A DNA stretch of 64,000 nucleotides from Bacteriovorax sp. MedPE-SWde (GTDB taxonomy: Bacteria; Bdellovibrionota; Bacteriovoracia; Bacteriovoracales; Bacteriovoracaceae). Shown in pieces: positions 1 to 64,000 of the stretch. The stretch's first letter is position 1. Each line of letters starts with the position of its first letter. A program made the position numbers and the translations under genes. The notes under the pieces were generated by a model, which did not search any database, was not told where the DNA came from, and saw only the letters and a program-made list of their open reading frames with translations. Location: NCBI GenBank assembly GCA_001874305.1, contig MPCU01000011.1, positions 1 through 64,000 of the forward strand, in the 5' to 3' direction.

Positions 1-3000
1 TGATCATAGAGTCCACCTGCAAACCCAAAAGGCTGGAATCCAGGGTTAGTATCACTTAAGACTTTACCAAAAGCATCGTAAGTCAGTTTTTGAATAAATA
101 GACCCGTCGCAGTATCCATAACAGCAATAACACTTCCCAATTGATCTGTTATATAACGATATAACTTACCATTAGCTTCCATAAATGCCGGTACATGAGA
201 CTTATCAAGGTAAGTATAACTTTGAAGCACAGATCCTTGAGCGTTTACTTTTGCTATTGGATTTAGCTGATCCTTATAGATGTATCCTTCTGCTAATACT
301 CCAGAAATTTTCTTTCCAACTCTTCTTCCACTTGGGTCAATGACATAATCGATAACCTTACCGTTTACTTCTGCCCTTCTTAGAATCGATCTCTCATCAA
401 CTTCAAGTTTTAGGGTGTAGTTTTCCGCAGAATTAGAAATTTCTACAACATTTCCATCTTTATTGTAAGTTAGTGAGTGACCACCATTATCAGTTAATCG
501 ATCTTGAACATCAACCGTTGCTCCTAAAGGGTTTCCATTTGAATCCCAAGAGTAGGTTACACTATTATCTCTAACGAGCTGTCCCGACTTATCATATCCG
601 TAGAGGTTTTCTGCACCATCAATGATCCTTTTTGAAATACGTCCCTTTTCATAATCATAGCTCTGCTCATGAAGAATTATTCCGTTTTTCTTGATCGTAT
701 AACCGGATAATCTTCCATTGTTCCCGTAAGTATAATCTTCAGTAAAATCACCATGTGTAAGATTATTTAGTAAATAGTCTTGACCTATATTTACTACTAC
801 ACTTTGGCCATTTCCAAGAAGAACACCTGAAATTAGCTTATCCTTATCAAAACTATAATCACTTAGTAGCACGTTATTCAGTTTAATTTTATCCAATTGG
901 CCTTTACTCTCGTACTCAAAGTCCAGCTTACCACTTATTTCGCCTAATGATTCAACAGATGTAACTTGATAACCATTATAACTCGCTGTAGTTGACTGCC
1001 CATTTGTAGAAGAAAGAGAGTTCACTTGGCCAGCAATATTGTAACCATATGAAATTGAATCTTTACTCCATACGACATTCTCGAGATCACCTGTCGTCTC
1101 ACCATAAGTTAAATTCAAAATCTTTCCTGATGGGTAAGTAACCTTAGTAAGCTCATTATCAACAGAGTAATCGTATTTAGTACTGAAAACCTCCCCTCCA
1201 ATACTTGGCGAGATATATTCCTTAGCAAACCCTAGAATTGTGTTCATAAAGCTATGCTCATTTCCGTTTAAGGGCTTAACCGTTAATATATTCCCTTTCC
1301 CGTCATAACTTAGTTCGACACCACGACCATTTTCATCTGTTCGCTTTGATACCCTTCCCCTGCTATCATACTCAAAAAGATCCTTTTCTCCATTAACACT
1401 TATCGAATCTGGTAATAGATTAGAATTATAATTTATTATTGTTTGATTAACACCATCTGAAGAGTTAGTTAGTAGTCCTTTACTGTCATAGCTATTAGTT
1501 ATAGAAACTGCACCCTGCTCGACCTTTACAAGATTTCCTTTATCATTATAGTATGACTTCGAAACTCGCCCATGTGGAGAAGTGACAGTTTTAATATTAG
1601 TTTTAATATCATTGATAATAGTCCACACATCGCCATTTTCAGTAACTTTAGACTCAAATGCTTGCAATTCCCCTGAACTATCTAAAACCTTCTTTTTCTC
1701 CTGTGTATATAAGAGATTTTTATTATTAGGTAAATTCACACCTAATGCTGTGATATAGGAAGTATTATTATCGACATGTGGATTAGGCCCATAACTTTTT
1801 TCAAACTCAAAACCACTAGCGTCTAAATGATATTCATACTCCCCCTCTATATAGATAGATTCAGACTGAACACCGTTTGGAAGAGTTACAATTTTATGTG
1901 AATTTCCAAAACCTAGATCCGTATGCGAATGTACCTTCTTTCTTCCTAGAGCAGACTCTTCAATATACTCATTTTTTTCAGAGTCTAATTCGTTTTTAGT
2001 AATTTTTACTTGATTACCAAAGTTATTTCGATCTAGAACAAGTTTATTTTCATTGAAAAAGAATTCAGCCGTTTTACCAATAGGATCAGTGAATTTAGAG
2101 AGTAAACCATTAGCTGTATACTCCATTAGGTAAAGATCATTCCCTTGAGTAAGGGAAACTAGCTCTCCACTATCAACAACCCCAAGGTTCGTACTAAAAC
2201 CACCAGGAGCAACGATTTTATTTACTTTATTATTTGTACCATATTTAAGATCAGTGGAGTTTCCAAATTGATCTACAATTTTCTCAAGATAATTATCTTG
2301 AGAATACATCATTTCAAATTTTGGTTTAAGAGTATCTAGAAAATATGTCGCCAAATGTATTCCAACAGAAGAAAAAACATAGGCTTCATTTCTAGTCGTG
2401 TCAGGAACAGTAGTAATTCCTTCTCCATATTTTGCAACTATAACTTCAGGTGAAACCATAACAGGAACACCATAGCCACCAGTAACCTCAACAATCTTCC
2501 CATAACTAGTAGGCATCACAAATTTATCAGGAGAATGAAAAGCAACGTTAGCATTTTCTATTGTCGTTCCAGTCAAGTATAAGTTAGCTCCTTCGACAAT
2601 TCTATTTGTATTCACAAATGAGCTAAGAGTATTTATTTCTTCTTTTTCCTTATCAATGATGAATAAACCTTTTCTCATTGAGAGTATTATATGATCTTTT
2701 GTCGCCTTAAACATCATAGGTGAAATCCCGCCAACTTCATCATTTGAAAAAACATATCGTCCAGGTACATAGTATTCATTTGTATCATTACCTGATAAGT
2801 ACCTTTTAACCTCATTCTCTTCTTTTATTTCTAGTAAGCTATACTTACCAGTATCCGCAAAAAGCGCAGGAATATATATACTATTATTAAAGTCATGTTC
2901 AATACCATCATAAATGTCTCGAACGTTATCACCGAGAGTTTTTCCAGATACGCTCATCGATGCCCAATCACCAAAAATAAGTTTATTAATCCTTCCTTCA

Positions 3001-6000
3001 ACCTGTGAGACACCTAATGAGAAGTGAATATTTTTTTCTTTATCCATTCTCGCATAGAATTTTACATCTCTTGCTATAAACATAAGATACAACGAACCAT
3101 CATTTGAGACTGCAAAGTCTGTTGGGGAAGAACATTTATGCTCGTCATTTAACCAATTAAACTTAGATCCTCCTGCTTTTGCAAGATTATGTACATATTG
3201 CCCACAAAAGTTATAATCTCCACGAATAGACTCTAAGACGGCCTCATTTCTGCTTAAATTATGTATTCCACTATTAGTTCTTCCATACAACATTCCATCA
3301 GCACCAAACTTAAGATGAGTTATTCCACTTAGAGTTGAGATTTCAACCTCTGTACCATCTAACTCTCTCTTAATAATCTTATTATATATATCTACATAAT
3401 AAAGTTCACCTGTCGGCCCATAACTCATAAGTTTCGTATTTACATGTGGAGTTGATTTCACATCTAGAGCATTTGGAATCAATGCTCGTCCATTTCTCTT
3501 TTGACCGTCTCCAGAAAAAAAGACGCCGTATTGAATTTTATGAACGTTAGATAAAGTCCAATCTTTAATACCTTTTAAAAGAGTAGGTTTATTTGGTGAA
3601 TCAACGATTGTTTCAAATGTGTGAGTTTTAGGGATTTCGGAGGTCGCACCAACAAGAGCAAATCCCATCGCAATACACTCCTCAGCTGTTACAGCACCAT
3701 TGGCACCAAAAAGACTTCTCATATTTCCAGCTCGAACTACGCCATCATCAAAAGCATCCGATAGATTTTTTGGTACACACATTGAATAACTAACAGGGTT
3801 GTCATAGGTCTTAATACTCACTTGCGCCTTTTGAGGACCATACAAGGTATTCCCCCAACGATCACGACCATCCCAGCTTCCAGAAATATTATCACCTTCA
3901 ATCATAGCATCGATTGTCTGGCCAGCAATGACCATCGTTGCCTTGTTACTATTAGATATATCTGTTGAGAAACTTCTTGTTATTAAACTAGATATTGACG
4001 AAGATAGTCTTGACTCATACTTCAACTCTAAGCCAGTTCCATCAATCGGTATAAACTCCAGTAGGTTTTGATTTTCTACATCTATAACGGATCCACATGA
4101 TAAAGAGTTATTATTAACACCAGCAACACTGTCTACTTTGTTACCAAAGCTATCATTATTCATCACTGGCTCTGGGTTATCTTCGTCAATAACTGCATAT
4201 CTAGGGAAGTTAAAATCCCAAGGAGTGAAATGATTGATAGGAACTCGCCAAAAACTGTCCCCTACTTTAAATCTATCTGCAAGGTTCTTTAATTCATTAG
4301 AAGAAAAATTTAAAAGGGCCAATTCATCACTACCTAAAGCTGCTTCATCCTGGCTTACGGCAACCTTAACACCTTGCTCATTCTTTCCAACTATTTTTAC
4401 TACTAATCCATTATCTTCACCAACCCATCTTCCGATCTCTCGATCATAATAACCGGCCGGAACAATAGCACCAGTAGGAAGATTTAAGAAGTTTGTAACA
4501 TATGTATAAACAGGCTTGTTAAATCTGACTGATTTTGCATCTAAAAGAGTCGCTTCATCAAACGATGCCTCAAACGCGAATGTATACTCTGATGTAACAG
4601 GTAAAGAACCAGGCATTCTTTCTTGCCCTGAGTTCCCTTGTGTAAACTCTGTAAACCGAACAGTACCACTATCTAAAGTCTTAGTAGTTCCATCTTTTAA
4701 TACAATTGTTGCTTCAGTTCCCGGTTGAAAAGCAGTAAAGACTTCCCTTTTCCCTCGAGAGTCTATAACTTCCTCTCCATAAGCTATCGTAGAATCAGTT
4801 GTCCCAAATTTTACTTCTGTCGCTTTTGAAGAGACTTTTACGAGATTTATAGTTAGAGGGTTTCCAATTTCTGCGCTCGTTAGACGAAGGGACCTTTGTG
4901 ATTTTATATATCCAACTCTTTCAAAGGTAACAACGCTCTCTTCCCCTGCGGGGATCATCATCGAGAACTTCCCTTCAGAGTCAGAATAAGTATGACCGAA
5001 GCCATCTTTCTTCAACACTGTAACTTTAACCCCTGAGACCCCATTTCCTAAATCATCTTTTACGACTCCAACAGTGATCCCAGAAACCTTTTTTTCTTCA
5101 TTACTAATTGTTATACCCTTCTGAATAGGATCATCACCAAAGAATAAGAAACTATTTCTTTGTGCGAAGCCTTCAGATTCTTTATCTTCAGTAGATTTAA
5201 CAGGCATTTCAGAAATTACTTCTTCAGCACTTTTACTAGTTTTAGGTATAGGATGTACTGTGACTTCTTTTTCAAGATTTCTAGAGCCTTTATCTGTCTC
5301 TACGGTTAAAACAACTGGGAATGTACCTACAACAGAAGGACTCAATTCCACAATTGGAGTTGTAGAGTTAACAAGCGTATTATTTATTTTTACAGAATAC
5401 TTTTTGATAGGTGAATCTGCTAGAGTTTCGCTAAAGTCAATTCTTAGAACACTATTCACTTCAATCTCTGGTGCACTCAAGGAAGCAATAATATTAAGAG
5501 AGTCATCATTCGAATTTTCGATTAAATTAATTAAGTAACTTGAACTTGAAGTATTTCCCGAATCATCTGTAAAACTAACTATATACTCTTTTAATCCATA
5601 GCTCTGTTCTTCTAACCTATGCGATACTTCTGATTTTCCTGAATCGATAAGGTCATTGTTAATGTTAATATCATAGACCGTTTCATCAAACTTCATAACT
5701 ATATCGAATGCTAGACCTTCAATACTTGATCCGGACTTTGGTGTTACACTTAAAAGAGAGGCAGGAACAGTATCAAGGTTAACATCATATTGATGTGTAG
5801 ATGTTTGGTTACTAGCAGAATCTTCGGCAAAAAACACTATCGAGTTTTGTCCTTCTTTCAGATCTATGATAATGCTATCTAAATTCGTAATATCTAGAGT
5901 ACGGCTTATACCATTAATATTAACACCAGCACTTTTTAATCTCTCATCAGAAATATTGGTCTGTACAGATAATTGAGGAATATTCGTCCTACTAGGTATT

Positions 6001-8027
6001 GTTGATAAGACTTCAACTATAGGAGCGACGGTATCAACGATTACTTCTCTTTCTAAAAATGATAAGTTACCTGCTTTGTCATGAGCTTCTAATCTGACAG
6101 TATTAGTCCCTTCCATTAATATTAAAGTATTTAAACCAATCGTTATATTTTCGATTTGTTTGTTATTTAAAATTAATTTAAAGGAATCGAGATTATTATC
6201 ATCAACATTAAAGTTAACAATTTGAGTCCTAACTTTTGTTATATTTGGTAAGTCACTAATTAGATTTAGAATTGGAGCTACCGTATCTTTAACAACACTA
6301 CCTATAGACACTTCAGTAAAGTTTCCTAAATCATCTGTAGCAATCAATTCAATTTTGTTAATTCCTTCAACAAGACTTATATCATATGAAGTTAAGCTAT
6401 TTAATTGGATCAAATTTTCATTTTGTTTAATGGAATAGCTAACTGTGTTTGCATCTGTGGCCTCAAAAGCGATGTTTAAACTATCAAGATTTGTAAAGTT
6501 AGGTAACGGAGAAATAATGCCAAAAGTGGGAGCTATACTATCCACTAGTACAGTAGTAATAATATCATCAGCTTTGTTGCCATATATATCTTCTACGGAA
6601 ACCCTCAAATGATTACTTCCTTCTACTAAAGGGAGTGTGTAAGAATACTTATTTAACTCTTCAGCAATCAATTCATCGTTATTAAATATCGATATTCTTA
6701 CATCTGATGTATCAGCAACCTTAAGGATCAAGTCAATTGACTTCTCTTTAGTTTGCACAGGGATCTCGCTAGCAATTTCAACAATTGGAGATATCGTATC
6801 AATAACAACTTCAATTTCTTTTTTCGCAATATTCCCCGCAAGATCTTTACCCGATAGTACTAATGTGTTCTTACCTCTTAAGAAATCTGTTGGTTCAAGC
6901 TTATATACGATAGAGTTTGTTTTATGTGATATCACATTTGATTGAAGAAACTTTTTATCTTCTCCATTTGTTAAGAAAAACAACGTAGATTCATAATCTA
7001 GATCCCCAAAACTATCTTTGAGCTCAACTACTAATTCTTTATCATTTACCAAAAATCTATTTAATGAGATCCATTCTGGAGCTACTTCGTCTTCTAAAGA
7101 ATACAACGATATAGTTTGTTCTAGTAACTTATGCTGAAACTTTCCTAGTATAGCTCTACTAATTCGTATCTTTAAATATTTCGCATTAAAAGAATCAATA
7201 TCAGTTAAAGGAATCACTAAATTATCAAGTTCACCTTTTTTTATATTTTTTATTTCTTTTGTTAATTGATCGTCAAGATAGATTGCAATATCGTATTTAC
7301 TGTTGGCATTTAATTTATCCAAGACTTTAAAGGAAACTTGTCCTTCTAATTTTTCCATTTTATAAATTGGATTACTTTTAATAGATACAATTGACTGAAT
7401 ATTTGCCTGTGTTGTTGAATGAAATAACTTCCTTTCTCTAACTCCATTGACCTTAACAGTCTCTACAACTCGTGCATAGGCAGTATTTTGTACATTTAAC
7501 TTTGACTCTATTCTTTTTTGAATCCCTTTTAGAAAAACTAAGAAGTTTTCGAGTCTGTTCTTAGATTTTTTATTTTTGAACTTACTTAGTATTTTTTCGA
7601 TATATAGAATTCGTTTTTCTATTTTTGCTTTAAGAATCCTAAGTCCCTTAACAGGTCTTCCTACTTTATCAATTACTATTTCAAATTGATTCTTATCTTC
7701 ATCTCTCAAATCTGGCGTTTCATATGTATAAAACCAGCCTTTATTAGTTTTCTTTATTTTAACGTCTTTAGTGATATCGACTGCAAAATCAGGAAAGCTC
7801 GCTCTCAATTTATACTTCTTAGTGTTGAGAGACTCACATTTAGGAATTTTACTTTTAAACGACGGTCTTAACTCACATATCTTTCCAGTAAGTACAACTC
7901 GTTCACCAACTTGGCTGACTATATTTACACTATCTCTTCTATCTGGAGAGATGTTGACTCCTTTTATTGAATTAAAGGCAAAAATATTTAATGATACTAA
8001 AGTAATTAATATAGGTTTTAACTTCAT
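1..8027 (-). CDS. Giant secreted Rhs/YD-repeat protein, 3' end outside window
   Basis: The first 2675 residues are visible, starting at the ATG at 8027 with a hydrophobic signal peptide (MKLKPILITLVSLNIFAF). From about residue 374 to 762 there are five Ig-like repeats of about 85 residues, each with an EGxNxxxxxAxDxxGN strand and a VDTxAP linker. A carboxypeptidase-regulatory/transthyretin-like fold follows (about 975-1055, GVKVTVLKKDG). Next come a region like the Rhs/teneurin plug (about 1309-1415, GSWDGRDRWGN), an NHL-like propeller stretch (about 1489-1880) and many YD repeats (from about 1900). The visible part ends at PFGFAGGLYD, the usual Rhs core motif before the variable C-terminal tip, so any toxin tip lies outside the window. 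Such proteins form a hollow YD shell that can enclose a toxic or binding domain. It lies 16 bp downstream of a small lipoprotein gene and is probably co-transcribed. The family call is firm; the domain borders are approximate. Confidence 0.9.
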   Translation of the reverse strand, partial: MKLKPILITLVSLNIFAFNSIKGVNISPDRRDSVNIVSQVGERVVLTGKICELRPSFKSKIPKCESLNTKKYKLRASFPDFAVDITKDVKIKKTNKGWFYTYETPDLRDEDKNQFEIVIDKVGRPVKGLRILKAKIEKRILYIEKILSKFKNKKSKNRLENFLVFLKGIQKRIESKLNVQNTAYARVVETVKVNGVRERKLFHSTTQANIQSIVSIKSNPIYKMEKLEGQVSFKVLDKLNANSKYDIAIYLDDQLTKEIKNIKKGELDNLVIPLTDIDSFNAKYLKIRISRAILGKFQHKLLEQTISLYSLEDEVAPEWISLNRFLVNDKELVVELKDSFGDLDYESTLFFLTNGEDKKFLQSNVISHKTNSIVYKLEPTDFLRGKNTLVLSGKDLAGNIAKKEIEVVIDTISPIVEIASEIPVQTKEKSIDLILKVADTSDVRISIFNNDELIAEELNKYSYTLPLVEGSNHLRVSVEDIYGNKADDIITTVLVDSIAPTFGIISPLPNFTNLDSLNIAFEATDANTVSYSIKQNENLIQLNSLTSYDISLVEGINKIELIATDDLGNFTEVSIGSVVKDTVAPILNLISDLPNITKVRTQIVNFNVDDNNLDSFKLILNNKQIENITIGLNTLILMEGTNTVRLEAHDKAGNLSFLEREVIVDTVAPIVEVLSTIPSRTNIPQLSVQTNISDERLKSAGVNINGISRTLDITNLDSIIIDLKEGQNSIVFFAEDSASNQTSTHQYDVNLDTVPASLLSVTPKSGSSIEGLAFDIVMKFDETVYDININNDLIDSGKSEVSHRLEEQSYGLKEYIVSFTDDSGNTSSSSYLINLIENSNDDSLNIIASLSAPEIEVNSVLRIDFSETLADSPIKKYSVKINNTLVNSTTPIVELSPSVVGTFPVVLTVETDKGSRNLEKEVTVHPIPKTSKSAEEVISEMPVKSTEDKESEGFAQRNSFLFFGDDPIQKGITISNEEKKVSGITVGVVKDDLGNGVSGVKVTVLKKDGFGHTYSDSEGKFSMMIPAGEESVVTFERVGYIKSQRSLRLTSAEIGNPLTINLVKVSSKATEVKFGTTDSTIAYGEEVIDSRGKREVFTAFQPGTEATIVLKDGTTKTLDSGTVRFTEFTQGNSGQERMPGSLPVTSEYTFAFEASFDEATLLDAKSVRFNKPVYTYVTNFLNLPTGAIVPAGYYDREIGRWVGEDNGLVVKIVGKNEQGVKVAVSQDEAALGSDELALLNFSSNELKNLADRFKVGDSFWRVPINHFTPWDFNFPRYAVIDEDNPEPVMNNDSFGNKVDSVAGVNNNSLSCGSVIDVENQNLLEFIPIDGTGLELKYESRLSSSISSLITRSFSTDISNSNKATMVIAGQTIDAMIEGDNISGSWDGRDRWGNTLYGPQKAQVSIKTYDNPVSYSMCVPKNLSDAFDDGVVRAGNMRSLFGANGAVTAEECIAMGFALVGATSEIPKTHTFETIVDSPNKPTLLKGIKDWTLSNVHKIQYGVFFSGDGQKRNGRALIPNALDVKSTPHVNTKLMSYGPTGELYYVDIYNKIIKRELDGTEVEISTLSGITHLKFGADGMLYGRTNSGIHNLSRNEAVLESIRGDYNFCGQYVHNLAKAGGSKFNWLNDEHKCSSPTDFAVSNDGSLYLMFIARDVKFYARMDKEKNIHFSLGVSQVEGRINKLIFGDWASMSVSGKTLGDNVRDIYDGIEHDFNNSIYIPALFADTGKYSLLEIKEENEVKRYLSGNDTNEYYVPGRYVFSNDEVGGISPMMFKATKDHIILSMRKGLFIIDKEKEEINTLSSFVNTNRIVEGANLYLTGTTIENANVAFHSPDKFVMPTSYGKIVEVTGGYGVPVMVSPEVIVAKYGEGITTVPDTTRNEAYVFSSVGIHLATYFLDTLKPKFEMMYSQDNYLEKIVDQFGNSTDLKYGTNNKVNKIVAPGGFSTNLGVVDSGELVSLTQGNDLYLMEYTANGLLSKFTDPIGKTAEFFFNENKLVLDRNNFGNQVKITKNELDSEKNEYIEESALGRKKVHSHTDLGFGNSHKIVTLPNGVQSESIYIEGEYEYHLDASGFEFEKSYGPNPHVDNNTSYITALGVNLPNNKNLLYTQEKKKVLDSSGELQAFESKVTENGDVWTIINDIKTNIKTVTSPHGRVSKSYYNDKGNLVKVEQGAVSITNSYDSKGLLTNSSDGVNQTIINYNSNLLPDSISVNGEKDLFEYDSRGRVSKRTDENGRGVELSYDGKGNILTVKPLNGNEHSFMNTILGFAKEYISPSIGGEVFSTKYDYSVDNELTKVTYPSGKILNLTYGETTGDLENVVWSKDSISYGYNIAGQVNSLSSTNGQSTTASYNGYQVTSVESLGEISGKLDFEYESKGQLDKIKLNNVLLSDYSFDKDKLISGVLLGNGQSVVVNIGQDYLLNNLTHGDFTEDYTYGNNGRLSGYTIKKNGIILHEQSYDYEKGRISKRIIDGAENLYGYDKSGQLVRDNSVTYSWDSNGNPLGATVDVQDRLTDNGGHSLTYNKDGNVVEISNSAENYTLKLEVDERSILRRAEVNGKVIDYVIDPSGRRVGKKISGVLAEGYIYKDQLNPIAKVNAQGSVLQSYTYLDKSHVPAFMEANGKLYRYITDQLGSVIAVMDTATGLFIQKLTYDAFGKVLSDTNPGFQPFGFAGGLYD

Positions 8028-8043
8028 AAAATTTCCAGTGATG

Positions 8044-8313
8044 CTATTTAGATAGTACAGATAATTTCTCTAGCTCTTCTTGGTTAATAAGACCTTCTGT
8101 TTCGAGATCCTTAAGTTCTGACTTATTGATTTGATAATTATTGTCATTATTTAAGACCTCTCTCATTTCCTTCAAGTCTTCTTTGATCAACTCATTTTGA
8201 ATATTTGTAGTGGTCAGCTCAACTTCTGCTCCACCTGTTTCATGAGCACTATCTTTTAAACAAGATGCCATGTTTAATGACACGGCCAAGACCAATACTT
8301 TTCGTAAATACAT
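8044..8313 (-). CDS. Small lipoprotein with two EF-hand-like loops
   Basis: This 89-residue protein has a signal sequence ending in a lipobox-like MASC, so it is probably a lipoprotein anchored at Cys19. The second half carries two loops matching the EF-hand spacing D/NxDxN(Y/G)xIxxxE: NNDNNYQINKSE and, 16 residues on, DLETEGLINQEE. Each sits between predicted helices, and the second has the canonical Gly at position 6. A Ca2+-binding helical hairpin on the outer or inner membrane is therefore plausible but not proven. A good Shine-Dalgarno (AGGAGAG) precedes the ATG. It is the gene directly before the Rhs giant, 16 bp apart, so it may help with export, anchoring or Ca2+-dependent folding of that protein. 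No named family was recognised. Confidence 0.75.
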   Translation of the reverse strand: MYLRKVLVLAVSLNMASCLKDSAHETGGAEVELTTTNIQNELIKEDLKEMREVLNNDNNYQINKSELKDLETEGLINQEELEKLSVLSK

Positions 8314-8683
8314 TTACTCTCCTAGATCAATTTGAATCTTTAGGGTTATCGGACTACGATATTTAATATTTATAAAGAAAAACTCCATGATTCTCCACAG
8401 GCGAGTAGTTTCAGTAAGTTATAAGGCTCCGGTCAAGATTTCTTGTCTTATGTAAATAAGTTTTACTTCACTAAAAGGTTCCTAATAAGCTCTTCAAAAT
8501 ATTTAGTTTTTCACCACTTAAACTAGAGATTTTTTTTGGCAGAAGAATAAATAAATTACCTACCCCTAAAAGGCTCAAGAGGTGAGGAAAGTACTTTATT
8601 CGGATGAAAGTTTTACAGCCAAATAAATAAAGAATTGCTAATGAGAGTAGTTCTGATAGAGTCATCCTGAACAAGGAGTATTT
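8314..8683. other. Intergenic region between divergent genes
   Basis: This roughly 370-bp AT-rich spacer separates the minus-strand lipoprotein/Rhs pair from the plus-strand gene at 8684. It must hold both promoters, but I cannot single out convincing -35/-10 boxes. A 67-codon minus-strand frame (8471-8674) lacks a Shine-Dalgarno and would need a TTG start, so it is not called. An AAGGAG at about 8673 belongs to the plus-strand gene. Confidence 0.5.
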
Positions 8684-9124
8684 ATGAAGAATACATTTAA
8701 AATAATACTTGCCGCCCTTATCTCAACGAGCATTCTTGCAAGCTATACAATAATTCATTGTGAGCACAAATCAGGAAGAGCCTTTGGAGAAGTAACAGTT
8801 CTTTACGATAAAGAGAAAGGTGAATCATACTCAAGTATCTCTGTTTTAGAGAAGCGCACTTCTTACAAATTATCTGTCATTAACGCAAACATTGACCTGA
8901 AGAATCCGTTTGGAGAAATTGTCAGCTATTACGTCAATGAAACAAGCAAAACAAATACTGAATTTCTTATAAAAATAACGAAGAATCTTTCTTATGATCC
9001 TCAAAAAAGTATTAGTCCTAACTATTTTGATTCTTATGTATACTTCAAAAGTGCTAGAAAGGAGTTTTTAAGAAGTAAGCATTTCAAGTGTATGATAAAA
9101 GAAATGCGCTTAGGGGTAAAATAA
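8684..9124 (+). CDS. Small secreted protein of unknown function
   Basis: This 146-residue protein starts at an ATG preceded by a strong AAGGAG. A signal peptide covers about residues 1-20 (KIILAALISTSILAS). The mature part has two cysteines (in IIHCEHKS and KHFKCMIK) that could form a disulfide. It is mostly beta-prone and polar, with no transmembrane segment after the signal. I recognise no family. Its last 15 bp overlap the 3' end of the convergent glycine-rich gene, so the two transcripts can pair at their ends. A periplasmic or secreted location is likely. Confidence 0.7.
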   Translation: MKNTFKIILAALISTSILASYTIIHCEHKSGRAFGEVTVLYDKEKGESYSSISVLEKRTSYKLSVINANIDLKNPFGEIVSYYVNETSKTNTEFLIKITKNLSYDPQKSISPNYFDSYVYFKSARKEFLRSKHFKCMIKEMRLGVK

Positions 9125-10270
9125 GAAGTCTCCGCCTTCACCTTGCTTACCATCTTCACCAGATTCAGCACTTCTTCTTCCTCCCGCTTTTTGACGTCCA
9201 CCTTTTCCACCTTTTCCACCAGCTCCCCCATCGTTTAACACTTCAGAATAACCGGAAATTGTTTCACTCTGTAGATAAACCATTCCTCCATTACCTCCTG
9301 GGCTTCCGCCTCCACCACCGGCCGGGCTACTGTAAAAATGATCGTTTGGGGAACCCCCACTGGAACCATTTACTCCATTCGTGCCAGAAGCGTGAATCTC
9401 TCCACCTTCTCCATTAAAGTTTCCACCTGCTTTAATAAAGATTAGACCTCCATTTGTAGGTGTTTTCTCTCCACCAGCGCCTCCACGATTACTTCTCTGA
9501 CCTCCAGACGCACCTTTTCCATTGTCTCCATTCATATAGACAGAGCCTTCACGGTAGCCTCCGCCACCACCACCTCCTCCAGAAACAGTGCTGCCATCGC
9601 TACCGACACCACCCTTACCAGAAACTCCAAGGGATAAACCATTGCCCCCTCGACCTCCAATCCCTACAGGGAATTGATGAGATATTATTTTACCATTAGG
9701 CAATTTAAGTTCTATAGGGTCTTCGGTAACAGGAACCCCTTCATATACAATCTTTCCTTGAAGATTTACATCTCCTACTACATCCAAGAATAACCAAGAG
9801 GATCGGCTTTTTTTAATACGCAAAGTAGCACCAGACTCAATATTGACCTCTTGAAATCTATACTTCTGAGGTGGGATTGACTTTTGCTCTCCGCTTTTTA
9901 AAGTCAAAACGGGATATCTTTCAGGGCTTTCTCTACAGTTGACCTCAAACTGAGGTGAAATTTTTTTAGGAGTAATAGCATTAGATTGAATATAGTCAAT
10001 GAGGCTAATTGCTCTTGCAGATATATTACTGTTTCTACCAAGCTTCAACGACTTTTCTAAACCTTCTTCACCTAAAAGTTCTTTTAGTCTATTCTTGTTA
10101 TTCTTTAGTAACTTTCTAAGAGTTTTTCCATTAACAACTTGATCTTTCCCATTATGCTTTATCATTAATTTATAGTCAGAAGATTCCTCTCTAGTGAACT
10201 TTAGAAAAATCTCAGGACTATTTCCCGCGCAAGCAAAGCTGATTAACATCAAAATAGTAAATTTCATCAT
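9110..10270 (-). CDS. Secreted glycine-rich protein with Gly-sandwich-like C-terminus
   Basis: The 386-residue protein begins with a short export signal (MMKFTILMLISFACAG); the Cys in SFAC could be a lipidation site, but SPase I cleavage after ACA is equally possible. Residues of about 20-120 are charged and helical. About residues 120-190 look beta-rich (VEYEG/VGDVNLQG-type strands). From about 200 to the end the sequence is dominated by glycine, with GGxGGxG runs, a GGGGGGGG stretch and many Gly-Asn, Gly-Ser and Gly-Lys turns. The pattern recalls polyglycine-II sandwich domains of phage adhesins and some bacterial surface proteins. It ends in an aromatic FLFYP tail. An extracellular or surface role is likely; binding or adhesion is inferred only from the composition. 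Confidence 0.8.
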   Translation of the reverse strand: MMKFTILMLISFACAGNSPEIFLKFTREESSDYKLMIKHNGKDQVVNGKTLRKLLKNNKNRLKELLGEEGLEKSLKLGRNSNISARAISLIDYIQSNAITPKKISPQFEVNCRESPERYPVLTLKSGEQKSIPPQKYRFQEVNIESGATLRIKKSRSSWLFLDVVGDVNLQGKIVYEGVPVTEDPIELKLPNGKIISHQFPVGIGGRGGNGLSLGVSGKGGVGSDGSTVSGGGGGGGGYREGSVYMNGDNGKGASGGQRSNRGGAGGEKTPTNGGLIFIKAGGNFNGEGGEIHASGTNGVNGSSGGSPNDHFYSSPAGGGGGSPGGNGGMVYLQSETISGYSEVLNDGGAGGKGGKGGRQKAGGRRSAESGEDGKQGEGGDFLFYP

Positions 10271-10503
10271 AAATATATATCGACAATTATTATTTTATAT
10301 TAAATTAATAATGAGCAAAGGTCATATGCACGCTACCATAGGAAGAAAAGTTTAATGAAAGACCTCTTTGAAAAATAGCTATATTGAACTTATATAAGCT
10401 TACTCAATGGTACATAAAAGACCTAAAAACATTCCACAAGCCTAGATCATAAATATAAACAACTTTCTGACTCAAGGAAATCTCATGGTGACGCACTAAT
10501 TAC

Positions 10504-11109
10504 TCATAAACTATCAAGCAAGTTTCTAACGATTGCCAATTTAATATCATCTAGCTGCTCTATCCTCTTTATACAGCTATCAACAATAGTATCTCTAAGT
10601 TCTTCCTTAGAAAGATTGTCCACGAAGTCTGGATACCTATATCCATAAGCTTCAACAATATGCCTTATTTTCATTTCAGATAATTCAATTCTTCCATGTT
10701 CGATTTTACCTATAGCGGATCTTGGATATCCGCAAAGAGCAGAGGCCTTTACTTGGGAGAGATTTTTGACTCTCCTCATAGATTTTAGGACCAAGCACTC
10801 TTTAGTGATTATTTTTTTAGAACTTCTCCTACGTTCGTACTTTGACTGCTTATTTGTCTCGACCTCATCTCTAATATCTAGAAAGTTTTGATAATCTAAA
10901 CCATAAGATGAGACGATCTCCATAATTCTATTCTTATCGAGAATTACTCGGCCGTTCTCTATGGCACCAATGCCCTTAGAACTTAATCCAAGTTTATCCC
11001 CAGCATCCTTTAGAGTTAGGCCTAGCTCTAGCCTAACTTTTCTTATGGCCCTGTGCTCTTTTGTTATAATTTTCTTCTGACAACGCTTACTCTTTTTTCC
11101 TGACTTCAT
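10504..11109 (-). CDS. XRE-type regulator with two tandem HTH domains
   Basis: The chosen start at 11109 gives 201 residues (MKSGKKSKRC...), because AAAAGGAG lies just upstream of it; a start 16 codons further up has no such site. After a basic N-terminus there are two homologous HTH units, each opening with KKIITKE and spanning about 65 residues. The first reads LGLTLKDAGDKLGLSSKGIG then AIENGR; the second reads NLSQVKASALCGYPRSAIGK then IEHGRIE. Both keep the XRE/Cro recognition-helix pattern followed by IEnGR, and both end in a YG(L/Y)xYxxF(L/V)D motif. The arrangement indicates internal duplication. It is a cytoplasmic DNA-binding protein with no partner gene in the same operon. GTCACAT direct repeats upstream (11280-11299) are a candidate binding site. 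Confidence 0.87.
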   Translation of the reverse strand: MKSGKKSKRCQKKIITKEHRAIRKVRLELGLTLKDAGDKLGLSSKGIGAIENGRVILDKNRIMEIVSSYGLDYQNFLDIRDEVETNKQSKYERRRSSKKIITKECLVLKSMRRVKNLSQVKASALCGYPRSAIGKIEHGRIELSEMKIRHIVEAYGYRYPDFVDNLSKEELRDTIVDSCIKRIEQLDDIKLAIVRNLLDSL

Positions 11110-11279
11110 CTTTACTCCTTTTGAATTTAAATCAATAGGATTGGCCCTTTGGGGCACCCTACCCTTACAAAAAGCTCTAAAAATTTAGATGGTTACAAAT
11201 CGAAAGCTAATCCTTGAAAAGTTCCAAGATTTTAACTAATCCTCGTAGCCAGATTTTTGGCTACTGATAGACAATTCCA

Positions 11280-11299
11280 GTCACATCAAGTCACATTGG
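11280..11299. repeat. Tandem direct repeat GTCACAT, 10-bp period
   Basis: Two head-to-tail copies, GTCACATCAA and GTCACATTGG, follow each other with an exact 10-bp step, one DNA turn. They lie about 170 bp upstream of the duplicated-HTH regulator. A protein with two tandem HTH units could sit on such a site; this is inference from spacing only. Confidence 0.4.
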
Positions 11300-11337
11300 A
11301 TAGATTTAACAACGAGCGAAGCGAGACCGGCCTATAG

Positions 11338-11355
11338 ATATCAAATCGTTGATAT
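11338..11355. repeat. Inverted repeat ATATCAA-ATCG-TTGATAT
   Basis: Perfect 7-bp arms are separated by ATCG in the spacer between the XRE regulator and the tRNA terminator. There is no U-tract, so it is more like an operator than a terminator. The binding protein is unknown; the neighbouring XRE regulator is one candidate. Confidence 0.35.
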
Positions 11356-11405
11356 TCTAAGTACTTGTAATGGTGTTAACGATGAATCTTTTTGAGTTTT
11401 GGGTA

Positions 11406-11430
11406 CAAAAAAAGCCTTTTGAAAAGGCCT
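11406..11430 (-). terminator. Rho-independent terminator of tRNA-Val
   Basis: Read on the minus strand, a GCCTTTT/AAAAGGC hairpin is followed directly by seven T residues. It lies 10 bp beyond the encoded CCA of the tRNA, so the tRNA is probably a single-gene unit. Confidence 0.85.
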
Positions 11431-11439
11431 AACGGAAAA

Positions 11440-11514
11440 TGGTGGACGCAGTAAGGATTGAACTTACGACCCCTGTCGGGTCAGGACAGTGCTCTCCCAC
11501 TGAGCTATGCGTCC
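11440..11514 (-). tRNA. tRNA-Val (anticodon GAC)
   Basis: The 75-nt minus-strand gene folds into a full cloverleaf. The acceptor stem is GGACGCA/TGCGTCC; the D-stem is GCTC/GAGC with an AGTGGGA loop; the anticodon stem is CTGTC/GACAG with loop CTGACCC, giving anticodon GAC; the T-stem is GTAAG/CTTAC with TTCAATC. The discriminator A and the terminal CCA are encoded. GAC reads GUC and GUU valine codons. A consensus promoter lies upstream and a terminator downstream. Confidence 0.96.
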
Positions 11515-11533
11515 GCTTAGTGATGTTTTAAAC

Positions 11534-11562
11534 ATATTATTAATTCACCATAAAACTGTCAA
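11534..11562 (-). promoter_or_regulatory. Sigma-70 promoter of tRNA-Val
   Basis: On the minus strand a perfect TTGACA (11557-11562) is followed after 17 bp by TAATAT (11534-11539), about 20 bp before the tRNA 5' end. This is the cleanest housekeeping promoter in the window. Confidence 0.85.
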
Positions 11563-11648
11563 CTACTGATAATGACGCAGCGTAAGTACCAAAAGAGAGA
11601 ACATACCGATAAAATTCCTTTACTTAAACTAACCAAATGAGGTCGAAG

Positions 11649-11942
11649 ATGAAAACACTTACCCTATCAATACTTGCTGTACTAACACTAACGAGCTGCG
11701 CTGTATCAAAGACGAAACTAACTGCGCAAGGTGATAAAATTAAAGTTGTTCACAAGAAACCATCAAAATGTAGCGCTGTAGTAAGTGTTATTGGTGAAAA
11801 TGACGAGGGTGTTCTTGACCTAGCGACCAATCATGCGAGAAACTTGGCCGGTGAAAAAAGCGCTAATACCCTTCATGTAACTGACGAGGTTAGTCACGGA
11901 AGTAAGTGGCGTGTTCATGCTACAGGTTATATCTGTAAGTAA
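11649..11942 (+). CDS. Small lipoprotein, DUF4156-like
   Basis: The ATG at 11649 is chosen over one 12 bp upstream because GAGGT is correctly spaced from it. The 97-residue product has a signal peptide with lipobox LTSC (Cys17). The mature part contains KPSKCSAVVSVIGEN, then ATNHARNLAGEKSANTLHV, and ends in GYIC. A Cys-V-G-E start, an AxNxARNxAxxxxAN helix and a closing G-x-x-C are the pattern of the DUF4156/RcsF-like envelope lipoprotein group, so two Cys may form a disulfide. Its function there is mostly unknown, with RcsF being a stress sensor. It is followed 21 bp later by ilvE, so the two may share a transcript. Confidence 0.7.
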   Translation: MKTLTLSILAVLTLTSCAVSKTKLTAQGDKIKVVHKKPSKCSAVVSVIGENDEGVLDLATNHARNLAGEKSANTLHVTDEVSHGSKWRVHATGYICK

Positions 11943-11963
11943 CTTTAAAATAAGAGAGTCATA

Positions 11964-13022
11964 ATGAAAATACATCAGGAAGCTATCGACGCGATAGAAA
12001 ATTTCTCTATGCCAGATAACGTTGGTTTTGGAAAAGTAATGCTGCCTATTATGGCGCAGGCCACTTATAAAGATGGTCAGTGGTCACAGGTAGAAGTTAT
12101 CCCTTACCAAAAGCTAGAGTTAGATCCTACATGTAAAGTTCTTCACTATGGACAAGAAATATTTGAAGGTATGAAGGCCTATAACTTTAAAGGAAATGGG
12201 CCTAACCTATTTAGACCAGAAGAAAACTTAAAGAGATTCAACAAGTCTGCTGTAAGAATGGCAATGCCAGAAATCTCTGAAGAACTATTCATGGGAGCTG
12301 TAGAAGAAGTTACTTGGCTTGGAAGAAATTTTGTTCCAAAAAGAAGTGGTGAATCACTCTACCTTCGTCCATTTATGATTGCTTCAGAATGTAACCTCGG
12401 AATTAAGCCTTCTGAAGAGTTTATCTTTCTTGTACTTGCTAGTCCTGTCGGAAGTTACTTCTCAGGTGCGAGTATTAAAGTACTAATTGAAAGAGATATG
12501 ATTAGAGCGTCTTCAGGTGGTATGGGTGCGGCCAAGACCGGTGGAAACTACGCAGGTAGCTTACTTGCAGCAATTGAAACTAAGAAACTTGGTTTTGATC
12601 AAACACTATGGTTATCAGCAGAAGACAAAGAAAGTATTGAAGAGATGAGCGGTATGAACTTCTTCTCAGTAATCAATGGTGAACTACACACTCCAGCGAT
12701 CTCTGATACTATCTTAGACGGTATTACGAGAAGGTCATTAATTGATCTTGCTAAATCTGAAGGTATCAAAGTAAGCGAATATAAGCTTGGTATTACAGAG
12801 CTTCTTGAAAAAATAAAGTCAGGTGAATGTAGTGAGTGTTTTGCTTGTGGAACTGCCGCGATCCTAACACCAATTGCTTCACTTCATGACAAGTCAGGAG
12901 AGAGCTATCCTTTAAAGCAAGAGCATGGTCCTGTAGCAAAAATGCTTAGAGACAATTTACTTGGAATTCAAGAGCTTTCAATTGAAGATAAATTTTCTTG
13001 GACAAAGTTACTTAAGAAATAG
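11964..13022 (+). CDS. ilvE: Branched-chain amino acid aminotransferase
   Basis: This 352-residue cytosolic PLP enzyme of fold type IV carries out the last step of Leu, Ile and Val synthesis and the first of their breakdown. The expected landmarks are present: LHYGQEIFEGMKAY (about 60-73), LYLRPFMIAS (132-141), the PLP lysine K191 in GAAKTGGNYAGSLLA, and EEMSGMNFFSV followed by SECFACGTAAILTPI, as in the eukaryote-like (BCAT type II) subgroup. Length fits that subgroup. The last 15 bp overlap the 3' end of the convergent hybrid kinase. No regulatory leader was seen. The call is firm. Confidence 0.95.
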   Translation: MKIHQEAIDAIENFSMPDNVGFGKVMLPIMAQATYKDGQWSQVEVIPYQKLELDPTCKVLHYGQEIFEGMKAYNFKGNGPNLFRPEENLKRFNKSAVRMAMPEISEELFMGAVEEVTWLGRNFVPKRSGESLYLRPFMIASECNLGIKPSEEFIFLVLASPVGSYFSGASIKVLIERDMIRASSGGMGAAKTGGNYAGSLLAAIETKKLGFDQTLWLSAEDKESIEEMSGMNFFSVINGELHTPAISDTILDGITRRSLIDLAKSEGIKVSEYKLGITELLEKIKSGECSECFACGTAAILTPIASLHDKSGESYPLKQEHGPVAKMLRDNLLGIQELSIEDKFSWTKLLKK

Positions 13023-16000
13023 AACAAACTTTTCAAGGGCCTCTTCGAGGTCCTTATGCTTTAGAGGCTTAGATAAATAGTCATTCATTCCAGCAGAAAA
13101 ACACTTCTCATCATCCCCTTTCATGGCCAGGGCGGTAAGTGCAATTATATAAGGGTTTCCATACTTCTCTTTATCTTTTCTGATTTCAATAGTTGTATCA
13201 AGTCCATTAAGCTCAGGCATATGAACATCCATAAAAACGAGATCATAAGAATTGTTTTCAACTAGAGACAAGGCTTCCTTTCCACTACTTGCCAAGTCAG
13301 CATTAACAGAAAACTTAGCAAGATAACCCTTTGCAACCTTTTGGTTAATTTTATTATCATCGACAACAAGTACTTTATACTCAGAGTAGTTCTCTAACAC
13401 CTGCTTCTTGATTCTTAATTCTCTCTTTTCAGTAATTCCTCTTAGGATATTTACAATTGCGAGCAGACTACTATGAACTAAAGGCTTAGTAATATTCCCT
13501 AGAACCTGTTCGCTCTTAGAGTACTTTACCAATCTCTCATCTGTAGTTGCAGACATCATGACAACTTTTGGGCCGCTACTCTTATCGATAGAATCTAGAA
13601 GTAAACAGCCATCACCATCCGGCATATGATAATCTAAAATGACATAGTCAAAACCAAACTTTTCAATCTTCTCTTTAGCTTTTGCTACAGAAGATACTGA
13701 AGTAATATTAAGATCAATTCTCTTTAAAAACCTCTTTATGATTTCTCTATTTTCTCTCATATCATCAACAATAAGTACTTTCTTGCCACGTAAATCTGGA
13801 TACTCATTAGTCGTATAATCATAAGGAGAAGTAGAAACAACCTCAAGTGGTAACTCCACCCAAAAAGAGCTTCCCTCGCCTTCCTGTGAAACATAGTTAA
13901 TATGTCCATTCATCATTTCTGTAATCTTTTTACAAATCGTAAGTCCAAGCCCTGTTCCACCAAACCTCTTGGTTGTCGAAGAGTCTTCTTGAATAAATGG
14001 GCTAAAGATTTTACTTCGAGCACCTTTCTTAAGGCCTATCCCAGTGTCTTGAACGACAATTCTAAAGTTCTCTTGATCGTGTGAAATAGAGAGCTGAACA
14101 AAACCGGTTTCTGTAAACTTTGCAGAGTTATTAAGGAAGTTTAAAAGAACTTGCTTTAACCTCTCACCATCACCTTTAACAGTGAATCTCTTTTCCAGAT
14201 CATCTTTAACTATAAATTCTAGTCCCTTAGACTCTATAGTTGATGACATAATATTAGCGACATTTTCAACCACTTCATTTACTACAAACTCTTCATTATC
14301 AAGTGCTAGGCTGCCTGATTCAATTTTAGAAAGATCTAGAACATCATTTATTAAGCTCAGTAATAAATTTCCTGATTCAAAAATTGTGTTAACTTGTTGC
14401 CTTTCTTCTTTTGCCAATCTGCTATCTTTTAATAATTCAGTCATTCCAATAATGGCATTTAATGGTGTTCGAATTTCATGAGACATATTTGCCAAAAACA
14501 TCGACTTAGCATCATTGGCGGCCTCTGCATCATTCTTAGCTTCACTAACTTTCTTAAGAGTCGCCACAAGCTCCGCTGTTCTCGCAGAAACATTTCTCTC
14601 TAACGATTTATTTAATTCTTCAATCTTTCTTTCATATTTTACTTGTTCATCAATATCAACATGGGTTCCAAGCATTCTTAAAGGTCGCCCATCTAGTGCT
14701 TCTTCAATAATTCTTCCTCTTGAAAGAACCCATTTAACAGAACCATCTTTACAGCGAAATCTGATTCTAGCGACATATTCAGAAATCTCTTTATTTAAGT
14801 ATTGTTGAAGATGAGTCATGACTCTTTGTCGATCTGGCTTATAAATCAGTGTTTCAAATGTCGATACCACATGGGGAAGCTCATCATACTCATACCCCAG
14901 CATAGAAAACCAACGAGGACTATAATTAACCTTATTAGTTGTAATATCCCAATCCCAAACACCATCACGAGAGGCTTCAAAGGCGAGAGAAAGTCTTCTC
15001 TCACTTTCACTAAGAGATGATTCCTTTTCCTTAAATTTACCAATAACTTTATTAATTGAATCCCTTAGAGAATCGACAAGAGCATCAGAGCGAGCTCCCT
15101 GTTCTAAGAAGTCAATCTTATCATCCATTAGAAGTTCTTGAGTCTGCTCAGTAATTCTTTTGAATGGTGTAATAAGTGTTTTTGCTAATAGACCGAGAAC
15201 GATAAGAATTAGTAAATAGATAAAGCCGATGTAAGGGATAACCTTTAGCCTAAATTTCTTTAATGAGTTTAATACCGTATTTCTTTCTAAATCGAGTCCA
15301 ATTGAATAACCAGTACCTGCAACTTTCTTATAGAAAATATAACGATCAACTCCATTTGAGCGATAAGGGTAATAACCCGAATCTTCAATGATCATTTTAT
15401 TACCTATAAAAACAAGATCCTGATTCTCTTCTTCTATGATTTTCGAAACCTTAGAGACAGTCTGCCCAATCTCATCTCGAACATACTCTCCATTTTCTTT
15501 TAATAAGCTTACAACCTTTGATTTATCCCAATGGTACCAATACACTCCAGACTTAGAGATAAGAAATACCCTTGGTCTTAAAAATGTGAGGTAGTTAAAC
15601 TTGAGGTGATCAATTAGCTTTTGAACTCTCTTCCATGTGACAGACACTCCAACGAGCCCTCTAACAGTTCCCTCTTTTTTTATCGATGATGCTATTACAA
15701 CTTGCTTAACTCCAGTTGTATAAGAAATCATAGGGTCTGATACAAATACTCTCTTCTCATGAAATGAGTTCGCTCCAACAGTATTCTTCCAATAATCCCT
15801 CTTAATAATACTCTTAGGTTTAGCTTTTGCGTCCTTGTCATCAGAGGTTCTTAAAAGCCCCTGCTGCTTATTTCCACCCGAGGTATTGTAAAAGCGCCCA
15901 TCCTTTCGACCGACAATAACTTTCTCTATATCGTTAATGTTTTCATTGAGAAACTCCATTAACTTTGGTCTCATTTTAGAAAAGTTCATGGACTGTACTT

Positions 16001-16214
16001 CAGTAGCATTTGCTAAGGTACCGACTTCCCTTTTTCTTTCTTTAAAAAATGAGCTTACTCCATGAGAGAGAATTTTCACCTGTTGACCAGCATCTATAAT
16101 TGATGCCTCTTCAACAATACGAAAGTATTCAGGTAATAAGAGAGCGGTCATCGCAGAGACTGCGATAATAATACTTGAAGTGAATATGAGGACGATCTTA
16201 CTAGTAAGTTTCAT
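13008..16214 (-). CDS. Hybrid sensor histidine kinase, Cache-HAMP-PAS-HK-REC-REC
   Basis: This 1068-residue inner-membrane protein has a transmembrane segment at about 7-27 and a periplasmic dCache-like sensor (about 30-320, with KRDYWKNTVG, FVSDPMISYTTG and VGVSVTWK). A second transmembrane segment (about 328-347) leads to a HAMP region. A PAS domain (about 405-525) contains GVWDWDITTNKVNYSPRWF. HisKA has H579 in [14 protein letters not shown]. The HATPase has N-, G1- and G2-box motifs (NFLNNSAKF, DTGIG, FGGTGLGL). Two receivers follow: D861 in DYHMPDGDG and D996 in DVHMPELNG, the second with K in YLSKPL. It should autophosphorylate and pass phosphate to its receivers; no HPt domain is present. 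It lies downstream of the antiporter, but a terminator hairpin separates them and its U-tract touches this start codon, leaving no Shine-Dalgarno. Confidence 0.95.
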   Translation of the reverse strand: MKLTSKIVLIFTSSIIIAVSAMTALLLPEYFRIVEEASIIDAGQQVKILSHGVSSFFKERKREVGTLANATEVQSMNFSKMRPKLMEFLNENINDIEKVIVGRKDGRFYNTSGGNKQQGLLRTSDDKDAKAKPKSIIKRDYWKNTVGANSFHEKRVFVSDPMISYTTGVKQVVIASSIKKEGTVRGLVGVSVTWKRVQKLIDHLKFNYLTFLRPRVFLISKSGVYWYHWDKSKVVSLLKENGEYVRDEIGQTVSKVSKIIEEENQDLVFIGNKMIIEDSGYYPYRSNGVDRYIFYKKVAGTGYSIGLDLERNTVLNSLKKFRLKVIPYIGFIYLLILIVLGLLAKTLITPFKRITEQTQELLMDDKIDFLEQGARSDALVDSLRDSINKVIGKFKEKESSLSESERRLSLAFEASRDGVWDWDITTNKVNYSPRWFSMLGYEYDELPHVVSTFETLIYKPDRQRVMTHLQQYLNKEISEYVARIRFRCKDGSVKWVLSRGRIIEEALDGRPLRMLGTHVDIDEQVKYERKIEELNKSLERNVSARTAELVATLKKVSEAKNDAEAANDAKSMFLANMSHEIRTPLNAIIGMTELLKDSRLAKEERQQVNTIFESGNLLLSLINDVLDLSKIESGSLALDNEEFVVNEVVENVANIMSSTIESKGLEFIVKDDLEKRFTVKGDGERLKQVLLNFLNNSAKFTETGFVQLSISHDQENFRIVVQDTGIGLKKGARSKIFSPFIQEDSSTTKRFGGTGLGLTICKKITEMMNGHINYVSQEGEGSSFWVELPLEVVSTSPYDYTTNEYPDLRGKKVLIVDDMRENREIIKRFLKRIDLNITSVSSVAKAKEKIEKFGFDYVILDYHMPDGDGCLLLDSIDKSSGPKVVMMSATTDERLVKYSKSEQVLGNITKPLVHSSLLAIVNILRGITEKRELRIKKQVLENYSEYKVLVVDDNKINQKVAKGYLAKFSVNADLASSGKEALSLVENNSYDLVFMDVHMPELNGLDTTIEIRKDKEKYGNPYIIALTALAMKGDDEKCFSAGMNDYLSKPLKHKDLEEALEKFVLFLK

Positions 16215-16244
16215 AAAAAAAAGGAGAAGGTATTACCTTCTCCT
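16215..16244 (-). terminator. Hairpin with U-tract abutting a start codon
   Basis: Perfect 11-nt arms (AGGAGAAGGTA and its complement) are followed on the minus strand by eight T residues, and the very next bases are the ATG of the hybrid kinase. It looks like the terminator of the antiporter gene. The 5' arm also contains the only GGAG near the kinase start, too far away and base-paired in the hairpin. Confidence 0.8.
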
Positions 16245-16258
16245 CGTTATTTAATTTT

Positions 16259-17572
16259 TTAACCAAGACTTGGAAGTACAAAGAAACAAATCATAGCTAA
16301 GATAGTTGGTCCAATTGCACCAAGTAATAGTCCTATTGGACTAATTCCATCCTCACCAAATGAGTTCTTTAAAATACCAAAACCTGCAGGGTTTGGAGCA
16401 TTGGCGATAACAGTTAAACCACCACCAGCAACTGCACCAGCAACAAGATAATATTTCTTAGCATCAGTTAATTCAACAAGTGAACCAAGGTATGTAAGAG
16501 CAGCATTATCAGTAATAGCAGTAAGACCTGTGGAACCAACAAATAGGGCCATATCAGGAAGCTCGCTTAAGATTGGTTGTAGCCACCAAGCTTGCTGTCC
16601 ACCAAGAACAACTAATCCACCTAGGAAGAAACCTACAAGTAGTGATTCTTTTAGTTTGATCTCATCTTGATATTCTTGAGTAACTGAAGCAAATCCTAAG
16701 AAGAATAAGAATAGTCCAAAGAAGAAAACCATATGGTGGGCCGTATAAACAACTAGACCCATAAATACTAAGTGAATTAGTGTAATCCACCAAGTTGGCT
16801 CCATCCACGCTTCGTGCTTCGCTTTAATTTCAAGTTTACCTTCAAGCTCTTTCTTAAACATAAATGCAACAATAATCGTAGCAATGATAATTGCGACAAC
16901 TGCCTTATAACCAAAGTTAGTTATCATATGCATCATTCCCCAATGCCACTTACCTGCTACCATTAGTACAGGAGGTGCTGCAAAGTGAGATAGAGTTCCA
17001 CCAATTGAGATATTTACAAATAGTAGACCTAGAGTTGCATACATAAACTTCTTACTCATTTTATTAGAGTAGAAATAATCTAGTAGAATTAAAGCTGTTA
17101 CAGTCATTGCTGCAGGCTCTGTAATAAATGAACCTAAGATAGGTCCTATTATAAGAGATGAAACATAGAAGGCCATCTTACCAGGAAGTGGAATAACTTT
17201 AGAGATTGCCATGATTATTTTTTCCGCAAAAACAATTACTGGTCTCGTTCCGGCCATACACATAATAACAAAAACAAATGCAGGCTCTGTAAAGTTAACA
17301 TCTTGTTCTAGGTACTTTAAGGCACCACCGATAACTTTATGATCGGCATCAAGTTGCATCAACCCATGAGTCGAAGCAAAGTAAGCAATAAAAATAGCTG
17401 CCCATAAACCAAAAACTGCTTCTACTTCACCTAAGAAGTGGAGAAGGTTTTCCATCATCGATCCTTCCGGATACTTGTGCGCTAAATGTTGAATTTTTGA
17501 GACGAGAAATGTGTGGCATACAGCACACGCAAATAGAATCGTCCCGACTAACTGAAGATTAGTTGGATTCAT
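16259..17572 (-). CDS. Putative Na+/H+ antiporter (PF07399-like)
   Basis: The 437-residue polytopic membrane protein has about 11-12 hydrophobic helices. Features fitting the putative Na+/H+ antiporter family of about 430 residues include FGLWAAIFIAYF near the N-terminus, FVFVIMCMAGTRPVI (about 100-115), GSFITEPAAMTVTALILLDY (about 147-166), GGTLSHFAAPPVLMVAGKW (about 190-208) and a C-terminal GSTGLTAITDNAALTYLGSL then GGGLTVIANAPNPAGFGIL. The two polar, Thr/Asn/Pro-rich re-entrant-like segments resemble the ion-transporter superfamily fold. A good GGAAGGGAG precedes the ATG. Ion specificity cannot be read from sequence. It is followed by a terminator and the large kinase. Confidence 0.82.
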   Translation of the reverse strand: MNPTNLQLVGTILFACAVCHTFLVSKIQHLAHKYPEGSMMENLLHFLGEVEAVFGLWAAIFIAYFASTHGLMQLDADHKVIGGALKYLEQDVNFTEPAFVFVIMCMAGTRPVIVFAEKIIMAISKVIPLPGKMAFYVSSLIIGPILGSFITEPAAMTVTALILLDYFYSNKMSKKFMYATLGLLFVNISIGGTLSHFAAPPVLMVAGKWHWGMMHMITNFGYKAVVAIIIATIIVAFMFKKELEGKLEIKAKHEAWMEPTWWITLIHLVFMGLVVYTAHHMVFFFGLFLFFLGFASVTQEYQDEIKLKESLLVGFFLGGLVVLGGQQAWWLQPILSELPDMALFVGSTGLTAITDNAALTYLGSLVELTDAKKYYLVAGAVAGGGLTVIANAPNPAGFGILKNSFGEDGISPIGLLLGAIGPTILAMICFFVLPSLG

Positions 17573-17715
17573 AAGACTCCCTTCCTTTAATAATATTATT
17601 CTATAAGATTAGTGTAGTTCCTAGAGCTATCCGTGGCAAACATTTAAAAACACGGTAATTATTGCTAAGTGTCGCAATAATATATATTCAGCAAAACAGA
17701 CAGGAATACCCGAAA

Positions 17716-18504
17716 TTAATAATCAATTGTGATCTTGATTCCCAGGGGTCTCTTTCTCCAGGATTTATTAGATGAGCTAACCATATATGGTCCAACAAGA
17801 ATTTGATCAAACCATGCATGAGCAAAGATATTCTTTCCTAACTCATAATTATTGCGATGGTATTGCCAACAAAAGAGCATAGCGATTAAACTTCGACCAA
17901 AGTTCTCTTGCCTATTTCCAACATGGGCAAAGCCAAACATTAATGAACTTACAGCGGCACCACTCCATGTTCCCATAAAGCGAGAAAAACCAGTGAATAA
18001 GAAGCCACGAAAGAATGCTTCCTCACCCATTCCTACAGCTGCGAAAGTTAGTGTACTCTTCCACATTTCCGTATTATGCCAACGATGTATATATTCTGTA
18101 TCACCGCTCTTTTTGGCCTCTTGATAATATTCTTTGCGGGCCTCTGTTCTTGACTCTGCTGCAACACCAATTAGAGTTGCACCAATTGGGTCCCAGATAT
18201 TTAACGGATTAAATGTTTGAGCATAGTGTAATAGCATTGGCGTATTTTTTTCAGCAGGAGAACCACCCGCATCCCTCCAAGCGTCATACATACTATAGAA
18301 CCAAATATTTAATCCCACTGTTTTAAGCTTAGGATCTTTTTGAGAAGAGAAACCGACTATACTAGTAAGATAACCTAATGCTTCCCAGTAGTTTCCATTT
18401 GTTACCTGCCCTAAACCTGGAATAAAACCTGCGAATCCATTGGCCATTTGGCCTCGAATATTGAATGATGTAAGGATAATTAAAACGAATATGAGATTTT
18501 TCAT
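17716..18504 (-). CDS. CPBP-family (CAAX-like) intramembrane metalloprotease
   Basis: The product is about 262 residues from the ATG at 18504; a GTG nine bases upstream is an alternative, and neither has a strong Shine-Dalgarno. An N-terminal signal or membrane segment is followed by FAGFIPGLGQVTNGNYWEAL, a short motif seen in membrane proteins of this lineage. The protease core has the family landmarks EEAFFRG (about 161-167), FGFAH and HAWFD, supplying the Glu and His metal ligands. Such proteins are intramembrane metalloproteases that act on prenylated or peptide substrates; the substrate here is unknown. It is divergent from the phosphatase gene at 18568, 63 bp away. Confidence 0.85.
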   Translation of the reverse strand: MKNLIFVLIILTSFNIRGQMANGFAGFIPGLGQVTNGNYWEALGYLTSIVGFSSQKDPKLKTVGLNIWFYSMYDAWRDAGGSPAEKNTPMLLHYAQTFNPLNIWDPIGATLIGVAAESRTEARKEYYQEAKKSGDTEYIHRWHNTEMWKSTLTFAAVGMGEEAFFRGFLFTGFSRFMGTWSGAAVSSLMFGFAHVGNRQENFGRSLIAMLFCWQYHRNNYELGKNIFAHAWFDQILVGPYMVSSSNKSWRKRPLGIKITIDY

Positions 18505-18567
18505 CTCAATCACTTTATCAGCTACATTATTATCTATTTAGAGGGTAATAATTTCGAAAGGAGAAAT

Positions 18568-19350
18568 ATGCGAATTATTAGTTGTCTTCTTACACTAGTA
18601 CTACTTACTTCATGTGCAACTACAAAAGAGAATGTTGACTACCAAGAGGCCGGAACACTTTGGCTTCAATCATCAGCAGAGGCCAAGGCCCTTATTATTC
18701 AGTCTTTTAATATTGCACGTCTAAGACTTGATCAAGACCTAAGAAAGAAAGGTAGAAAGTATAATAAGAAAAAGCGTGCCATCGTTGTTGATGCAGATGA
18801 AACAATTGTCGATAACTCACCTTACCAGGCGAAGAATATTCTTATTGGTAGAGAGTACACTTCAGACAACTGGGCTGAATGGATTGATCTAGCAGATGCA
18901 AAAGCACTTCCAGGATCTGTGGAATTTCTAAAGTATGCAAAGTCTAAAGGCGTTGAAGTTTTCTTTATAACAAATAGAAAAATGCGTGGATATGATGCTA
19001 CTTTAAAAAACCTTAAAGCTCTTGGCTTCCCTGTTACAACAAAGAACCTATTTCTAAGAGAAGGAAATAACCACTCTAAAGAAACGAGACGTCAAAAGGT
19101 TTTAAAAGACCACAGAATTGTCCTACTTATGGGTGATGCTCTTGGTGATTTCGGTCCTTTCTTTGAAACAAAGAGTTTTGAAAAAAGGTCTAAACTTGTT
19201 GACCAGTATAAGCACGAATTTGGAAAGAGATTCATAGTTCTTCCAAATCCAATGTATGGAGAATGGCTAGGCTCTGTTTATAAATACGATTATAGTCTCT
19301 CAAATGATGAGAAGAGAGAGATAAGAAGAAGTAAGCTAAAGCCTTATTAA
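18568..19350 (+). CDS. Acid phosphatase / 5'-nucleotidase, lipoprotein e(P4) type
   Basis: The 260-residue lipoprotein has lipobox LTSC (Cys16) and a strong AAGGAG before its ATG. The HAD core contains the nucleophile motif VVDADETIVDNSPY (D75, D77), an Asp/Trp-rich cap (SDNWAEWIDLADAKALPGS), motif II FFITNR and motif III/IV LLMGDALGDFGPF. This is the class C, e(P4)-like arrangement, removing phosphate from nucleotides at the outer membrane. In a predator it would help salvage of prey nucleotides; that is inference. A strong terminator follows. Confidence 0.92.
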   Translation: MRIISCLLTLVLLTSCATTKENVDYQEAGTLWLQSSAEAKALIIQSFNIARLRLDQDLRKKGRKYNKKKRAIVVDADETIVDNSPYQAKNILIGREYTSDNWAEWIDLADAKALPGSVEFLKYAKSKGVEVFFITNRKMRGYDATLKNLKALGFPVTTKNLFLREGNNHSKETRRQKVLKDHRIVLLMGDALGDFGPFFETKSFEKRSKLVDQYKHEFGKRFIVLPNPMYGEWLGSVYKYDYSLSNDEKREIRRSKLKPY

Positions 19351-19359
19351 TACGTGATT

Positions 19360-19385
19360 GAGGAGGTTTAACCTCCTCTTTTTTT
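19360..19385 (+). terminator. Rho-independent terminator after phosphatase
   Basis: The hairpin GAGGAGG-TTTAA-CCTCCTC is followed by seven T residues, 10 bp past the phosphatase stop. Confidence 0.9.
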
Positions 19386-19498
19386 AAACTGATTACTATT
19401 TGTACACCTCTATAATCGTTACATCTCTCGCCTTGAGATCGCCCTTCTCATGATATTTTATTTGTATCTATCAAATTTAATTACATGGGAGAGAATTC

Positions 19499-21619
19499 AT
19501 GAGCAAACGAATCGCACTTATTTCAACCGCGGCCATAGCTTTACAGCTATTTTCATCTAGTCACGTACTAGCGGCCCCTCTTGAAGATCATATTCGTGTT
19601 CTTGAAAAGTCTCATGTTTCAAAAGAGTTAAATAAGAGAATTAAGACTGTTATTGATAGTAATAAACTTGGTCAAGCACGACCGGCATTCTGTCCTTTAA
19701 ACAACACGAAGTCATATAAGAAAGCAGTTGATAGTCTTAAGTCAATCGTGACTGTATTTAAAGATGACTGCTTTGATAATAATCAAGCAATGGTTGATCA
19801 GATTTTAACAAGTTCAAAAGAACTCGAAGACGAGTTAAATAAACTTGCAGAAGACGCTGGAAAAGAGACAACTGAAAAGGTTCCATCTGTTGATGATATT
19901 GAAGTTGATGGTATACCTATTACTAAACTCATGGATGGAATGAACACTCTTTTTAACAAGAGTAAGTGTAGTAACTTAGATGAAACTCCATTTCTTGAAA
20001 GATCAGCGGACGTAATTCAAACATTTGCACAGTTTGGCCTCTACTCTCCTAGTGGTGTCTCTGTTGCTTACGGTGGTTTAGCTGTTGCCTCAATGATGAG
20101 ATTTATTAATGGAATCTTTGAGAAGAGATTTGAATTTGAAAATGAAGCTGATATTGAAACATTTGTAAAATTAAACTGTGCTTACTATGACGTAAGAAAT
20201 CAAGTTAAGACTCTTGAGATGTTTGATATCGACACCAATAAACACTATAAAGATAAAGAAATTGTTACAGAGATTCTTTCTGAGCTTGCAAAGTCTAAGA
20301 AGGCACTAGACGCAGCAAAGAAAGATTCACAAAAAGAAATAACGAATCTAAGAAATGCTCATATTTCTAAAGTTGAAGAGGACCTTGAAAAGGTCATTAA
20401 ACCTCTTCATGCAAAAATAGCAACACCGATTACTGACAAACCAGGAAAGTCTGCAAAGTACCAACAAGCAGAAGTACTTGGAGAACTAGCATTTAGCCTT
20501 GATATTCTTATGGCATCTCTTGATGAGTACATAAAGGAATCACAAGGTGCTGATAGATTTTTAAATATTCTCTTTAAGAGAAAATTAAATGAAATAGAAA
20601 ACGCTGAAAAATTAATGGATATGAAAGTCTCAGAGTTCAATAAGACTTTCCTAGCAGATCTTTCAAGCTCATTTAACAGAGTACTAGAAAGTATTGAAAA
20701 AAAGAGAACAACTGCAGGAAGCCAATTCGACAAGGGCGAAATCATAGTTATCGATGAGCAAGGATACTCAATCAAAGATATAAAGACCCTCATTAAGAGT
20801 AAGGATCTTGCCAAGAGAGAGAAGACTCTCGACAAAGCAATTGCTGACGTTACAGCTCTTGATAAGAGACTAGACGCAATCATTTCTAAGAAAGAATACT
20901 CAAGTGAAGATAGTAAAGACGGTGGTCTACGTGAAATCATAAAGAGTCTTGATACTGTAAAAAACCATGTCTTTGGTAAGTATGGAAAACAATTTATTGA
21001 AAAAATGAGAGATCTATCTAAAACACAGAATAGAAACTTTGAAGCTAAGTATGACAGATTCTCTGATAACTATCTTGATAATGGAAAAGTCAGAGAGCTC
21101 GATACTTTAAATGAAGATCAAGTTCTTAATGCATGCATTGATGCTCAAACAGGAAGAGAGATCTGGGTTTATTCTCAAAAACTTTCTGAGCTTGGATATG
21201 ATTTCCTCTCTACCAACAATGATATTTTCGGTGACCCAGGAACAAGTAAAGACAGAAAGAAGCTAAAGCAACATACGGATTCAGCTGTACTTGCTCGTAG
21301 AATTATCTCTGCAAAGAACTTCCAAAAGAAAGTTAAGAACTATATTGAGCTTGGAAAAGAATCAGTAGAGATCGATGGAAAGAAGTTATCGATTGCTGAA
21401 GCAAAAGACCATGTAAACCATATTGATTTCTATGGAAAGAGATACACAGTAAACCAGGCACTAGAATTACTTGAAGACAAGTTTGGACAAAAAGGTCTTA
21501 GAAAGATGAGAATTGGATCGGTTATGATCGACATCGTTGGAAATAGAGACAGAACTGTTCAACTCCAAAAGCTTTATAAAGACTATAAGTGTGATACAGC
21601 AGGAACATTTACTAGATAA
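19499..21619 (+). CDS. Large secreted coiled-coil protein, unknown function
   Basis: The 706-residue protein opens with a signal peptide (IALISTAAIALQLFSSSHVLAA). Several cysteines are spread along the N-terminal third (FCPLNN, DDCFDN, SKCSNL, LNCAYY) and near the C-terminus (NACIDAQ, YKCDTAG). Around residues 190-220 there is a hydrophobic, Gly-rich segment (YSPSGVSVAYGGLAVASMMRF). Residues of about 250-500 are a highly charged, Lys/Glu-rich helix with coiled-coil character. The C-terminal part has DAQTGREIWVYSQK. No family was recognised; similar large periplasmic proteins occur in Bdellovibrio-type bacteria, from memory. GGGAGAG precedes the ATG. It stands alone, bounded by terminators on both sides, and is probably periplasmic. 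Confidence 0.8.
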   Translation: MSKRIALISTAAIALQLFSSSHVLAAPLEDHIRVLEKSHVSKELNKRIKTVIDSNKLGQARPAFCPLNNTKSYKKAVDSLKSIVTVFKDDCFDNNQAMVDQILTSSKELEDELNKLAEDAGKETTEKVPSVDDIEVDGIPITKLMDGMNTLFNKSKCSNLDETPFLERSADVIQTFAQFGLYSPSGVSVAYGGLAVASMMRFINGIFEKRFEFENEADIETFVKLNCAYYDVRNQVKTLEMFDIDTNKHYKDKEIVTEILSELAKSKKALDAAKKDSQKEITNLRNAHISKVEEDLEKVIKPLHAKIATPITDKPGKSAKYQQAEVLGELAFSLDILMASLDEYIKESQGADRFLNILFKRKLNEIENAEKLMDMKVSEFNKTFLADLSSSFNRVLESIEKKRTTAGSQFDKGEIIVIDEQGYSIKDIKTLIKSKDLAKREKTLDKAIADVTALDKRLDAIISKKEYSSEDSKDGGLREIIKSLDTVKNHVFGKYGKQFIEKMRDLSKTQNRNFEAKYDRFSDNYLDNGKVRELDTLNEDQVLNACIDAQTGREIWVYSQKLSELGYDFLSTNNDIFGDPGTSKDRKKLKQHTDSAVLARRIISAKNFQKKVKNYIELGKESVEIDGKKLSIAEAKDHVNHIDFYGKRYTVNQALELLEDKFGQKGLRKMRIGSVMIDIVGNRDRTVQLQKLYKDYKCDTAGTFTR

Positions 21620-21633
21620 TATTAAAAAGAATA

Positions 21634-21660
21634 TCCCCCTTCAGTTTTACTGAGGGGGGA
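21634..21660. terminator. Bidirectional terminator
   Basis: An 11-bp hairpin (TCCCCCTTCAG/CTGAGGGGGGA, one G-T pair, loop TTTTA) lies between two convergent genes, with T-rich sequence on the plus side (ATTTT) and A/T-rich flank on the minus side. Confidence 0.85.
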
Positions 21661-21663
21661 ATT

Positions 21664-24600
21664 TTAAGCAACGTCATCATACTCCGAAAGATCTACATTT
21701 GACATAGAGCTAATTACTTCATTTAGTTCTTTCTTTAACTCTGATACTTTTTCCGCATAGTTCTCAAAACAGAGCTCTTCATCATGCTCCAAAACATCGC
21801 TGAGTTCTCCAATTCGAATTGCGCCAATGCTTAATGCTGCTCCCCTTAAGGAATGTATGTACCTAATTGCATCATTCATCTTATCGTCCTGAATAAGCGT
21901 ATCTAATTCAATTAAAGTATCACTATATTTTTCATAAAATTTCCAAAGCATACGTTTATAGAAATCAACCCTTCCATCCATCGCTTTAAGTGCAACTTTA
22001 GTATTTATCCCCTTTAAATAGTTTAACTCATCCTTTTTAAATGACTTATCTTCACTATTTGGTTTTATCCATTTAACTAAAGCTCTATAAAGAACATTAA
22101 TATCGATTGGCTTTGCGATATGATCATTCATTCCCACATGCAAAGCTTCTTCTTTATCACTAAGCATTGCACTAGCAGTCATAGCAAGAATTGGTAGATC
22201 ATTAAAACGTCCATCTTCTCTTATATGCTTTGTAGCTTCATATCCATCCATAACAGGCATTTGAACATCCATTAATACACAATCATAATCATTTGCGAAA
22301 ACAAGATCTACCGCTTCTCGACCATTATTAGCAATAGTCACATTCAACGATATATCAGATAAGAAGGTCTCTGCTATCTCCTGATTAATGATATTGTCTT
22401 CTACTAATAAAACATTAGCATTTTCGATACCACTTATACCTTCAACATACTTCGTACCGGTATTATAGTCCCTTTTGATAAATTCATGCTCACCATCAAC
22501 ATACCTTAGAACTGAATCTAATACTGTTGATGCTGTAACTGGTTTATGTAGAAAACTTTCGGCTCCAGCCTTTTCAGCTTTCTCCATTACGGCTTCATCA
22601 CCAAAAGCAGAAACCATTATGACTGTGGGTGTGACTGACATAGTTTTATCAGATTTTATTATTCGAGTTGCTTCGATTCCATCTATTCCCGGCAATTTCC
22701 AGTCCATGAGAACAAAGTCATAAGGCCTTCCAAGTGTATGCGAGCGTCTTAATTCCTCGACTCCCTTTTCCCCAGTTTCAACTGCAACAACTTCACAGTT
22801 AAATGACTCTAATATGTCTTTTAAAATTTCACAAGATATCTCATGATCTTCAACAATTAGCATTCTCTTCCCTTCAATTGATTTGTTATTTCGAATTGAA
22901 CTACTCATATACTGAGTAGAAGCTTCTTGAAGCTCTAAAGTAAACTTGAAGGAGCTTCCTTCATTTACCTTACTATCAACTTCTATCTCTCCCCCCATCA
23001 TATTAACAAACTCTTTACTGATTTTTAGACCTAAGCCTGTACCACCATACTTACGAGTTGTAGACGTATCCGCCTGATTAAAAGATTGAAATAATCGACT
23101 AACCTGACCAGGAGTCATTCCAAGTCCTGTATCTCTAACACTAAAATTTATTATATGTTTTCCATTATGAGTAGATCGGTTAATAAGTTCAAGAATGACC
23201 TCACCTTCTTCTGTAAATTTAATTGCATTATTCATTAAGTTTATTAATATTTGAGAAATTCTTAAAGGGTCACCTATTAGGTGTTCAGGTATCTCAGGAT
23301 CTACCTTAACGAGTAATTCAATATTTTTTTCTGAGGCCTTTTGTGAGACGATAGGAATTAAATTATTAAGGACTTCAAATAAATTGAATTCAATATTCTC
23401 AATGGCCATCTTACCTGCTTCAATTTTAGAATAATCCAAAATATCATTGATAATTCCAAGAAGATTATTTGCGGAGTGTTGAATTTTAGCAACATAGTCA
23501 TACTGTTTTTCATTTAAATCTGTATTAGATACAAGATTCGCCATTCCAATAATAGCATTCATTGGAGTACGAATTTCATGACTCATATTAGCTAAGAATT
23601 CACTTTTTGCATGATCGGCTTCCTCTGCTATTAGTTTGGATTCTTTTAACTCCTCAGATTGTATCTTTAATTCATTTAATAACTTCTTCATTTGTTCCTG
23701 ACTTGCAGCAGAGTTAATTGCAATAGAAACAGGCTCAGTACTGACCTTAACTAGGTCCATATGTATTTGACTAAAGGGTTTAATTTTCCCTAAAACTAAC
23801 ACTCCAACTAATGTATTTTCGAATATAAGAGGTGTACACAATATTTGATTTAAATTCATGGTTGCTATTCCAAGATTAACTTCCCATTTGAGTTCATAGT
23901 TTTCATCACCCTCGAGTAGAATGTCTTTTTGATGAGATGCACACTGCCCTACAATCCCCTCTCCTTCTTTTACATTGAACAAATTACGATCTGAGATCTT
24001 AATTCCAGTATGTGCAAATATTTTTAAGGAGTCATCTTCTTTCAAGAATACAGCTGCAGCCTGAAGCTCTAAAGCATCCTCAAAGAAGGATAAAGCATTA
24101 TATAGTAATTCATGTATATCTGACTCAGTTCGCATCACGGCACCAAGTTCTGTTTGTTTCGTCTTAATCCAGTCACGATCTTTTGAGTTATTTTGTATTA
24201 AATCTAATTGTGTAATCATATCCTTCATCGATTTTAACAACTGACCCGTTTCATCATTAGATTTAATGTGTAACTTTATATTAGTATCTCCACTTGATAA
24301 TCTGTTAGCAACAGAAGCTGCAAAAGTAAGAGGTTTAGAAATATTATCAGAGATAAGAAACGAAAGTACTAATCCCAAACTCATTGCAGCGATTGTAACA
24401 ACTATAATGACAGTATTAGAGTACTCTCTTTCTTCACCTCTTTTCTGCTCCTGATAAGACAACGTCCTACGAATAAGCTTCTCTGCTTCATTTGCAGAAT
24501 TATATAGTTTTATTTGTTCCTTTTTTTGATCTTTTGTTAAAAGAATATATTGCTCAAAATCTACTTGGTAGTCGACAATCGCCGATATAACACTGTCAAT

Positions 24601-25692
24601 TTGATTAATGTTTTTTTGAAAAATGAAACTCTTCTTTAGGTCATTCGCTGTACTTAAAACTCTATCTATACTATCTCTTACAAGTACTAAGTACTTATCT
24701 TTTCCAGATATAATAACTTCCTTTTCATTCTTTCTTGCATCTAAGAAATGCTTAATAATTTCATTAGCTCCTGAAGCTTTCCTTATCTTATCTCTTACTT
24801 TTATATCATTTTCCTTCCTTGCATCTTCTAGTTGCCTCTTTTGATCTTTTACAATTTCAAGTATTTCTTTCTCTGCACTTAGCGCAGCCTTGATCATGCT
24901 ACTATAGGCAGCTTTATTCTTAGACTTCAAGTAACTAAGCATTTCATTTTCATATAGTCTATAAACCTGTAATATTCTATTTGCCTGTAATATATTATTC
25001 TTTAAAATGAACCGTGATTTAAGTTCTCGTGTATTTTCAAACAATTCATTATTCTTTAACTTCCATTTTTTTAGAACATCATTGGTTGACCTTTGAACTA
25101 ACTGGATTCTTAAAGTTCGCGCCTGATAAAGATTACGCAGTATTACATTTGCGGACTCAACCTTAGATAATTTGTCAGCAAGAAAGTGCTCTCCCTGACT
25201 ACGAATTTCTTTAAGTTGTTCATTTTGATCTTTATCAATATCTGAAGCTTTTTCTAGAGCTAACTTATTCGCGATACGCATTTCACTCATCGCTAGACGT
25301 TTCTTATCTTCAATACCTGTATAGTTCATGAAAATACTTAAGTACTTTTCTATAGAGTCATCAACTTGGTTCATTCTTTTTCTATTTCGCTCAGAAGTAA
25401 ATTCCTCTTTTACACTTGCTATATCTTTCCTAATCTCTTCGACTCCATTTTTTAAATCTGTTATATATTTAGAGTCCTTAGTTAATAGATAATCTTTTTC
25501 ATTACTTCTTATTCGAGATATGTCATCCTCAAGTGTTTGTATCTTTAGTGTTTTGCGAACACGGCTCTCAGCATCCTCTAGTCCACGACTGGCCTGTATG
25601 CCAACCACTCCCGTCAAAGTTAGAATAGTACTAAATGCGAAAATTAATTTTTTACGAATACTTAAGTTGTTAAGAAAAAGATAGTTTTTCAT
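21664..25692 (-). CDS. Hybrid histidine kinase, helical sensor-HAMP-GAF-HK-REC-REC-HPt
   Basis: The chosen ATG at 25692 (GGGGTG upstream) gives 1342 residues; a TTG 12 bp further up is possible. A transmembrane segment (about 15-32) is followed by a long all-helical periplasmic sensor (about 40-420), a second transmembrane segment (about 425-448) and HAMP ([19 protein letters not shown]). A GAF domain spans about 515-665. HisKA has H705 in [14 protein letters not shown], then the HATPase ([22 protein letters not shown]). Two receivers have D997 (DWKLPGIDG) and D1142 (DVQMPVMDG), and an HPt domain has H1280 in [12 protein letters not shown]. All parts of a His-Asp-His relay are on one chain. 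A response regulator gene starts divergently 223 bp away and is a likely partner. The ligand is unknown. Confidence 0.95.
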
Positions 25693-25914
25693 TGAACACC
25701 CCAAAGACTATATACACATTTAAAAATCAGTATAGCACGGTGTTGTTTATATACTCCCTTATCACTACATTTCTCTTTCCATAACCTTTAAAACTTTACT
25801 TTATCTTTTGATAAAACAAGTAAGTCTCTACCAATCAAGGATTAGTATTATAGTTTTATCTATGTACGTTTATGACTTATAATAAACTCTACAGTTCGGT
25901 ATTAGAGAGGATCT

Positions 25915-26673
25915 ATGGCAAATGCACTAGGCAAGCATCTTAACTTAATTATCACAAGAGAAACTAATACGATCTCTGAGATATGCAACTTCTTTGACAG
26001 CGCTGAACACTCATTTCACCAAACATCTTTTAAAGGAGACTTCATCCAAAAGTGTCACAAGTTCTTTTATGATTCGATTATTATCATTGGCTACTCAACG
26101 AATGAACTTACCGACTTTTTTGATTCATATAAAAAATGGCTTAGTCCTCAAACAAATTTAATAATTTCTACCAATGCACAACTAAAAACTGTATCAAAAG
26201 CAACAAAGCTAAAACGCTTCAATTCAATCCAATACCCATTAAATATGTTTGAATTAAAAAGTGTTATCAACGAAAAAATGTGCATGAGAAAACGCATCCT
26301 AATCGTTGATGACAGCGAGATAAACAGAGAGTTCTTAAAAGAATGCTTTAATGGACTAAACTGCAAAATCTACGAAGCCGAAGATGGTAAAGAAGCGTTT
26401 GAAGTAATTCATAATATTCAAATCGACTTAGTTCTACTTGATTTCATGTTACCCGATATTAATGGAGACAAGATACTTGAAGAGATTAGATCAAACTTTG
26501 ACGCTACTAAGCTGCCAGTTATAATTGTCTCTGCACAAGATGACATGTCCAATGTAAAAAACCTTTTAGCATTAGGTATGAATGACTACATAGTTAAGCC
26601 GATTGATCTAAAGACGCTCCTAAGCAAAGTCCAAGTTTACTTTGACCTAGACTCCTTAAAAGTTGCTAGCTAA
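25915..26673 (+). CDS. Response regulator with N-terminal pseudo-receiver
   Basis: The 252-residue cytosolic protein has a complete C-terminal receiver (about 126-245), with D132/D133 in ILIVDDSEIN, phosphoacceptor D176 in LLDFMLPDING, a Ser in IIVSAQDD and K228 in YIVKPID. The first 120 residues have receiver-like spacing (SIIIIGY, NLIISTN, SIQYPLNMFELKSVI) but no acidic pocket or acceptor Asp, so they look like a degenerate receiver. There is no DNA-binding or enzymatic output. It probably acts by protein contact or as a phosphate sink. It is divergent from the HPt-containing hybrid kinase, which suggests a shared relay. GAGAGGA precedes the ATG. Confidence 0.88.
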   Translation: MANALGKHLNLIITRETNTISEICNFFDSAEHSFHQTSFKGDFIQKCHKFFYDSIIIIGYSTNELTDFFDSYKKWLSPQTNLIISTNAQLKTVSKATKLKRFNSIQYPLNMFELKSVINEKMCMRKRILIVDDSEINREFLKECFNGLNCKIYEAEDGKEAFEVIHNIQIDLVLLDFMLPDINGDKILEEIRSNFDATKLPVIIVSAQDDMSNVKNLLALGMNDYIVKPIDLKTLLSKVQVYFDLDSLKVAS

Positions 26674-26773
26674 GTTACTAGATATAAGAACCCAATCATT
26701 TTTTCATTCACAAAACTCCCCCAAACCACTAAAATCATTCAAAAAAAGAAGTTTACTAATAAAAGGACTTGAA

Positions 26774-26791
26774 ACTTACATACATGTAAGT
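26774..26791. promoter_or_regulatory. Candidate TetR operator upstream of tetR
   Basis: The inverted repeat ACTTACAT-AC-ATGTAAGT has perfect 8-bp arms and lies 12 bp before the tetR start, where autoregulation would act. Its ACTTAC/GTAAGT ends match two further sites before the export gene, though with a wider spacer (6 bp against 2 bp between these half-sites). Confidence 0.6.
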
Positions 26792-26803
26792 AAATATAGA
26801 AGT

Positions 26804-27376
26804 ATGAGAACTGATATCTTAGAAAAAGCAGAACAACAAATGATGGCCGGAGGGTATGAAAACCTAAACTTCGGTACTATCGCTAAAGAACTCGAGACTA
26901 CTCGAGCGAATCTGCATTACCATTTTAAGAATAAAGAATCTCTAGCGATCGAAGTCACTAAGAACTACGGTCACACTCACTACAATGCTTTTAGCCAGCT
27001 ACTAGAGGGCTTCAATGGAAACTTCTTTGGTGCAATTGAGGCATCTGAACAATTCTTCTGGCAACAGGCCAAAGACTGTGGAAGTACAGGAATTTGTGTT
27101 TGTACTCAAATGGCCACGGAGCCTAACCTACCTCCGGCATTAAGAGAAATGGCATCAGAGTTCTATAGAATGTTTGAAGACCTTCATATGAAGATGATTC
27201 AAGCAGCTATTGATAATGGTGAGATTAGAAAAGATATAGATGTAAAAAGAGAAGCAACTCGAGCTCATATTATCATCATGGGTATTATGACTTGTGGACA
27301 ACATATTGGAAGCCTAGACCAAGCTCAAAAGGAACTTAGTGGTTACCTGATGGACTGGGCAATTAGTTTAAAATAG
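26804..27376 (+). CDS. TetR/AcrR-family transcriptional repressor
   Basis: The start at 26804 gives 190 residues (MRTDILEKAEQQMMAGGYEN). The frame is open further upstream, but that stretch is not protein-like and contains the operator. The HTH lies at about 22-45 (FGTIAKELETTRANLHYHF), followed by KNKESLAIEV, the standard TetR layout. The ligand domain has four Cys (DCGSTGICVCTQM and MTCGQH), which might sense redox or bind a thiol-reactive ligand. Fatty-acid or membrane-lipid sensing is common for regulators beside RND exporters, but is only a guess. It is probably the repressor of itself and of the following RND/LolA and barrel genes. The ribosome-binding site is weak. Confidence 0.9.
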   Translation: MRTDILEKAEQQMMAGGYENLNFGTIAKELETTRANLHYHFKNKESLAIEVTKNYGHTHYNAFSQLLEGFNGNFFGAIEASEQFFWQQAKDCGSTGICVCTQMATEPNLPPALREMASEFYRMFEDLHMKMIQAAIDNGEIRKDIDVKREATRAHIIIMGIMTCGQHIGSLDQAQKELSGYLMDWAISLK

Positions 27377-27395
27377 AGACATTTTATTTAATAAC

Positions 27396-27430
27396 AAGCC
27401 TGACTTACCTGTAAGTTAGGCTTTCTTTTT
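27396..27430 (+). terminator. Terminator of tetR with an embedded operator
   Basis: A long stem, AAGCCT-g-ACTTAC/GTAAGT-t-AGGCTT with loop CT, is followed by T-rich CTTTCTTTTT. The inner part of the stem is exactly the ACTTACnnGTAAGT operator-like palindrome. Confidence 0.8.
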
Positions 27431-27457
27431 AAAATTAAGCCTTACTTACAAGTAAGT
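27403..27457. promoter_or_regulatory. Paired TetR operators, 41 bp apart
   Basis: ACTTAC-CT-GTAAGT (27403-27416) and ACTTAC-AA-GTAAGT (27444-27457) share the same 2-bp spacer. They lie in a larger imperfect repeat, AAGCCT(G/T)ACTTAC, whose copies begin at 27396 and 27437. The 41-bp step is about four helical turns, so two repressor dimers would sit on the same face. The second copy is 18 bp before the RND start codon. Confidence 0.65.
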
Positions 27458-27475
27458 AAAAACAAGGATATAAAG

Positions 27476-30400
27476 ATGAACGCTAAAGAGAATTACGGGA
27501 CGAGATTAGCAGGTGTGGTCACAAAACGACCTATCCTGACAGTTATCTTCTCGATCCTATTTGCCCTGGGTCTCGGCTCAGGAATGTCAAAGCTCACAAT
27601 GAGTAATGATTATCGCTACTTCTTCGGGGAAGACAATCCTCAGAGACTAGCATTTGAAAAGTTACAAAATGTTTATTCAAAAGATGACGGTCTAGTTGTT
27701 GTACTAGCACCTAAGAATAAAGACGTTTTCACGAAAGAGAACCTAGAAGCAATTAAAGAGCTTACAAAAAGTGCATGGAAGGTGCCTTTTTCAACTCGAG
27801 TAGATTCAATTTCAAATTTTCAATACTCACGAGCTATTGAAGATGATCTCATCGTTGAAAACCTTGTTCCAAAGAACGTTGTTCTTAACTCTAGTAAACT
27901 AGAAGCAATTAAAAATATAACACTCGCTGAACCACTGTTAAAGGACAGGCTCATTAATAAGCCCGGCTCTGTAACAGCAATTAATATTCAATTAAACTTC
28001 CCTGGAAAGCATCCAATGGAAGTTCCTCAAGTGGCCAAGTTTGTAAGAGAGATGACAGAGAAGTTTCAAACGAAGCATCCCCAGTTTGAAGTTAAACTTA
28101 CAGGTCTTGCAATGATGAATAATGCTTTTAACGAAGCAGGAATGAATGACATGATGACTCTCACTCCCATCATGTACGGTATAATTCTAGTTATCATGGC
28201 AGTAATGTTACGATCATTCTTTGCAGTCGTGGCCACTTTTAATGTTATCTTTTTCTCAGTAATTTCTGGAATGGGACTGGCCGGTTTTTTAGGGATACCT
28301 ATCACACCACCTTCCTCAATCGCCCCAACAGTTATCGTAACGTTAGCTATTGCGGATTCTATACATATCTTAAAAGGAATCCTCTACTCCCTTTCACTAG
28401 GGCTCACAAAAAAGGAATCTATTAAAGAAGCTATGGCCGCCAACTTAAGGCCTGTTTTCTTAACAAGCTTTACAACGGCAATTGGATTTCTATCACTAAA
28501 CTTTAGTGATACTCCCCCATTCCATGATTTAGGAAATATTACAGCAATGGGAGTGCTAGCGGCATTTGTATTATCTGTTACACTCCTACCTGCTTTAATA
28601 ACAATACTTCCTCTAAAGGCACCAAAGAAACTTGAAGATAAGAAGTCTCTTTGGCAAGTTCGCTTTGCCAACTGGGTAACAGAACATAAGAAGCCAGTTC
28701 TTTTTACAACGCTTTTCATTACTATATTTCTAGCTGTTCAAGTTCCTAAGATTGAACTAAATGATCAATTCGTAAACTACTTTGATGATTCTATCCAGTT
28801 TAGAAATGATACTGAATATACAATGAATAACCTTACTGGGATCTACCAAGTAAACTACGACTTAAAGTCTGGTGAATCAGGAGGTATTTCAAACCCTGAA
28901 TACCTTAATAAAGTTGAAGAGTTTTCAAATTGGTTAAGAGGCCAGCCAGACGTGATTCATGTATCGACAGTTACTGATACATTTAAAAGACTTAATAAGA
29001 ATATGCATGCTGATCAAGAAAGCTTCTATAGCTTACCTCAATCAAGAGATCTCGCAGCACAATACTTACTCCTATATGAGATGAGTCTTCCATATGGACT
29101 AGACCTTAATAACCAAATTGATGTTGATAAATCATCTACAAGAGTTATCGCAACATTTGGAAATATTGAAACAAAGCAAATTCTAGAAGCTAACAAAGTT
29201 GCTGAGCAATGGTTAGTTAAAAACTCTCCAGAGCATATGCATACTCTTGGATCATCTCCAACAATTATGTTCTCACATATTTCTGAAAGAAATGTGAAGT
29301 CCATGGCATGGGGAACTCTACTAGCATTCGCCTTGATTACTATAATACTTATCGTGTCCCTTAAGAGTTGGAAGTATGGAATTATTTCTCTCCTTCCTAA
29401 TGTAATTCCTGCTGTCATCTCTTATGGGATTTGGTCATTAACTGTTGGAAAGGCCGGTTTCGCAATCGCTATTGTCAGCTCAGTTACCCTAGGTATTGTA
29501 GTTGATGATACCGTTCACTTCCTTTCTAAATATGTAAGGGCGATAAAAGATAAAGGAATGAGCACTCCAGACGCAATTGAATATGCATTCTCAAGCGTAG
29601 GTTCGGCGCTAGTTGTAACGAGTGTAATCTTATCAGTAGGATTCTCTGTTCTTATGTTCTCACCATTTAAGATGAATGTAATTCTAGGATCTCTATCAGC
29701 TCTGACAATAATAGCAGCACTAGTTGTCGACTTCACATTCCTACCAGCAGTATTAGCTCTTGCTGATGACGATAAAAGTAAAGCTAAGACACAAGGAAAA
29801 CAAGATAAAGGAGAAAATATGAAAGTTAAAAATGTACTAGCGACAATAGCTGTTACAGCACTAGCGATTGGCGTAGGTAGCCAGGTAAAAGCAGAAGAAA
29901 ACAAAGGCCTTTGGGTAGCGCAACAAGTAGAAAAAGCGAATGATGGATTTATCAATCAGGTCGCAAATGTTGAGATGGTCCTACTTAATAAGCATGGTCA
30001 AAAGTCTATCAGAAAAATGAAGATTAAGACTCTTGAAGTAAAGAACGATGGTGATAAGTCTCTTACGACTTTTAGATCTCCTCGAGATGTGAAGGGAACA
30101 TCATTTCTAAGTTTCTCTCATACAAAGAAAGCTGATGACCAATGGCTATATTTACCAGCACTAAAGAGAGTAAAGAGAATATCTTCTAATAATAAATCTG
30201 GTCCATTTATGGGAAGTGAATTTGCTTATGAAGATATTTCATCACAAGAGGTTGATAAATACACTTATAAGTATATTAAGGCGCAAAAAGTTGAGAACGT
30301 TGATGGCCACGTGATCGAGAGATACCCTGTTGATGAAAACTCTGGTTACACGAAACAAATAGTCCTAGTTGATTCTAAAGAGTGGAGAATTCAAAAAGTA

Positions 30401-30610
30401 GACTTCTACGACAGAAAGGATTCACATTTAAAGACTCTCGAATACCTAGGTTATAACAAGTACACAAACGGGAAATGGCGTCCAAACGAAATGTTTATGA
30501 CAAACCATCAATCAGGAAAGAGTACTCGTCTCATTTGGAAAGATTACAAGTTCAAACAAAATATTAGTACAAAAGATTTTAGTAAAAACGCATTGAAGAG
30601 GTTGAGATAA
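27476..30610 (+). CDS. RND/MMPL-type exporter fused in frame to a LolA-like protein
   Basis: The 1044-residue chain has two parts. Residues 1-781 are an RND (MMPL/patched-like) permease: TM1 at about 17-37, a periplasmic porter region, helices 2-6 (about 235-380, with IADSIHILKGI), a second half beginning near HKKPVLFTTLFITIF and helices 8-12 (about 610-760, with TLGIVVDDTVHFL). Residues 782-1044 start with a secretory signal (KNVLATIAVTALAIGVGSQVKA) and look like outer membrane lipoprotein-sorting proteins of the LolA-like kind (DDQWLYLPALKRVKRISS, FMGSEFAYEDIS). AAAGGAG at 29807-29813 stands just before in-frame ATG 782 (29819), so the second domain may also be made alone. The unit probably moves a lipid or hydrophobic substrate towards the outer membrane. 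A sequencing or assembly artefact cannot be excluded. Confidence 0.87.
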   Translation: MNAKENYGTRLAGVVTKRPILTVIFSILFALGLGSGMSKLTMSNDYRYFFGEDNPQRLAFEKLQNVYSKDDGLVVVLAPKNKDVFTKENLEAIKELTKSAWKVPFSTRVDSISNFQYSRAIEDDLIVENLVPKNVVLNSSKLEAIKNITLAEPLLKDRLINKPGSVTAINIQLNFPGKHPMEVPQVAKFVREMTEKFQTKHPQFEVKLTGLAMMNNAFNEAGMNDMMTLTPIMYGIILVIMAVMLRSFFAVVATFNVIFFSVISGMGLAGFLGIPITPPSSIAPTVIVTLAIADSIHILKGILYSLSLGLTKKESIKEAMAANLRPVFLTSFTTAIGFLSLNFSDTPPFHDLGNITAMGVLAAFVLSVTLLPALITILPLKAPKKLEDKKSLWQVRFANWVTEHKKPVLFTTLFITIFLAVQVPKIELNDQFVNYFDDSIQFRNDTEYTMNNLTGIYQVNYDLKSGESGGISNPEYLNKVEEFSNWLRGQPDVIHVSTVTDTFKRLNKNMHADQESFYSLPQSRDLAAQYLLLYEMSLPYGLDLNNQIDVDKSSTRVIATFGNIETKQILEANKVAEQWLVKNSPEHMHTLGSSPTIMFSHISERNVKSMAWGTLLAFALITIILIVSLKSWKYGIISLLPNVIPAVISYGIWSLTVGKAGFAIAIVSSVTLGIVVDDTVHFLSKYVRAIKDKGMSTPDAIEYAFSSVGSALVVTSVILSVGFSVLMFSPFKMNVILGSLSALTIIAALVVDFTFLPAVLALADDDKSKAKTQGKQDKGENMKVKNVLATIAVTALAIGVGSQVKAEENKGLWVAQQVEKANDGFINQVANVEMVLLNKHGQKSIRKMKIKTLEVKNDGDKSLTTFRSPRDVKGTSFLSFSHTKKADDQWLYLPALKRVKRISSNNKSGPFMGSEFAYEDISSQEVDKYTYKYIKAQKVENVDGHVIERYPVDENSGYTKQIVLVDSKEWRIQKVDFYDRKDSHLKTLEYLGYNKYTNGKWRPNEMFMTNHQSGKSTRLIWKDYKFKQNISTKDFSKNALKRLR

Positions 30611-31797
30611 TGTTTAAGAAATTAATCATACTCTCAACTCTCTCCTTATCGTCTCTTCCGGTCTTCTCTGCAGAGTTCACGCTCTCAGGGGAGGCCTCTC
30701 TTGAGGCAAGATACTTCCCTAGCGAGGGTCAGTATGGAAATACAGATCAATCACAACAGTCATTTGTTTTAGAACCACAGGCCAGATACTCCTGGGATGA
30801 CGATAGAAAGGTAATTAATTTTACTCCTTATCTAAGGTTAGATGATCCTGATACAGAAAGAACTCATGGGGATATTAGAGAGCTTAGCTTTGTTGGTGCC
30901 TATGGAGATATTGAAACAAGAGTAGGTATATCAAAAGTTTTTTGGGGTGTTACAGAGTCAGTTCACCTTGTTGATGTCATCAATCAAGTTGATCTTGTCG
31001 ATAATATTGATGGTGAAGATAGACTTGGACAGCCAATGGTGAATCTTAGTTATCAAACAGAGCTTGGTAACTTTAGCGCATTTATTCTGCCCTACTTCAG
31101 AGAACAAACATTTCCAGGTGCGGATGGTAGATACCGTGGGCCTCTAGTAATTAATACAGATAATGTTGAATATACTCACGAGGACGGACAAAACCATGTT
31201 GATCATGCCCTTCGTTGGTCACACTATGTTGGAGACCTTGAATGGGGTCTAAGTTACTTTAAAGGAACAAATAGAAATCCTTTCTTTAAGCTACTTCCTT
31301 CAGGAGAGCTTGGCGTAGTCTATACTCAAATGGAGCAATACTCTGTTGATGCCCAATATATTATTGGAGACTGGCTTTTAAAGAATGAAACTCTTGTGAG
31401 AAACTCATCTCTTGAAGAGAGATACCTTAGTACTGTTACTGGATTTGAATATACCTTCTCCAATATTAAACAGACAGGTCTTGACGTAGGTCTTTTAACT
31501 GAATGGATCTATGATGAAAGAAAACTAGATTCACAGACAGGTTTTTATGATCATACATTCCTAGGTTCACGAATAGCTCTTAACGATGAAAAATCAACAG
31601 AGCTATTGGCCGGTGCATTTGTTAATAATACAACGACTGACATCTCTAGCTTTAGAGTTGAAGCATCAAGAAGAATCAACGAAAACTGGAAATGGGAAAC
31701 AGAGGTCAACTTCATCTCCAAACCCCATAAAGACGCACAATTAAACTCCTTTAAAGAGGACGATTATATACAATTTAAAATCTCGTACTTCTGGTAG
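30610..31797 (+). CDS. Outer-membrane beta-barrel partner of the RND exporter
   Basis: The 395-residue protein starts at an ATG overlapping the exporter stop (TAATG). It has a signal peptide (LIILSTLSLSSLPVFSA) and then amphipathic beta strands with many aromatic ends, finishing in a typical barrel terminus (YIQFKISYFW, last residue aromatic). A motif VFWGVTESVHLVDVINQ followed by DLVDNIDGEDRLGQPMVNL matches, from memory, a conserved stretch in outer-membrane proteins encoded next to RND and LolA-like genes. A role as the outer-membrane end of the export route is inferred from the operon. It is probably not a TolC-type channel, since it is a barrel without a helical tunnel. Confidence 0.82.
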   Translation: MFKKLIILSTLSLSSLPVFSAEFTLSGEASLEARYFPSEGQYGNTDQSQQSFVLEPQARYSWDDDRKVINFTPYLRLDDPDTERTHGDIRELSFVGAYGDIETRVGISKVFWGVTESVHLVDVINQVDLVDNIDGEDRLGQPMVNLSYQTELGNFSAFILPYFREQTFPGADGRYRGPLVINTDNVEYTHEDGQNHVDHALRWSHYVGDLEWGLSYFKGTNRNPFFKLLPSGELGVVYTQMEQYSVDAQYIIGDWLLKNETLVRNSSLEERYLSTVTGFEYTFSNIKQTGLDVGLLTEWIYDERKLDSQTGFYDHTFLGSRIALNDEKSTELLAGAFVNNTTTDISSFRVEASRRINENWKWETEVNFISKPHKDAQLNSFKEDDYIQFKISYFW

Positions 31798-31814
31798 GTA
31801 CGCGCGTCCTTATC

Positions 31815-31846
31815 GTGATTACAGGATCTTACCATCCTGTAATCAC
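31815..31846. repeat. Perfect 13-bp stem hairpin after the exporter operon
   Basis: The arms GTGATTACAGGAT and ATCCTGTAATCAC are separated by CTTACC. There is no U-tract on either side. It may protect the 3' end of the mRNA or terminate transcription weakly; a protein-binding palindrome is the other option. Confidence 0.6.
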
Positions 31847-31921
31847 TCTCCAAAATCTAGACACATCTGTAATATTTTCTAATTTTCCCTACTTAGCAGC
31901 ATATTCCAATATATTGATAAT

Positions 31922-32509
31922 ATGAAAATATCGCTACTAATTCTTACAACTCTCTTCTCTCTGAATACCCTTGCAGCAAACTCAAAGAAAGTATTCAGCG
32001 AAGTGCACTCTAATCTCTACCTAGCGGGTGAAACCCATATTCACGATGATATTAGAGCAGAGTTTAGCGAAGATCTTCAGATCTTTGAGGCCAATGGTGG
32101 AGAAGTACTAGCTCTTGAAATGGTTGAAACCAATGAACAGCAAACACTAAATAACTATCTAGATAGAAGAGAGCGAAGTGAAGAAATCCTCTATGAATAT
32201 CTTAAAGAGAGATGGGGATATAATACAAATAGCTATATGGAAATGATCTCTAAAGCGAGAGAACTGGGACTTGATTTATTAGCAGTAGACTTACCCGTTG
32301 AGCTTAAGCCAGAAGAAGTTACAGTCTATCCTGTAATTCCAGATATCTCATTAGTGAGGGCGGCTAGAGAGGCACATATGGCGAAGGTATTATGTAAAGA
32401 AGATCGCAAGACAACTCTAATAATTGGTTCATTCCATATTTTAAAAAGGTTCTTACCAGCAGCGATTAAACTTGAATGCTTTAAGCCTTCTTATTCATTT
32501 AAATTGTAA
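31922..32509 (+). CDS. ChaN/Tiki-superfamily secreted protein
   Basis: The 195-residue protein has a signal peptide (SLLILTTLFSLNTLAA) and the conserved opening LYLAGETHIHDD followed by VLALEMVETNEQ, with later WGYNTNSYMEMISKARE, LLAVDLP and LIIGSFHILKRF. These fit the ChaN-like/Tiki (EreA-like) superfamily, whose GEtH and E residues form a metal or haem-binding site. It is shorter than typical ChaN (about 270), so the C-terminal half of the fold may be missing or minimal. Haem or metal handling in the periplasm is possible; a peptidase-like activity is also known in the wider superfamily. No strong Shine-Dalgarno is visible. Confidence 0.72.
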   Translation: MKISLLILTTLFSLNTLAANSKKVFSEVHSNLYLAGETHIHDDIRAEFSEDLQIFEANGGEVLALEMVETNEQQTLNNYLDRRERSEEILYEYLKERWGYNTNSYMEMISKARELGLDLLAVDLPVELKPEEVTVYPVIPDISLVRAAREAHMAKVLCKEDRKTTLIIGSFHILKRFLPAAIKLECFKPSYSFKL

Positions 32510-32514
32510 ATTAA

Positions 32515-33300
32515 CTAGTAAGACTTATGCTTTCGATACAGTTTAGTGATATTCTTTTTTCGCTCGACTTCGATTGCATCCCAAATATATCCCACTACCT
32601 GACTTTTAATTTTTGATTTTTTAGAAAAAGCTAAGTAATTACTTTTAGATTTTACTGAGCGACTAGAAATACTAAAGAACTTCTTTTTATCTGAGCTTTC
32701 AATATAGGCCTTAGCAAAACCTTCAATAGCTATCACTGTTCCTTTTTCACCTCGAAGAAGCTTCTTAAAGTTTAATATATCTTTCTTCGCTCCATCATCA
32801 ACAAGAACACCTACTCCTTTAAGGTCCTCTGCTATAGAGAAACCAGCAGGGATATATACAGGAACAGGAACCTTAGAAAGATTTCCATCAAAGATATAGT
32901 TTTGACTCTTTAAATTAATTGCCACATAAACACTCTGAGCAACTCGCTTATTGTGTTTTCCATTTAGCATAGAATTCTTCTTTGCATTTTTAGGGTAATA
33001 AAGATATTTAGACCTTTCATCTGAATACGATGCTCCTAAGGCGGCATCATAGTCCCCTTCACTGACCTTCATTAAACATCTCTTCCACGGAAGCATATTA
33101 AGAGAGTACTTTATATTTAATTTCTCTAAAGCACCCTTAATTATATCAACTTGAACCCCAGAGATCTCCCCCTTATGATTCTTATAAATCATGGGAAACC
33201 ACTGACTATCCTCAAGGCACACTTTAACTGGCCTTGCTTGTGCCGACAGAGAAAAAATAGTAGATGAGAATAGTGCGACTAAGAGTATCTTAACATTCAT
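32515..33300 (-). CDS. Periplasmic solute-binding protein, family 3
   Basis: The 261-residue protein has a signal peptide (ILLVALFSSTIFSLSAQA) and the family-3 opening VKVCLEDSQWFPMIYKNHKG, followed by GVQVDIIKGALEKLNIKY and LPWKRCLMKVSEGDYDAALGA. These are marks of SBP_bac_3 proteins that bind amino acids or related small solutes. No ABC permease or ATPase is nearby, as is common for such stand-alone proteins in Bdellovibrio-like genomes, so it may be a sensor or orphan receptor. The ribosome-binding GGAG is part of a small hairpin just before the ATG. Confidence 0.85.
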   Translation of the reverse strand: MNVKILLVALFSSTIFSLSAQARPVKVCLEDSQWFPMIYKNHKGEISGVQVDIIKGALEKLNIKYSLNMLPWKRCLMKVSEGDYDAALGASYSDERSKYLYYPKNAKKNSMLNGKHNKRVAQSVYVAINLKSQNYIFDGNLSKVPVPVYIPAGFSIAEDLKGVGVLVDDGAKKDILNFKKLLRGEKGTVIAIEGFAKAYIESSDKKKFFSISSRSVKSKSNYLAFSKKSKIKSQVVGYIWDAIEVERKKNITKLYRKHKSY

Positions 33301-33315
33301 GGAGATATTATCTCC
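33301..33315 (-). promoter_or_regulatory. Hairpin covering the ribosome-binding site
   Basis: The palindrome GGAGATAATATCTCC ends directly at the ATG of the solute-binding protein. Its GGAG is the only good Shine-Dalgarno, 11 nt from the ATG, and would be paired with CTCC. Confidence 0.45.
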
Positions 33316-33336
33316 TACTTTTAAATTTAAATCAAA

Positions 33337-33765
33337 CTAGTTTAGGTATGATTCAACGATATCTTGAGATAGTCCTTGATCATTAAACTCATCCTTTAGA
33401 TAAAGAGATGATAATGATCTTCCATCAGTTTTGGCCACTCCACACAGGACTTCTTTAAGAAATACAAATAAGAATTTATCCTTATCTTCTTCTGTAATTA
33501 CAGCTGCTTTCTTTTTGGGTTTTGATCCAAATGCTGAAGACAGAAGAGAACTTGTTAAGTTATCAGTTTTCTCTTCTTTCCCTTTTAGGATCTCTTTGGC
33601 AACTTCAATATCTTCAACTTTTGAGAATTGAACACCTAGGTTTTTCAGCGTTGTTCCGTATGGACAGTGAAGACAATTACTCTTACAACAAGTCCCTCTA
33701 TTTCTAAAGTACTGGCTAGTAAAAACAGTTTGCCCTTGTTCATTTGTATAAGAAAGATCGCTCAT
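33337..33765 (-). CDS. DUF5522-like small Cys protein
   Basis: The chosen start at 33765 (MSDLSYTNEQGQ) gives 142 residues; it follows the trpS stop by 1 bp, with GAGGG inside the trpS end. Residues of about 8-38 read QTVFTSQYFRNRGTCCKSNC then LHCPYG. The pattern (F/Y)Tx(E/Q)Y(H/F)xxRGxCCxxxCxHCPYG is that of DUF5522, a short cysteine domain suspected of metal or Fe-S binding. The C-terminal two thirds are helical and charged, without a recognised domain. It is probably translationally coupled to trpS. Confidence 0.75.
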   Translation of the reverse strand: MSDLSYTNEQGQTVFTSQYFRNRGTCCKSNCLHCPYGTTLKNLGVQFSKVEDIEVAKEILKGKEEKTDNLTSSLLSSAFGSKPKKKAAVITEEDKDKFLFVFLKEVLCGVAKTDGRSLSSLYLKDEFNDQGLSQDIVESYLN

Positions 33766-33766
33766 A

Positions 33767-34768
33767 TTATCTACGCCCTCTGTATAAACCAACTTTATCA
33801 TAAACATCGATAAGAGTTTTGTTAGCTCTCTCTTTTGCTTTAAGAGCATTCTTTGCCATAACGTCTTCTAAGAAGTCTTTATTACTCATAAGGTCTGCAT
33901 ACTTATCTTGTACGGGCTTCAATGTATCACAAACAAGGTCAGCAAGATCAACTTTTAAATGTCCATACATCTTACCTTCAAACTTAGTAGTGATATCTTC
34001 CATACTCATTCCACTTAGAACCGAATAGATAGTCATTAAGTTAGAGATACCTGGCTTCTCTTCTTTATCATAAGAAACAATTGTTCCAGTATCTGTCACA
34101 GCACCCTTTAATTTCTTTTGAATTTTCTTTGGCGTATCAATAATTGAAACATAAGATTTTTCATTCTCATCAGACTTACTCATTTTAGAAGTTGGATCTT
34201 GAAGAGACATAACTCTTGCTCCAACCTTTCCAATATATGGCTCTGGCATTGTAAAAGTCTCACCGTATCTATTATGGAAGAAAGTTACAATATCACGAGC
34301 AAGCTCTAAGTGTTGTTTCTGATCTTCACCAACTGGAACTAAGTCCGATTGATAAAGCAAAATATCTGCCGCCATTAATACTGGATATGAAAAGAGACCT
34401 GCATTAATATTTTTTGAGTTCTTAGCAGACTTCTCTTTAAATTGAGTCATCCTATTAAGATTTCCCATTGGAGTCATACAGTTTAAAATCCACGCAAGCT
34501 CGGCATGTTCACTTACATGTGATTGCATGAATACAGTATTCTTTTCTGGATCAAGACCTAGAGCTAAGTACTGCGCGTAGAAACTTAAACTTCTTTCTTG
34601 CAACTCTTTTGGATCTTGTTTAACAGTTAGTGCATGTAGATCTGCAACCATGTAGAAACAATCGTACTCTTCTTGAAGCTTCGTCCAGTTATTAATCGCA
34701 CCGATATAGTTACCGAGAGTTAAATTACCTGTTGCTGTACTTGCTGAAAGTAGTGTTTCTTTTGACAT
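33767..34768 (-). CDS. trpS: Tryptophanyl-tRNA synthetase
   Basis: This 333-residue class I aminoacyl-tRNA synthetase charges tRNA-Trp with tryptophan. It has the TrpRS form of the HIGH motif (TGNLTLGNYIGA, residues 13-24), YPVLMAADILLYQSDLVPVG (128-147), EDQKQHLELARDI and KMSKS (195-199). Length and motifs are typical of the bacterial enzyme. AAAGGTTAGAC precedes the ATG. The DUF5522 gene follows 1 bp after its stop. Confidence 0.96.
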   Translation of the reverse strand: MSKETLLSASTATGNLTLGNYIGAINNWTKLQEEYDCFYMVADLHALTVKQDPKELQERSLSFYAQYLALGLDPEKNTVFMQSHVSEHAELAWILNCMTPMGNLNRMTQFKEKSAKNSKNINAGLFSYPVLMAADILLYQSDLVPVGEDQKQHLELARDIVTFFHNRYGETFTMPEPYIGKVGARVMSLQDPTSKMSKSDENEKSYVSIIDTPKKIQKKLKGAVTDTGTIVSYDKEEKPGISNLMTIYSVLSGMSMEDITTKFEGKMYGHLKVDLADLVCDTLKPVQDKYADLMSNKDFLEDVMAKNALKAKERANKTLIDVYDKVGLYRGRR

Positions 34769-34909
34769 GTCTAACCTTTAAAAAAGACCTCTATTTTAGA
34801 GGCCGTAGCAAATTATTTATGCTGAGATAATAGAGGAAAACTCACTCATAGTCTAATATTGCCTAAGAGATCAACAACTTAGTGAGTATTATTTATAGAG
34901 AGAGCGCAT

Positions 34910-34934
34910 AAAAAAAGGCCTCCAAGAGAAGGCC
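34910..34934 (-). terminator. Terminator of the ferredoxin gene
   Basis: On the minus strand GGCCT-loop-AGGCC is followed by seven T residues, about 30 bp after the ferredoxin stop. Confidence 0.8.
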
Positions 34935-34966
34935 CTATTTTATTCAATTTCTGTGTTTTGAACGTC

Positions 34967-35215
34967 TTAAGCGTCACTTCCAATTGAAGCAACTGGACAA
35001 GCATCCATTTGTTCTTGGCAAAGCTCGATTTCTTCTGGAGTAGTTGGTTGCTTAGAAATGTAAGCATTTCCATCTTCATCTTCAGCGAAAAAGTCAGGTG
35101 CACCAGTGTAACAAACGTTACATGCAATACATCCTTCTCCGTTATCGTCATCTGGATCTGTACAGTACCAAGCTCCAGCTACATTTGAGCTATGCTTCAT
35201 CTTTGGGTTTGCCAT
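34967..35215 (-). CDS. Small single-cluster ferredoxin
   Basis: The 82-residue cytosolic protein has C29IACNVC35 (CxxCxxC) and C73PV, the four ligands or three-plus-one ligands of one [4Fe-4S] or [3Fe-4S] cluster. An extra C18 and C66 resemble the disulfide pair of Desulfovibrio-type monocluster ferredoxins. The surface is very acidic (DPDDDNGE, AEDEDGN), as expected for an electron carrier. AAGGAG precedes the ATG. The partner enzyme is unknown; it is monocistronic. Confidence 0.9.
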   Translation of the reverse strand: MANPKMKHSSNVAGAWYCTDPDDDNGEGCIACNVCYTGAPDFFAEDEDGNAYISKQPTTPEEIELCQEQMDACPVASIGSDA

Positions 35216-35420
35216 AAAAACTCCTTGATATATCTTAATATTCTTTCTAATTGCCTGGGCTCAATTTAATAGTAAACCAACGAAATAACAACAATTTCTC
35301 TAATTATACAACACAATGAGTTATACACATATAGTCAAAATTGCCACATCGACGCATATTTGCGATTATATCTGGCTAAAATATATAATAATTCAGATCA
35401 AATCCATATAAGGAGACTTC

Positions 35421-37187
35421 ATGTCAACGACACTAGAAAAGGCCATGGCCTGGGCGCAAAACTCTTACTTTGATGAAGAGTCGCGAAATGAAATTCAAAA
35501 GTTAATAGATGCTGATGACAAGAAAGAAATAGAAGAAAGATTCTACAAGGACCTCGCATTTGGTACTGGTGGAATGAGAAGTATTCTTGGTGCAGGAAAT
35601 AATAGAATTAATATATATACAATTAGAAAGGCCACTCAAGCACTAGCTGATGAAGTTCTCGATTTCTCTAAGAAAGAATGTGTTAACTCTCCTAGCATGG
35701 CAATAAGCTACGACTCAAGAATGTTCTCGTTTGAATTTGCTAAAGAAGTTGCAGCAGTAATGGCAGCGAATGGGATTAAGGCCTATATCTATAAGAGACT
35801 AAACCCAGTAGCTCTTCTTTCATACTCGGTTAGACATCACAACTGTCAGGCGGGTGTTATGGTTACAGCAAGCCATAACCCACCAGAGTACAACGGATAC
35901 AAAGTATATTGGAATGACGGAGCTCAAGTAACTCCGCCAAATGATAAGAATATCATCGACAGATACAACGCTATGGCGAGTTTTGAAGATGTTAAAGTTA
36001 TGAACTTTGATGACGGTGTTTCTAAAGGACTTATTGAATGGGTTGGAGAAGATGTTGAAGACGCTTACTACAATGACATTCTTTCAAGTGCAATTACTCC
36101 TAAGATGTGTAAAGAAAGTGGGGATGATCTAAAAATTGTCTACACTCCAATTCACGGAACGGGACTGATCCCTTGTACAAGAGCACTTAAAGATCTAGGT
36201 TTCAATAGTATTGAAGTTGTCGAGGAACAGGCCCAGCCAGATGGAAAGTTTCCAACAGTTAGTAGTCCTAACCCAGAAAACCCATCAGCATTAAAGATGG
36301 CAGTTGATCTTATGGAATCGACAAACTCTGATATCGTTATGGGATCTGATCCTGATACAGATAGACTTGGTGTCGCTTTAAAACATAATGGTGAAATCGT
36401 TTATCCAAATGGAAACCAGATTGGAATCCTGATGCTTCACTATATTTTTAAAAGTCTCAAGGACCAAGGAAAGCTTCCGACCAATGGTTACTTCGTTAAG
36501 ACAGTTGTTACGACTCCTCTACAAGAAGTTATCGCAGAGCACTTTGGTGTTGAATCATTTAATACTCTTACCGGGTTTAAATGGATCTGTGGCCTTATGG
36601 GTAAGATGGAAGTTGAAAACCCAGATAAGAAATTCCTCTTTGCTACTGAAGAATCATTTGGATACCTTCCATATGACTATGTAAGAGATAAAGACGGAAT
36701 TGCATCAATTACTCTAATGTCAGAAGTAGCTCTCTACTACAAGAAGCAGGGTCTAAACCTTATGGAAGCTCTTGATAAAATCTATGAAGAGTTTGGATTC
36801 TCTCAAGAGTCATTATTGAATCTTGTTTACCAAGGTAAAGAAGGTGGTGAAAAAATTACAAGGATTATGTCTCATTTCCGTAGTTTACGCCCTTCTAGCT
36901 TGTGTGGCGAAGAAATTAAGGTTATAGAAGACTATCAAGATAGTGAAATTGAAGACCTTGAAACTAGTACGAAATCAAAGCTGGACTTCCCTGTTAGTAA
37001 CGTAATTGGTTACCACTTTAAAAATGGTAATAGACTATATCTAAGACCATCGGGAACAGAGCCAAAGATTAAGTTCTATATAATGATTCAAGAAACAGAA
37101 GGCGACCTTGCTACAAAGAAAGCAAACGCTCAAAAAGTAACAGATGAAATTCTCGCGTTTATTAATAAAACAGCAGAGAGTTGTTAA
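35421..37187 (+). CDS. Phosphoglucomutase/phosphomannomutase
   Basis: The 588-residue cytosolic enzyme belongs to the alpha-D-phosphohexomutase superfamily. It has the active serine S151 in TASHNPPEYNGYKVYW, the metal loop GSDPDTDRLGVA (about 311-322), the sugar-binding ATEESFGYLP (about 413) and the phosphate-binding RPSGTEPKIKFY near the C-terminus. Length is that of the PgcA-like (eukaryotic PGM2-like) group. It interconverts glucose-1-P and glucose-6-P, possibly mannose phosphates too. A perfect AAGGAG precedes the ATG. queC follows after 16 bp. Confidence 0.94.
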   Translation: MSTTLEKAMAWAQNSYFDEESRNEIQKLIDADDKKEIEERFYKDLAFGTGGMRSILGAGNNRINIYTIRKATQALADEVLDFSKKECVNSPSMAISYDSRMFSFEFAKEVAAVMAANGIKAYIYKRLNPVALLSYSVRHHNCQAGVMVTASHNPPEYNGYKVYWNDGAQVTPPNDKNIIDRYNAMASFEDVKVMNFDDGVSKGLIEWVGEDVEDAYYNDILSSAITPKMCKESGDDLKIVYTPIHGTGLIPCTRALKDLGFNSIEVVEEQAQPDGKFPTVSSPNPENPSALKMAVDLMESTNSDIVMGSDPDTDRLGVALKHNGEIVYPNGNQIGILMLHYIFKSLKDQGKLPTNGYFVKTVVTTPLQEVIAEHFGVESFNTLTGFKWICGLMGKMEVENPDKKFLFATEESFGYLPYDYVRDKDGIASITLMSEVALYYKKQGLNLMEALDKIYEEFGFSQESLLNLVYQGKEGGEKITRIMSHFRSLRPSSLCGEEIKVIEDYQDSEIEDLETSTKSKLDFPVSNVIGYHFKNGNRLYLRPSGTEPKIKFYIMIQETEGDLATKKANAQKVTDEILAFINKTAESC

Positions 37188-37203
37188 TATTTAAGGATTG
37201 ATA

Positions 37204-37902
37204 ATGTCAAAGAGTAAAGATTTAGCAGTTATTCTAGTAAGCGGTGGTATGGACTCTTTAGTTTGTGCTGCAATAGCAAACGAGAAACATGAGAATCTAG
37301 CGTTCCTTCACTTAAACTACGGTCAAAAGACTGAAGAAAGAGAGTTGGACTGTTTTCATAAAATTGCAGATCATTATGGTGTTGATAAATCTCTTCGTAA
37401 GATCATCGATGTTAGCTTCCTCAAGCAAATTGGTGGAAGCTCACTAACTGATGATGGAATTGATGTTAAACAATTCAAGGGTGAGACTGAAGAAATCCCT
37501 GATAGCTATGTTCCTTTTAGAAATACTCATATCATCGCGATGGCCGTATCTTGGTCAGAAGTTGTTGGTGCAAAGAAGATCTATATTGGCGCAGTTAATG
37601 AAGACTCTTCAGGATATCCTGATTGTCGTCCAAGTTATTATGACGCTTATAATAAGCTTATCCAAGAAGGAACAAAGGCAGGAGATATCTCTATAGTTAC
37701 TCCTGTTATTGATCTTGCAAAAGATGAGATTGTTAAAAAAGCAGTTTCTCTAAAAGCTCCACTCATTAACTCATTCTCTTGTTATGCTCGAGGTGATATG
37801 GCCTGTGGAGTATGTGACTCTTGTGCCCTAAGACTTAGAGGGTTTCAAAAAGCAGGTATTGAAGATCCTATTGAATACGCACAAAGACCTAATTACCTAT
37901 AA
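37204..37902 (+). CDS. queC: 7-cyano-7-deazaguanine synthase
   Basis: The ATG at 37204 (AAGG upstream) gives 232 residues. It has the PP-loop motif VSGGMDSLVCAA, LHLNYGQKTEERE, VPFRNT and the C-terminal zinc motif Cys-x8-Cys-x2-Cys-x2-Cys (CARGDMACGVCDSC). It makes preQ0 from carboxy-deazaguanine for queuosine in tRNA. No other queuosine gene is in the window. It is likely co-transcribed with the mutase gene; the next gene is convergent, 2 bp away. Confidence 0.95.
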   Translation: MSKSKDLAVILVSGGMDSLVCAAIANEKHENLAFLHLNYGQKTEERELDCFHKIADHYGVDKSLRKIIDVSFLKQIGGSSLTDDGIDVKQFKGETEEIPDSYVPFRNTHIIAMAVSWSEVVGAKKIYIGAVNEDSSGYPDCRPSYYDAYNKLIQEGTKAGDISIVTPVIDLAKDEIVKKAVSLKAPLINSFSCYARGDMACGVCDSCALRLRGFQKAGIEDPIEYAQRPNYL

Positions 37903-37904
37903 GA

Positions 37905-38711
37905 CTATTTAGGGTTTGAGCATATACAAACAGATAGCCCTGCTTGTCTCCAGTGCTTCGAACTAAATTCATATTCTGAAAACTCTTTAGGTGAATTACT
38001 AAAGTCGTCAATATTTAATGGATTCTGAGCAATGAACTCTTCTTGATCAGGAGTATCCTCACTCATTTGTTCAACCGCTGACGGTGCTTTAAAAAGATTT
38101 CTCAAGGAATGTCTAAGATTAAAGAAATCTAGAGAGAACACTGTATTATACAGAGCTCCTCGTCTTCGATACTGCCCTATCATTTCAACATTATGAAAAT
38201 GTTTTTCTAAGGACGCTTTTAATTCATGCGCCCTAAAGTTATTAATATGAAAACTTGGAACAGAAGATCTACTCTTAAGAACGACATCATGATTTGGAGT
38301 CGACAGCAGAAGCTCTCCATTTTCATTGAGTGCAGAAGCAAGAGAACTAATAAATTCATCTGTTTCAGAAGGCTCAATATGTTCAATAACTTCAAAAGCA
38401 GTTATCACATCAAACTTCTCGTTCTTTTCTTTTAATTTAAAGACATCTCTTTTTTGATAATTAAGGTTTTCCTTGTTTCCAAAAATCCTACTTGCTAACT
38501 CAAGACTATTATCATTTAGATCAACACCTAGAACTTTCTCTGCATTTTGAGAAAGTATATATGATCCATACCCTTTTCCAGATGCGCAGTCTAAAACACT
38601 TTTCCCCTTACATCGATCTGAGGCCCACCAATATCTTGTTACATGATCAAGAAAGAATGGTGATTGAGGATTAAGAGCAAGAGAGTCACTTTCATACGAT
38701 TTATATTCCAT
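37905..38711 (-). CDS. Class I SAM-dependent methyltransferase
   Basis: The 268-residue cytosolic protein has motif I VLDCASGKGYGSYIL, motif II VLGVDLND, motif III FDVITAFEVIEHIEPSE and motif IV LLLSTPNHDV, as in the Methyltransf_11/23 group. No further domain shows the substrate. UbiG-like or polysaccharide-linked methyltransferases have similar layouts. It is convergent with queC with a 2-bp gap and has no terminator of its own. Confidence 0.85.
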   Translation of the reverse strand: MEYKSYESDSLALNPQSPFFLDHVTRYWWASDRCKGKSVLDCASGKGYGSYILSQNAEKVLGVDLNDNSLELASRIFGNKENLNYQKRDVFKLKEKNEKFDVITAFEVIEHIEPSETDEFISSLASALNENGELLLSTPNHDVVLKSRSSVPSFHINNFRAHELKASLEKHFHNVEMIGQYRRRGALYNTVFSLDFFNLRHSLRNLFKAPSAVEQMSEDTPDQEEFIAQNPLNIDDFSNSPKEFSEYEFSSKHWRQAGLSVCICSNPK

Positions 38712-38912
38712 TTACATATAATAATGGAAGAACGGTTTAACTTGTAGATATGTATTTTTTTCATTCATGTACCCGACTTAAACAGTCCAGAAACTATTAG
38801 TTTTTAACCTGTTAGTAGTTGATCCTTTTGTTTTGTTTACCTAACATAATATCGCTTCTCCCTACCCTAGAAATCATGAGAGAATTTTCAAGATTTAGAA
38901 CACGGAGTTTCT

Positions 38913-39122
38913 ATGAAGAATATAATCTATTACCTTTTCATCCTTTCAACCTTTCTATCCTGTGCAAATGTTAAACAAATTGATCGATCTAGGCTTTCTT
39001 CAAAGATAATGAAGATTGATCCAAAGCCTGAAGAGCAGGCCTTTTTAGAGGAAATTAACTCTTATAGAGAAGGTGCTGCTGGTGGAAGTAGCTCAGTTGG
39101 AGGTGGCTGTGGTTGTAACTAA
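38913..39122 (+). CDS. DUF4266 lipoprotein with C-terminal GGGCGCN
   Basis: The 69-residue lipoprotein has lipobox LSCA (Cys17), a middle segment KIMKIDPKPEEQAFLEEINS, then SYREGAAGGSSSVGGGCGCN at the end. The D-P-x-P-x-E helix, the (S/Y)REGAxGG and the terminal GGxCGCN match DUF4266, known from genomes as a short lipoprotein next to DUF3570 and ApbE genes. The CGC tail suggests metal binding, disulfide exchange or a site of modification; none is shown. The codons of the Gly/Cys tail also contain the GGAGG and the GTG start of the next gene. It is first in a five-gene operon; CGGAG precedes its ATG. Confidence 0.9.
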   Translation: MKNIIYYLFILSTFLSCANVKQIDRSRLSSKIMKIDPKPEEQAFLEEINSYREGAAGGSSSVGGGCGCN

Positions 39123-40257
39123 GAAAGAGATTCTCTTTAAGGTTTCTACAGCAGGTTTAATCCTTACAAACTCTATGGCAGAAATGATGGCCAAGGGTAC
39201 ATGGACTTCAAAGCTGTTGATAAATTTCTATGATCAAGATTCAAAAGGTGGACACCAAGTATTTGATGGATCCAAAGAAGAAGGTGCAACAGTATTTGAG
39301 CCTATGCTTTTTCTCTCTCATCAAATTGATGAAACAACTAATATCTCTGGTAATTTTACTCTTGATGCATGGTCTGCTGAATCAGACACAATAATGGATG
39401 CCAATACTGGCGAATCCGGCGAAGGTATTGGTGGGCAGTCACGAACTTCGGCAAACGTCAGTTATGCAAAAGAAACAGAGTCTGGCACTTGGACACCAAG
39501 AATTGGCTACAGTTCAGAGTACGACTACTCTAGTATTAATACAGGTCTTAATTGGAGTCGTGCATTTGCTGAAGATAATTTTGTTCTCAATATCAACGGA
39601 CAATATTTTAAAGATAAGAATAAATTATTCAATTACACAACTGAATTAATTGGTGATGGTGAAAATAAGAATGTCTATTCATTTGATATTTCGGCCACAC
39701 AAATGCTAACAAGAAATTCAATAGTATTATTTGGCCTTAGCTATATAAATCAAAAAGGCGCTCTAGAAAGTATTCGCAATACTGTTGCTTACCAAGGGGC
39801 CCGTACAACAGAAGAGCTGCCAAACTCACGATCTCGAAATGCATACTATACTCAGTATATTCACGCACTAAATGATAACCATGCTCTATCTTTTAAGTAT
39901 CGTTATTACAATGATGATTGGGATCTATCCGCTCACTCAGCAGAGACTTCACTAAGGTCATTTATCCAAGATGAAGATGGCTTCATTGAACTCTCCTATC
40001 GTTATCATGACCAAGATCAAACAAAGTATTATACACAAGAGTATAATGGAAAGGATGAATTTAGAACGAGCGATAGTGACCTCGCAAGCTTCTCTTCACA
40101 TCGATTTGGATTTCACTATTCATACTCTCTAGGAGAAAAGGCACTACCCTTTGTTACTTTTGACGAAGTTGACCTAACTACTGGCGCCTATCACTACTTT
40201 AGATCAAATGACCTAAGCTATAATACTGTTCAGTTTGGAATAGGAGTTCAGTTCTAA
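39109..40257 (+). CDS. DUF3570 outer-membrane protein
   Basis: The GTG at 39109 is chosen because GGAGG lies 5 bp upstream; it overlaps the DUF4266 gene by 14 bp and gives 382 residues. A signal-like segment (FKVSTAGLILTNSMA) is followed by amphipathic strands and a barrel-like end (TVQFGIGVQF). This order and the neighbours fit DUF3570. DUF3570 proteins, from memory, often carry a DxLTGAS-like motif near the N-terminus, of the type used for FMN attachment. Here the corresponding stretch reads DAWSAES (from residue 86), with DANTGES (from 97) close by, so neither keeps the G-A pair. The stop overlaps the apbE ATG. Confidence 0.87.
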   Translation: MVVTKKEILFKVSTAGLILTNSMAEMMAKGTWTSKLLINFYDQDSKGGHQVFDGSKEEGATVFEPMLFLSHQIDETTNISGNFTLDAWSAESDTIMDANTGESGEGIGGQSRTSANVSYAKETESGTWTPRIGYSSEYDYSSINTGLNWSRAFAEDNFVLNINGQYFKDKNKLFNYTTELIGDGENKNVYSFDISATQMLTRNSIVLFGLSYINQKGALESIRNTVAYQGARTTEELPNSRSRNAYYTQYIHALNDNHALSFKYRYYNDDWDLSAHSAETSLRSFIQDEDGFIELSYRYHDQDQTKYYTQEYNGKDEFRTSDSDLASFSSHRFGFHYSYSLGEKALPFVTFDEVDLTTGAYHYFRSNDLSYNTVQFGIGVQF

Positions 40258-41108
40258 TGAGTTTTATCTCTGTAAAACAAATTCATATGAACTGTGGATG
40301 GGAAATAAAAGTATTTCCTCAAACTCACTTATCAAAAGAGAAGACTGAAACCTTGGTTCTTGAAGCTTTTAAAGAAGTGAAAAGAATTGAAGATCTCTTA
40401 AGTCATTTTAAAGATAGTCCCTTCAATAATATTAATAAATTCGCAGGAATCAAACCTGTTAGAGTTTGCGAAGAGATTTGGAAACTATTAGATGATGCCA
40501 TTGAGTTTTCAAATGATACTCACGGCAGTTTTAATCTCGCTTACCCTAGCAAAGAAGAAGCTCTTAGAGATCATAAACTTATTAGACGCGATTTTGACAC
40601 CAGAGAAGTTTACCTCCCTCACAGAGATATGAGAATATCCCTAGGTGGTCTTGGAAAAGGTTATGCTGTAGATATGGCCTATAAGTATCTTCTCTCTCAA
40701 GGTGTTATAAACTTTCTAGTAAATGGCTCTGGGGATTTACGCTGTCACTCACACGAGCGCGCCCCAAGACCATGGAATCTCGCAATAACCAACCCATTTA
40801 ACCCAGAACTAACAATTGGCCTACTCAAGTTAAAAAACAATGCCATGGCCACAAGTGGAACCTACAAGAAGGGACAACATATAAAGACGCAAGAGATAAA
40901 TCGACCGATTTCTGCTACAATAGTAGCTGACAGCACGAAGGTCGCTGATATGTGGGGAACATATCTCTGCTCTTTAACTTGCACTGAAGCGGTAAAAAAA
41001 ATGAACTCTTCTGGCCTGATTGGGATTATAATAGATTCGTCGGGTAACTGCTTTTCTTCAACAAAGTCGCTAGATGCGCAAAAGCAATACAAGGATAGCT
41101 ATGTATAA
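40257..41108 (+). CDS. ApbE-like FAD:protein FMN transferase, atypical
   Basis: The 283-residue protein has the ApbE core: EDLLSHFKDSPFNNINKFAG (about 45-64), RISLGGLGKGYAVDMAYKYL (126-145), NFLVNGSGDLR, MATSGTYKKGQHI (about 197-209) and VADMWGTYL. This family moves FMN from FAD to a Ser/Thr of envelope proteins. Oddities: no signal peptide or lipobox at the N-terminus; SLGG in place of DLGG; and HI is followed by KTQEINRP rather than the usual (I)DPxTG. So it may be cytoplasmic, a divergent enzyme, or poorly active. It overlaps DUF3570 by 1 bp and TlpA by 8 bp. The likely targets are the operon products. Confidence 0.87.
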   Translation: MSFISVKQIHMNCGWEIKVFPQTHLSKEKTETLVLEAFKEVKRIEDLLSHFKDSPFNNINKFAGIKPVRVCEEIWKLLDDAIEFSNDTHGSFNLAYPSKEEALRDHKLIRRDFDTREVYLPHRDMRISLGGLGKGYAVDMAYKYLLSQGVINFLVNGSGDLRCHSHERAPRPWNLAITNPFNPELTIGLLKLKNNAMATSGTYKKGQHIKTQEINRPISATIVADSTKVADMWGTYLCSLTCTEAVKKMNSSGLIGIIIDSSGNCFSSTKSLDAQKQYKDSYV

Positions 41109-41544
41109 AGTTTTAATAGTCTTATTACTTTCACTACTTACTTTTTCAAAAGAGTTAAATATTACTCCGTCGAATTTCTATCTCAAGGAGTATAATAAGA
41201 AAGACACTGAAGTTACCTTAGATGATTTTAAAGGAAAGAAGGTTCTCATAAATTTTTGGGCATCTTGGTGCGTAAGCTGTGTAGAGGAAGTACCTGAACT
41301 TAATGCTCTTATGACATCATCAAAAGCAAAGAACTATCACTTCATAGGTCTTAATGCTGGAGATACAAAGAGAAAGATAAAGAAGTTTATAAAGAGAAGA
41401 AAGTTTAAATATAGAACCCTCATTGATAGAGATAGAAGTGTTTCTAAGCAGTGGGGAGTTGATGCTCTTCCAGTAACAGTCATTCTAGATGAATATGGAA
41501 AGGTTATATTTCAAGGGATCAGACCTCCAAAGGATCTTCTTTGA
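41101..41544 (+). CDS. TlpA/ResA-like thioredoxin, exported
   Basis: The ATG at 41101 has AAGGA upstream and gives 147 residues; it overlaps the apbE end by 8 bp. A short signal segment (KVLIVLLLSLLTFS) precedes a thioredoxin fold with W-C57-V-S-C60 in NFWASWCVSCVEEVPELNAL, then FIGLNAGD and the cis-Pro region DALPVTVILDEYG. A VSC active site fits a TlpA/ResA-type reductant in the periplasm. It could keep the Cys of DUF4266 or of the next product reduced. Confidence 0.9.
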   Translation: MYKVLIVLLLSLLTFSKELNITPSNFYLKEYNKKDTEVTLDDFKGKKVLINFWASWCVSCVEEVPELNALMTSSKAKNYHFIGLNAGDTKRKIKKFIKRRKFKYRTLIDRDRSVSKQWGVDALPVTVILDEYGKVIFQGIRPPKDLL

Positions 41545-42131
41545 TAAAGCTAACTAATCTAACAACAATAACTCTTATACTCTTTTGCCAGCTAGCAACT
41601 CTCGCAGATTATGAAGAAGAGAGAACTACTAACGTTTTAACGATTAGAGAAAGTTTCGATAAAAAGAAGAGCTACCCTATTAAGAAGATCTCTAAGAAAC
41701 GAATGACTCCAACGGGCCCGAGGGTAATACATATAGAAACTTATTCTGATGCTTCTTGTATCATCCCGCTAGATAGAATTGTCTCCGCTCCAAGAGTAAA
41801 CTATGAAGGGTGCACGCACTGTTTTGATGACGATATAGAAATGGAGAACTTCTATACTGATCTTTTCTTAAATAGAAGAGATCCTCATATCACTTGTGAC
41901 AAGACCGATGGTAAACTTGTTGGTTTTCAATTCTTAGGGGGAACAACTATAAATGGGAAATCGATGTTTACTTCCCACGCGCTTTCTCTAGATACGGCGG
42001 ACTATCGAAATGGTAAATTTCAAGAAGAGAAAGAAAAATTAAATCCTATCCAAAAAGCACTTAATCAAGTTGAGGATGTTCTTCTCGATCTTATAATTGA
42101 CGTTGGTACGACTACACCAGACTTTAAATAA
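41541..42131 (+). CDS. Secreted CxxC protein, last gene of flavin/redox operon
   Basis: The TTG at 41541 overlaps the tlpA stop (TTGA) and has AAGGA 5 bp upstream. The 196-residue product has a signal peptide (TTITLILFCQLATLA), then a region with CIIPLDRIVSAPRVNYEG, C91THC94 and HITCDK, and an amphipathic C-terminal part (LNPIQKALNQVEDVLLDLII). The CxxC and two further Cys suit a redox or metal role next to TlpA. The family was not recognised. It ends the operon with a clear terminator. Confidence 0.8.
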   Translation: MIKLTNLTTITLILFCQLATLADYEEERTTNVLTIRESFDKKKSYPIKKISKKRMTPTGPRVIHIETYSDASCIIPLDRIVSAPRVNYEGCTHCFDDDIEMENFYTDLFLNRRDPHITCDKTDGKLVGFQFLGGTTINGKSMFTSHALSLDTADYRNGKFQEEKEKLNPIQKALNQVEDVLLDLIIDVGTTTPDFK

Positions 42132-42159
42132 AAAAAGGTGATCCTAAGACCACCTTTTT
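42132..42159 (+). terminator. Terminator of the DUF4266-TlpA operon
   Basis: AAAAAGGTG/CACCTTTTT arms with a 10-nt loop lie right after the stop of the last gene. The U-tract is part of the 3' arm. Confidence 0.85.
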
Positions 42160-42193
42160 CACACACACAATATTTACACACACAATTTTATAA

Positions 42194-43465
42194 TTACATA
42201 CACTCTGAGTTTGTTAAGACTTCCTCATCAGGGAAAATAAGATTCCCGGCCGGAAGTACTGATTTAATATGCTTGAGTTCACGTCTCCCATCACCATGTC
42301 TTTTAGGAGATGATAGCTCTTCTCTAACTGCAAGTTCTTCATCAAACTCTGACATATCTTTATTAATTATTTCTAACTCTACTCTTCTAGTATCGTATTG
42401 GTTTACCATTCTTGTTGGAAGTGCTTTTACTCCATTAATGAATGTCCCATTCTCATTCTTAGTTAGACCTAGAAAGAGAACAACTGATGCTCTTTGAGCT
42501 ATCTTCTTATTAAGACACTTTGATTCACCCTTACACTCAGATCTTCTTCCACCTTGGTTAGATGCAAAGTTTCCTAGAGAGTAAATAATAAACCCTTCAC
42601 TTCCATCTTTTCTCTCAACTTTTTCCATTGGCTGAAGAACATGAGGATGTGATCCTATTACCGCAGTTGCACCCATGTTAATCCACTTATGTGCTGCGAC
42701 TCTTTGCTTTTTAGACTCATTACTAACATACTCTTTACCCCAGTGTGGTGTAATGATTATTGCGTCAGTCTTATCTTTTAGCTTTTCAATAATTGACTTT
42801 ATTCTCTTCTTACCTTTTGTTGATTCACAGTACATTACTTGGTCATACTTATCAGTAAGTCCATAGTTAACAAAGAATGTACAACCAATCCAAGCAACTT
42901 TTACGCCATCAATATCAGTAACTCTATACCAATCAGATAACTTATCTCTTCTTTCTTTTTTCTTTAATCTTGTTCCGATGAATTCTAATTCTTGTTTTTC
43001 AATCTCTTTAATTGTTTGATCAACTCCACGAGACCATCTGTCTAATGAGTGATTATTAGCAGTAGAGATAATATCAAGACCACTATTTTTTAAGTCACGA
43101 ATAACTTTTGGGTTGTAGTTAAATCTTGGGTATGAAGAGTAAACCTTTCCATCATAAACAAAACCAGGATCCTTTACTCTTTCACCTTTCTTATTTGTTC
43201 CCTTAGCTGCAGGGGACTCAAGGTTACCATATGAGTAGTCAGCATTTTCAAAGTAAGGAATGACATCTTGCCATAGAGCTTCAAAAGAATTCTCTCTGAT
43301 AGCACGTCTCTGTAATGTCTCGTGCAAGAGTATATCTCCGACTGCGGAAATTGTTATACTCTTTCCCCCTTCACATGCACGAGAAAAACGCATCGTATCT
43401 GCAGCAGTACTGCTTAAGGCCGATACCATGGCCAATGTCATTCCTAATACTTTAAAAGACTTCAT
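42194..43465 (-). CDS. CapA-family exported protein
   Basis: The 423-residue protein has a signal peptide (GMTLAMVSALSSTAA) and the CapA/PGA_cap core: ISAVGDILLHETLQ, YGNLESPAA, LDIISTANNHSLDRWSRG, ITPHWGKEY, MGATAVIGSHPHVLQPME and FIIYSLGNFASNQ. The D, N-E, NNH, HWG and SHPH motifs are the metal-binding residues of the calcineurin-like fold. In Bacillus CapA is needed for poly-gamma-glutamate capsule; without capB/capC here the substrate is open. AAGGG precedes the ATG. It lies 21 bp downstream of the L,D-transpeptidase gene, so a joint wall or envelope role is possible. Confidence 0.92.
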   Translation of the reverse strand: MKSFKVLGMTLAMVSALSSTAADTMRFSRACEGGKSITISAVGDILLHETLQRRAIRENSFEALWQDVIPYFENADYSYGNLESPAAKGTNKKGERVKDPGFVYDGKVYSSYPRFNYNPKVIRDLKNSGLDIISTANNHSLDRWSRGVDQTIKEIEKQELEFIGTRLKKKERRDKLSDWYRVTDIDGVKVAWIGCTFFVNYGLTDKYDQVMYCESTKGKKRIKSIIEKLKDKTDAIIITPHWGKEYVSNESKKQRVAAHKWINMGATAVIGSHPHVLQPMEKVERKDGSEGFIIYSLGNFASNQGGRRSECKGESKCLNKKIAQRASVVLFLGLTKNENGTFINGVKALPTRMVNQYDTRRVELEIINKDMSEFDEELAVREELSSPKRHGDGRRELKHIKSVLPAGNLIFPDEEVLTNSECM

Positions 43466-43486
43466 ACTAACCCTTATAAATTCTAA

Positions 43487-44986
43487 TTATTTTTTGTAAT
43501 TCTTAATTTGTATAAACCCTGGAATCTTTTGTGATTTAAAACCACCTTTAATTATTCCTTTTGCTTCTGGATGCTTATAACCTTCAAGAAGTCCTGTATC
43601 TACATTGAATGCACCAACAAATGCTTTCGCTGGGATTTTATATAGGTTACAACCCTTTCTAATTTTCTTATAATCATCTCTAAGTCTATCTCTGTCTCCT
43701 TCACGACACTTTGTTGACTTATTCTTTTGCTGAGTAACTAATGGATAGTTCTTAAACTTGAAAGTTCCTTCCTCTAATATTCTTTCAGAAGATACTCCAG
43801 AAGCATCTACACTTTGCTTATGTGAAGTTACTGCATTTTCATGCGTTCCTCTTACACCATCTTTAGTAAGTGCAAAGTCCCAAGTAAATACTGCATCTTT
43901 GTTATAACTCTTTTTCATCGATGCTTCGTCTTGATACTTTTCAAGTGCATAGACTTTAACTAGCGGTGTTCCAACCGGTAGTAAGTGTCTTAAGAAAGCA
44001 ACTGTTGGGTTACTTACTCTTGAACAACCTGAACTTCTTAATGAAGTAAATGTATTTGCGATGGCACCTAAGAAGTCTTCACCTTTCGCTCTTTTAATAT
44101 TTTCTTCTGATGACTCGGCCCAACCAATTGTTCCGTGTGTCCACTGATCTTGCCCATAATTTGGCTCTACAAGTGCTGTATACCAACCAAATGCTCCTCT
44201 CATCATGCCTTTGTAAGAACATTTTCTCTTACCATCTTTTGTTGAACAGTATTCCCAAGGCATATACTCACCCTTGAACCACTTTGACCAACTATCATCT
44301 GGGCTAGGTTGTTCCGGAGATTTTGGATCAAACCATGATGGGTAGTGTCCACCATTTCTATCTTGATAAAACTTATGCCATTCAAAAATTCTATAATTTC
44401 CAACTTGAGTTCTCTTTCCAAACTTCTTATCACCTTTTTTAAATCCGGCAACAAAGTCTGTTTGAAGAAGAAGTTTTGGAGGACATGAATTATCCTTACA
44501 AACTCTTTGATAAACTCTTAGTTTTTCTGTCGCAACATTTTGAACCATATATACATCAGCATCAAAATCTTTATAATCTTGATACTCAGATAGTCCTCTT
44601 ATCTTCATAAATAATGTTTTATTTCTTAGTGCATAATCAGATGAACTATTGATCTTAACTTGGATATATTTCTCACCTAATTCTTCAGCCATTCCAATAA
44701 CAGTCAGACGATCTAGTCTTCCGGCCATTCTATGTCTCTTTAACTCACCGTTCACTTTCTTATAAGTATTCACATAACGGTCATAAACCATCACCTGATC
44801 ACCTACTTTAAGTTCAGACTTTGCCAAAAACTTCTTTGGAACTTCTCCGGCCTTAAAGCCTGTTTTTGAGAAATTATTGACCGAAATGTCTTTCATTTGT
44901 GGATAAGAATACGGCGTAGCTGTCGCTGCAAGCGCAGAAGTTATTGATATTCCTAGTAAAACCTGTCGCAAAAGTGCTTTTTTCAC
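43487..44986 (-). CDS. Large L,D-transpeptidase (YkuD-like)
   Basis: The GTG at 44986 has GGAGG 5 bp upstream and gives 499 residues with signal peptide MKKALLRQVLLGISITSALA. About residues 55-160 are beta-rich. The catalytic YkuD part begins near LRVYQRVC and has H284 in TIGW context (WTHGTIGWAES) and the nucleophile C321 in RSSGCSRVSN, followed by LLPVGTPLVKVY. A C-terminal extension of about 150 residues with further Cys is unassigned. Such enzymes form 3-3 cross-links in peptidoglycan or attach proteins; predatory Bdellovibrio uses several on prey and self wall. Its joint position with capA suggests envelope remodelling. Confidence 0.9.
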   Translation of the reverse strand: MKKALLRQVLLGISITSALAATATPYSYPQMKDISVNNFSKTGFKAGEVPKKFLAKSELKVGDQVMVYDRYVNTYKKVNGELKRHRMAGRLDRLTVIGMAEELGEKYIQVKINSSSDYALRNKTLFMKIRGLSEYQDYKDFDADVYMVQNVATEKLRVYQRVCKDNSCPPKLLLQTDFVAGFKKGDKKFGKRTQVGNYRIFEWHKFYQDRNGGHYPSWFDPKSPEQPSPDDSWSKWFKGEYMPWEYCSTKDGKRKCSYKGMMRGAFGWYTALVEPNYGQDQWTHGTIGWAESSEENIKRAKGEDFLGAIANTFTSLRSSGCSRVSNPTVAFLRHLLPVGTPLVKVYALEKYQDEASMKKSYNKDAVFTWDFALTKDGVRGTHENAVTSHKQSVDASGVSSERILEEGTFKFKNYPLVTQQKNKSTKCREGDRDRLRDDYKKIRKGCNLYKIPAKAFVGAFNVDTGLLEGYKHPEAKGIIKGGFKSQKIPGFIQIKNYKK

Positions 44987-45196
44987 GTATTCCTCCAAAA
45001 AGTAAACTTAGTGTATTTCTATAATAAATATCACATTGCGCGACGCATCACATCAATTTTGGCCAATGGGTGAAGTTTTTACAATGATTGACCATAATTT
45101 GAACGCAAATTGAGAATGATATTTTCTGAGATTTTTGACACATTCAAAGCACTTAACCTATCATTTTAGTCACACATACATATTGGAGACAACAAA

Positions 45197-46798
45197 ATGA
45201 AACTAAGTACGCTACTTACGAGTGCAATACTCGTATCAACTTTAGTGTCGTGTAATGCGAAGAAATCAAATAAAAAGACTTTTGTTTATTGCTCAGAGGG
45301 ATCGCCAACGGCATTTAATCCTCAAGTAACAAGTGATGGGACTTCTAATAATGCTTCAGCTCACACTGTTTACAATAGACTTGTTGAGTTCAAAAGAGGG
45401 ACAACTGAAATAGGGCCAGCTCTAGCAGAAAGTTACACTATCTCTGATGACAAGAAGACTTATACTTTCAACCTAAGAAAAGGCGTTAAGTTTCATACAA
45501 CAAAATTCTTTACGCCAACACGTGAATTCAATGCTGATGACGTAATGTTCTCTTTTAATAGAATGTACAAAAAGAATCATTCATTCCACAAAGTAAGTGG
45601 TGGAACTTATGAGTACTTTAATGGAATGGGAATGAGCTCTCTCATTAAAGACATCGTTAAAGTTAATGACTATCAAATCAAAATTATCCTTAACCAACCA
45701 GAAGCTCCTTTCTTAGCTAATATGGCAATGAGCTTCATGAGCGTTCTTTCTGCTGAGTATGGTGCCAACCTAGAAAAAGCTAATAAGAAAGAAGAGATTG
45801 ATAACTACCCTGTTGGAACAGGACCATTTGTTTATCAATCATATCAAAAAGATAATGTGATTAAGTATAAAGCAAACAAGAGCTTCTTTAATGGTGCTCC
45901 AAAAATCAATAAGCTTGTCTTCTCTATTACACCTGACTCTTCTGTTAGATACCAAAAGCTTAAGGCCGGTGAATGTCACCTAATTATTGAGCCTTCACCT
46001 TCTGACCTTGATGCGATGAAGACAGCTGAAAATATTAAGCTTCAAACAGGTGCTGGACTTAATGTTGGCTACCTTGCAATGAATACAGAGAAAGCTCCTT
46101 TCAATAACACTGACGTTAGAAAGGCAATTAACATGGCACTAAATAGAGGATCATATATTGATGCTATCTATCTAGGACATGCTAAAGTAGCAAAGAATCC
46201 ACTACCTCCAACAATCTGGTCTTATAATGATGCAGTATCTGACTACAACTTCAACCCAGAGAAAGCTAAGGCACTACTAGCAAAAGCTGGTTACAAGGAT
46301 GGTTTTGAAACAACTCTTTGGACTCTACCTGTATCTCGTCCGTATAATCCAAATGGAAAGAAGATGGGTGAATTAATGCAAGCTGACCTTGCAAAGATCG
46401 GAATCAAAGTAAAACTAGTTTCTTATGACTGGCCAACATACTTAAAGAAATCTTCTCAAGGTGAGCACCAAATGCTTCAACTTGGTTGGAGTGGTGACAA
46501 TGGTGATCCAGACAACTTCCTTCATATCTTACTTGGATGCCAAGGAGTTAAGGCCGGATCAAACTATGCAAGATGGTGTAACAAAGACTTTGATTCTCTA
46601 GTTAATAAAGCAAAGCTTATTACGGACAAAACTGAAAGATCAGCTCTTTATAAGAAAGCTCAAATCATCTTTAAAGATATGGCCCCTTGGGTAACGATTG
46701 CACACTCTACAATTTTTAGAGCGATGGCAAAGAATGTTGAAGGATATATTATTGACCCACTAGGTGGAGATATGTTCGACAAGGTGGACTTAAAATAA
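45197..46798 (+). CDS. dppA: Peptide ABC transporter, substrate-binding lipoprotein
   Basis: The 533-residue lipoprotein has lipobox LVSC (Cys19), the SBP_bac_5 opening FVYCSEGSPTAFNPQVTSDG and GPALAESYTISDDKKTYTFN, then LRKGVKFH and FNADDVMFSFNRM, ending in the usual DppA/OppA second-lobe pattern (NFNPEKAKALLAKAGY). It captures di- or oligopeptides outside the inner membrane. A GGAG ribosome-binding site precedes the ATG. It overlaps dppB by one base. The symbol reflects likeness to Dpp; Opp specificity is possible. For a predator this is a route for prey peptides. Confidence 0.94.
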   Translation: MKLSTLLTSAILVSTLVSCNAKKSNKKTFVYCSEGSPTAFNPQVTSDGTSNNASAHTVYNRLVEFKRGTTEIGPALAESYTISDDKKTYTFNLRKGVKFHTTKFFTPTREFNADDVMFSFNRMYKKNHSFHKVSGGTYEYFNGMGMSSLIKDIVKVNDYQIKIILNQPEAPFLANMAMSFMSVLSAEYGANLEKANKKEEIDNYPVGTGPFVYQSYQKDNVIKYKANKSFFNGAPKINKLVFSITPDSSVRYQKLKAGECHLIIEPSPSDLDAMKTAENIKLQTGAGLNVGYLAMNTEKAPFNNTDVRKAINMALNRGSYIDAIYLGHAKVAKNPLPPTIWSYNDAVSDYNFNPEKAKALLAKAGYKDGFETTLWTLPVSRPYNPNGKKMGELMQADLAKIGIKVKLVSYDWPTYLKKSSQGEHQMLQLGWSGDNGDPDNFLHILLGCQGVKAGSNYARWCNKDFDSLVNKAKLITDKTERSALYKKAQIIFKDMAPWVTIAHSTIFRAMAKNVEGYIIDPLGGDMFDKVDLK

Positions 46799-47814
46799 TG
46801 AAAAGCTTTTTAAAAGATAAAATATTACAACTAATCCCAACTCTTGTTGGGATTTCTCTTTTCTCCTTCTTTATAATCAGACTTGTTCCAGGTGATCCAG
46901 TCATGTTAATGCTAGGAGAGAGAGGGGCAGACCCAAAAATTTATCAAGAGATGACTCAATCTTTAGGTCTAGATAAACCAGTACTTGAACAATATGCAAT
47001 CTATATGAAGAATGCAGTTCAAGGAGACTTTGGTAAGTCTATTGTTAGTAAGAGAAGTGTTACCTCTGAGTTCTTTGCACGTTTTCCTGCAACACTAGAG
47101 CTTGGAGTATGTGCCATGATCTTCGCAATCCTTCTTGGTATTCCAGCAGGAGTATATGCAGCAGTTCACAGAAACTCTCTCCCCGACTACCTCCTCATGG
47201 GAAGTTCCTTAGTTGGATACTCTATGCCAATCTTTTGGTGGGGCCTGATCTTAATTATAATATTCTCGGTAACCCTTGGTGTAACTCCTGTTTCAGGAAG
47301 ACTCTCTGTAATGTTTGATGTTCCAAGCATGACAGGGTTTATGTTAATAGACTCCCTCTCTCCAGAAGTTATTTCAGAAGAAGGATTCGCACCATTTATA
47401 AGTGCCGTAAGACACTTAATCCTTCCAACAATAGCAATGGGAACTATTCCATTAGCAGTTGTTGCAAGAATGACAAGATCTTCAGTCTTAGAAGTTCTAA
47501 GTGCACCATATGTTCAAACAGCAAAAGCAAAAGGACAAAGCTTTAATAAAGTTGTTTGGAGGCATGCTTTTAGAAATGCATTAATCCCAATTGTTACAGT
47601 TATCGGACTTCTCTTTGGAAGTATCATTACTGGAGCGATCCTGACAGAGACTATTTTCTCATGGCCAGGAATTGGTAAGTGGCTTGTTGCAAGTATTCAC
47701 GCTAGAGACTACCCAGTTATTCAAGGCGGGATTCTCTTTATAGCGACAATGGTAATCGCCATAAACTTCCTTGTAGATATTATCTACACATATGTTAACC
47801 CAAAAATTAGATAG
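46798..47814 (+). CDS. dppB: Peptide ABC transporter permease
   Basis: The 338-residue inner-membrane protein has six helices, the opening LQLIPTLVGISLFSFFIIRL, LVPGDPVMLMLG, and the EAA loop (VQTAKAKGQSFNKVVWRHAF then RNALIPIVTVIG) that contacts the ATPase. These are marks of DppB/OppB permeases. It overlaps the dppA stop by one base and pairs with dppC. Confidence 0.95.
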   Translation: MKSFLKDKILQLIPTLVGISLFSFFIIRLVPGDPVMLMLGERGADPKIYQEMTQSLGLDKPVLEQYAIYMKNAVQGDFGKSIVSKRSVTSEFFARFPATLELGVCAMIFAILLGIPAGVYAAVHRNSLPDYLLMGSSLVGYSMPIFWWGLILIIIFSVTLGVTPVSGRLSVMFDVPSMTGFMLIDSLSPEVISEEGFAPFISAVRHLILPTIAMGTIPLAVVARMTRSSVLEVLSAPYVQTAKAKGQSFNKVVWRHAFRNALIPIVTVIGLLFGSIITGAILTETIFSWPGIGKWLVASIHARDYPVIQGGILFIATMVIAINFLVDIIYTYVNPKIR

Positions 47815-47823
47815 GATATTCCA

Positions 47824-48705
47824 ATGCAAGTAGAAGAAGTTGGATTTAAACATTCAGTAAGAGAGTTCTGGGATCACTTTAGTGATAACAAAGGTGCAGT
47901 GTTTGGGTTATTTCTAGTTCTATCTTTTATAGTTCTAGCAATCTTGGCCCCTGTTATATCACCATATGGATCAAGTGAAATATTCCCTGGTCAACTAAGA
48001 CTTCCTCCATTTTGGAGTGAAGGCGGTAGTTTTCAATTTATACTAGGAACAGATGACCTCGGAAGAGATGTACTGAGCCGCCTTATCTGGGGTGCGCAAA
48101 TCTCCCTATTTGTTGGTGTCTCCATCGTATTTCTCTCAACAATAATCGGAACAACTCTAGGGCTTATGGCCGGTTACTTTGGAGGTAAGACAGATATAGT
48201 GATCATGAGATTCATTGATATTCTTATGGCCTATCCAAGTATCTTATTAGCGATCATTGTCGTTTCAGTTATTGGACCAGGTGTTACAAATGCAATTATC
48301 GCAGTTGCGATTGTTAGTATTCCATCTTTTACAAGGCTTGTTAGAGCAAATGTTTTAGAAATAAAAGAAAGACAATTTGTTATGGCCGCCAAAACTTTTG
48401 GCGCAGGACCATGGAGAATCATGTTTAAAGAGATTCTTCCAAACTGTATGGCAACGCTCATAGTTCAAACAACTCTCGGTCTTAGTGAAGGTATACTCTC
48501 CACTGCGGCACTTGGCTTCCTAGGTCTTGGTGTTCAAGCACCAACTCCAGAATGGGGAATCATGTTAAGTGATGCCAGACCTTATATTGAAAGTTCACCC
48601 TGGCTCGTAACTCTTCCAGGTCTTTGTATTCTCGCAGTTGTTCTTGGACTAAATCTCTTTGGAGATGGTTTAAGAGACGCCCTAGACCCAAAACTTAAGA
48701 GGTAG
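47824..48705 (+). CDS. dppC: Peptide ABC transporter permease
   Basis: The 293-residue protein has a cytoplasmic N-tail typical of OppC_N (REFWDHFSDNKGAVFGLFLV), LGTDDLGRDVLSRLIWGAQI, and the EAA loop (FVMAAKTFGAGPWRIMFKEI then LPNCMATLIVQ). It forms the membrane channel with dppB. The gap to dppB is 9 bp and to dppD 4 bp. Confidence 0.95.
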   Translation: MQVEEVGFKHSVREFWDHFSDNKGAVFGLFLVLSFIVLAILAPVISPYGSSEIFPGQLRLPPFWSEGGSFQFILGTDDLGRDVLSRLIWGAQISLFVGVSIVFLSTIIGTTLGLMAGYFGGKTDIVIMRFIDILMAYPSILLAIIVVSVIGPGVTNAIIAVAIVSIPSFTRLVRANVLEIKERQFVMAAKTFGAGPWRIMFKEILPNCMATLIVQTTLGLSEGILSTAALGFLGLGVQAPTPEWGIMLSDARPYIESSPWLVTLPGLCILAVVLGLNLFGDGLRDALDPKLKR

Positions 48706-48709
48706 CCCA

Positions 48710-49675
48710 ATGACATTATTAGTAGCTAAGAACTTACAAATACAATTTAAAACGAAGAAAGGTATAATTACTGCAGTTAGAGACGTCTCTTTCTCTGTCG
48801 AATCAGGGGAAACTCTCGGAGTCGTTGGAGAATCAGGTTGTGGAAAGAGTATTACGAACATGGCACTTATGGGACTTCTTCCAGACAACGCTATCGTTAC
48901 GGCCGATACACTTTCATTCAATGGCGTCGATCTTCTCTCTCTAAACGAGAAAGGCTGGCAAGACATTCGTGGCGGACAAATGGGAATGATTTTTCAAGAT
49001 CCCATGAATAGTCTGAATCCTTGTTATACAGTTGAGCAGCAAATCAACGAAGTCCTAGAAATTCATTGTCCAGAAATGACAAAGGAGCAAAGGGCCGAAA
49101 AGATTCTATCACTACTGGTAGATGTAGGAATACCTGCTCCGAAAGAAAGACTTAGTGCTTATCCACATGAGCTTTCAGGAGGAATGAGTCAAAGAGTAAT
49201 GATTGCTATGGCCATCGCTTGTAATCCAAAGCTTTTGATTGCTGATGAGCCAACAACGGCGCTTGACGTTACTGTACAGCAGCAGATCTTAGAGCTTCTT
49301 GAAAAGCTTCAAAACGATCATGGAATGTCTGTTATCTTTGTAAGTCACGACCTCTCTGTAGTAAAAGATATCACAAAGAAAATTCAAGTTATGTATGCCG
49401 GAGAAATTATAGAATCCGGAATTACAAAAACAATCATTAGTAATCCAGAGCACCCATATACAAAAGGGCTTCTTGATTCAATACCTTCTTTTCATGACAC
49501 AAAGGATGATGTGCTCTTCTCTATTCCGGGCCTAGTACCTGATCTTCATTCAAGACCAAAGGGATGTCAGTTTGAAGGAAGATGTTTTAATAAGAAAGAT
49601 GATTGCTCTAGTTCATGGCCAACGATCACGCAGAAGGACGATAGAGTCCTTAGATGCCACTACCCATTAAAATAA
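48710..49675 (+). CDS. dppD: Peptide ABC transporter ATPase
   Basis: The 321-residue protein has Walker A GESGCGKS, Q-loop FQDPMNSLNP, signature LSGGMSQRV, Walker B LLIADEPTTALDV and the H-loop FVSHDLSVV. The C-terminal oligopeptide/dipeptide extension has CQFEGRCFNKKDDC, Cys residues seen in some DppD proteins that hold a [4Fe-4S] cluster. It hydrolyses ATP on the inner face together with dppF. Confidence 0.95.
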   Translation: MTLLVAKNLQIQFKTKKGIITAVRDVSFSVESGETLGVVGESGCGKSITNMALMGLLPDNAIVTADTLSFNGVDLLSLNEKGWQDIRGGQMGMIFQDPMNSLNPCYTVEQQINEVLEIHCPEMTKEQRAEKILSLLVDVGIPAPKERLSAYPHELSGGMSQRVMIAMAIACNPKLLIADEPTTALDVTVQQQILELLEKLQNDHGMSVIFVSHDLSVVKDITKKIQVMYAGEIIESGITKTIISNPEHPYTKGLLDSIPSFHDTKDDVLFSIPGLVPDLHSRPKGCQFEGRCFNKKDDCSSSWPTITQKDDRVLRCHYPLK

Positions 49676-49688
49676 GAAGAGAAAATAT

Positions 49689-50630
49689 ATGACCGCAAAT
49701 TCACTACTCGTTCAAAATCTTAAAAAGTTTTACCCAGTTAAAGGTAGTTCTGAAAAATTTGTAAAAGCACTTAATGATGTTAGCTTTACACTTCCTCCTA
49801 ATACTACTCTAGGTATTGTTGGAGAATCTGGTTGTGGGAAAAGTACCCTTGCAAAAACCCTTATGGGACTTGAAGATAAAACTCACGGCAGTATTAGCTT
49901 CAATGACAATAGCTTTGATAATATGAGCAATAAGGTGAAGTATGAAACGATGCAAATGGTTTTTCAAGATCCCCTAGATTCTCTAAACCCAAGAAAGAAG
50001 GCCTGGGAAATTATAGCTGATCCACTTCTTATAAATTCAAAAGTTTCAAAAACAGAAGCACTAAAGAAAGCACAAGAGCTTATGGCAAAAGTTGGACTTA
50101 GACCTGAGCAATCTCACAAGTACCCACATATGTTTAGTGGAGGACAAAGACAACGACTCGGTATTGCTCGTGCTCTTATCCTTAACCCAAAAGTACTAAT
50201 ACTTGATGAGCCGGTATCTGCACTTGATGTTTCGGTACAAGCGCAAATTCTCAACCTATTAAAAGAGCTACAAAAAGATCTCGGTCTATCTTATATTTTC
50301 ATCTCCCATGACCTTTCGGTCGTAAACTACATGGCCGATGATATTATGGTTATGTACCTAGGAAGAGTTGCTGAATATGGCAACGCAGATAAGGTATTTA
50401 ACAATCCATACCACCCTTATACAAAAACGTTATTAAAGAGTGGTCACATTTCACAGAGTGAAGAGATTAAGAGTTTTCCAAAGCTAATAAGCTCAGAGCT
50501 ACCTTCTCCCCTAAATCCACCGACAGGTTGTGCATTTCACACGAGGTGTCCATTAGCGAAGGACGAATGTCATAGTATTCTTCCAGAGGTAGAAAGTAAG
50601 AACGAGAGAAGTGTTAGCTGTCTCTTGTAG
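49689..50630 (+). CDS. dppF: Peptide ABC transporter ATPase
   Basis: The 313-residue protein has Walker A GESGCGKSTLAKT, Q-loop FQDPLDSLNPR, signature FSGGQRQRLGIARAL, Walker B LILDEPVSALDV, H-loop ISHDLSVV and the C-terminal CAFHTRCPLAKDEC extension. It is the last gene of the complete dppABCDF unit. Its 3' end faces the PilZ-like gene 9 bp away, with no clear terminator. Confidence 0.95.
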   Translation: MTANSLLVQNLKKFYPVKGSSEKFVKALNDVSFTLPPNTTLGIVGESGCGKSTLAKTLMGLEDKTHGSISFNDNSFDNMSNKVKYETMQMVFQDPLDSLNPRKKAWEIIADPLLINSKVSKTEALKKAQELMAKVGLRPEQSHKYPHMFSGGQRQRLGIARALILNPKVLILDEPVSALDVSVQAQILNLLKELQKDLGLSYIFISHDLSVVNYMADDIMVMYLGRVAEYGNADKVFNNPYHPYTKTLLKSGHISQSEEIKSFPKLISSELPSPLNPPTGCAFHTRCPLAKDECHSILPEVESKNERSVSCLL

Positions 50631-50639
50631 ATAGTCCCT

Positions 50640-51560
50640 CTAGGCGACTTCTTCTAAGTGCTCAATTGCAAAGTCTTCAAACTTTTTAACGACACTAAGC
50701 AGAGGCGCCTTAACTTTCTTTTTATCGGATTCATTAAGATCATCAAAGTGAACAAAGAGGTAGTACTCATTGCCGTTTGAATAAACCATATTATTCTTAT
50801 TATTTCTGATCGAGAGAATATTCTTCTTTAATCGAAAACTAGTCCCTTTAACTTTCTTATTAAAAATATTCTTTGTGAATATTTCATCTAGATATGGGAA
50901 TTCTTTATTCTTCGCCGATTTAAATGGAGATAAGTTTGCCGAGAAAATGATCTCTTCTGAACAATCAAACTTTTGAATATCACTTCCCTCTATTTTTAAA
51001 AGCATTCCCTGTTGTGATAGTTGAACAATATTCGCATTAACATCTGACTGAATAGAGTCTAGAAAAGAACATTTTAAAGGAATATCAACCGATAATCTGA
51101 ATGATCTGGTTACATGATTCTCTTTTTCTAATAAGTTTTGAAAAACAAAAGTCTTATAGACATCGAAGTCAAACCAGCGCATGGACTGTAAGCGAATAAA
51201 TGGCCCTGAGCCGCTCTTAAAAGATAAAAGTGTATCTTCATTAATCTCAAACCATAATTCTCTTAGACGTGGATCTAGAAAGTATGTGTAGAGCTCTTTA
51301 AGGGTTGTTTCAATATTTCCCTGCTTGTTAATTATCCAAACAGGAACTTTATCGTATTCTTCTATTTTTTGGGCAATTTCACACGCTGTGTATGAGTTCT
51401 CGCTAGAGAGACTCTCTTCTTTCATCTTCTCTAGGAGAAGGTCCCAATTCGCCCAGTGTAACTTAATCTCACCACTGGTTACGAGGTTGAGCTCATCAAA
51501 GACTCGAGGTCTCTTAAAGTAAGTAAGTACGTTGTCATTTAAGTTTCTTCTATTCTTCAT
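50640..51560 (-). CDS. PilZ-like domain protein
   Basis: The 306-residue cytosolic protein has a first half without a clear family; a LWFEI/DTLLSFKSGSG stretch resembles the small flap before PilZ domains. From about residue 170 comes TRSFRLSVDIPLKCSFLDS and then ANIVQLSQQGMLLKIE, the order of an (R)xxxR loop followed by (D/N)xSxxG in PilZ. The first Asp is replaced by Gln and the Arg pair is partial, so c-di-GMP binding may be lost or weak. It is divergent from a degenerate HD-GYP gene, which supports a signalling context. AGGTG precedes the ATG. Confidence 0.6.
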   Translation of the reverse strand: MKNRRNLNDNVLTYFKRPRVFDELNLVTSGEIKLHWANWDLLLEKMKEESLSSENSYTACEIAQKIEEYDKVPVWIINKQGNIETTLKELYTYFLDPRLRELWFEINEDTLLSFKSGSGPFIRLQSMRWFDFDVYKTFVFQNLLEKENHVTRSFRLSVDIPLKCSFLDSIQSDVNANIVQLSQQGMLLKIEGSDIQKFDCSEEIIFSANLSPFKSAKNKEFPYLDEIFTKNIFNKKVKGTSFRLKKNILSIRNNKNNMVYSNGNEYYLFVHFDDLNESDKKKVKAPLLSVVKKFEDFAIEHLEEVA

Positions 51561-51768
51561 AAATCACCTAAAATTCATTGTTCTAGCTATTATAGTTACT
51601 TATCTGAGCATTTAAGTATGTTTAATGTTGGTATCTTTTCTAAAATCATTCATCTTTCAGACACTTAGACCCAAGAAATGGGGCTTTTTCAATTTTTTCA
51701 ATAAGTGGTTTTTTTGCCTACTTAATGGGTCAGCTTTCCATAAGTTACTGATAAGTTAAAATGATTAG

Positions 51769-52779
51769 GTGGACGCAAAACAATTATTTAAACAATCCCA
51801 TTTAGCACTTACTTTAGTCCCCTTCACTATAAGGGAGCTCTTTTATTTATCATCCTCACCCTGTGACATTTATATCTTTGAGAATGATTCATTTAAAGTT
51901 CTTTTAAGAGCAGGAGCCTATTTAGACGGTAAGACCTTAAAGGACATAATCCAGGCCGGTCATATCAAAGTATTCACTCATGAATCACAAAGAGGAAAGC
52001 TTGTTGAACTTCAACAGAATAACCTGAGATCAGTGACAAGATCATTCTCTATGGGTAGTCCAAGCGATAACTGTAAAAGACAACTTAGTTTACTCGCCCT
52101 TAATTTAAGATACCTTTTTGAGGACCCTACTAATGACGAGGCACTTAATCTTCAATATCAAAGCTTAAAGATTTTATTTAAATACCTCTTTCAGAATCCA
52201 AAAAAACACGAAGTAATTTATAAAGAGTTTATCAAGCAAGGCCATCATTATATTTTTACTCAGCCATTTATATCTTCACTCTTTCTTTTAGGGATCTTGA
52301 AGTCATCACATGCCTACAGTGAAAAAGATATCGAGACACTTTTCATCACTAGTTATTTTAAAGATATTGGCATGTCTGCAATACCTGTAGAAAAGTATGA
52401 CATTGAAGACTTAAATGATCATGACAAAATCATACTTGGAAAGCACGCTGATCTTTCTGTACAGATTCTTCAAGGAAGACTTCCAATCTCCCCTAACCAT
52501 CTTAAGATTATTGAATCACACCATAGCTTTAGTCTCTTAAGAAATAGTATGGAAAATATAGCACCACCAGAAAATTTAGTTGTGACAGGTTTTGAAACAA
52601 TGATGGTTAACATTACAGATATTGTAGCTGCAATGATTTCACCAAGACCCTACAGAGAAGCTACGACGCTATTTGAAGCACTTGACTTAGTTAAACTCAG
52701 AATTTCCAACCAATACCCTCAAGAATTTAAACTCATTGTAAATCACTTTAGAAGTTTCTTTAGTAATTCAGTCAGTTAA
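51769..52779 (+). CDS. Degenerate HD-GYP-like protein
   Basis: A GTG at 51769 is the first usable start after an in-frame stop; the Shine-Dalgarno is weak. The 336-residue protein has, from about residue 150, the HD-GYP helical order: TSYFKDIGMSAIP (normally HDIGKIGIP), LGKHADLSVQIL (H...G..iL), IIESHHSF (HHE..DGxGYP) and ITDIVAAMISPRPYREA (aDvyDAltsxRpYr). The HD pair is changed to KD and GYP is missing, so it likely lacks full phosphodiesterase activity. A c-di-GMP binding or scaffold role is possible. The N-terminal 130 residues are unassigned. Confidence 0.7.
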   Translation: MDAKQLFKQSHLALTLVPFTIRELFYLSSSPCDIYIFENDSFKVLLRAGAYLDGKTLKDIIQAGHIKVFTHESQRGKLVELQQNNLRSVTRSFSMGSPSDNCKRQLSLLALNLRYLFEDPTNDEALNLQYQSLKILFKYLFQNPKKHEVIYKEFIKQGHHYIFTQPFISSLFLLGILKSSHAYSEKDIETLFITSYFKDIGMSAIPVEKYDIEDLNDHDKIILGKHADLSVQILQGRLPISPNHLKIIESHHSFSLLRNSMENIAPPENLVVTGFETMMVNITDIVAAMISPRPYREATTLFEALDLVKLRISNQYPQEFKLIVNHFRSFFSNSVS

Positions 52780-52889
52780 AAAAAACTTTTCAAAGCGTTC
52801 ATAATATTTGAGAATTATTAATATAACCAAGGATAGGTTTTATAAAAGAGTCTCATATATATCATTCGCCAGAATTCTAGGGAGGGAAA

Positions 52890-53102
52890 ATGGCCGTACA
52901 AACAAGCCCACTTACAGGTATCATTGCTGAAGAACAAGTTTTCTTAGATTTTGGAGAGCATGAAGGAAAGTCTATCCTTGAAGTTCAAGACACTCTACCA
53001 GAATACTACTCTTTCTTAGTTGAAAAGAAAGATGAAGGTACTTGTATGATTAGAAGAAATAAAGACAAGTCTTATCGTCTTTACGCTTCTCATACTCACT
53101 AG
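52890..53102 (+). CDS. Small ExoX C-terminal-like domain protein
   Basis: The 70-residue cytosolic protein has a very strong GGGAGGG before its ATG. Its core FLDFGEHEGKSILEVQDTLP then EYYSFLVEK fits the short putative nucleic-acid-binding repeat (fGkhkGktixeixxxxPxYlxWl) found after exonuclease X or as stand-alone protein. The basic tail (IRRNKDKSYRLY) would suit nucleic acid binding. Function unknown. Confidence 0.68.
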   Translation: MAVQTSPLTGIIAEEQVFLDFGEHEGKSILEVQDTLPEYYSFLVEKKDEGTCMIRRNKDKSYRLYASHTH

Positions 53103-53125
53103 AATATAAAATTGATTTCATAAGA

Positions 53126-53150
53126 TTAGCACTTCAATTTGGAGTGCTAA
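53126..53150. terminator. Bidirectional hairpin between convergent genes
   Basis: TTAGCACT/AGTGCTAA with a 9-nt loop sits between the ExoX-like gene and the flagellin 3' end. AT-rich flanks occur on both sides but no long U-tract. Confidence 0.65.
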
Positions 53151-53156
53151 TTTCAA

Positions 53157-53990
53157 TTAAGCATCTATAAGTTTTGATGCAAGAGCTGGTCTTGAATTGG
53201 CCTGAGCTAGAAGTGAAAGTGTCGCGCTTTTTACAATTTCATCTTTTGCGATATTAGTAGTTTTCATAGCAACATCTGCATCTGTTATTTTAGATTTTGA
53301 TGCTTCTAAATTTTCTCTACCTATTTGTAAATTCTGAGTTGCAGACTGCATTCTATTCATAGCACCACCTAGCTTGGCCCTAGAACTAGAAACTTCATTA
53401 ATCATGCTATCTATTTTAGCAAATGAACCTCTTGCAGAGTCCTTAGAAAGAATATTTTGACTATCAAGCCCAAAGTTATTATTCGAGGCCAAGACTTTTT
53501 GAAGATCATATTTCAAACGGTTTGCTTGTGGGTCATTGTGGATACCAATCTGTAATTCGTAAGTAGAACCCTTTCCATTAATAATATGATTTCCATTATA
53601 CTTTGTAGAAGCTGTAAGTCTTTTAACTTCTCTAGTTAGCTGTTGAAACTCTTTATTTGCTACAGCTCTTTCTGGAGCACCAACTGTATCGTTAGCTGCT
53701 TGCATTGCCAGCTCTCTTAAACGAGATGCAATTCCGTGCATAACACTAAGTGTTCCCTCTGCGACTTGTAGAAGTGAGATTCCATCATTTACATTTCTTT
53801 GTGCTTGCATGTTAGAAACGCTACGGGCCTTCATTCCTGTAGCAATGGCCAGACCGGCCGGATCAAATGCTGCTTCAGTAATACGACTACCACTGGAGAG
53901 CTTTGTTCGCTCTTCAGACTGGTGCTTAGAAACGTCTCCAAGACGTCTTTGCGCGACCATTGATTGATAGTTTGTACCTACTCTAAACAT
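53157..53990 (-). CDS. fliC: Flagellin
   Basis: The 277-residue protein has the conserved ND0/ND1 (SMVAQRRLGDVSKHQSEERT, LSSGSRITEAAFDPAGLAIA, NDGISLLQVAEGTL) and CD0/CD1 ends (IGRENLEASKSKITDADVAM, ATLSLLAQANSRPALASKLI). The variable middle is very short (about 100 residues), as in Bdellovibrio-type flagellins, which are sheathed and come in several copies. It is exported by the flagellar type III system. A sigma-28-like promoter and a 5'-leader hairpin lie upstream; AGGGAA precedes the ATG. No other flagellar gene is here. Confidence 0.96.
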   Translation of the reverse strand: MFRVGTNYQSMVAQRRLGDVSKHQSEERTKLSSGSRITEAAFDPAGLAIATGMKARSVSNMQAQRNVNDGISLLQVAEGTLSVMHGIASRLRELAMQAANDTVGAPERAVANKEFQQLTREVKRLTASTKYNGNHIINGKGSTYELQIGIHNDPQANRLKYDLQKVLASNNNFGLDSQNILSKDSARGSFAKIDSMINEVSSSRAKLGGAMNRMQSATQNLQIGRENLEASKSKITDADVAMKTTNIAKDEIVKSATLSLLAQANSRPALASKLIDA

Positions 53991-54016
53991 TTCCCTATAT
54001 CCTTGGGTGTGTTATA

Positions 54017-54038
54017 TCTTGATCCACCTTGATCAAGA
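54017..54038 (-). promoter_or_regulatory. Hairpin in the flagellin 5' leader
   Basis: In the minus-strand mRNA TCTTGATC and GATCAAGA form perfect 8-bp arms around the loop AAGGTG. AAGGA and AGGGA follow before the start codon. The pattern resembles CsrA-type leaders, with GGA in or near loops and at the ribosome-binding site; the binding protein is not shown. Confidence 0.45.
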
Positions 54039-54057
54039 CTTATACATATCACTCTGC

Positions 54058-54085
54058 TTAACGGAAAATTTTGCCTAAAACTTAA
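54058..54085 (-). promoter_or_regulatory. fliC: Sigma-28-like flagellin promoter
   Basis: On the minus strand TTAAGTTT (54078-54085), 12 bp, TCCGTTAA (54058-54065) match the TAAAGTTT-N11-GCCGATAA consensus at 7 of 8 and 6 of 8 positions with one extra spacer base. It gives a leader of about 60 nt. Confidence 0.65.
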
Positions 54086-54110
54086 ACATTTATTTGTCTA
54101 AAAAAGAAGC

Positions 54111-54135
54111 GGCCCGACTATTCCTTAGTCGGGCC
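54111..54135 (-). terminator. Terminator of the HPF gene
   Basis: A perfect 10-bp GC-rich stem (GGCCCGACTA/TAGTCGGGCC) is followed on the minus strand by GCTTCTTTTTT. It separates the HPF gene from the flagellin promoter. Confidence 0.9.
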
Positions 54136-54166
54136 TTTATTTGGAGGGCGAAATTGATGGGGTCGG

Positions 54167-54439
54167 TCATTTGTGAAGCTGTAACCACGCTTTCACACGT
54201 GACATTACTTTCGATGCCGCCTGATAGACATTGGCAGAGTCTGCCTTGGAATAGAACTTGCCGTTCTTTCCATTTACTCTGGCCGAGAAACTGAATTCCT
54301 GACCATTGCGATCGGCCACGAGATTAACGCTTCCTACGTTACCCATGAGTCGATTCATATTCTCTAGTTTGTTTAATAAGTACTTCTCAAAAGATTTTGA
54401 GTGGTCTACGTGATGGTAACTTAAGCTGTAATTCAACAT
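54167..54439 (-). CDS. Short ribosome hibernation factor-like protein (HPF/RaiA)
   Basis: The 90-residue protein has the S30AE fold order: LNYSLSYHHVDHSKSFEKYL (first strand and helix), LENMNRLMG, SVNLVADRNGQEFSFSARVN, then SADxANVYQAASKVMSRVKAWL (second helix). It lacks the long C-terminal dimer domain, as in short HPF or YfiA. It would bind the 30S decoding site in resting cells. A strong AAGGAGG precedes the ATG. It lies just before the flagellin promoter, apart from rpoN, its more usual place. Confidence 0.82.
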   Translation of the reverse strand: MLNYSLSYHHVDHSKSFEKYLLNKLENMNRLMGNVGSVNLVADRNGQEFSFSARVNGKNGKFYSKADSANVYQAASKVMSRVKAWLQLHK

Positions 54440-54615
54440 TGTTCCTCCTTCAACTAATTACCGGGAATTATATTTTTAATATCTCTTCCCTTTCACACTT
54501 AATATGTTAGCTGTTTAGATAGTTGCAACCCTTGTTTAGAATTCTAGAAAAATATGATTTAGGTCATAATAATTCACTCCCATAAAAGTCATAATGTTTG
54601 AATAAGGAGTTAAAA

Positions 54616-54987
54616 ATGAATATCGAATCTTACATGAGTGCAAAACCTATCACTATTAATTCTCACCAGACTTTAAAGTTTGCTCTAAATACAATGAGAG
54701 ATAATGGAATACGTCACCTACCAGTTATGGAAAATGGTAGAGTTCGAGGTGTACTCTCTGAAAGAGATATTAGATTTCTCGAAAGTGTCGAACGTGTTGA
54801 TCTTAATGAACTAAAAGTAGATGATGCCTATAGTGATGACCTTCACTCTGTTGAGCCAAAAGCTGATATAAGAGTTGTATGTCAATTAATGCAAGATCAT
54901 AAAGTTGGGTCTGTTGTAGTTCAACAAGGACAAGAGCTGATTGGAATCTTTACTTGGATTGACGCTTTAAAGTATATTACAAAATAA
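54616..54987 (+). CDS. Two-CBS-domain protein
   Basis: The ATG at 54616 (AAGGAG, 6 bp upstream) gives 123 residues. Two CBS motifs occur: YMSAKPITINSHQTLKFALN then NGIRHLPVMENGRVRGVLSE and RDI; and DDLHSVEPKADIRVVCQLMQ then DHKVGSVVVQQGQELIGIFT. Such proteins bind adenine nucleotides and regulate partners. No partner domain is fused. Function in this place is unknown. Confidence 0.92.
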   Translation: MNIESYMSAKPITINSHQTLKFALNTMRDNGIRHLPVMENGRVRGVLSERDIRFLESVERVDLNELKVDDAYSDDLHSVEPKADIRVVCQLMQDHKVGSVVVQQGQELIGIFTWIDALKYITK

Positions 54988-54990
54988 ATT

Positions 54991-55011
54991 CTGGCCCTAC
55001 TTAAGGGCCAG
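54991..55011. terminator. Hairpin between convergent CBS and acetyltransferase genes
   Basis: CTGGCCCT/AGGGCCAG with a 5-nt loop follows the CBS stop and overlaps the acetyltransferase stop. ATCTTT follows on the plus strand. Confidence 0.7.
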
Positions 55012-55473
55012 ATCTTTAATAGCACTTCCCTCTAAGCGACAATTAATCCATTCTCCATCTAAGTCAGTCCCTAATTTCTTATAGAACTCTATAGAGGGCA
55101 CATTCCAATCGAGAACTTGCCACTCAAAGCGATAGCAATTTGTTTCAACAGCAATATTCGCAAGATACTTCATAGTCTTTAGACCTAAACCATGACCACG
55201 AAACTCAGGAAGTACATAGAGATCTTCAAGATAGAGAGACTTCCCTTTCCAAGTTGAATAACGATTATAGTAAAGGGCCATGCCAACAGCTCTTCCCTCA
55301 AGTTCTAAAATGATCGAATCGTAGAGAGGTTGATCACCAAAGCCATCTTCCTTAAGTTGATCGAGGCTAATTTTCACTTGGTCTTCGGCCTTCTCGTAAA
55401 TTGCTAAATCTCTAATCATATCAAGAATAAAGGCTGAATCTGAAATTGTTGCCTTTCTTATATTTGTCTTCAA
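54997..55473 (-). CDS. SSAT-like GNAT N-acetyltransferase
   Basis: A TTG at 55473 with AAAGGTG 6 bp upstream is the start; no ATG is close. The 158-residue enzyme has the marks of spermidine/spermine or diamine acetyltransferases: YNRYSTWKGKSLYLEDLYVL, PEFRGHGLGLKTMKYLANIA (acetyl-CoA loop RGHGLG), FEWQVLDWNVPSIEFYKKLG and EWINCRLEG. It probably acetylates a polyamine or thialysine-like amine. It is divergent from the metallopeptidase gene. Confidence 0.92.
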   Translation of the reverse strand: MKTNIRKATISDSAFILDMIRDLAIYEKAEDQVKISLDQLKEDGFGDQPLYDSIILELEGRAVGMALYYNRYSTWKGKSLYLEDLYVLPEFRGHGLGLKTMKYLANIAVETNCYRFEWQVLDWNVPSIEFYKKLGTDLDGEWINCRLEGSAIKDLALK

Positions 55474-55538
55474 TTTGGCACCTTTGTTGCAATTTAATAA
55501 CGGTATTACATATTTATATTAAATCACTAGAGGATAAA

Positions 55539-56978
55539 ATGGCAAAATTGACTATTCTGTTTACACTTCTATTCACATTGATCAATTCTTCTCTAATGGC
55601 CAACTATGAAGACGATATTGCAGTAGTGTCGAAAACTATTAAAAGCTGCGTAAGAAAAGAAGATCTACAGGTTCAAAAACTAAAAAATAATTTGAACTCA
55701 AGATATAAAGTATCTCAAGATGAAATTGAACTCCATGGCGTTAGCATCAACTCACCAAGAAATGGACTAATTACGACCTTCCTTTCACTCACCAATGACT
55801 TTAAAAGTAATAGAACATATACAACAACTGAGCTCTTTAATAGTGATGACTATAAGAAATGCGATACCATCTATTGCTTAGCTGATGAAATTTTTGGAAA
55901 AGACCTAGGGGTTTACTACCTATATATTCTTGATGAATATCACATGAATCTCTCACACCTCAGTGAAGAAGAAGGCATTGCTAAATTTACGAGGAACGAA
56001 CTTCTGACTATTCTTGGAGCTCTCCAAATACTTCCCAAAGAAAGCCTTAAAGGTATTAAATTTGGAAGACACATGAAGAGAATAAAGAAAGATAAAGGTA
56101 CAACAATTGCAAATGCGACTGTTCACCTCTTTAATCTCTGGGGAGAGATTGGTGAAAGAGAGAAAATTACAACAATCATTCACGAGCTAGGACATGTATT
56201 CTCACATCACTTATCAAGCGAGTCCACAGACCTATCAGAGAGGTGGGCAAGCTTCTCAAAATGGGAATGGGATAGAAGTAGTTTATTTGATGTATACAGT
56301 GCGAGGCATGACTTCACGATGACTAACTTCGTATCATGGTATGCAGAAAGAAACCCAGTAGAAGATTTTGCTGAAAGTTTTACAGCTTATATACTAAACC
56401 CTGCCTACCTTAGAAATATCTCAGAGGAGAAGTATCTCTTTATGCGAGATAATGTCTTTGGGGGAATTGAGTACAATGAAATATTTTGTCATTTTTCAGC
56501 TGAGACTAAAAAACTTAAAGATCTCATAGAGAATTATAATTACAGTTCTGCTGCAACGATAGCAAAGACCTGCGAACATTCATTTATAAAAACGCTCGTT
56601 AGCTTAGACATGACTGAATATAGAAGATGTATCTCAAGAGAGCTTCTTGGACAAAAAGATCTACCGATAACTTACAATCCTAAACTTCTTAAAAATATAT
56701 ATAAAGATTCCTACGCCTATAAATCAATTACGCAGGAAGTAACAAGCCTAATAGCACAGAGGGCCACGACTTTTGATAACTGTAAATTATCCCCTACTCT
56801 ATTTATGGACAATATGGTTGATGATTATGGACTATTTGGATTTAGTAGTGAACTCTCTAGTCTTTCACCGAATCTATGCCGCTGGATAAAAGGTCTCTAT
56901 AAGCGACGTAACCTTGAAATAAATCAAACAAATACGAAAAATTTATTAAAAGAACTTCTCTATCAAAGGGCCAACTAA
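55539..56978 (+). CDS. Secreted zinc metallopeptidase (HExxH)
   Basis: The ATG at 55539 (AGAGGA upstream) gives 479 residues; the frame continues upstream without a good start. A signal peptide (TILFTLLFTLINSSLMA) precedes a domain with H215-E216-L-G-H219 in TIIHELGHVFSHH and, about 60 residues later, NPVEDFAESFTAYILNP (E275/E279), the usual Glu third ligand of gluzincins. The pattern recalls ATLF-like peptidases of lethal-factor type, but the match is loose. The C-terminal 190 residues have Cys pairs and are unassigned. A degradative role on prey proteins is plausible. A GGGCCAA/TTGGCCC hairpin (56968-56993) overlaps its end. Confidence 0.82.
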   Translation: MAKLTILFTLLFTLINSSLMANYEDDIAVVSKTIKSCVRKEDLQVQKLKNNLNSRYKVSQDEIELHGVSINSPRNGLITTFLSLTNDFKSNRTYTTTELFNSDDYKKCDTIYCLADEIFGKDLGVYYLYILDEYHMNLSHLSEEEGIAKFTRNELLTILGALQILPKESLKGIKFGRHMKRIKKDKGTTIANATVHLFNLWGEIGEREKITTIIHELGHVFSHHLSSESTDLSERWASFSKWEWDRSSLFDVYSARHDFTMTNFVSWYAERNPVEDFAESFTAYILNPAYLRNISEEKYLFMRDNVFGGIEYNEIFCHFSAETKKLKDLIENYNYSSAATIAKTCEHSFIKTLVSLDMTEYRRCISRELLGQKDLPITYNPKLLKNIYKDSYAYKSITQEVTSLIAQRATTFDNCKLSPTLFMDNMVDDYGLFGFSSELSSLSPNLCRWIKGLYKRRNLEINQTNTKNLLKELLYQRAN

Positions 56979-57107
56979 GTCAGCATTTGGCCCCCGACTA
57001 TTTTCCTCGGTGACAAAATGAATCCAGAATTCTTTATGTATTTCAAAGTTTGCTAGAAACTTTTGGCATTGTTATTGCGTATTAATAATTAGCACACACT
57101 TTATTCC

Positions 57108-57116
57108 AAAGGAGGT
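57108..57116 (+). promoter_or_regulatory. Orphan perfect Shine-Dalgarno (AAAGGAGGT)
   Basis: This full anti-SD complement has no ATG, GTG or TTG at the right distance; ATA TTT TAG follows. It lies 72 bp before the HNH gene, in its probable leader. A second normal site (AAGGAGAG) serves the HNH gene. Confidence 0.4.
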
Positions 57117-57188
57117 AGGAATATTTTAGAGTTTAGTTTTTAAGGATTGAAAACTTTCTAATGCACACACACAGGCAAGGAGAGAGCT

Positions 57189-57737
57189 ATGATGGATCTA
57201 CAAAGAATCCTCATCCCAGTAACGCTATACATTAGTAGTATGGCGGTAATGTTCTACATTTTCTTTTTTGTTATTTTAAGTTCAACTAAATTGACCGCTG
57301 AAGAAGTAGCTATGCGATTTTCAAAGCATAATGTTGCAGTTAACGCATGTGTTTCCTATGGAGACGTAAAGAGCTGGAAGTTTCTTAGATCTAAAATCTT
57401 AGAAATTCAAGGAGACAAGTGTCTCTGTTGTGGAAAGAAAGAAGTATCAATGCATATCGATCATATCAAGCCAAAGTCTCGATATCCTCACCTAGAGTTT
57501 ATGATTGATAATCTTCAAGTGCTTTGTCCTTCTTGTAATAAGAAAAAATCTTACACTCAAGAAACAGATTACAGAAGATCAAACCATCTCATCTCTTTAG
57601 TGAGAGAAGTTAAAGAGAATAAGCTTCTTCAAAGAAGATATGTCTATAGTATGGATGTATTAGAACAACTTGCTGAAAAGAGATTTACACTAGAAATGAA
57701 AAGAAAAGATTATCCGCAAACACTTCCAATCTCATAA
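57189..57737 (+). CDS. Membrane-anchored HNH endonuclease-like protein
   Basis: The 182-residue protein starts at ATGATG after AAGGAGAG. A transmembrane segment (about 8-31, LIPVTLYISSMAVMFYIFFF) is followed by a short linker and an HNH domain: C78LCC81, H89-I-D91-H92-IKPKS, IDNLQVLCPSC116NKKK. Both CxxC pairs would bind zinc, and H91/92 with N108 form the active site. Positive-inside bias does not settle which side the domain faces. HNH proteins are DNA nucleases; with an anchor this could cut incoming or prey DNA. A terminator follows. Confidence 0.85.
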   Translation: MMDLQRILIPVTLYISSMAVMFYIFFFVILSSTKLTAEEVAMRFSKHNVAVNACVSYGDVKSWKFLRSKILEIQGDKCLCCGKKEVSMHIDHIKPKSRYPHLEFMIDNLQVLCPSCNKKKSYTQETDYRRSNHLISLVREVKENKLLQRRYVYSMDVLEQLAEKRFTLEMKRKDYPQTLPIS

Positions 57738-57743
57738 TATCGA

Positions 57744-57768
57744 GGGTCAGTACTACTGGCCCTTTTTT
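57744..57768 (+). terminator. Terminator of the HNH gene
   Basis: GGGTCAGT/ACTGGCCC (one G-T pair) with loop ACT is followed by six T residues. It overlaps the end of the convergent small gene. Confidence 0.85.
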
Positions 57769-57968
57769 GAAACGACACCCTCTGTTTCAAGATAGCTATT
57801 TGCGAGAGCGTAGATAGAATCAAAGTCATCATTGAGATAAGCTTCTTTCAGTTCATTCAGTTTTTGAGTCTTGAGTTCAGAGTTAATAACCTTCTCAAGC
57901 GAATGGTAACTATTATCTTCACTTTTAGAATGAAATAAACCTGATAAATTTTCGAAATCGATTTGCAT
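57753..57968 (-). CDS. Small hypothetical protein
   Basis: The 71-residue protein has GAGAGGG correctly spaced before its ATG and codon use like its neighbours. It is acidic and helical (SLEKVINSELKTQKLNELKE, AYLNDDFDSIYALANSYLET), without signal, Cys or transmembrane segment. The helical repeat-like pattern could be TPR-related. No family recognised. Confidence 0.65.
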   Translation of the reverse strand: MQIDFENLSGLFHSKSEDNSYHSLEKVINSELKTQKLNELKEAYLNDDFDSIYALANSYLETEGVVSKKGQ

Positions 57969-58161
57969 AGACCCTCTCTCTATGACTAGCGACTCTATAC
58001 CCCAGAATACAGCCTGAAAGGATTTTTGTAATAATTACAGCACAACACGAAGAAGCCCATAGTAATTTCAACAACTTAATGAATTATACAAATTATTTTT
58101 TTACAAGTTAGAGAGCAAGCAGTATGACTTATATGTAAATTCCTTAAATTTGGAGAGCATT

Positions 58162-58869
58162 ATTAAGATCTTGGCCCTAGTTACTTGTCTTTTCTTCTCA
58201 CTGTCTGCCCTAGCAGCTGAGTTTACTCCAATCCCATACGAAAAATACCAAGAGCTTTTAAAGCTTAGAGATAATCAACTTAAATACCAAATTTCTACTA
58301 TTCTAAAGAGACGTTACAACTCTACAGGTTATAAGAAAGCTAAAGAGATAATTTTTAAAAGACTTGATAGACACGATGGAAAAGTTTGTTGTGTTTATGA
58401 AAATAAGTGCATGAAAGTCTCGAGAGTTCCTGATCACAAGATCATGAATGTGGAACATACTTGGCCACAGTCTAAGGGAGCATCGGGAAAAGCTAAGAGT
58501 GATCTTCACCATCTCTTCCCGACTTTATCTAAAGTAAACTCAAGAAGGTCAAACTTTCCATTCTGTGATGTTGTAAAAGTTAACTGGCAAGGAAAGTTCA
58601 GTCGTCAAGGTTATGATAAGAAAGGTCATATTTGTTTTGAAGCACCACGTGAGCACAAAGGAAATATTGCCAGAGCAATGTTCTACTTCTCGGTAAGATA
58701 TAATATCAGAATAGACAGAGATGAAGAGTCAGTCCTTAAGAAGTGGCATATCCTAGATCCTGTAGACCAGGCAGAAATAGATAGAAATAGAAAGATTTAT
58801 AACTACCAAAAGAACTCTAATATCTTTGTAGAACATCCAGAGCTAGTAAAACTCGTAAGTGATTACTAA
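58162..58869 (+). CDS. Secreted endonuclease I, probable AUU start
   Basis: The best start is ATT at 58162: GGAGAG (58152-58157) is ideally spaced, and the protein then begins with a classic signal peptide (MKILALVTCLFFSLSALAA if initiated with Met), 235 residues in all. Between the upstream in-frame stop (58135) and this place only a TTG (58150) without Shine-Dalgarno is available. The mature part has the EndA/NucM/Vvn order: NVEHTWPQSKGASGKAKSDL, HHLFPT, VNSRRSNFPFCDV and IARAMFYFSVRY, a His-Me finger nuclease that degrades DNA and often RNA outside the cell. In a predator this would digest prey nucleic acid. It overlaps the 3' end of the convergent giant gene by 4 bp. Confidence 0.9.
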   Translation: MKILALVTCLFFSLSALAAEFTPIPYEKYQELLKLRDNQLKYQISTILKRRYNSTGYKKAKEIIFKRLDRHDGKVCCVYENKCMKVSRVPDHKIMNVEHTWPQSKGASGKAKSDLHHLFPTLSKVNSRRSNFPFCDVVKVNWQGKFSRQGYDKKGHICFEAPREHKGNIARAMFYFSVRYNIRIDRDEESVLKKWHILDPVDQAEIDRNRKIYNYQKNSNIFVEHPELVKLVSDY

Positions 58870-61800
58870 TGACCTCTAACAAGCTGTCCTAACTTTGTCG
58901 AAGAAGCTGCAATATCAGCGGCTTCTTGCTTGCTAATAATAGTTTTACCATCTGTCATATTATATACCTTTAGTGCTTGCTTATTCACATCAAAAGCATG
59001 AGTTCCAATTTTATTAATTGAATGACCAACAGCTGTTAAAAGCTCCTTCTCCTGAATATTCTTAGAAATCGCCTGAGTAATATATGCTAGCTCTCTGTGG
59101 TAATTCTTTGCCTGTGCATTATCGACAATCTTCTTAGCAAGCTCTGGCGTCATCTGTCCAGAGTACGCAGATAACTTATTAGCAAACTCAGAAACGAGCC
59201 TCTGTGCTTCTGGCGCAAGATTAGCTGAGTTAGTTACAACTTCCTGCAAGTCCATTCTATTCATAACACTTAATATATTTGCAGGGTTATCCGCACCACC
59301 TGCCATTAGAGCAGCTGGACGATCTGGAATTTCGATTGTAATAGTTCTTCCATTCGCATCACTAAGTGTCGCTTTATTTCCAATATACTGTTGCTTCTTA
59401 AAGTACCCCTGAATATCGGCCTTAACAGACTGCTGAATAGAGTTGGCCACATCGACAGTATTCTTAGAAAGGTTGGCCAGCCCTCCTGCCTTCTTGCTAA
59501 TATTAGATAATTTTTCGACTCTCTCAACTATTGTCATATTTGATAGGCCTTTACTAAAGATCCAGGTATCAGAAGCATGAGTATAGAGTTCTTCAAGAGA
59601 CATACTCTTTCCATAGAACTTTTTCGTCATTTTACTGCCGACATTTCCATGAAGATCCATCTTTGCAGTATCTGGAGCAGCAATACGTACATCATACATA
59701 GATGTCTTACCTGCTGTTCTATTAGAGTTATACATTTGATGTCTAATCTCATGAAGAGCTGTCGTGTTCTTTTCACCCTTTAACATCTTCATAAGACTCA
59801 CAAATCCAAGCTCTGAACGTGAACCATCATTTCTATTGAACCCGTTACTACCAGATCTAAGATTGTCAGTTATTGAGAAAGTTATTTGTTGTGAATTAAA
59901 CCTATCGGCTGCTTTTAAATACAACGATGCAACATTATTTCCACCTGGATCAACTGAATCCATAACAAGATTAATAGTTCCATCACCATCTTTAAAAGTT
60001 GATGTATGGACACCTTGAGCTTTTAGTTCTTCTTGCGCTTTTAAAATGAAGCGGTTATTTGCATCAATATACTCTTTTGACAACTCGCCTTTACTCCCAG
60101 GGTGTAGAGTTTTTAGATTCTCAAGTCTTTTTGAAAAGTCTCTTGCTTCAGACATAGATAGATACGACGTCTCTTTTATCCCGCCGGTAAGCTTAGATGT
60201 TCGAGGCTTCAAGCCTAGTTCTGAATATGAGACTTCACCTTCTATTCCTTTTAACTTAACTCCATTTGGAGAAATTGACTCTATCACCATTTCAGACATT
60301 CCACCTTTTGGATCATTATAGAGTACTGTTTTACCTTTCATTATTGGCTGATAAATCTCTGACCTATCTACCGTCTTCTTTATCGTTTTTCCGTTTTCTC
60401 GTATGGCTATTTGATATTTTCCATTACCTAGTTTTGAGATAATTCTTATATTACTCAGATTACCTTGAGCATCGACTGCTGACGCCCATCCACCGGTCTC
60501 AATACGTGAGCCAACCATTTTTGCAACAGTTGTAAGTCGAGAGATTCGAGCATCTGACGCCTCGAGAAGTCCATTCTTTCGAAGAAGAGATATATCCCCT
60601 TTAGATAATCCAGCTTTAGATAGAATTTCATTCTGCATTGCTGGAGTAATATTATTCTTAGCTAATGTAACTCTAGTTACAGCATCGACTTGATTTAGTG
60701 TATAACCCTGTTTAAGTAGAAACTCTTCCTTTCTAAAGTCATCAACAACATCTTTACTACCACCACTAAACTTATCTTTAACTTTAGTAACTGCATTTTG
60801 AACTTTACTTAGAATTACACTCTTAGGTTTTTCAAAGTCGATTGAAAACTCTTCATCATAAGATGTATTTGAATCATTCTTAGAAGTATTAGTCTTTGCC
60901 GTTGATGTAGCGACACTCTTTGCTGACTTAAATCTTTTCGCTGCAAACTTAACGACAGGTATCGCAGCAGCAGGACCACCAATTAAGGCAGCAGTTAATA
61001 ATGCTTGAGAAGTACAACGTGAAACATTACTCGCTGAAACCATTTTCATATCGATATCAGAGCACTGATTTAACCTCTTTCCATTAAATGCCTTTAGCTG
61101 TGTTTCAAACTCCTGACACTTATTGTATTCGGCAACACCCATTCCTGCTGAATAACCTAAATCAGCAGCAAGAGCACCCCTTTGAGCATTTTTTGCGAGC
61201 TTTCCAGATTGTGCAGCAGCTCTTATTGATCGACTCGCTGTTGCAGCAAGCTTTATCGCATTAACAGCAACCATCGGAGTAAAGCTTAAAGCAACTCCTA
61301 TTGCAACATCGTCTAGGACATTATTCGCTTCATTTCTATTTTCTTTTTGTGACTCGATACAAGAGTAGAAGGCATTGGCCTGATTATGTTGAGGACTTTT
61401 TCCCATTGGCAGTGATGCCCTATTATAATTGATTGAGTCCATTGTATTTTGAAACTCATCGCAATCACTTCCTTGACCAGTTAAACATTGTTGAGCATTG
61501 TCTAAGTCACTTATTTTTTCATTAATCTTCTTATGCGAATCTTTAAGTTGATTTGTAAGTTGTGTTCTTAATAGAGCACTTGGAATATCCTTATCTCTTT
61601 CAGAGAATCTTGACCTTATATTACTAAGGTGTTTTCCTTTTAAAAGAGGATAAACTTCAAGGATTTGAACTATCCCCTGCTGTGCCTGAGCTTGAATGTC
61701 TTCCTCTACAGAGTCATCATTTTTTAATTTTTCCAGTTGTCTAATTTGTTCAAATGCAAGTTTCGTTTCCTCTAACTTATCATCAAAACGATTTTGATCA

Positions 61801-63029
61801 CTCGAACATGAGTTCAGCTTCTCACAATAGTCAGAGCTTTCTTTATTAGCTATTTTCTTACAATCAGTCTTTTCAACAGGAATTAGATTAGCAAGCTGAG
61901 TCTTAGCATCTAAGAGATCATGATATGCACTCTTTATTCTTTGATTCTTTACATTAAAGTCGACTTCTAAATAACTCTTCGCTAGAGCAACGTCCTCATC
62001 TTCTCTTCCATATTCAATTTGATCTTTAACAGATTCATCGGAGAAGCAGCCTGGAGCAAAGTCCTTTAGTTGATAGTCATTAGGATTTTGCGCCTGTAGA
62101 GAAGAATAAATTTCATCACCATGTCCTTCGGCCTTTGCTAAAGATGCACATGTTGCACGTGGATCACGAAAATCACTGGCCTTTGTATCATCTCCAGTTA
62201 TATATCTGTAAGTGTTCCTAATACCTTGATCAACAACATTTAATCCACCGACTGTCCCATTCCAATAAATACCTTCAAGGGATTCATTGAGAACTTTTGG
62301 GCACTCTGAAACCTTTTCAAATTCAAAGCAGTTCTTATCTCTAGTTTTTGAGTTAATCTCGTCAAATGTATCTTCAAGGCCTGCGATTATAGACTTCATC
62401 TGTGGCTGACTATCTCTTGCACTTGCAATTTTAGCAATCGCTTCATTCAAGATACTACAGGCCTTATATACATCAGACTTTCTATTACATAATTTACCAA
62501 CTTCCTTTTGTGTCTTTTGAAAATCAGCCCCTGAAAGTCTTTCTTTTATATCTGCAATACTATTTCCACTCGACTTTAAGCAGGTGTCAGCAATATTCTC
62601 ATACTGGTTCTCAACTTCAACACAAACACCATCTCCAAAGAATGTTGGATTACACTGAAACTGACCTTGAGAACAGTTGGACTTATAGCCAGATGATTTA
62701 ATATTTTCTGGGTGAAGACAGCTTCCATTAGAAACTTTAGACGCCCATGTTCCTTGAAAACATGACTTTCCAGATATAGCAGCATAACTCTTACCAATAA
62801 GTAGATCCAAAAGAACAAAGTCTTTCTTAGCTTCAGGTGCAAGACTATATTGTTTTTCATAGATTGAATCCCTCTCCATTCTAATGAAGAAAGATGTATA
62901 ACTTTGGTAAATTGCATTTACTTTATTAAAAGATGAATTTTGGATTTCTAAAGGCGTAAACACATATAAAGGCTTCGCTGAAACCACGCTTGAAATAGAA
63001 ATAAATGTGAATAAGAGTAGTTTCTTAAT
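58866..63029 (-). CDS. 1387-residue secreted protein with HEIRH motif, probable AUU start
   Basis: An ATT at 63027-63029 with GAGG 5 bp upstream starts a signal peptide (KKLLLFTFISISSVVSA); an in-frame TAG is just before. The next possible start (GTG 62987) would cut the signal off. About residues 70-160 are Cys-rich (SCFQGTW, NCSQGQFQCNPTFFGDGVCV), a module known from memory in Bdellovibrio-type secreted proteins. A helical, Cys-containing region follows (about 160-540), then two hydrophobic segments (about 560-690), small beta domains (about 830-970) and, from about 990, a domain with H1093-E-I-R-H1097 in TTALHEIRHQMYNSN and MSLEELYTHASD about 50 residues on. HExxH suggests a zinc peptidase. 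No named family was recognised; it may be periplasmic or released. Confidence 0.8.
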   Translation of the reverse strand: MKKLLLFTFISISSVVSAKPLYVFTPLEIQNSSFNKVNAIYQSYTSFFIRMERDSIYEKQYSLAPEAKKDFVLLDLLIGKSYAAISGKSCFQGTWASKVSNGSCLHPENIKSSGYKSNCSQGQFQCNPTFFGDGVCVEVENQYENIADTCLKSSGNSIADIKERLSGADFQKTQKEVGKLCNRKSDVYKACSILNEAIAKIASARDSQPQMKSIIAGLEDTFDEINSKTRDKNCFEFEKVSECPKVLNESLEGIYWNGTVGGLNVVDQGIRNTYRYITGDDTKASDFRDPRATCASLAKAEGHGDEIYSSLQAQNPNDYQLKDFAPGCFSDESVKDQIEYGREDEDVALAKSYLEVDFNVKNQRIKSAYHDLLDAKTQLANLIPVEKTDCKKIANKESSDYCEKLNSCSSDQNRFDDKLEETKLAFEQIRQLEKLKNDDSVEEDIQAQAQQGIVQILEVYPLLKGKHLSNIRSRFSERDKDIPSALLRTQLTNQLKDSHKKINEKISDLDNAQQCLTGQGSDCDEFQNTMDSINYNRASLPMGKSPQHNQANAFYSCIESQKENRNEANNVLDDVAIGVALSFTPMVAVNAIKLAATASRSIRAAAQSGKLAKNAQRGALAADLGYSAGMGVAEYNKCQEFETQLKAFNGKRLNQCSDIDMKMVSASNVSRCTSQALLTAALIGGPAAAIPVVKFAAKRFKSAKSVATSTAKTNTSKNDSNTSYDEEFSIDFEKPKSVILSKVQNAVTKVKDKFSGGSKDVVDDFRKEEFLLKQGYTLNQVDAVTRVTLAKNNITPAMQNEILSKAGLSKGDISLLRKNGLLEASDARISRLTTVAKMVGSRIETGGWASAVDAQGNLSNIRIISKLGNGKYQIAIRENGKTIKKTVDRSEIYQPIMKGKTVLYNDPKGGMSEMVIESISPNGVKLKGIEGEVSYSELGLKPRTSKLTGGIKETSYLSMSEARDFSKRLENLKTLHPGSKGELSKEYIDANNRFILKAQEELKAQGVHTSTFKDGDGTINLVMDSVDPGGNNVASLYLKAADRFNSQQITFSITDNLRSGSNGFNRNDGSRSELGFVSLMKMLKGEKNTTALHEIRHQMYNSNRTAGKTSMYDVRIAAPDTAKMDLHGNVGSKMTKKFYGKSMSLEELYTHASDTWIFSKGLSNMTIVERVEKLSNISKKAGGLANLSKNTVDVANSIQQSVKADIQGYFKKQQYIGNKATLSDANGRTITIEIPDRPAALMAGGADNPANILSVMNRMDLQEVVTNSANLAPEAQRLVSEFANKLSAYSGQMTPELAKKIVDNAQAKNYHRELAYITQAISKNIQEKELLTAVGHSINKIGTHAFDVNKQALKVYNMTDGKTIISKQEAADIAASSTKLGQLVRGH

Positions 63030-63165
63030 AGCTTCCTCAGATGACTAATGCCTGTCTAATATTATCGGCTATTCGCCTGTGAATATTGAGGAAATTTTAT
63101 AAGTTGTTGAACTTAGGATTATCTAAGGGAAACTTGAGGCACAAATTATTGTCACTTCTAGGGTT

Positions 63166-64000
63166 CTACTTCTTTTTCTTCTTATGCTTAGCTTTTTTAG
63201 GTTCAAGGTCTTTAGGCGTTAGTCCATGAAACTTATGATCTTCATCAATTGGTATTTTTATTCCTATCGACTCTTCTATAACAAGAAGTGCCGAGCGATT
63301 ACTTTCATCACATAGAGAGATCGCCACACCTGTCGCACTTGCTCTAGCAGTTCGTCCAATGCGATGAATATAGTTATCAGTATTTTCAGGAAGACCAATA
63401 TTTATAACGTGAGTTATGTCTGAAATATCAATACCTCTTGCTGCAACATCAGTGGCCACTAAGACTTTAACACTGTCTTTCTTAAAGTGCCTTAAAGCGT
63501 AGTCTCTCTCCCCTTGAGTTTTATCACCGTGTAAGAGAGTGTGTTCTTTATTAATACTTTCAAGAAATGCCGAGACTTCCTTGGCCTCAATTTTCGTCTG
63601 AGTAAAGACAATACACTTCTTTACAGAATTTCTTTTTAATATATTTTGTAAGAGTGATAAACGTAACTTAGGGTGTACCCAATATATTTTTTGATCGATA
63701 CCTTCTACAACTGTTGACTCCCTTTCCACCTCTACACGGGCCGGAGAACTTAAAAGCTCAGAGGCCAGACTAGAGATTTCACTAGGCATCGTTGCAGAAA
63801 AAAGAATCGATTGCTTCTCTTTTGGTAACTCTTTTAAAATTTTATTAACATCTTTAATAAAGCCCATATCAAGCATACGATCAGCTTCATCTAAAACTAA
63901 GAACTCTAATTCATCAAAGAGAATTTTTTCGTCATATATAAACTCAAGAAGTCTTCCTGGTGTTGCAACGACAATGTCACAGCCTTTTAAGAGACTTTCA
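63166..64000 (-). CDS. DEAD-box RNA helicase, N-terminus outside window
   Basis: The visible C-terminal 277 residues cover motif Ib (ATPGRLLEF), motif II as VLDEADRMLDMGF, motif III SAT, and the second RecA domain with IVFTQTKIEAKEVSAFLE, LHGDKTQGERDYAL, VLVATDVAARGIDI and HRIGRTARA. The tail is Lys-rich (KKAKHKKKKK), as in RhlE-like helicases, and helps RNA binding. It unwinds RNA in ribosome assembly or cold response. Motifs Q, I and Ia lie beyond the window edge. Confidence 0.93.
   Translation of the reverse strand, partial: ESLLKGCDIVVATPGRLLEFIYDEKILFDELEFLVLDEADRMLDMGFIKDVNKILKELPKEKQSILFSATMPSEISSLASELLSSPARVEVERESTVVEGIDQKIYWVHPKLRLSLLQNILKRNSVKKCIVFTQTKIEAKEVSAFLESINKEHTLLHGDKTQGERDYALRHFKKDSVKVLVATDVAARGIDISDITHVINIGLPENTDNYIHRIGRTARASATGVAISLCDESNRSALLVIEESIGIKIPIDEDHKFHGLTPKDLEPKKAKHKKKKK

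Follow-up and report, generated by a model that had tools for sequence, protein, structure and literature searches.

A divergent ApbE/DUF3570/DUF4266/thioredoxin operon of Bacteriovorax with a leaderless ApbE and noncanonical predicted flavin acceptor sites

Five co-directional genes on the + strand occupy positions 38913-42131 of the window, the 64,000-nucleotide stretch of DNA analysed here. They raise the question of whether they constitute an envelope flavin/thiol system, as a preliminary description of the sequence had proposed, and which of them belong to it. The genes overlap or directly adjoin each other, and one terminator follows the last. The features of the operon are as follows:

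38913..39122, + strand: DUF4266 lipoprotein of 69 aa with lipobox LSC-AN and C-terminal GGGCGCN (Pfam PF14086)
39109..40257, + strand: DUF3570 outer-membrane barrel with 16 strands and a signal peptide (Pfam PF12094; AlphaFold; PDB matches)
39364..39417, + strand: pair of predicted flavin acceptor heptads, DAWSAES (Ser92) and DANTGES (Ser103), numbered from GTG 39109
40257..41108, + strand: ApbE-family flavin transferase of 283 aa without signal peptide and with a shortened loop before the active-site His (Pfam PF02424)
41101..41544 (alternative start 41074), + strand: TlpA/ResA-like periplasmic thioredoxin with WASWCVSC (Redoxin PF08534, ResA model)
41541..42131, + strand: fifth gene, a secreted four-cysteine protein belonging to no family, with homologues in other contexts
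about 42132..42159, + strand: terminator hairpin with U tract (RNA fold z = -3.6)

The most likely start of the DUF3570 gene, GTG 39109, lies inside the 3' end of the DUF4266 gene, resulting in an overlap of about 14 nt, and the GGAGGT encoding two glycines of the DUF4266 tail resembles a Shine-Dalgarno sequence for DUF3570. At 40257, TAATG joins the DUF3570 stop to the ApbE start, the TlpA gene begins within the ApbE gene at ATG 41074 or 41101, and the TTG start of the fifth gene at 41541 overlaps the TlpA stop. For the hairpin behind this gene, RNA folding gave -10.1 kcal/mol, equalled by none of 200 shuffles. A simple terminator scan did not pick up this hairpin, and no Rfam elements were found near the operon. 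Gene coordinates and hairpin folding confirm the run of five genes with coupled starts and a single terminator that had been described before. The identities given to the first four products were likewise confirmed by Pfam, with 62.1 bits for DUF4266 (cut-off 27), 79.9 for DUF3570 (cut-off 25), 119.8 for ApbE (cut-off 25.6), and 90 and 83 for the Redoxin and AhpC-TSA families in the TlpA-like protein (cut-off about 26), which also scored 87 bits with the ResA model. The fifth protein matched no Pfam or other family.

The operon is a divergent member of a published flavinylation system. Meheust et al. 2021 (eLife, PMC8238504) reported gene clusters in which ApbE is accompanied by DUF3570, DUF4266, and a thioredoxin-like protein and which are common with or without DsbD (316 are without linked DsbD), suggested that the CXC tail of DUF4266 redox cycles, and showed for Chlorobium luteolum that the cognate ApbE flavinylates DUF3570 at two [S/T]GA[S/T] sites. 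Since the same model is contained in that paper, the idea of an envelope flavin/thiol system was largely known already; it agrees with the published work, except that the fifth gene has to be removed from it (see below). The system is still poorly understood, but the remark of the preliminary description that it has no settled function overlooks the flavinylation in C. luteolum. In a literature search, DUF3570 and DUF4266 were not found by name beyond PMC8238504, and the model survey of a 2024 follow-up paper does not mention DUF3570. With the published clusters the operon shares ApbE, DUF3570, a thioredoxin-like gene, and DUF4266 with a C-terminal CXC. It differs from them in its acceptor sites, which depart from [S/T]GA[S/T], and in its thioredoxin, a TlpA/ResA-type redoxin reaching only 14.7 bits with PF13899 (Thioredoxin_7; cut-off 27), the family found in most published clusters. 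Unlike the DsbD subset, it has no linked DsbD; the only DsbD gene of the host genome is on another contig (G000:C8). Its ApbE is leaderless, a property on which a term search of the main text of PMC8238504 revealed no comment. Membership in the published system is thus ordinary, and what may be notable are a possible cytoplasmic flavinylation of an outer-membrane protein, Glu in both motifs, and possible outer-face sites.

The preliminary description had named missing linkage in other genomes, together with missing flavin or thiol modification, as grounds against its idea. Profile searches of 58 related genomes detected DUF4266 in 11, ten of which also matched the DUF3570 profile, while the eleventh contains a DUF3570 fragment at a contig end. 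A locus scan with one genome per species, partly seeded on the GGGCGCN tail, yielded 74 DUF4266 loci from Bacteriovoracia, Myxococcota-labelled MAGs, Gammaproteobacteria MAGs, and Bacteroidota. The tail, correctly described for the window, is present in all 74 loci of this partly tail-seeded set and also in relatives found by Pfam. DUF3570 adjoins DUF4266 in every one of these loci, and in 24 of 26 Bacteriovoracia-type loci ApbE and TlpA follow, the remaining two ending at contig ends. An all-against-all comparison revealed no further gene in more than five loci. Among the Bacteriovoracia-type loci, neither a linked DsbD nor another conserved neighbour was detected, leaving DUF4266, DUF3570, ApbE, and TlpA as the common set. 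Because it recurs in 24 loci, this set is not due to chance. Linkage in other genomes is therefore conserved, and the co-occurrence of DUF3570 and DUF4266 with ApbE to which the preliminary description referred is both published in PMC8238504 and seen here. Many gammaproteobacterial DUF4266/DUF3570/TlpA loci have no adjoining ApbE, and in all 16 genomes without a linked copy ApbE is encoded elsewhere. Within the genus the system is patchy, being present in four of six congeneric genomes.

The fifth gene presented a different picture. The preliminary description had counted its CxxC product as part of the system and had proposed a search for its co-occurrence with DUF4266. No homologue was found in any of the 74 other DUF4266 loci. 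Homologues are present in G002 and G015, both without DUF4266 and DUF3570, and in G003 the homologue lies 53 kb from DUF4266; no plasmid relatives were found. A dedicated redox partner in a five-gene system could be imagined, as the gene overlaps the TlpA stop, precedes the shared terminator, and retains four cysteines among its four homologues, but its absence from the other loci and its occurrence in genomes without the system make such a role the least probable of all readings considered here. Membership in the system was consequently rejected. Judged from gene order, the fifth gene is co-transcribed here by position only and is no conserved part of the system.

ApbE proteins are typically, though not universally, exported and lipid-anchored, and work on ApbE mostly locates flavin attachment in the periplasm. 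That the operon ApbE has no export signal was a point absent from the preliminary description. Leaders were searched with a plain hydrophobicity score, not SignalP, over every possible start with a threshold of 2.0. By this measure, none of the linked ApbEs in 24 Bacteriovoracia-type loci and only one in 29 Bacteroidota loci (L084) reached the threshold, while 24 of 25 unlinked ApbEs of related genomes did, as did linked TlpA (24/24), DUF3570 (24/26), and DUF4266 (26/26). The DUF3570 protein of the window scored 1.72 at its N-terminus, a little below its relatives, and was counted as having a signal peptide. The window ApbE scored 0.89 and lacks a hydrophobic leader whichever start is assumed. 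A missed upstream start providing a leader was considered and rejected, the frame opening only 11 codons upstream (294 aa open). Of 12 Bacteroidota genomes searched, 10 contain no ApbE besides the linked leaderless one, and in the other two the additional, unlinked copies carry leaders; G018 and G027, relatives that are 99% complete, likewise have the linked ApbE alone. No exported ApbE is therefore available in these ten genomes and in G018 and G027. Since linked ApbEs are leaderless and often the only ApbE of a genome, the flavin is probably attached to DUF3570 in the cytoplasm, before export.

The operon ApbE has the fold and the catalytic residues of the flavin transferase family to which it had been assigned. 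The Ser, His, and Asp described as catalytic in a review on ApbE (PMC12052999) are kept (Ser200, His208, Asp231, together with Thr235), and its model (pLDDT 91.3) superimposes on FmnB with FAD (7esa/7esb) with a TM of 0.82. Close to its active site the protein is shortened, and its long branches in the tree indicate fast evolution. The host genome, 3.76 Mb in size, encodes a second ApbE (C14) of the same family and with the same triad; an NQR operon encoding NqrB and NqrC lies about 12 kb away. In contrast to the operon copy, this ApbE has a lipoprotein signal, a full HTIDYRTG loop, and 297 bits in the Pfam ApbE search, where the operon copy reached 114, and its targets NqrB and NqrC carry canonical sites (DGLSGAT and DGFTGAT), whereas those of the operon DUF3570 are noncanonical. 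A second, leaderless ApbE beside an exported lipoprotein ApbE is also known from Klebsiella pneumoniae, where it serves a cytosolic fumarate reductase (PMC12052999); the operon copy differs in being linked to a barrel destined for the outer membrane.

The acceptor sites were compared in an alignment of 74 DUF3570 sequences. At site 1, the Asp is present in 72, the Ser in 73, and a Ser/Thr acceptor in all 74; at site 2, the Asp is found in 70 and the Ser in 74. Most Bacteriovoracia have TAAS at site 1 and TGAS at site 2, and the Bacteroidota show TSAS and SSAS-like boxes despite linked ApbE, many of them missing the strict motif. The window DUF3570 has SAES at site 1 and TGES at site 2, with Ala replaced by Glu in both while heptad Asp and acceptor Ser are kept, and contains no [S/T]GA[S/T], which the preliminary description had not noticed. 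From these residues, flavinylation of the window DUF3570 is predicted. We know of no published test of Glu at this motif position. Replacement of the Ala by Val in a Klebsiella substrate reduced flavinylation by about half (PMC12052999).

In the AlphaFold model of DUF3570, calculated with 51 homologues, the protein forms a 16-strand barrel with a mean pLDDT of 86.5 and resembles porin, OmpG, and FadL-type barrels of the PDB, though with low sequence identity. Strand 3 ends with site 1, and the loop between strands 3 and 4 carries site 2, within residues 90-108. In known barrels the termini are in the periplasm and the odd-to-even loops outside. The loop lengths fit this orientation, as all long loops are outside and the inside loops comprise 2-4 residues. 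Because the strand order puts residues 90-108 outside, both flavin sites are predicted to lie in an outer-face loop, extracellular loop 2, a placement within a low-confidence part of the model (pLDDT below 50 for residues 92-100), from which the flavin could point outward or into the barrel lumen.

Taken together, a divergent flavinylation system with a thiol-flavin relay can be proposed, an explanation to which we give about an even chance of being correct as a whole; the flavinylation of this barrel, the moment at which it occurs, and all steps of electron transfer are inferred. With FAD of the cytosol as donor, the leaderless ApbE would transfer FMN to Ser92 and Ser103 of the DUF3570 precursor, either ahead of Sec export or while it is under way. 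Once folded in the outer membrane, the barrel would present the two flavin sites at extracellular loop 2. In the periplasm, TlpA (CVSC), which the unlinked DsbD probably recharges, would undergo thiol exchange with DUF4266 at the CGC tail of this outer-membrane lipoprotein, and the tail could reduce or oxidise the barrel flavin. Ferric iron is one guess for the partner of the flavin outside. Counted for this proposal were the flavinylation of C. luteolum DUF3570, the presence of DUF3570 in all DUF4266-positive relatives, the lack of a leader in all 24 linked ApbEs of Bacteriovoracia-type loci and in 28 of 29 from Bacteroidota, the intact ApbE triad and fold, the nearly invariant heptad Asp and Ser, the one DsbD, and the separate lipoprotein ApbE for NqrB and NqrC. 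Counted against it were Glu at both sites, the trimmed, fast-evolving ApbE, the unlinked DsbD, and a sidedness derived from a model with a low-confidence site loop. To our knowledge there is no Sec substrate with covalent FMN, which also weighs against the proposal.

If extended to the whole family, the proposal would become more tentative: DUF3570 proteins may be flavinylated in the cytoplasm by leaderless ApbE, exported by Sec and inserted by BAM with FMN attached, and carry the flavin on the outer face, with D-x-x-[S/T]-x-[E/Q]-S as a clade motif. Where a leaderless ApbE is paired family-wide with a target exported to the outer membrane, it has to be asked if the Sec pore lets a protein with bound FMN pass; the linked ApbE/DUF3570 sets are natural test pairs for this. 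Were the flavins located on the outer face, the system could provide a cytochrome-free route for electrons across the outer membrane, which would then exist in predatory bacteria and many Bacteroidota.

The altered motif can be read in more than one way. Among the 74 aligned sequences, TG[E/Q]S at site 2 is restricted to the window, G003, L057, and L060, which group as a single clade in the DUF3570 tree (SH-aLRT 99) and in the ApbE tree (97), and in the ApbEs of the same four QHI or a similar sequence replaces HHIxxPxTG before the active-site His, with Ser, His, and Asp kept, and Thr in most. The clade ApbE could thus have co-adapted to recognise D-x-x-[S/T]-x-[E/Q]-S and flavinylate it efficiently, separate from the canonical ApbE/NQR pair that the host genome retains. 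This reading is a refinement of the relay proposal and compatible with it. The case for a strong coevolution of ApbE and motif, also considered, was weakened by the single origin of TG[E/Q]S and by short loops in its absence. As a short loop also accompanies TGAS (L055, L061), and likewise TSAS (L063), while L051 combines TGTS with a normal loop, co-adaptation is suggestive only, and with a single evolutionary event behind it we consider it doubtful.

The same four trimmed ApbEs, the missing [S/T]GA[S/T] in the window, and the many gammaproteobacterial loci without adjoining ApbE could alternatively indicate that the sites lost flavinylation in this lineage. Barrel, CGC lipoprotein, and TlpA would then use thiol or metal-thiolate chemistry, and the ApbE-like protein would have another role, for instance FAD hydrolysis as in Treponema Ftp. 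Retention of ApbE in the operon with triad and fold, the preserved acceptor Ser and heptad Asp, and the presence of ApbE elsewhere in all 16 genomes without a linked copy argue against such a loss, which appears rather unlikely but deserves attention beside the relay proposal. Decay of the whole module to a non-functional state in the host genome would be in line with the fast-evolving ApbE and the patchy distribution within the genus, but is quite improbable, as all frames are open and the CGC tail, the ApbE triad, the thioredoxin CxxC, and the heptad Asp and Ser are intact.

In the bacterium's own genome (G000), canonical ApbE and its targets are represented by the following features:
G000:C14:98000-110000 (locus L166) and L024:4295-5305, complete NQR operon and lipoprotein ApbE
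L167:2802-3368 (G000:C10), secreted protein of 188 aa with DGLTGAT

NqrB and NqrC of this operon each carry canonical ApbE sites, and the lipoprotein ApbE is located about 12 kb from it. The 188-aa protein is likely a third canonical target.

In the gammaproteobacterial loci L066, L068, L070-L076, L078-L080, and L085, ApbE does not adjoin DUF4266, DUF3570, and TlpA; most acceptor boxes there are SSAS/LSAS-like, and every one of these genomes contains ApbE at another place. Locus L088 is Flavobacterium-like on a contig labelled as a Bifidobacterium breve MAG, probably reflecting bin contamination.

Within the operon, a GGAGGT lying in 39099-39122 encodes glycines of the DUF4266 tail, which is glycine-rich and invariant, and also provides a Shine-Dalgarno-like sequence for the DUF3570 GTG start. 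This start overlaps the DUF4266 3' end, and relatives show the overlap too.

The product of the fifth gene is secreted and uncharacterised. Its four conserved cysteines include a C-x-x-C, and the contexts of its family are scattered within the window's bacterial family:
41541-42131, + strand, window member
L155:5732-6274, family member
L156:6370-6945, family member
L157:5923-6453, family member

Downstream, two neighbours adjoin each other:
42194-43465, PGA_cap-family protein
43487-44998, - strand, secreted protein of 503 aa with a sub-threshold match to L,D-transpeptidase (YkuD)
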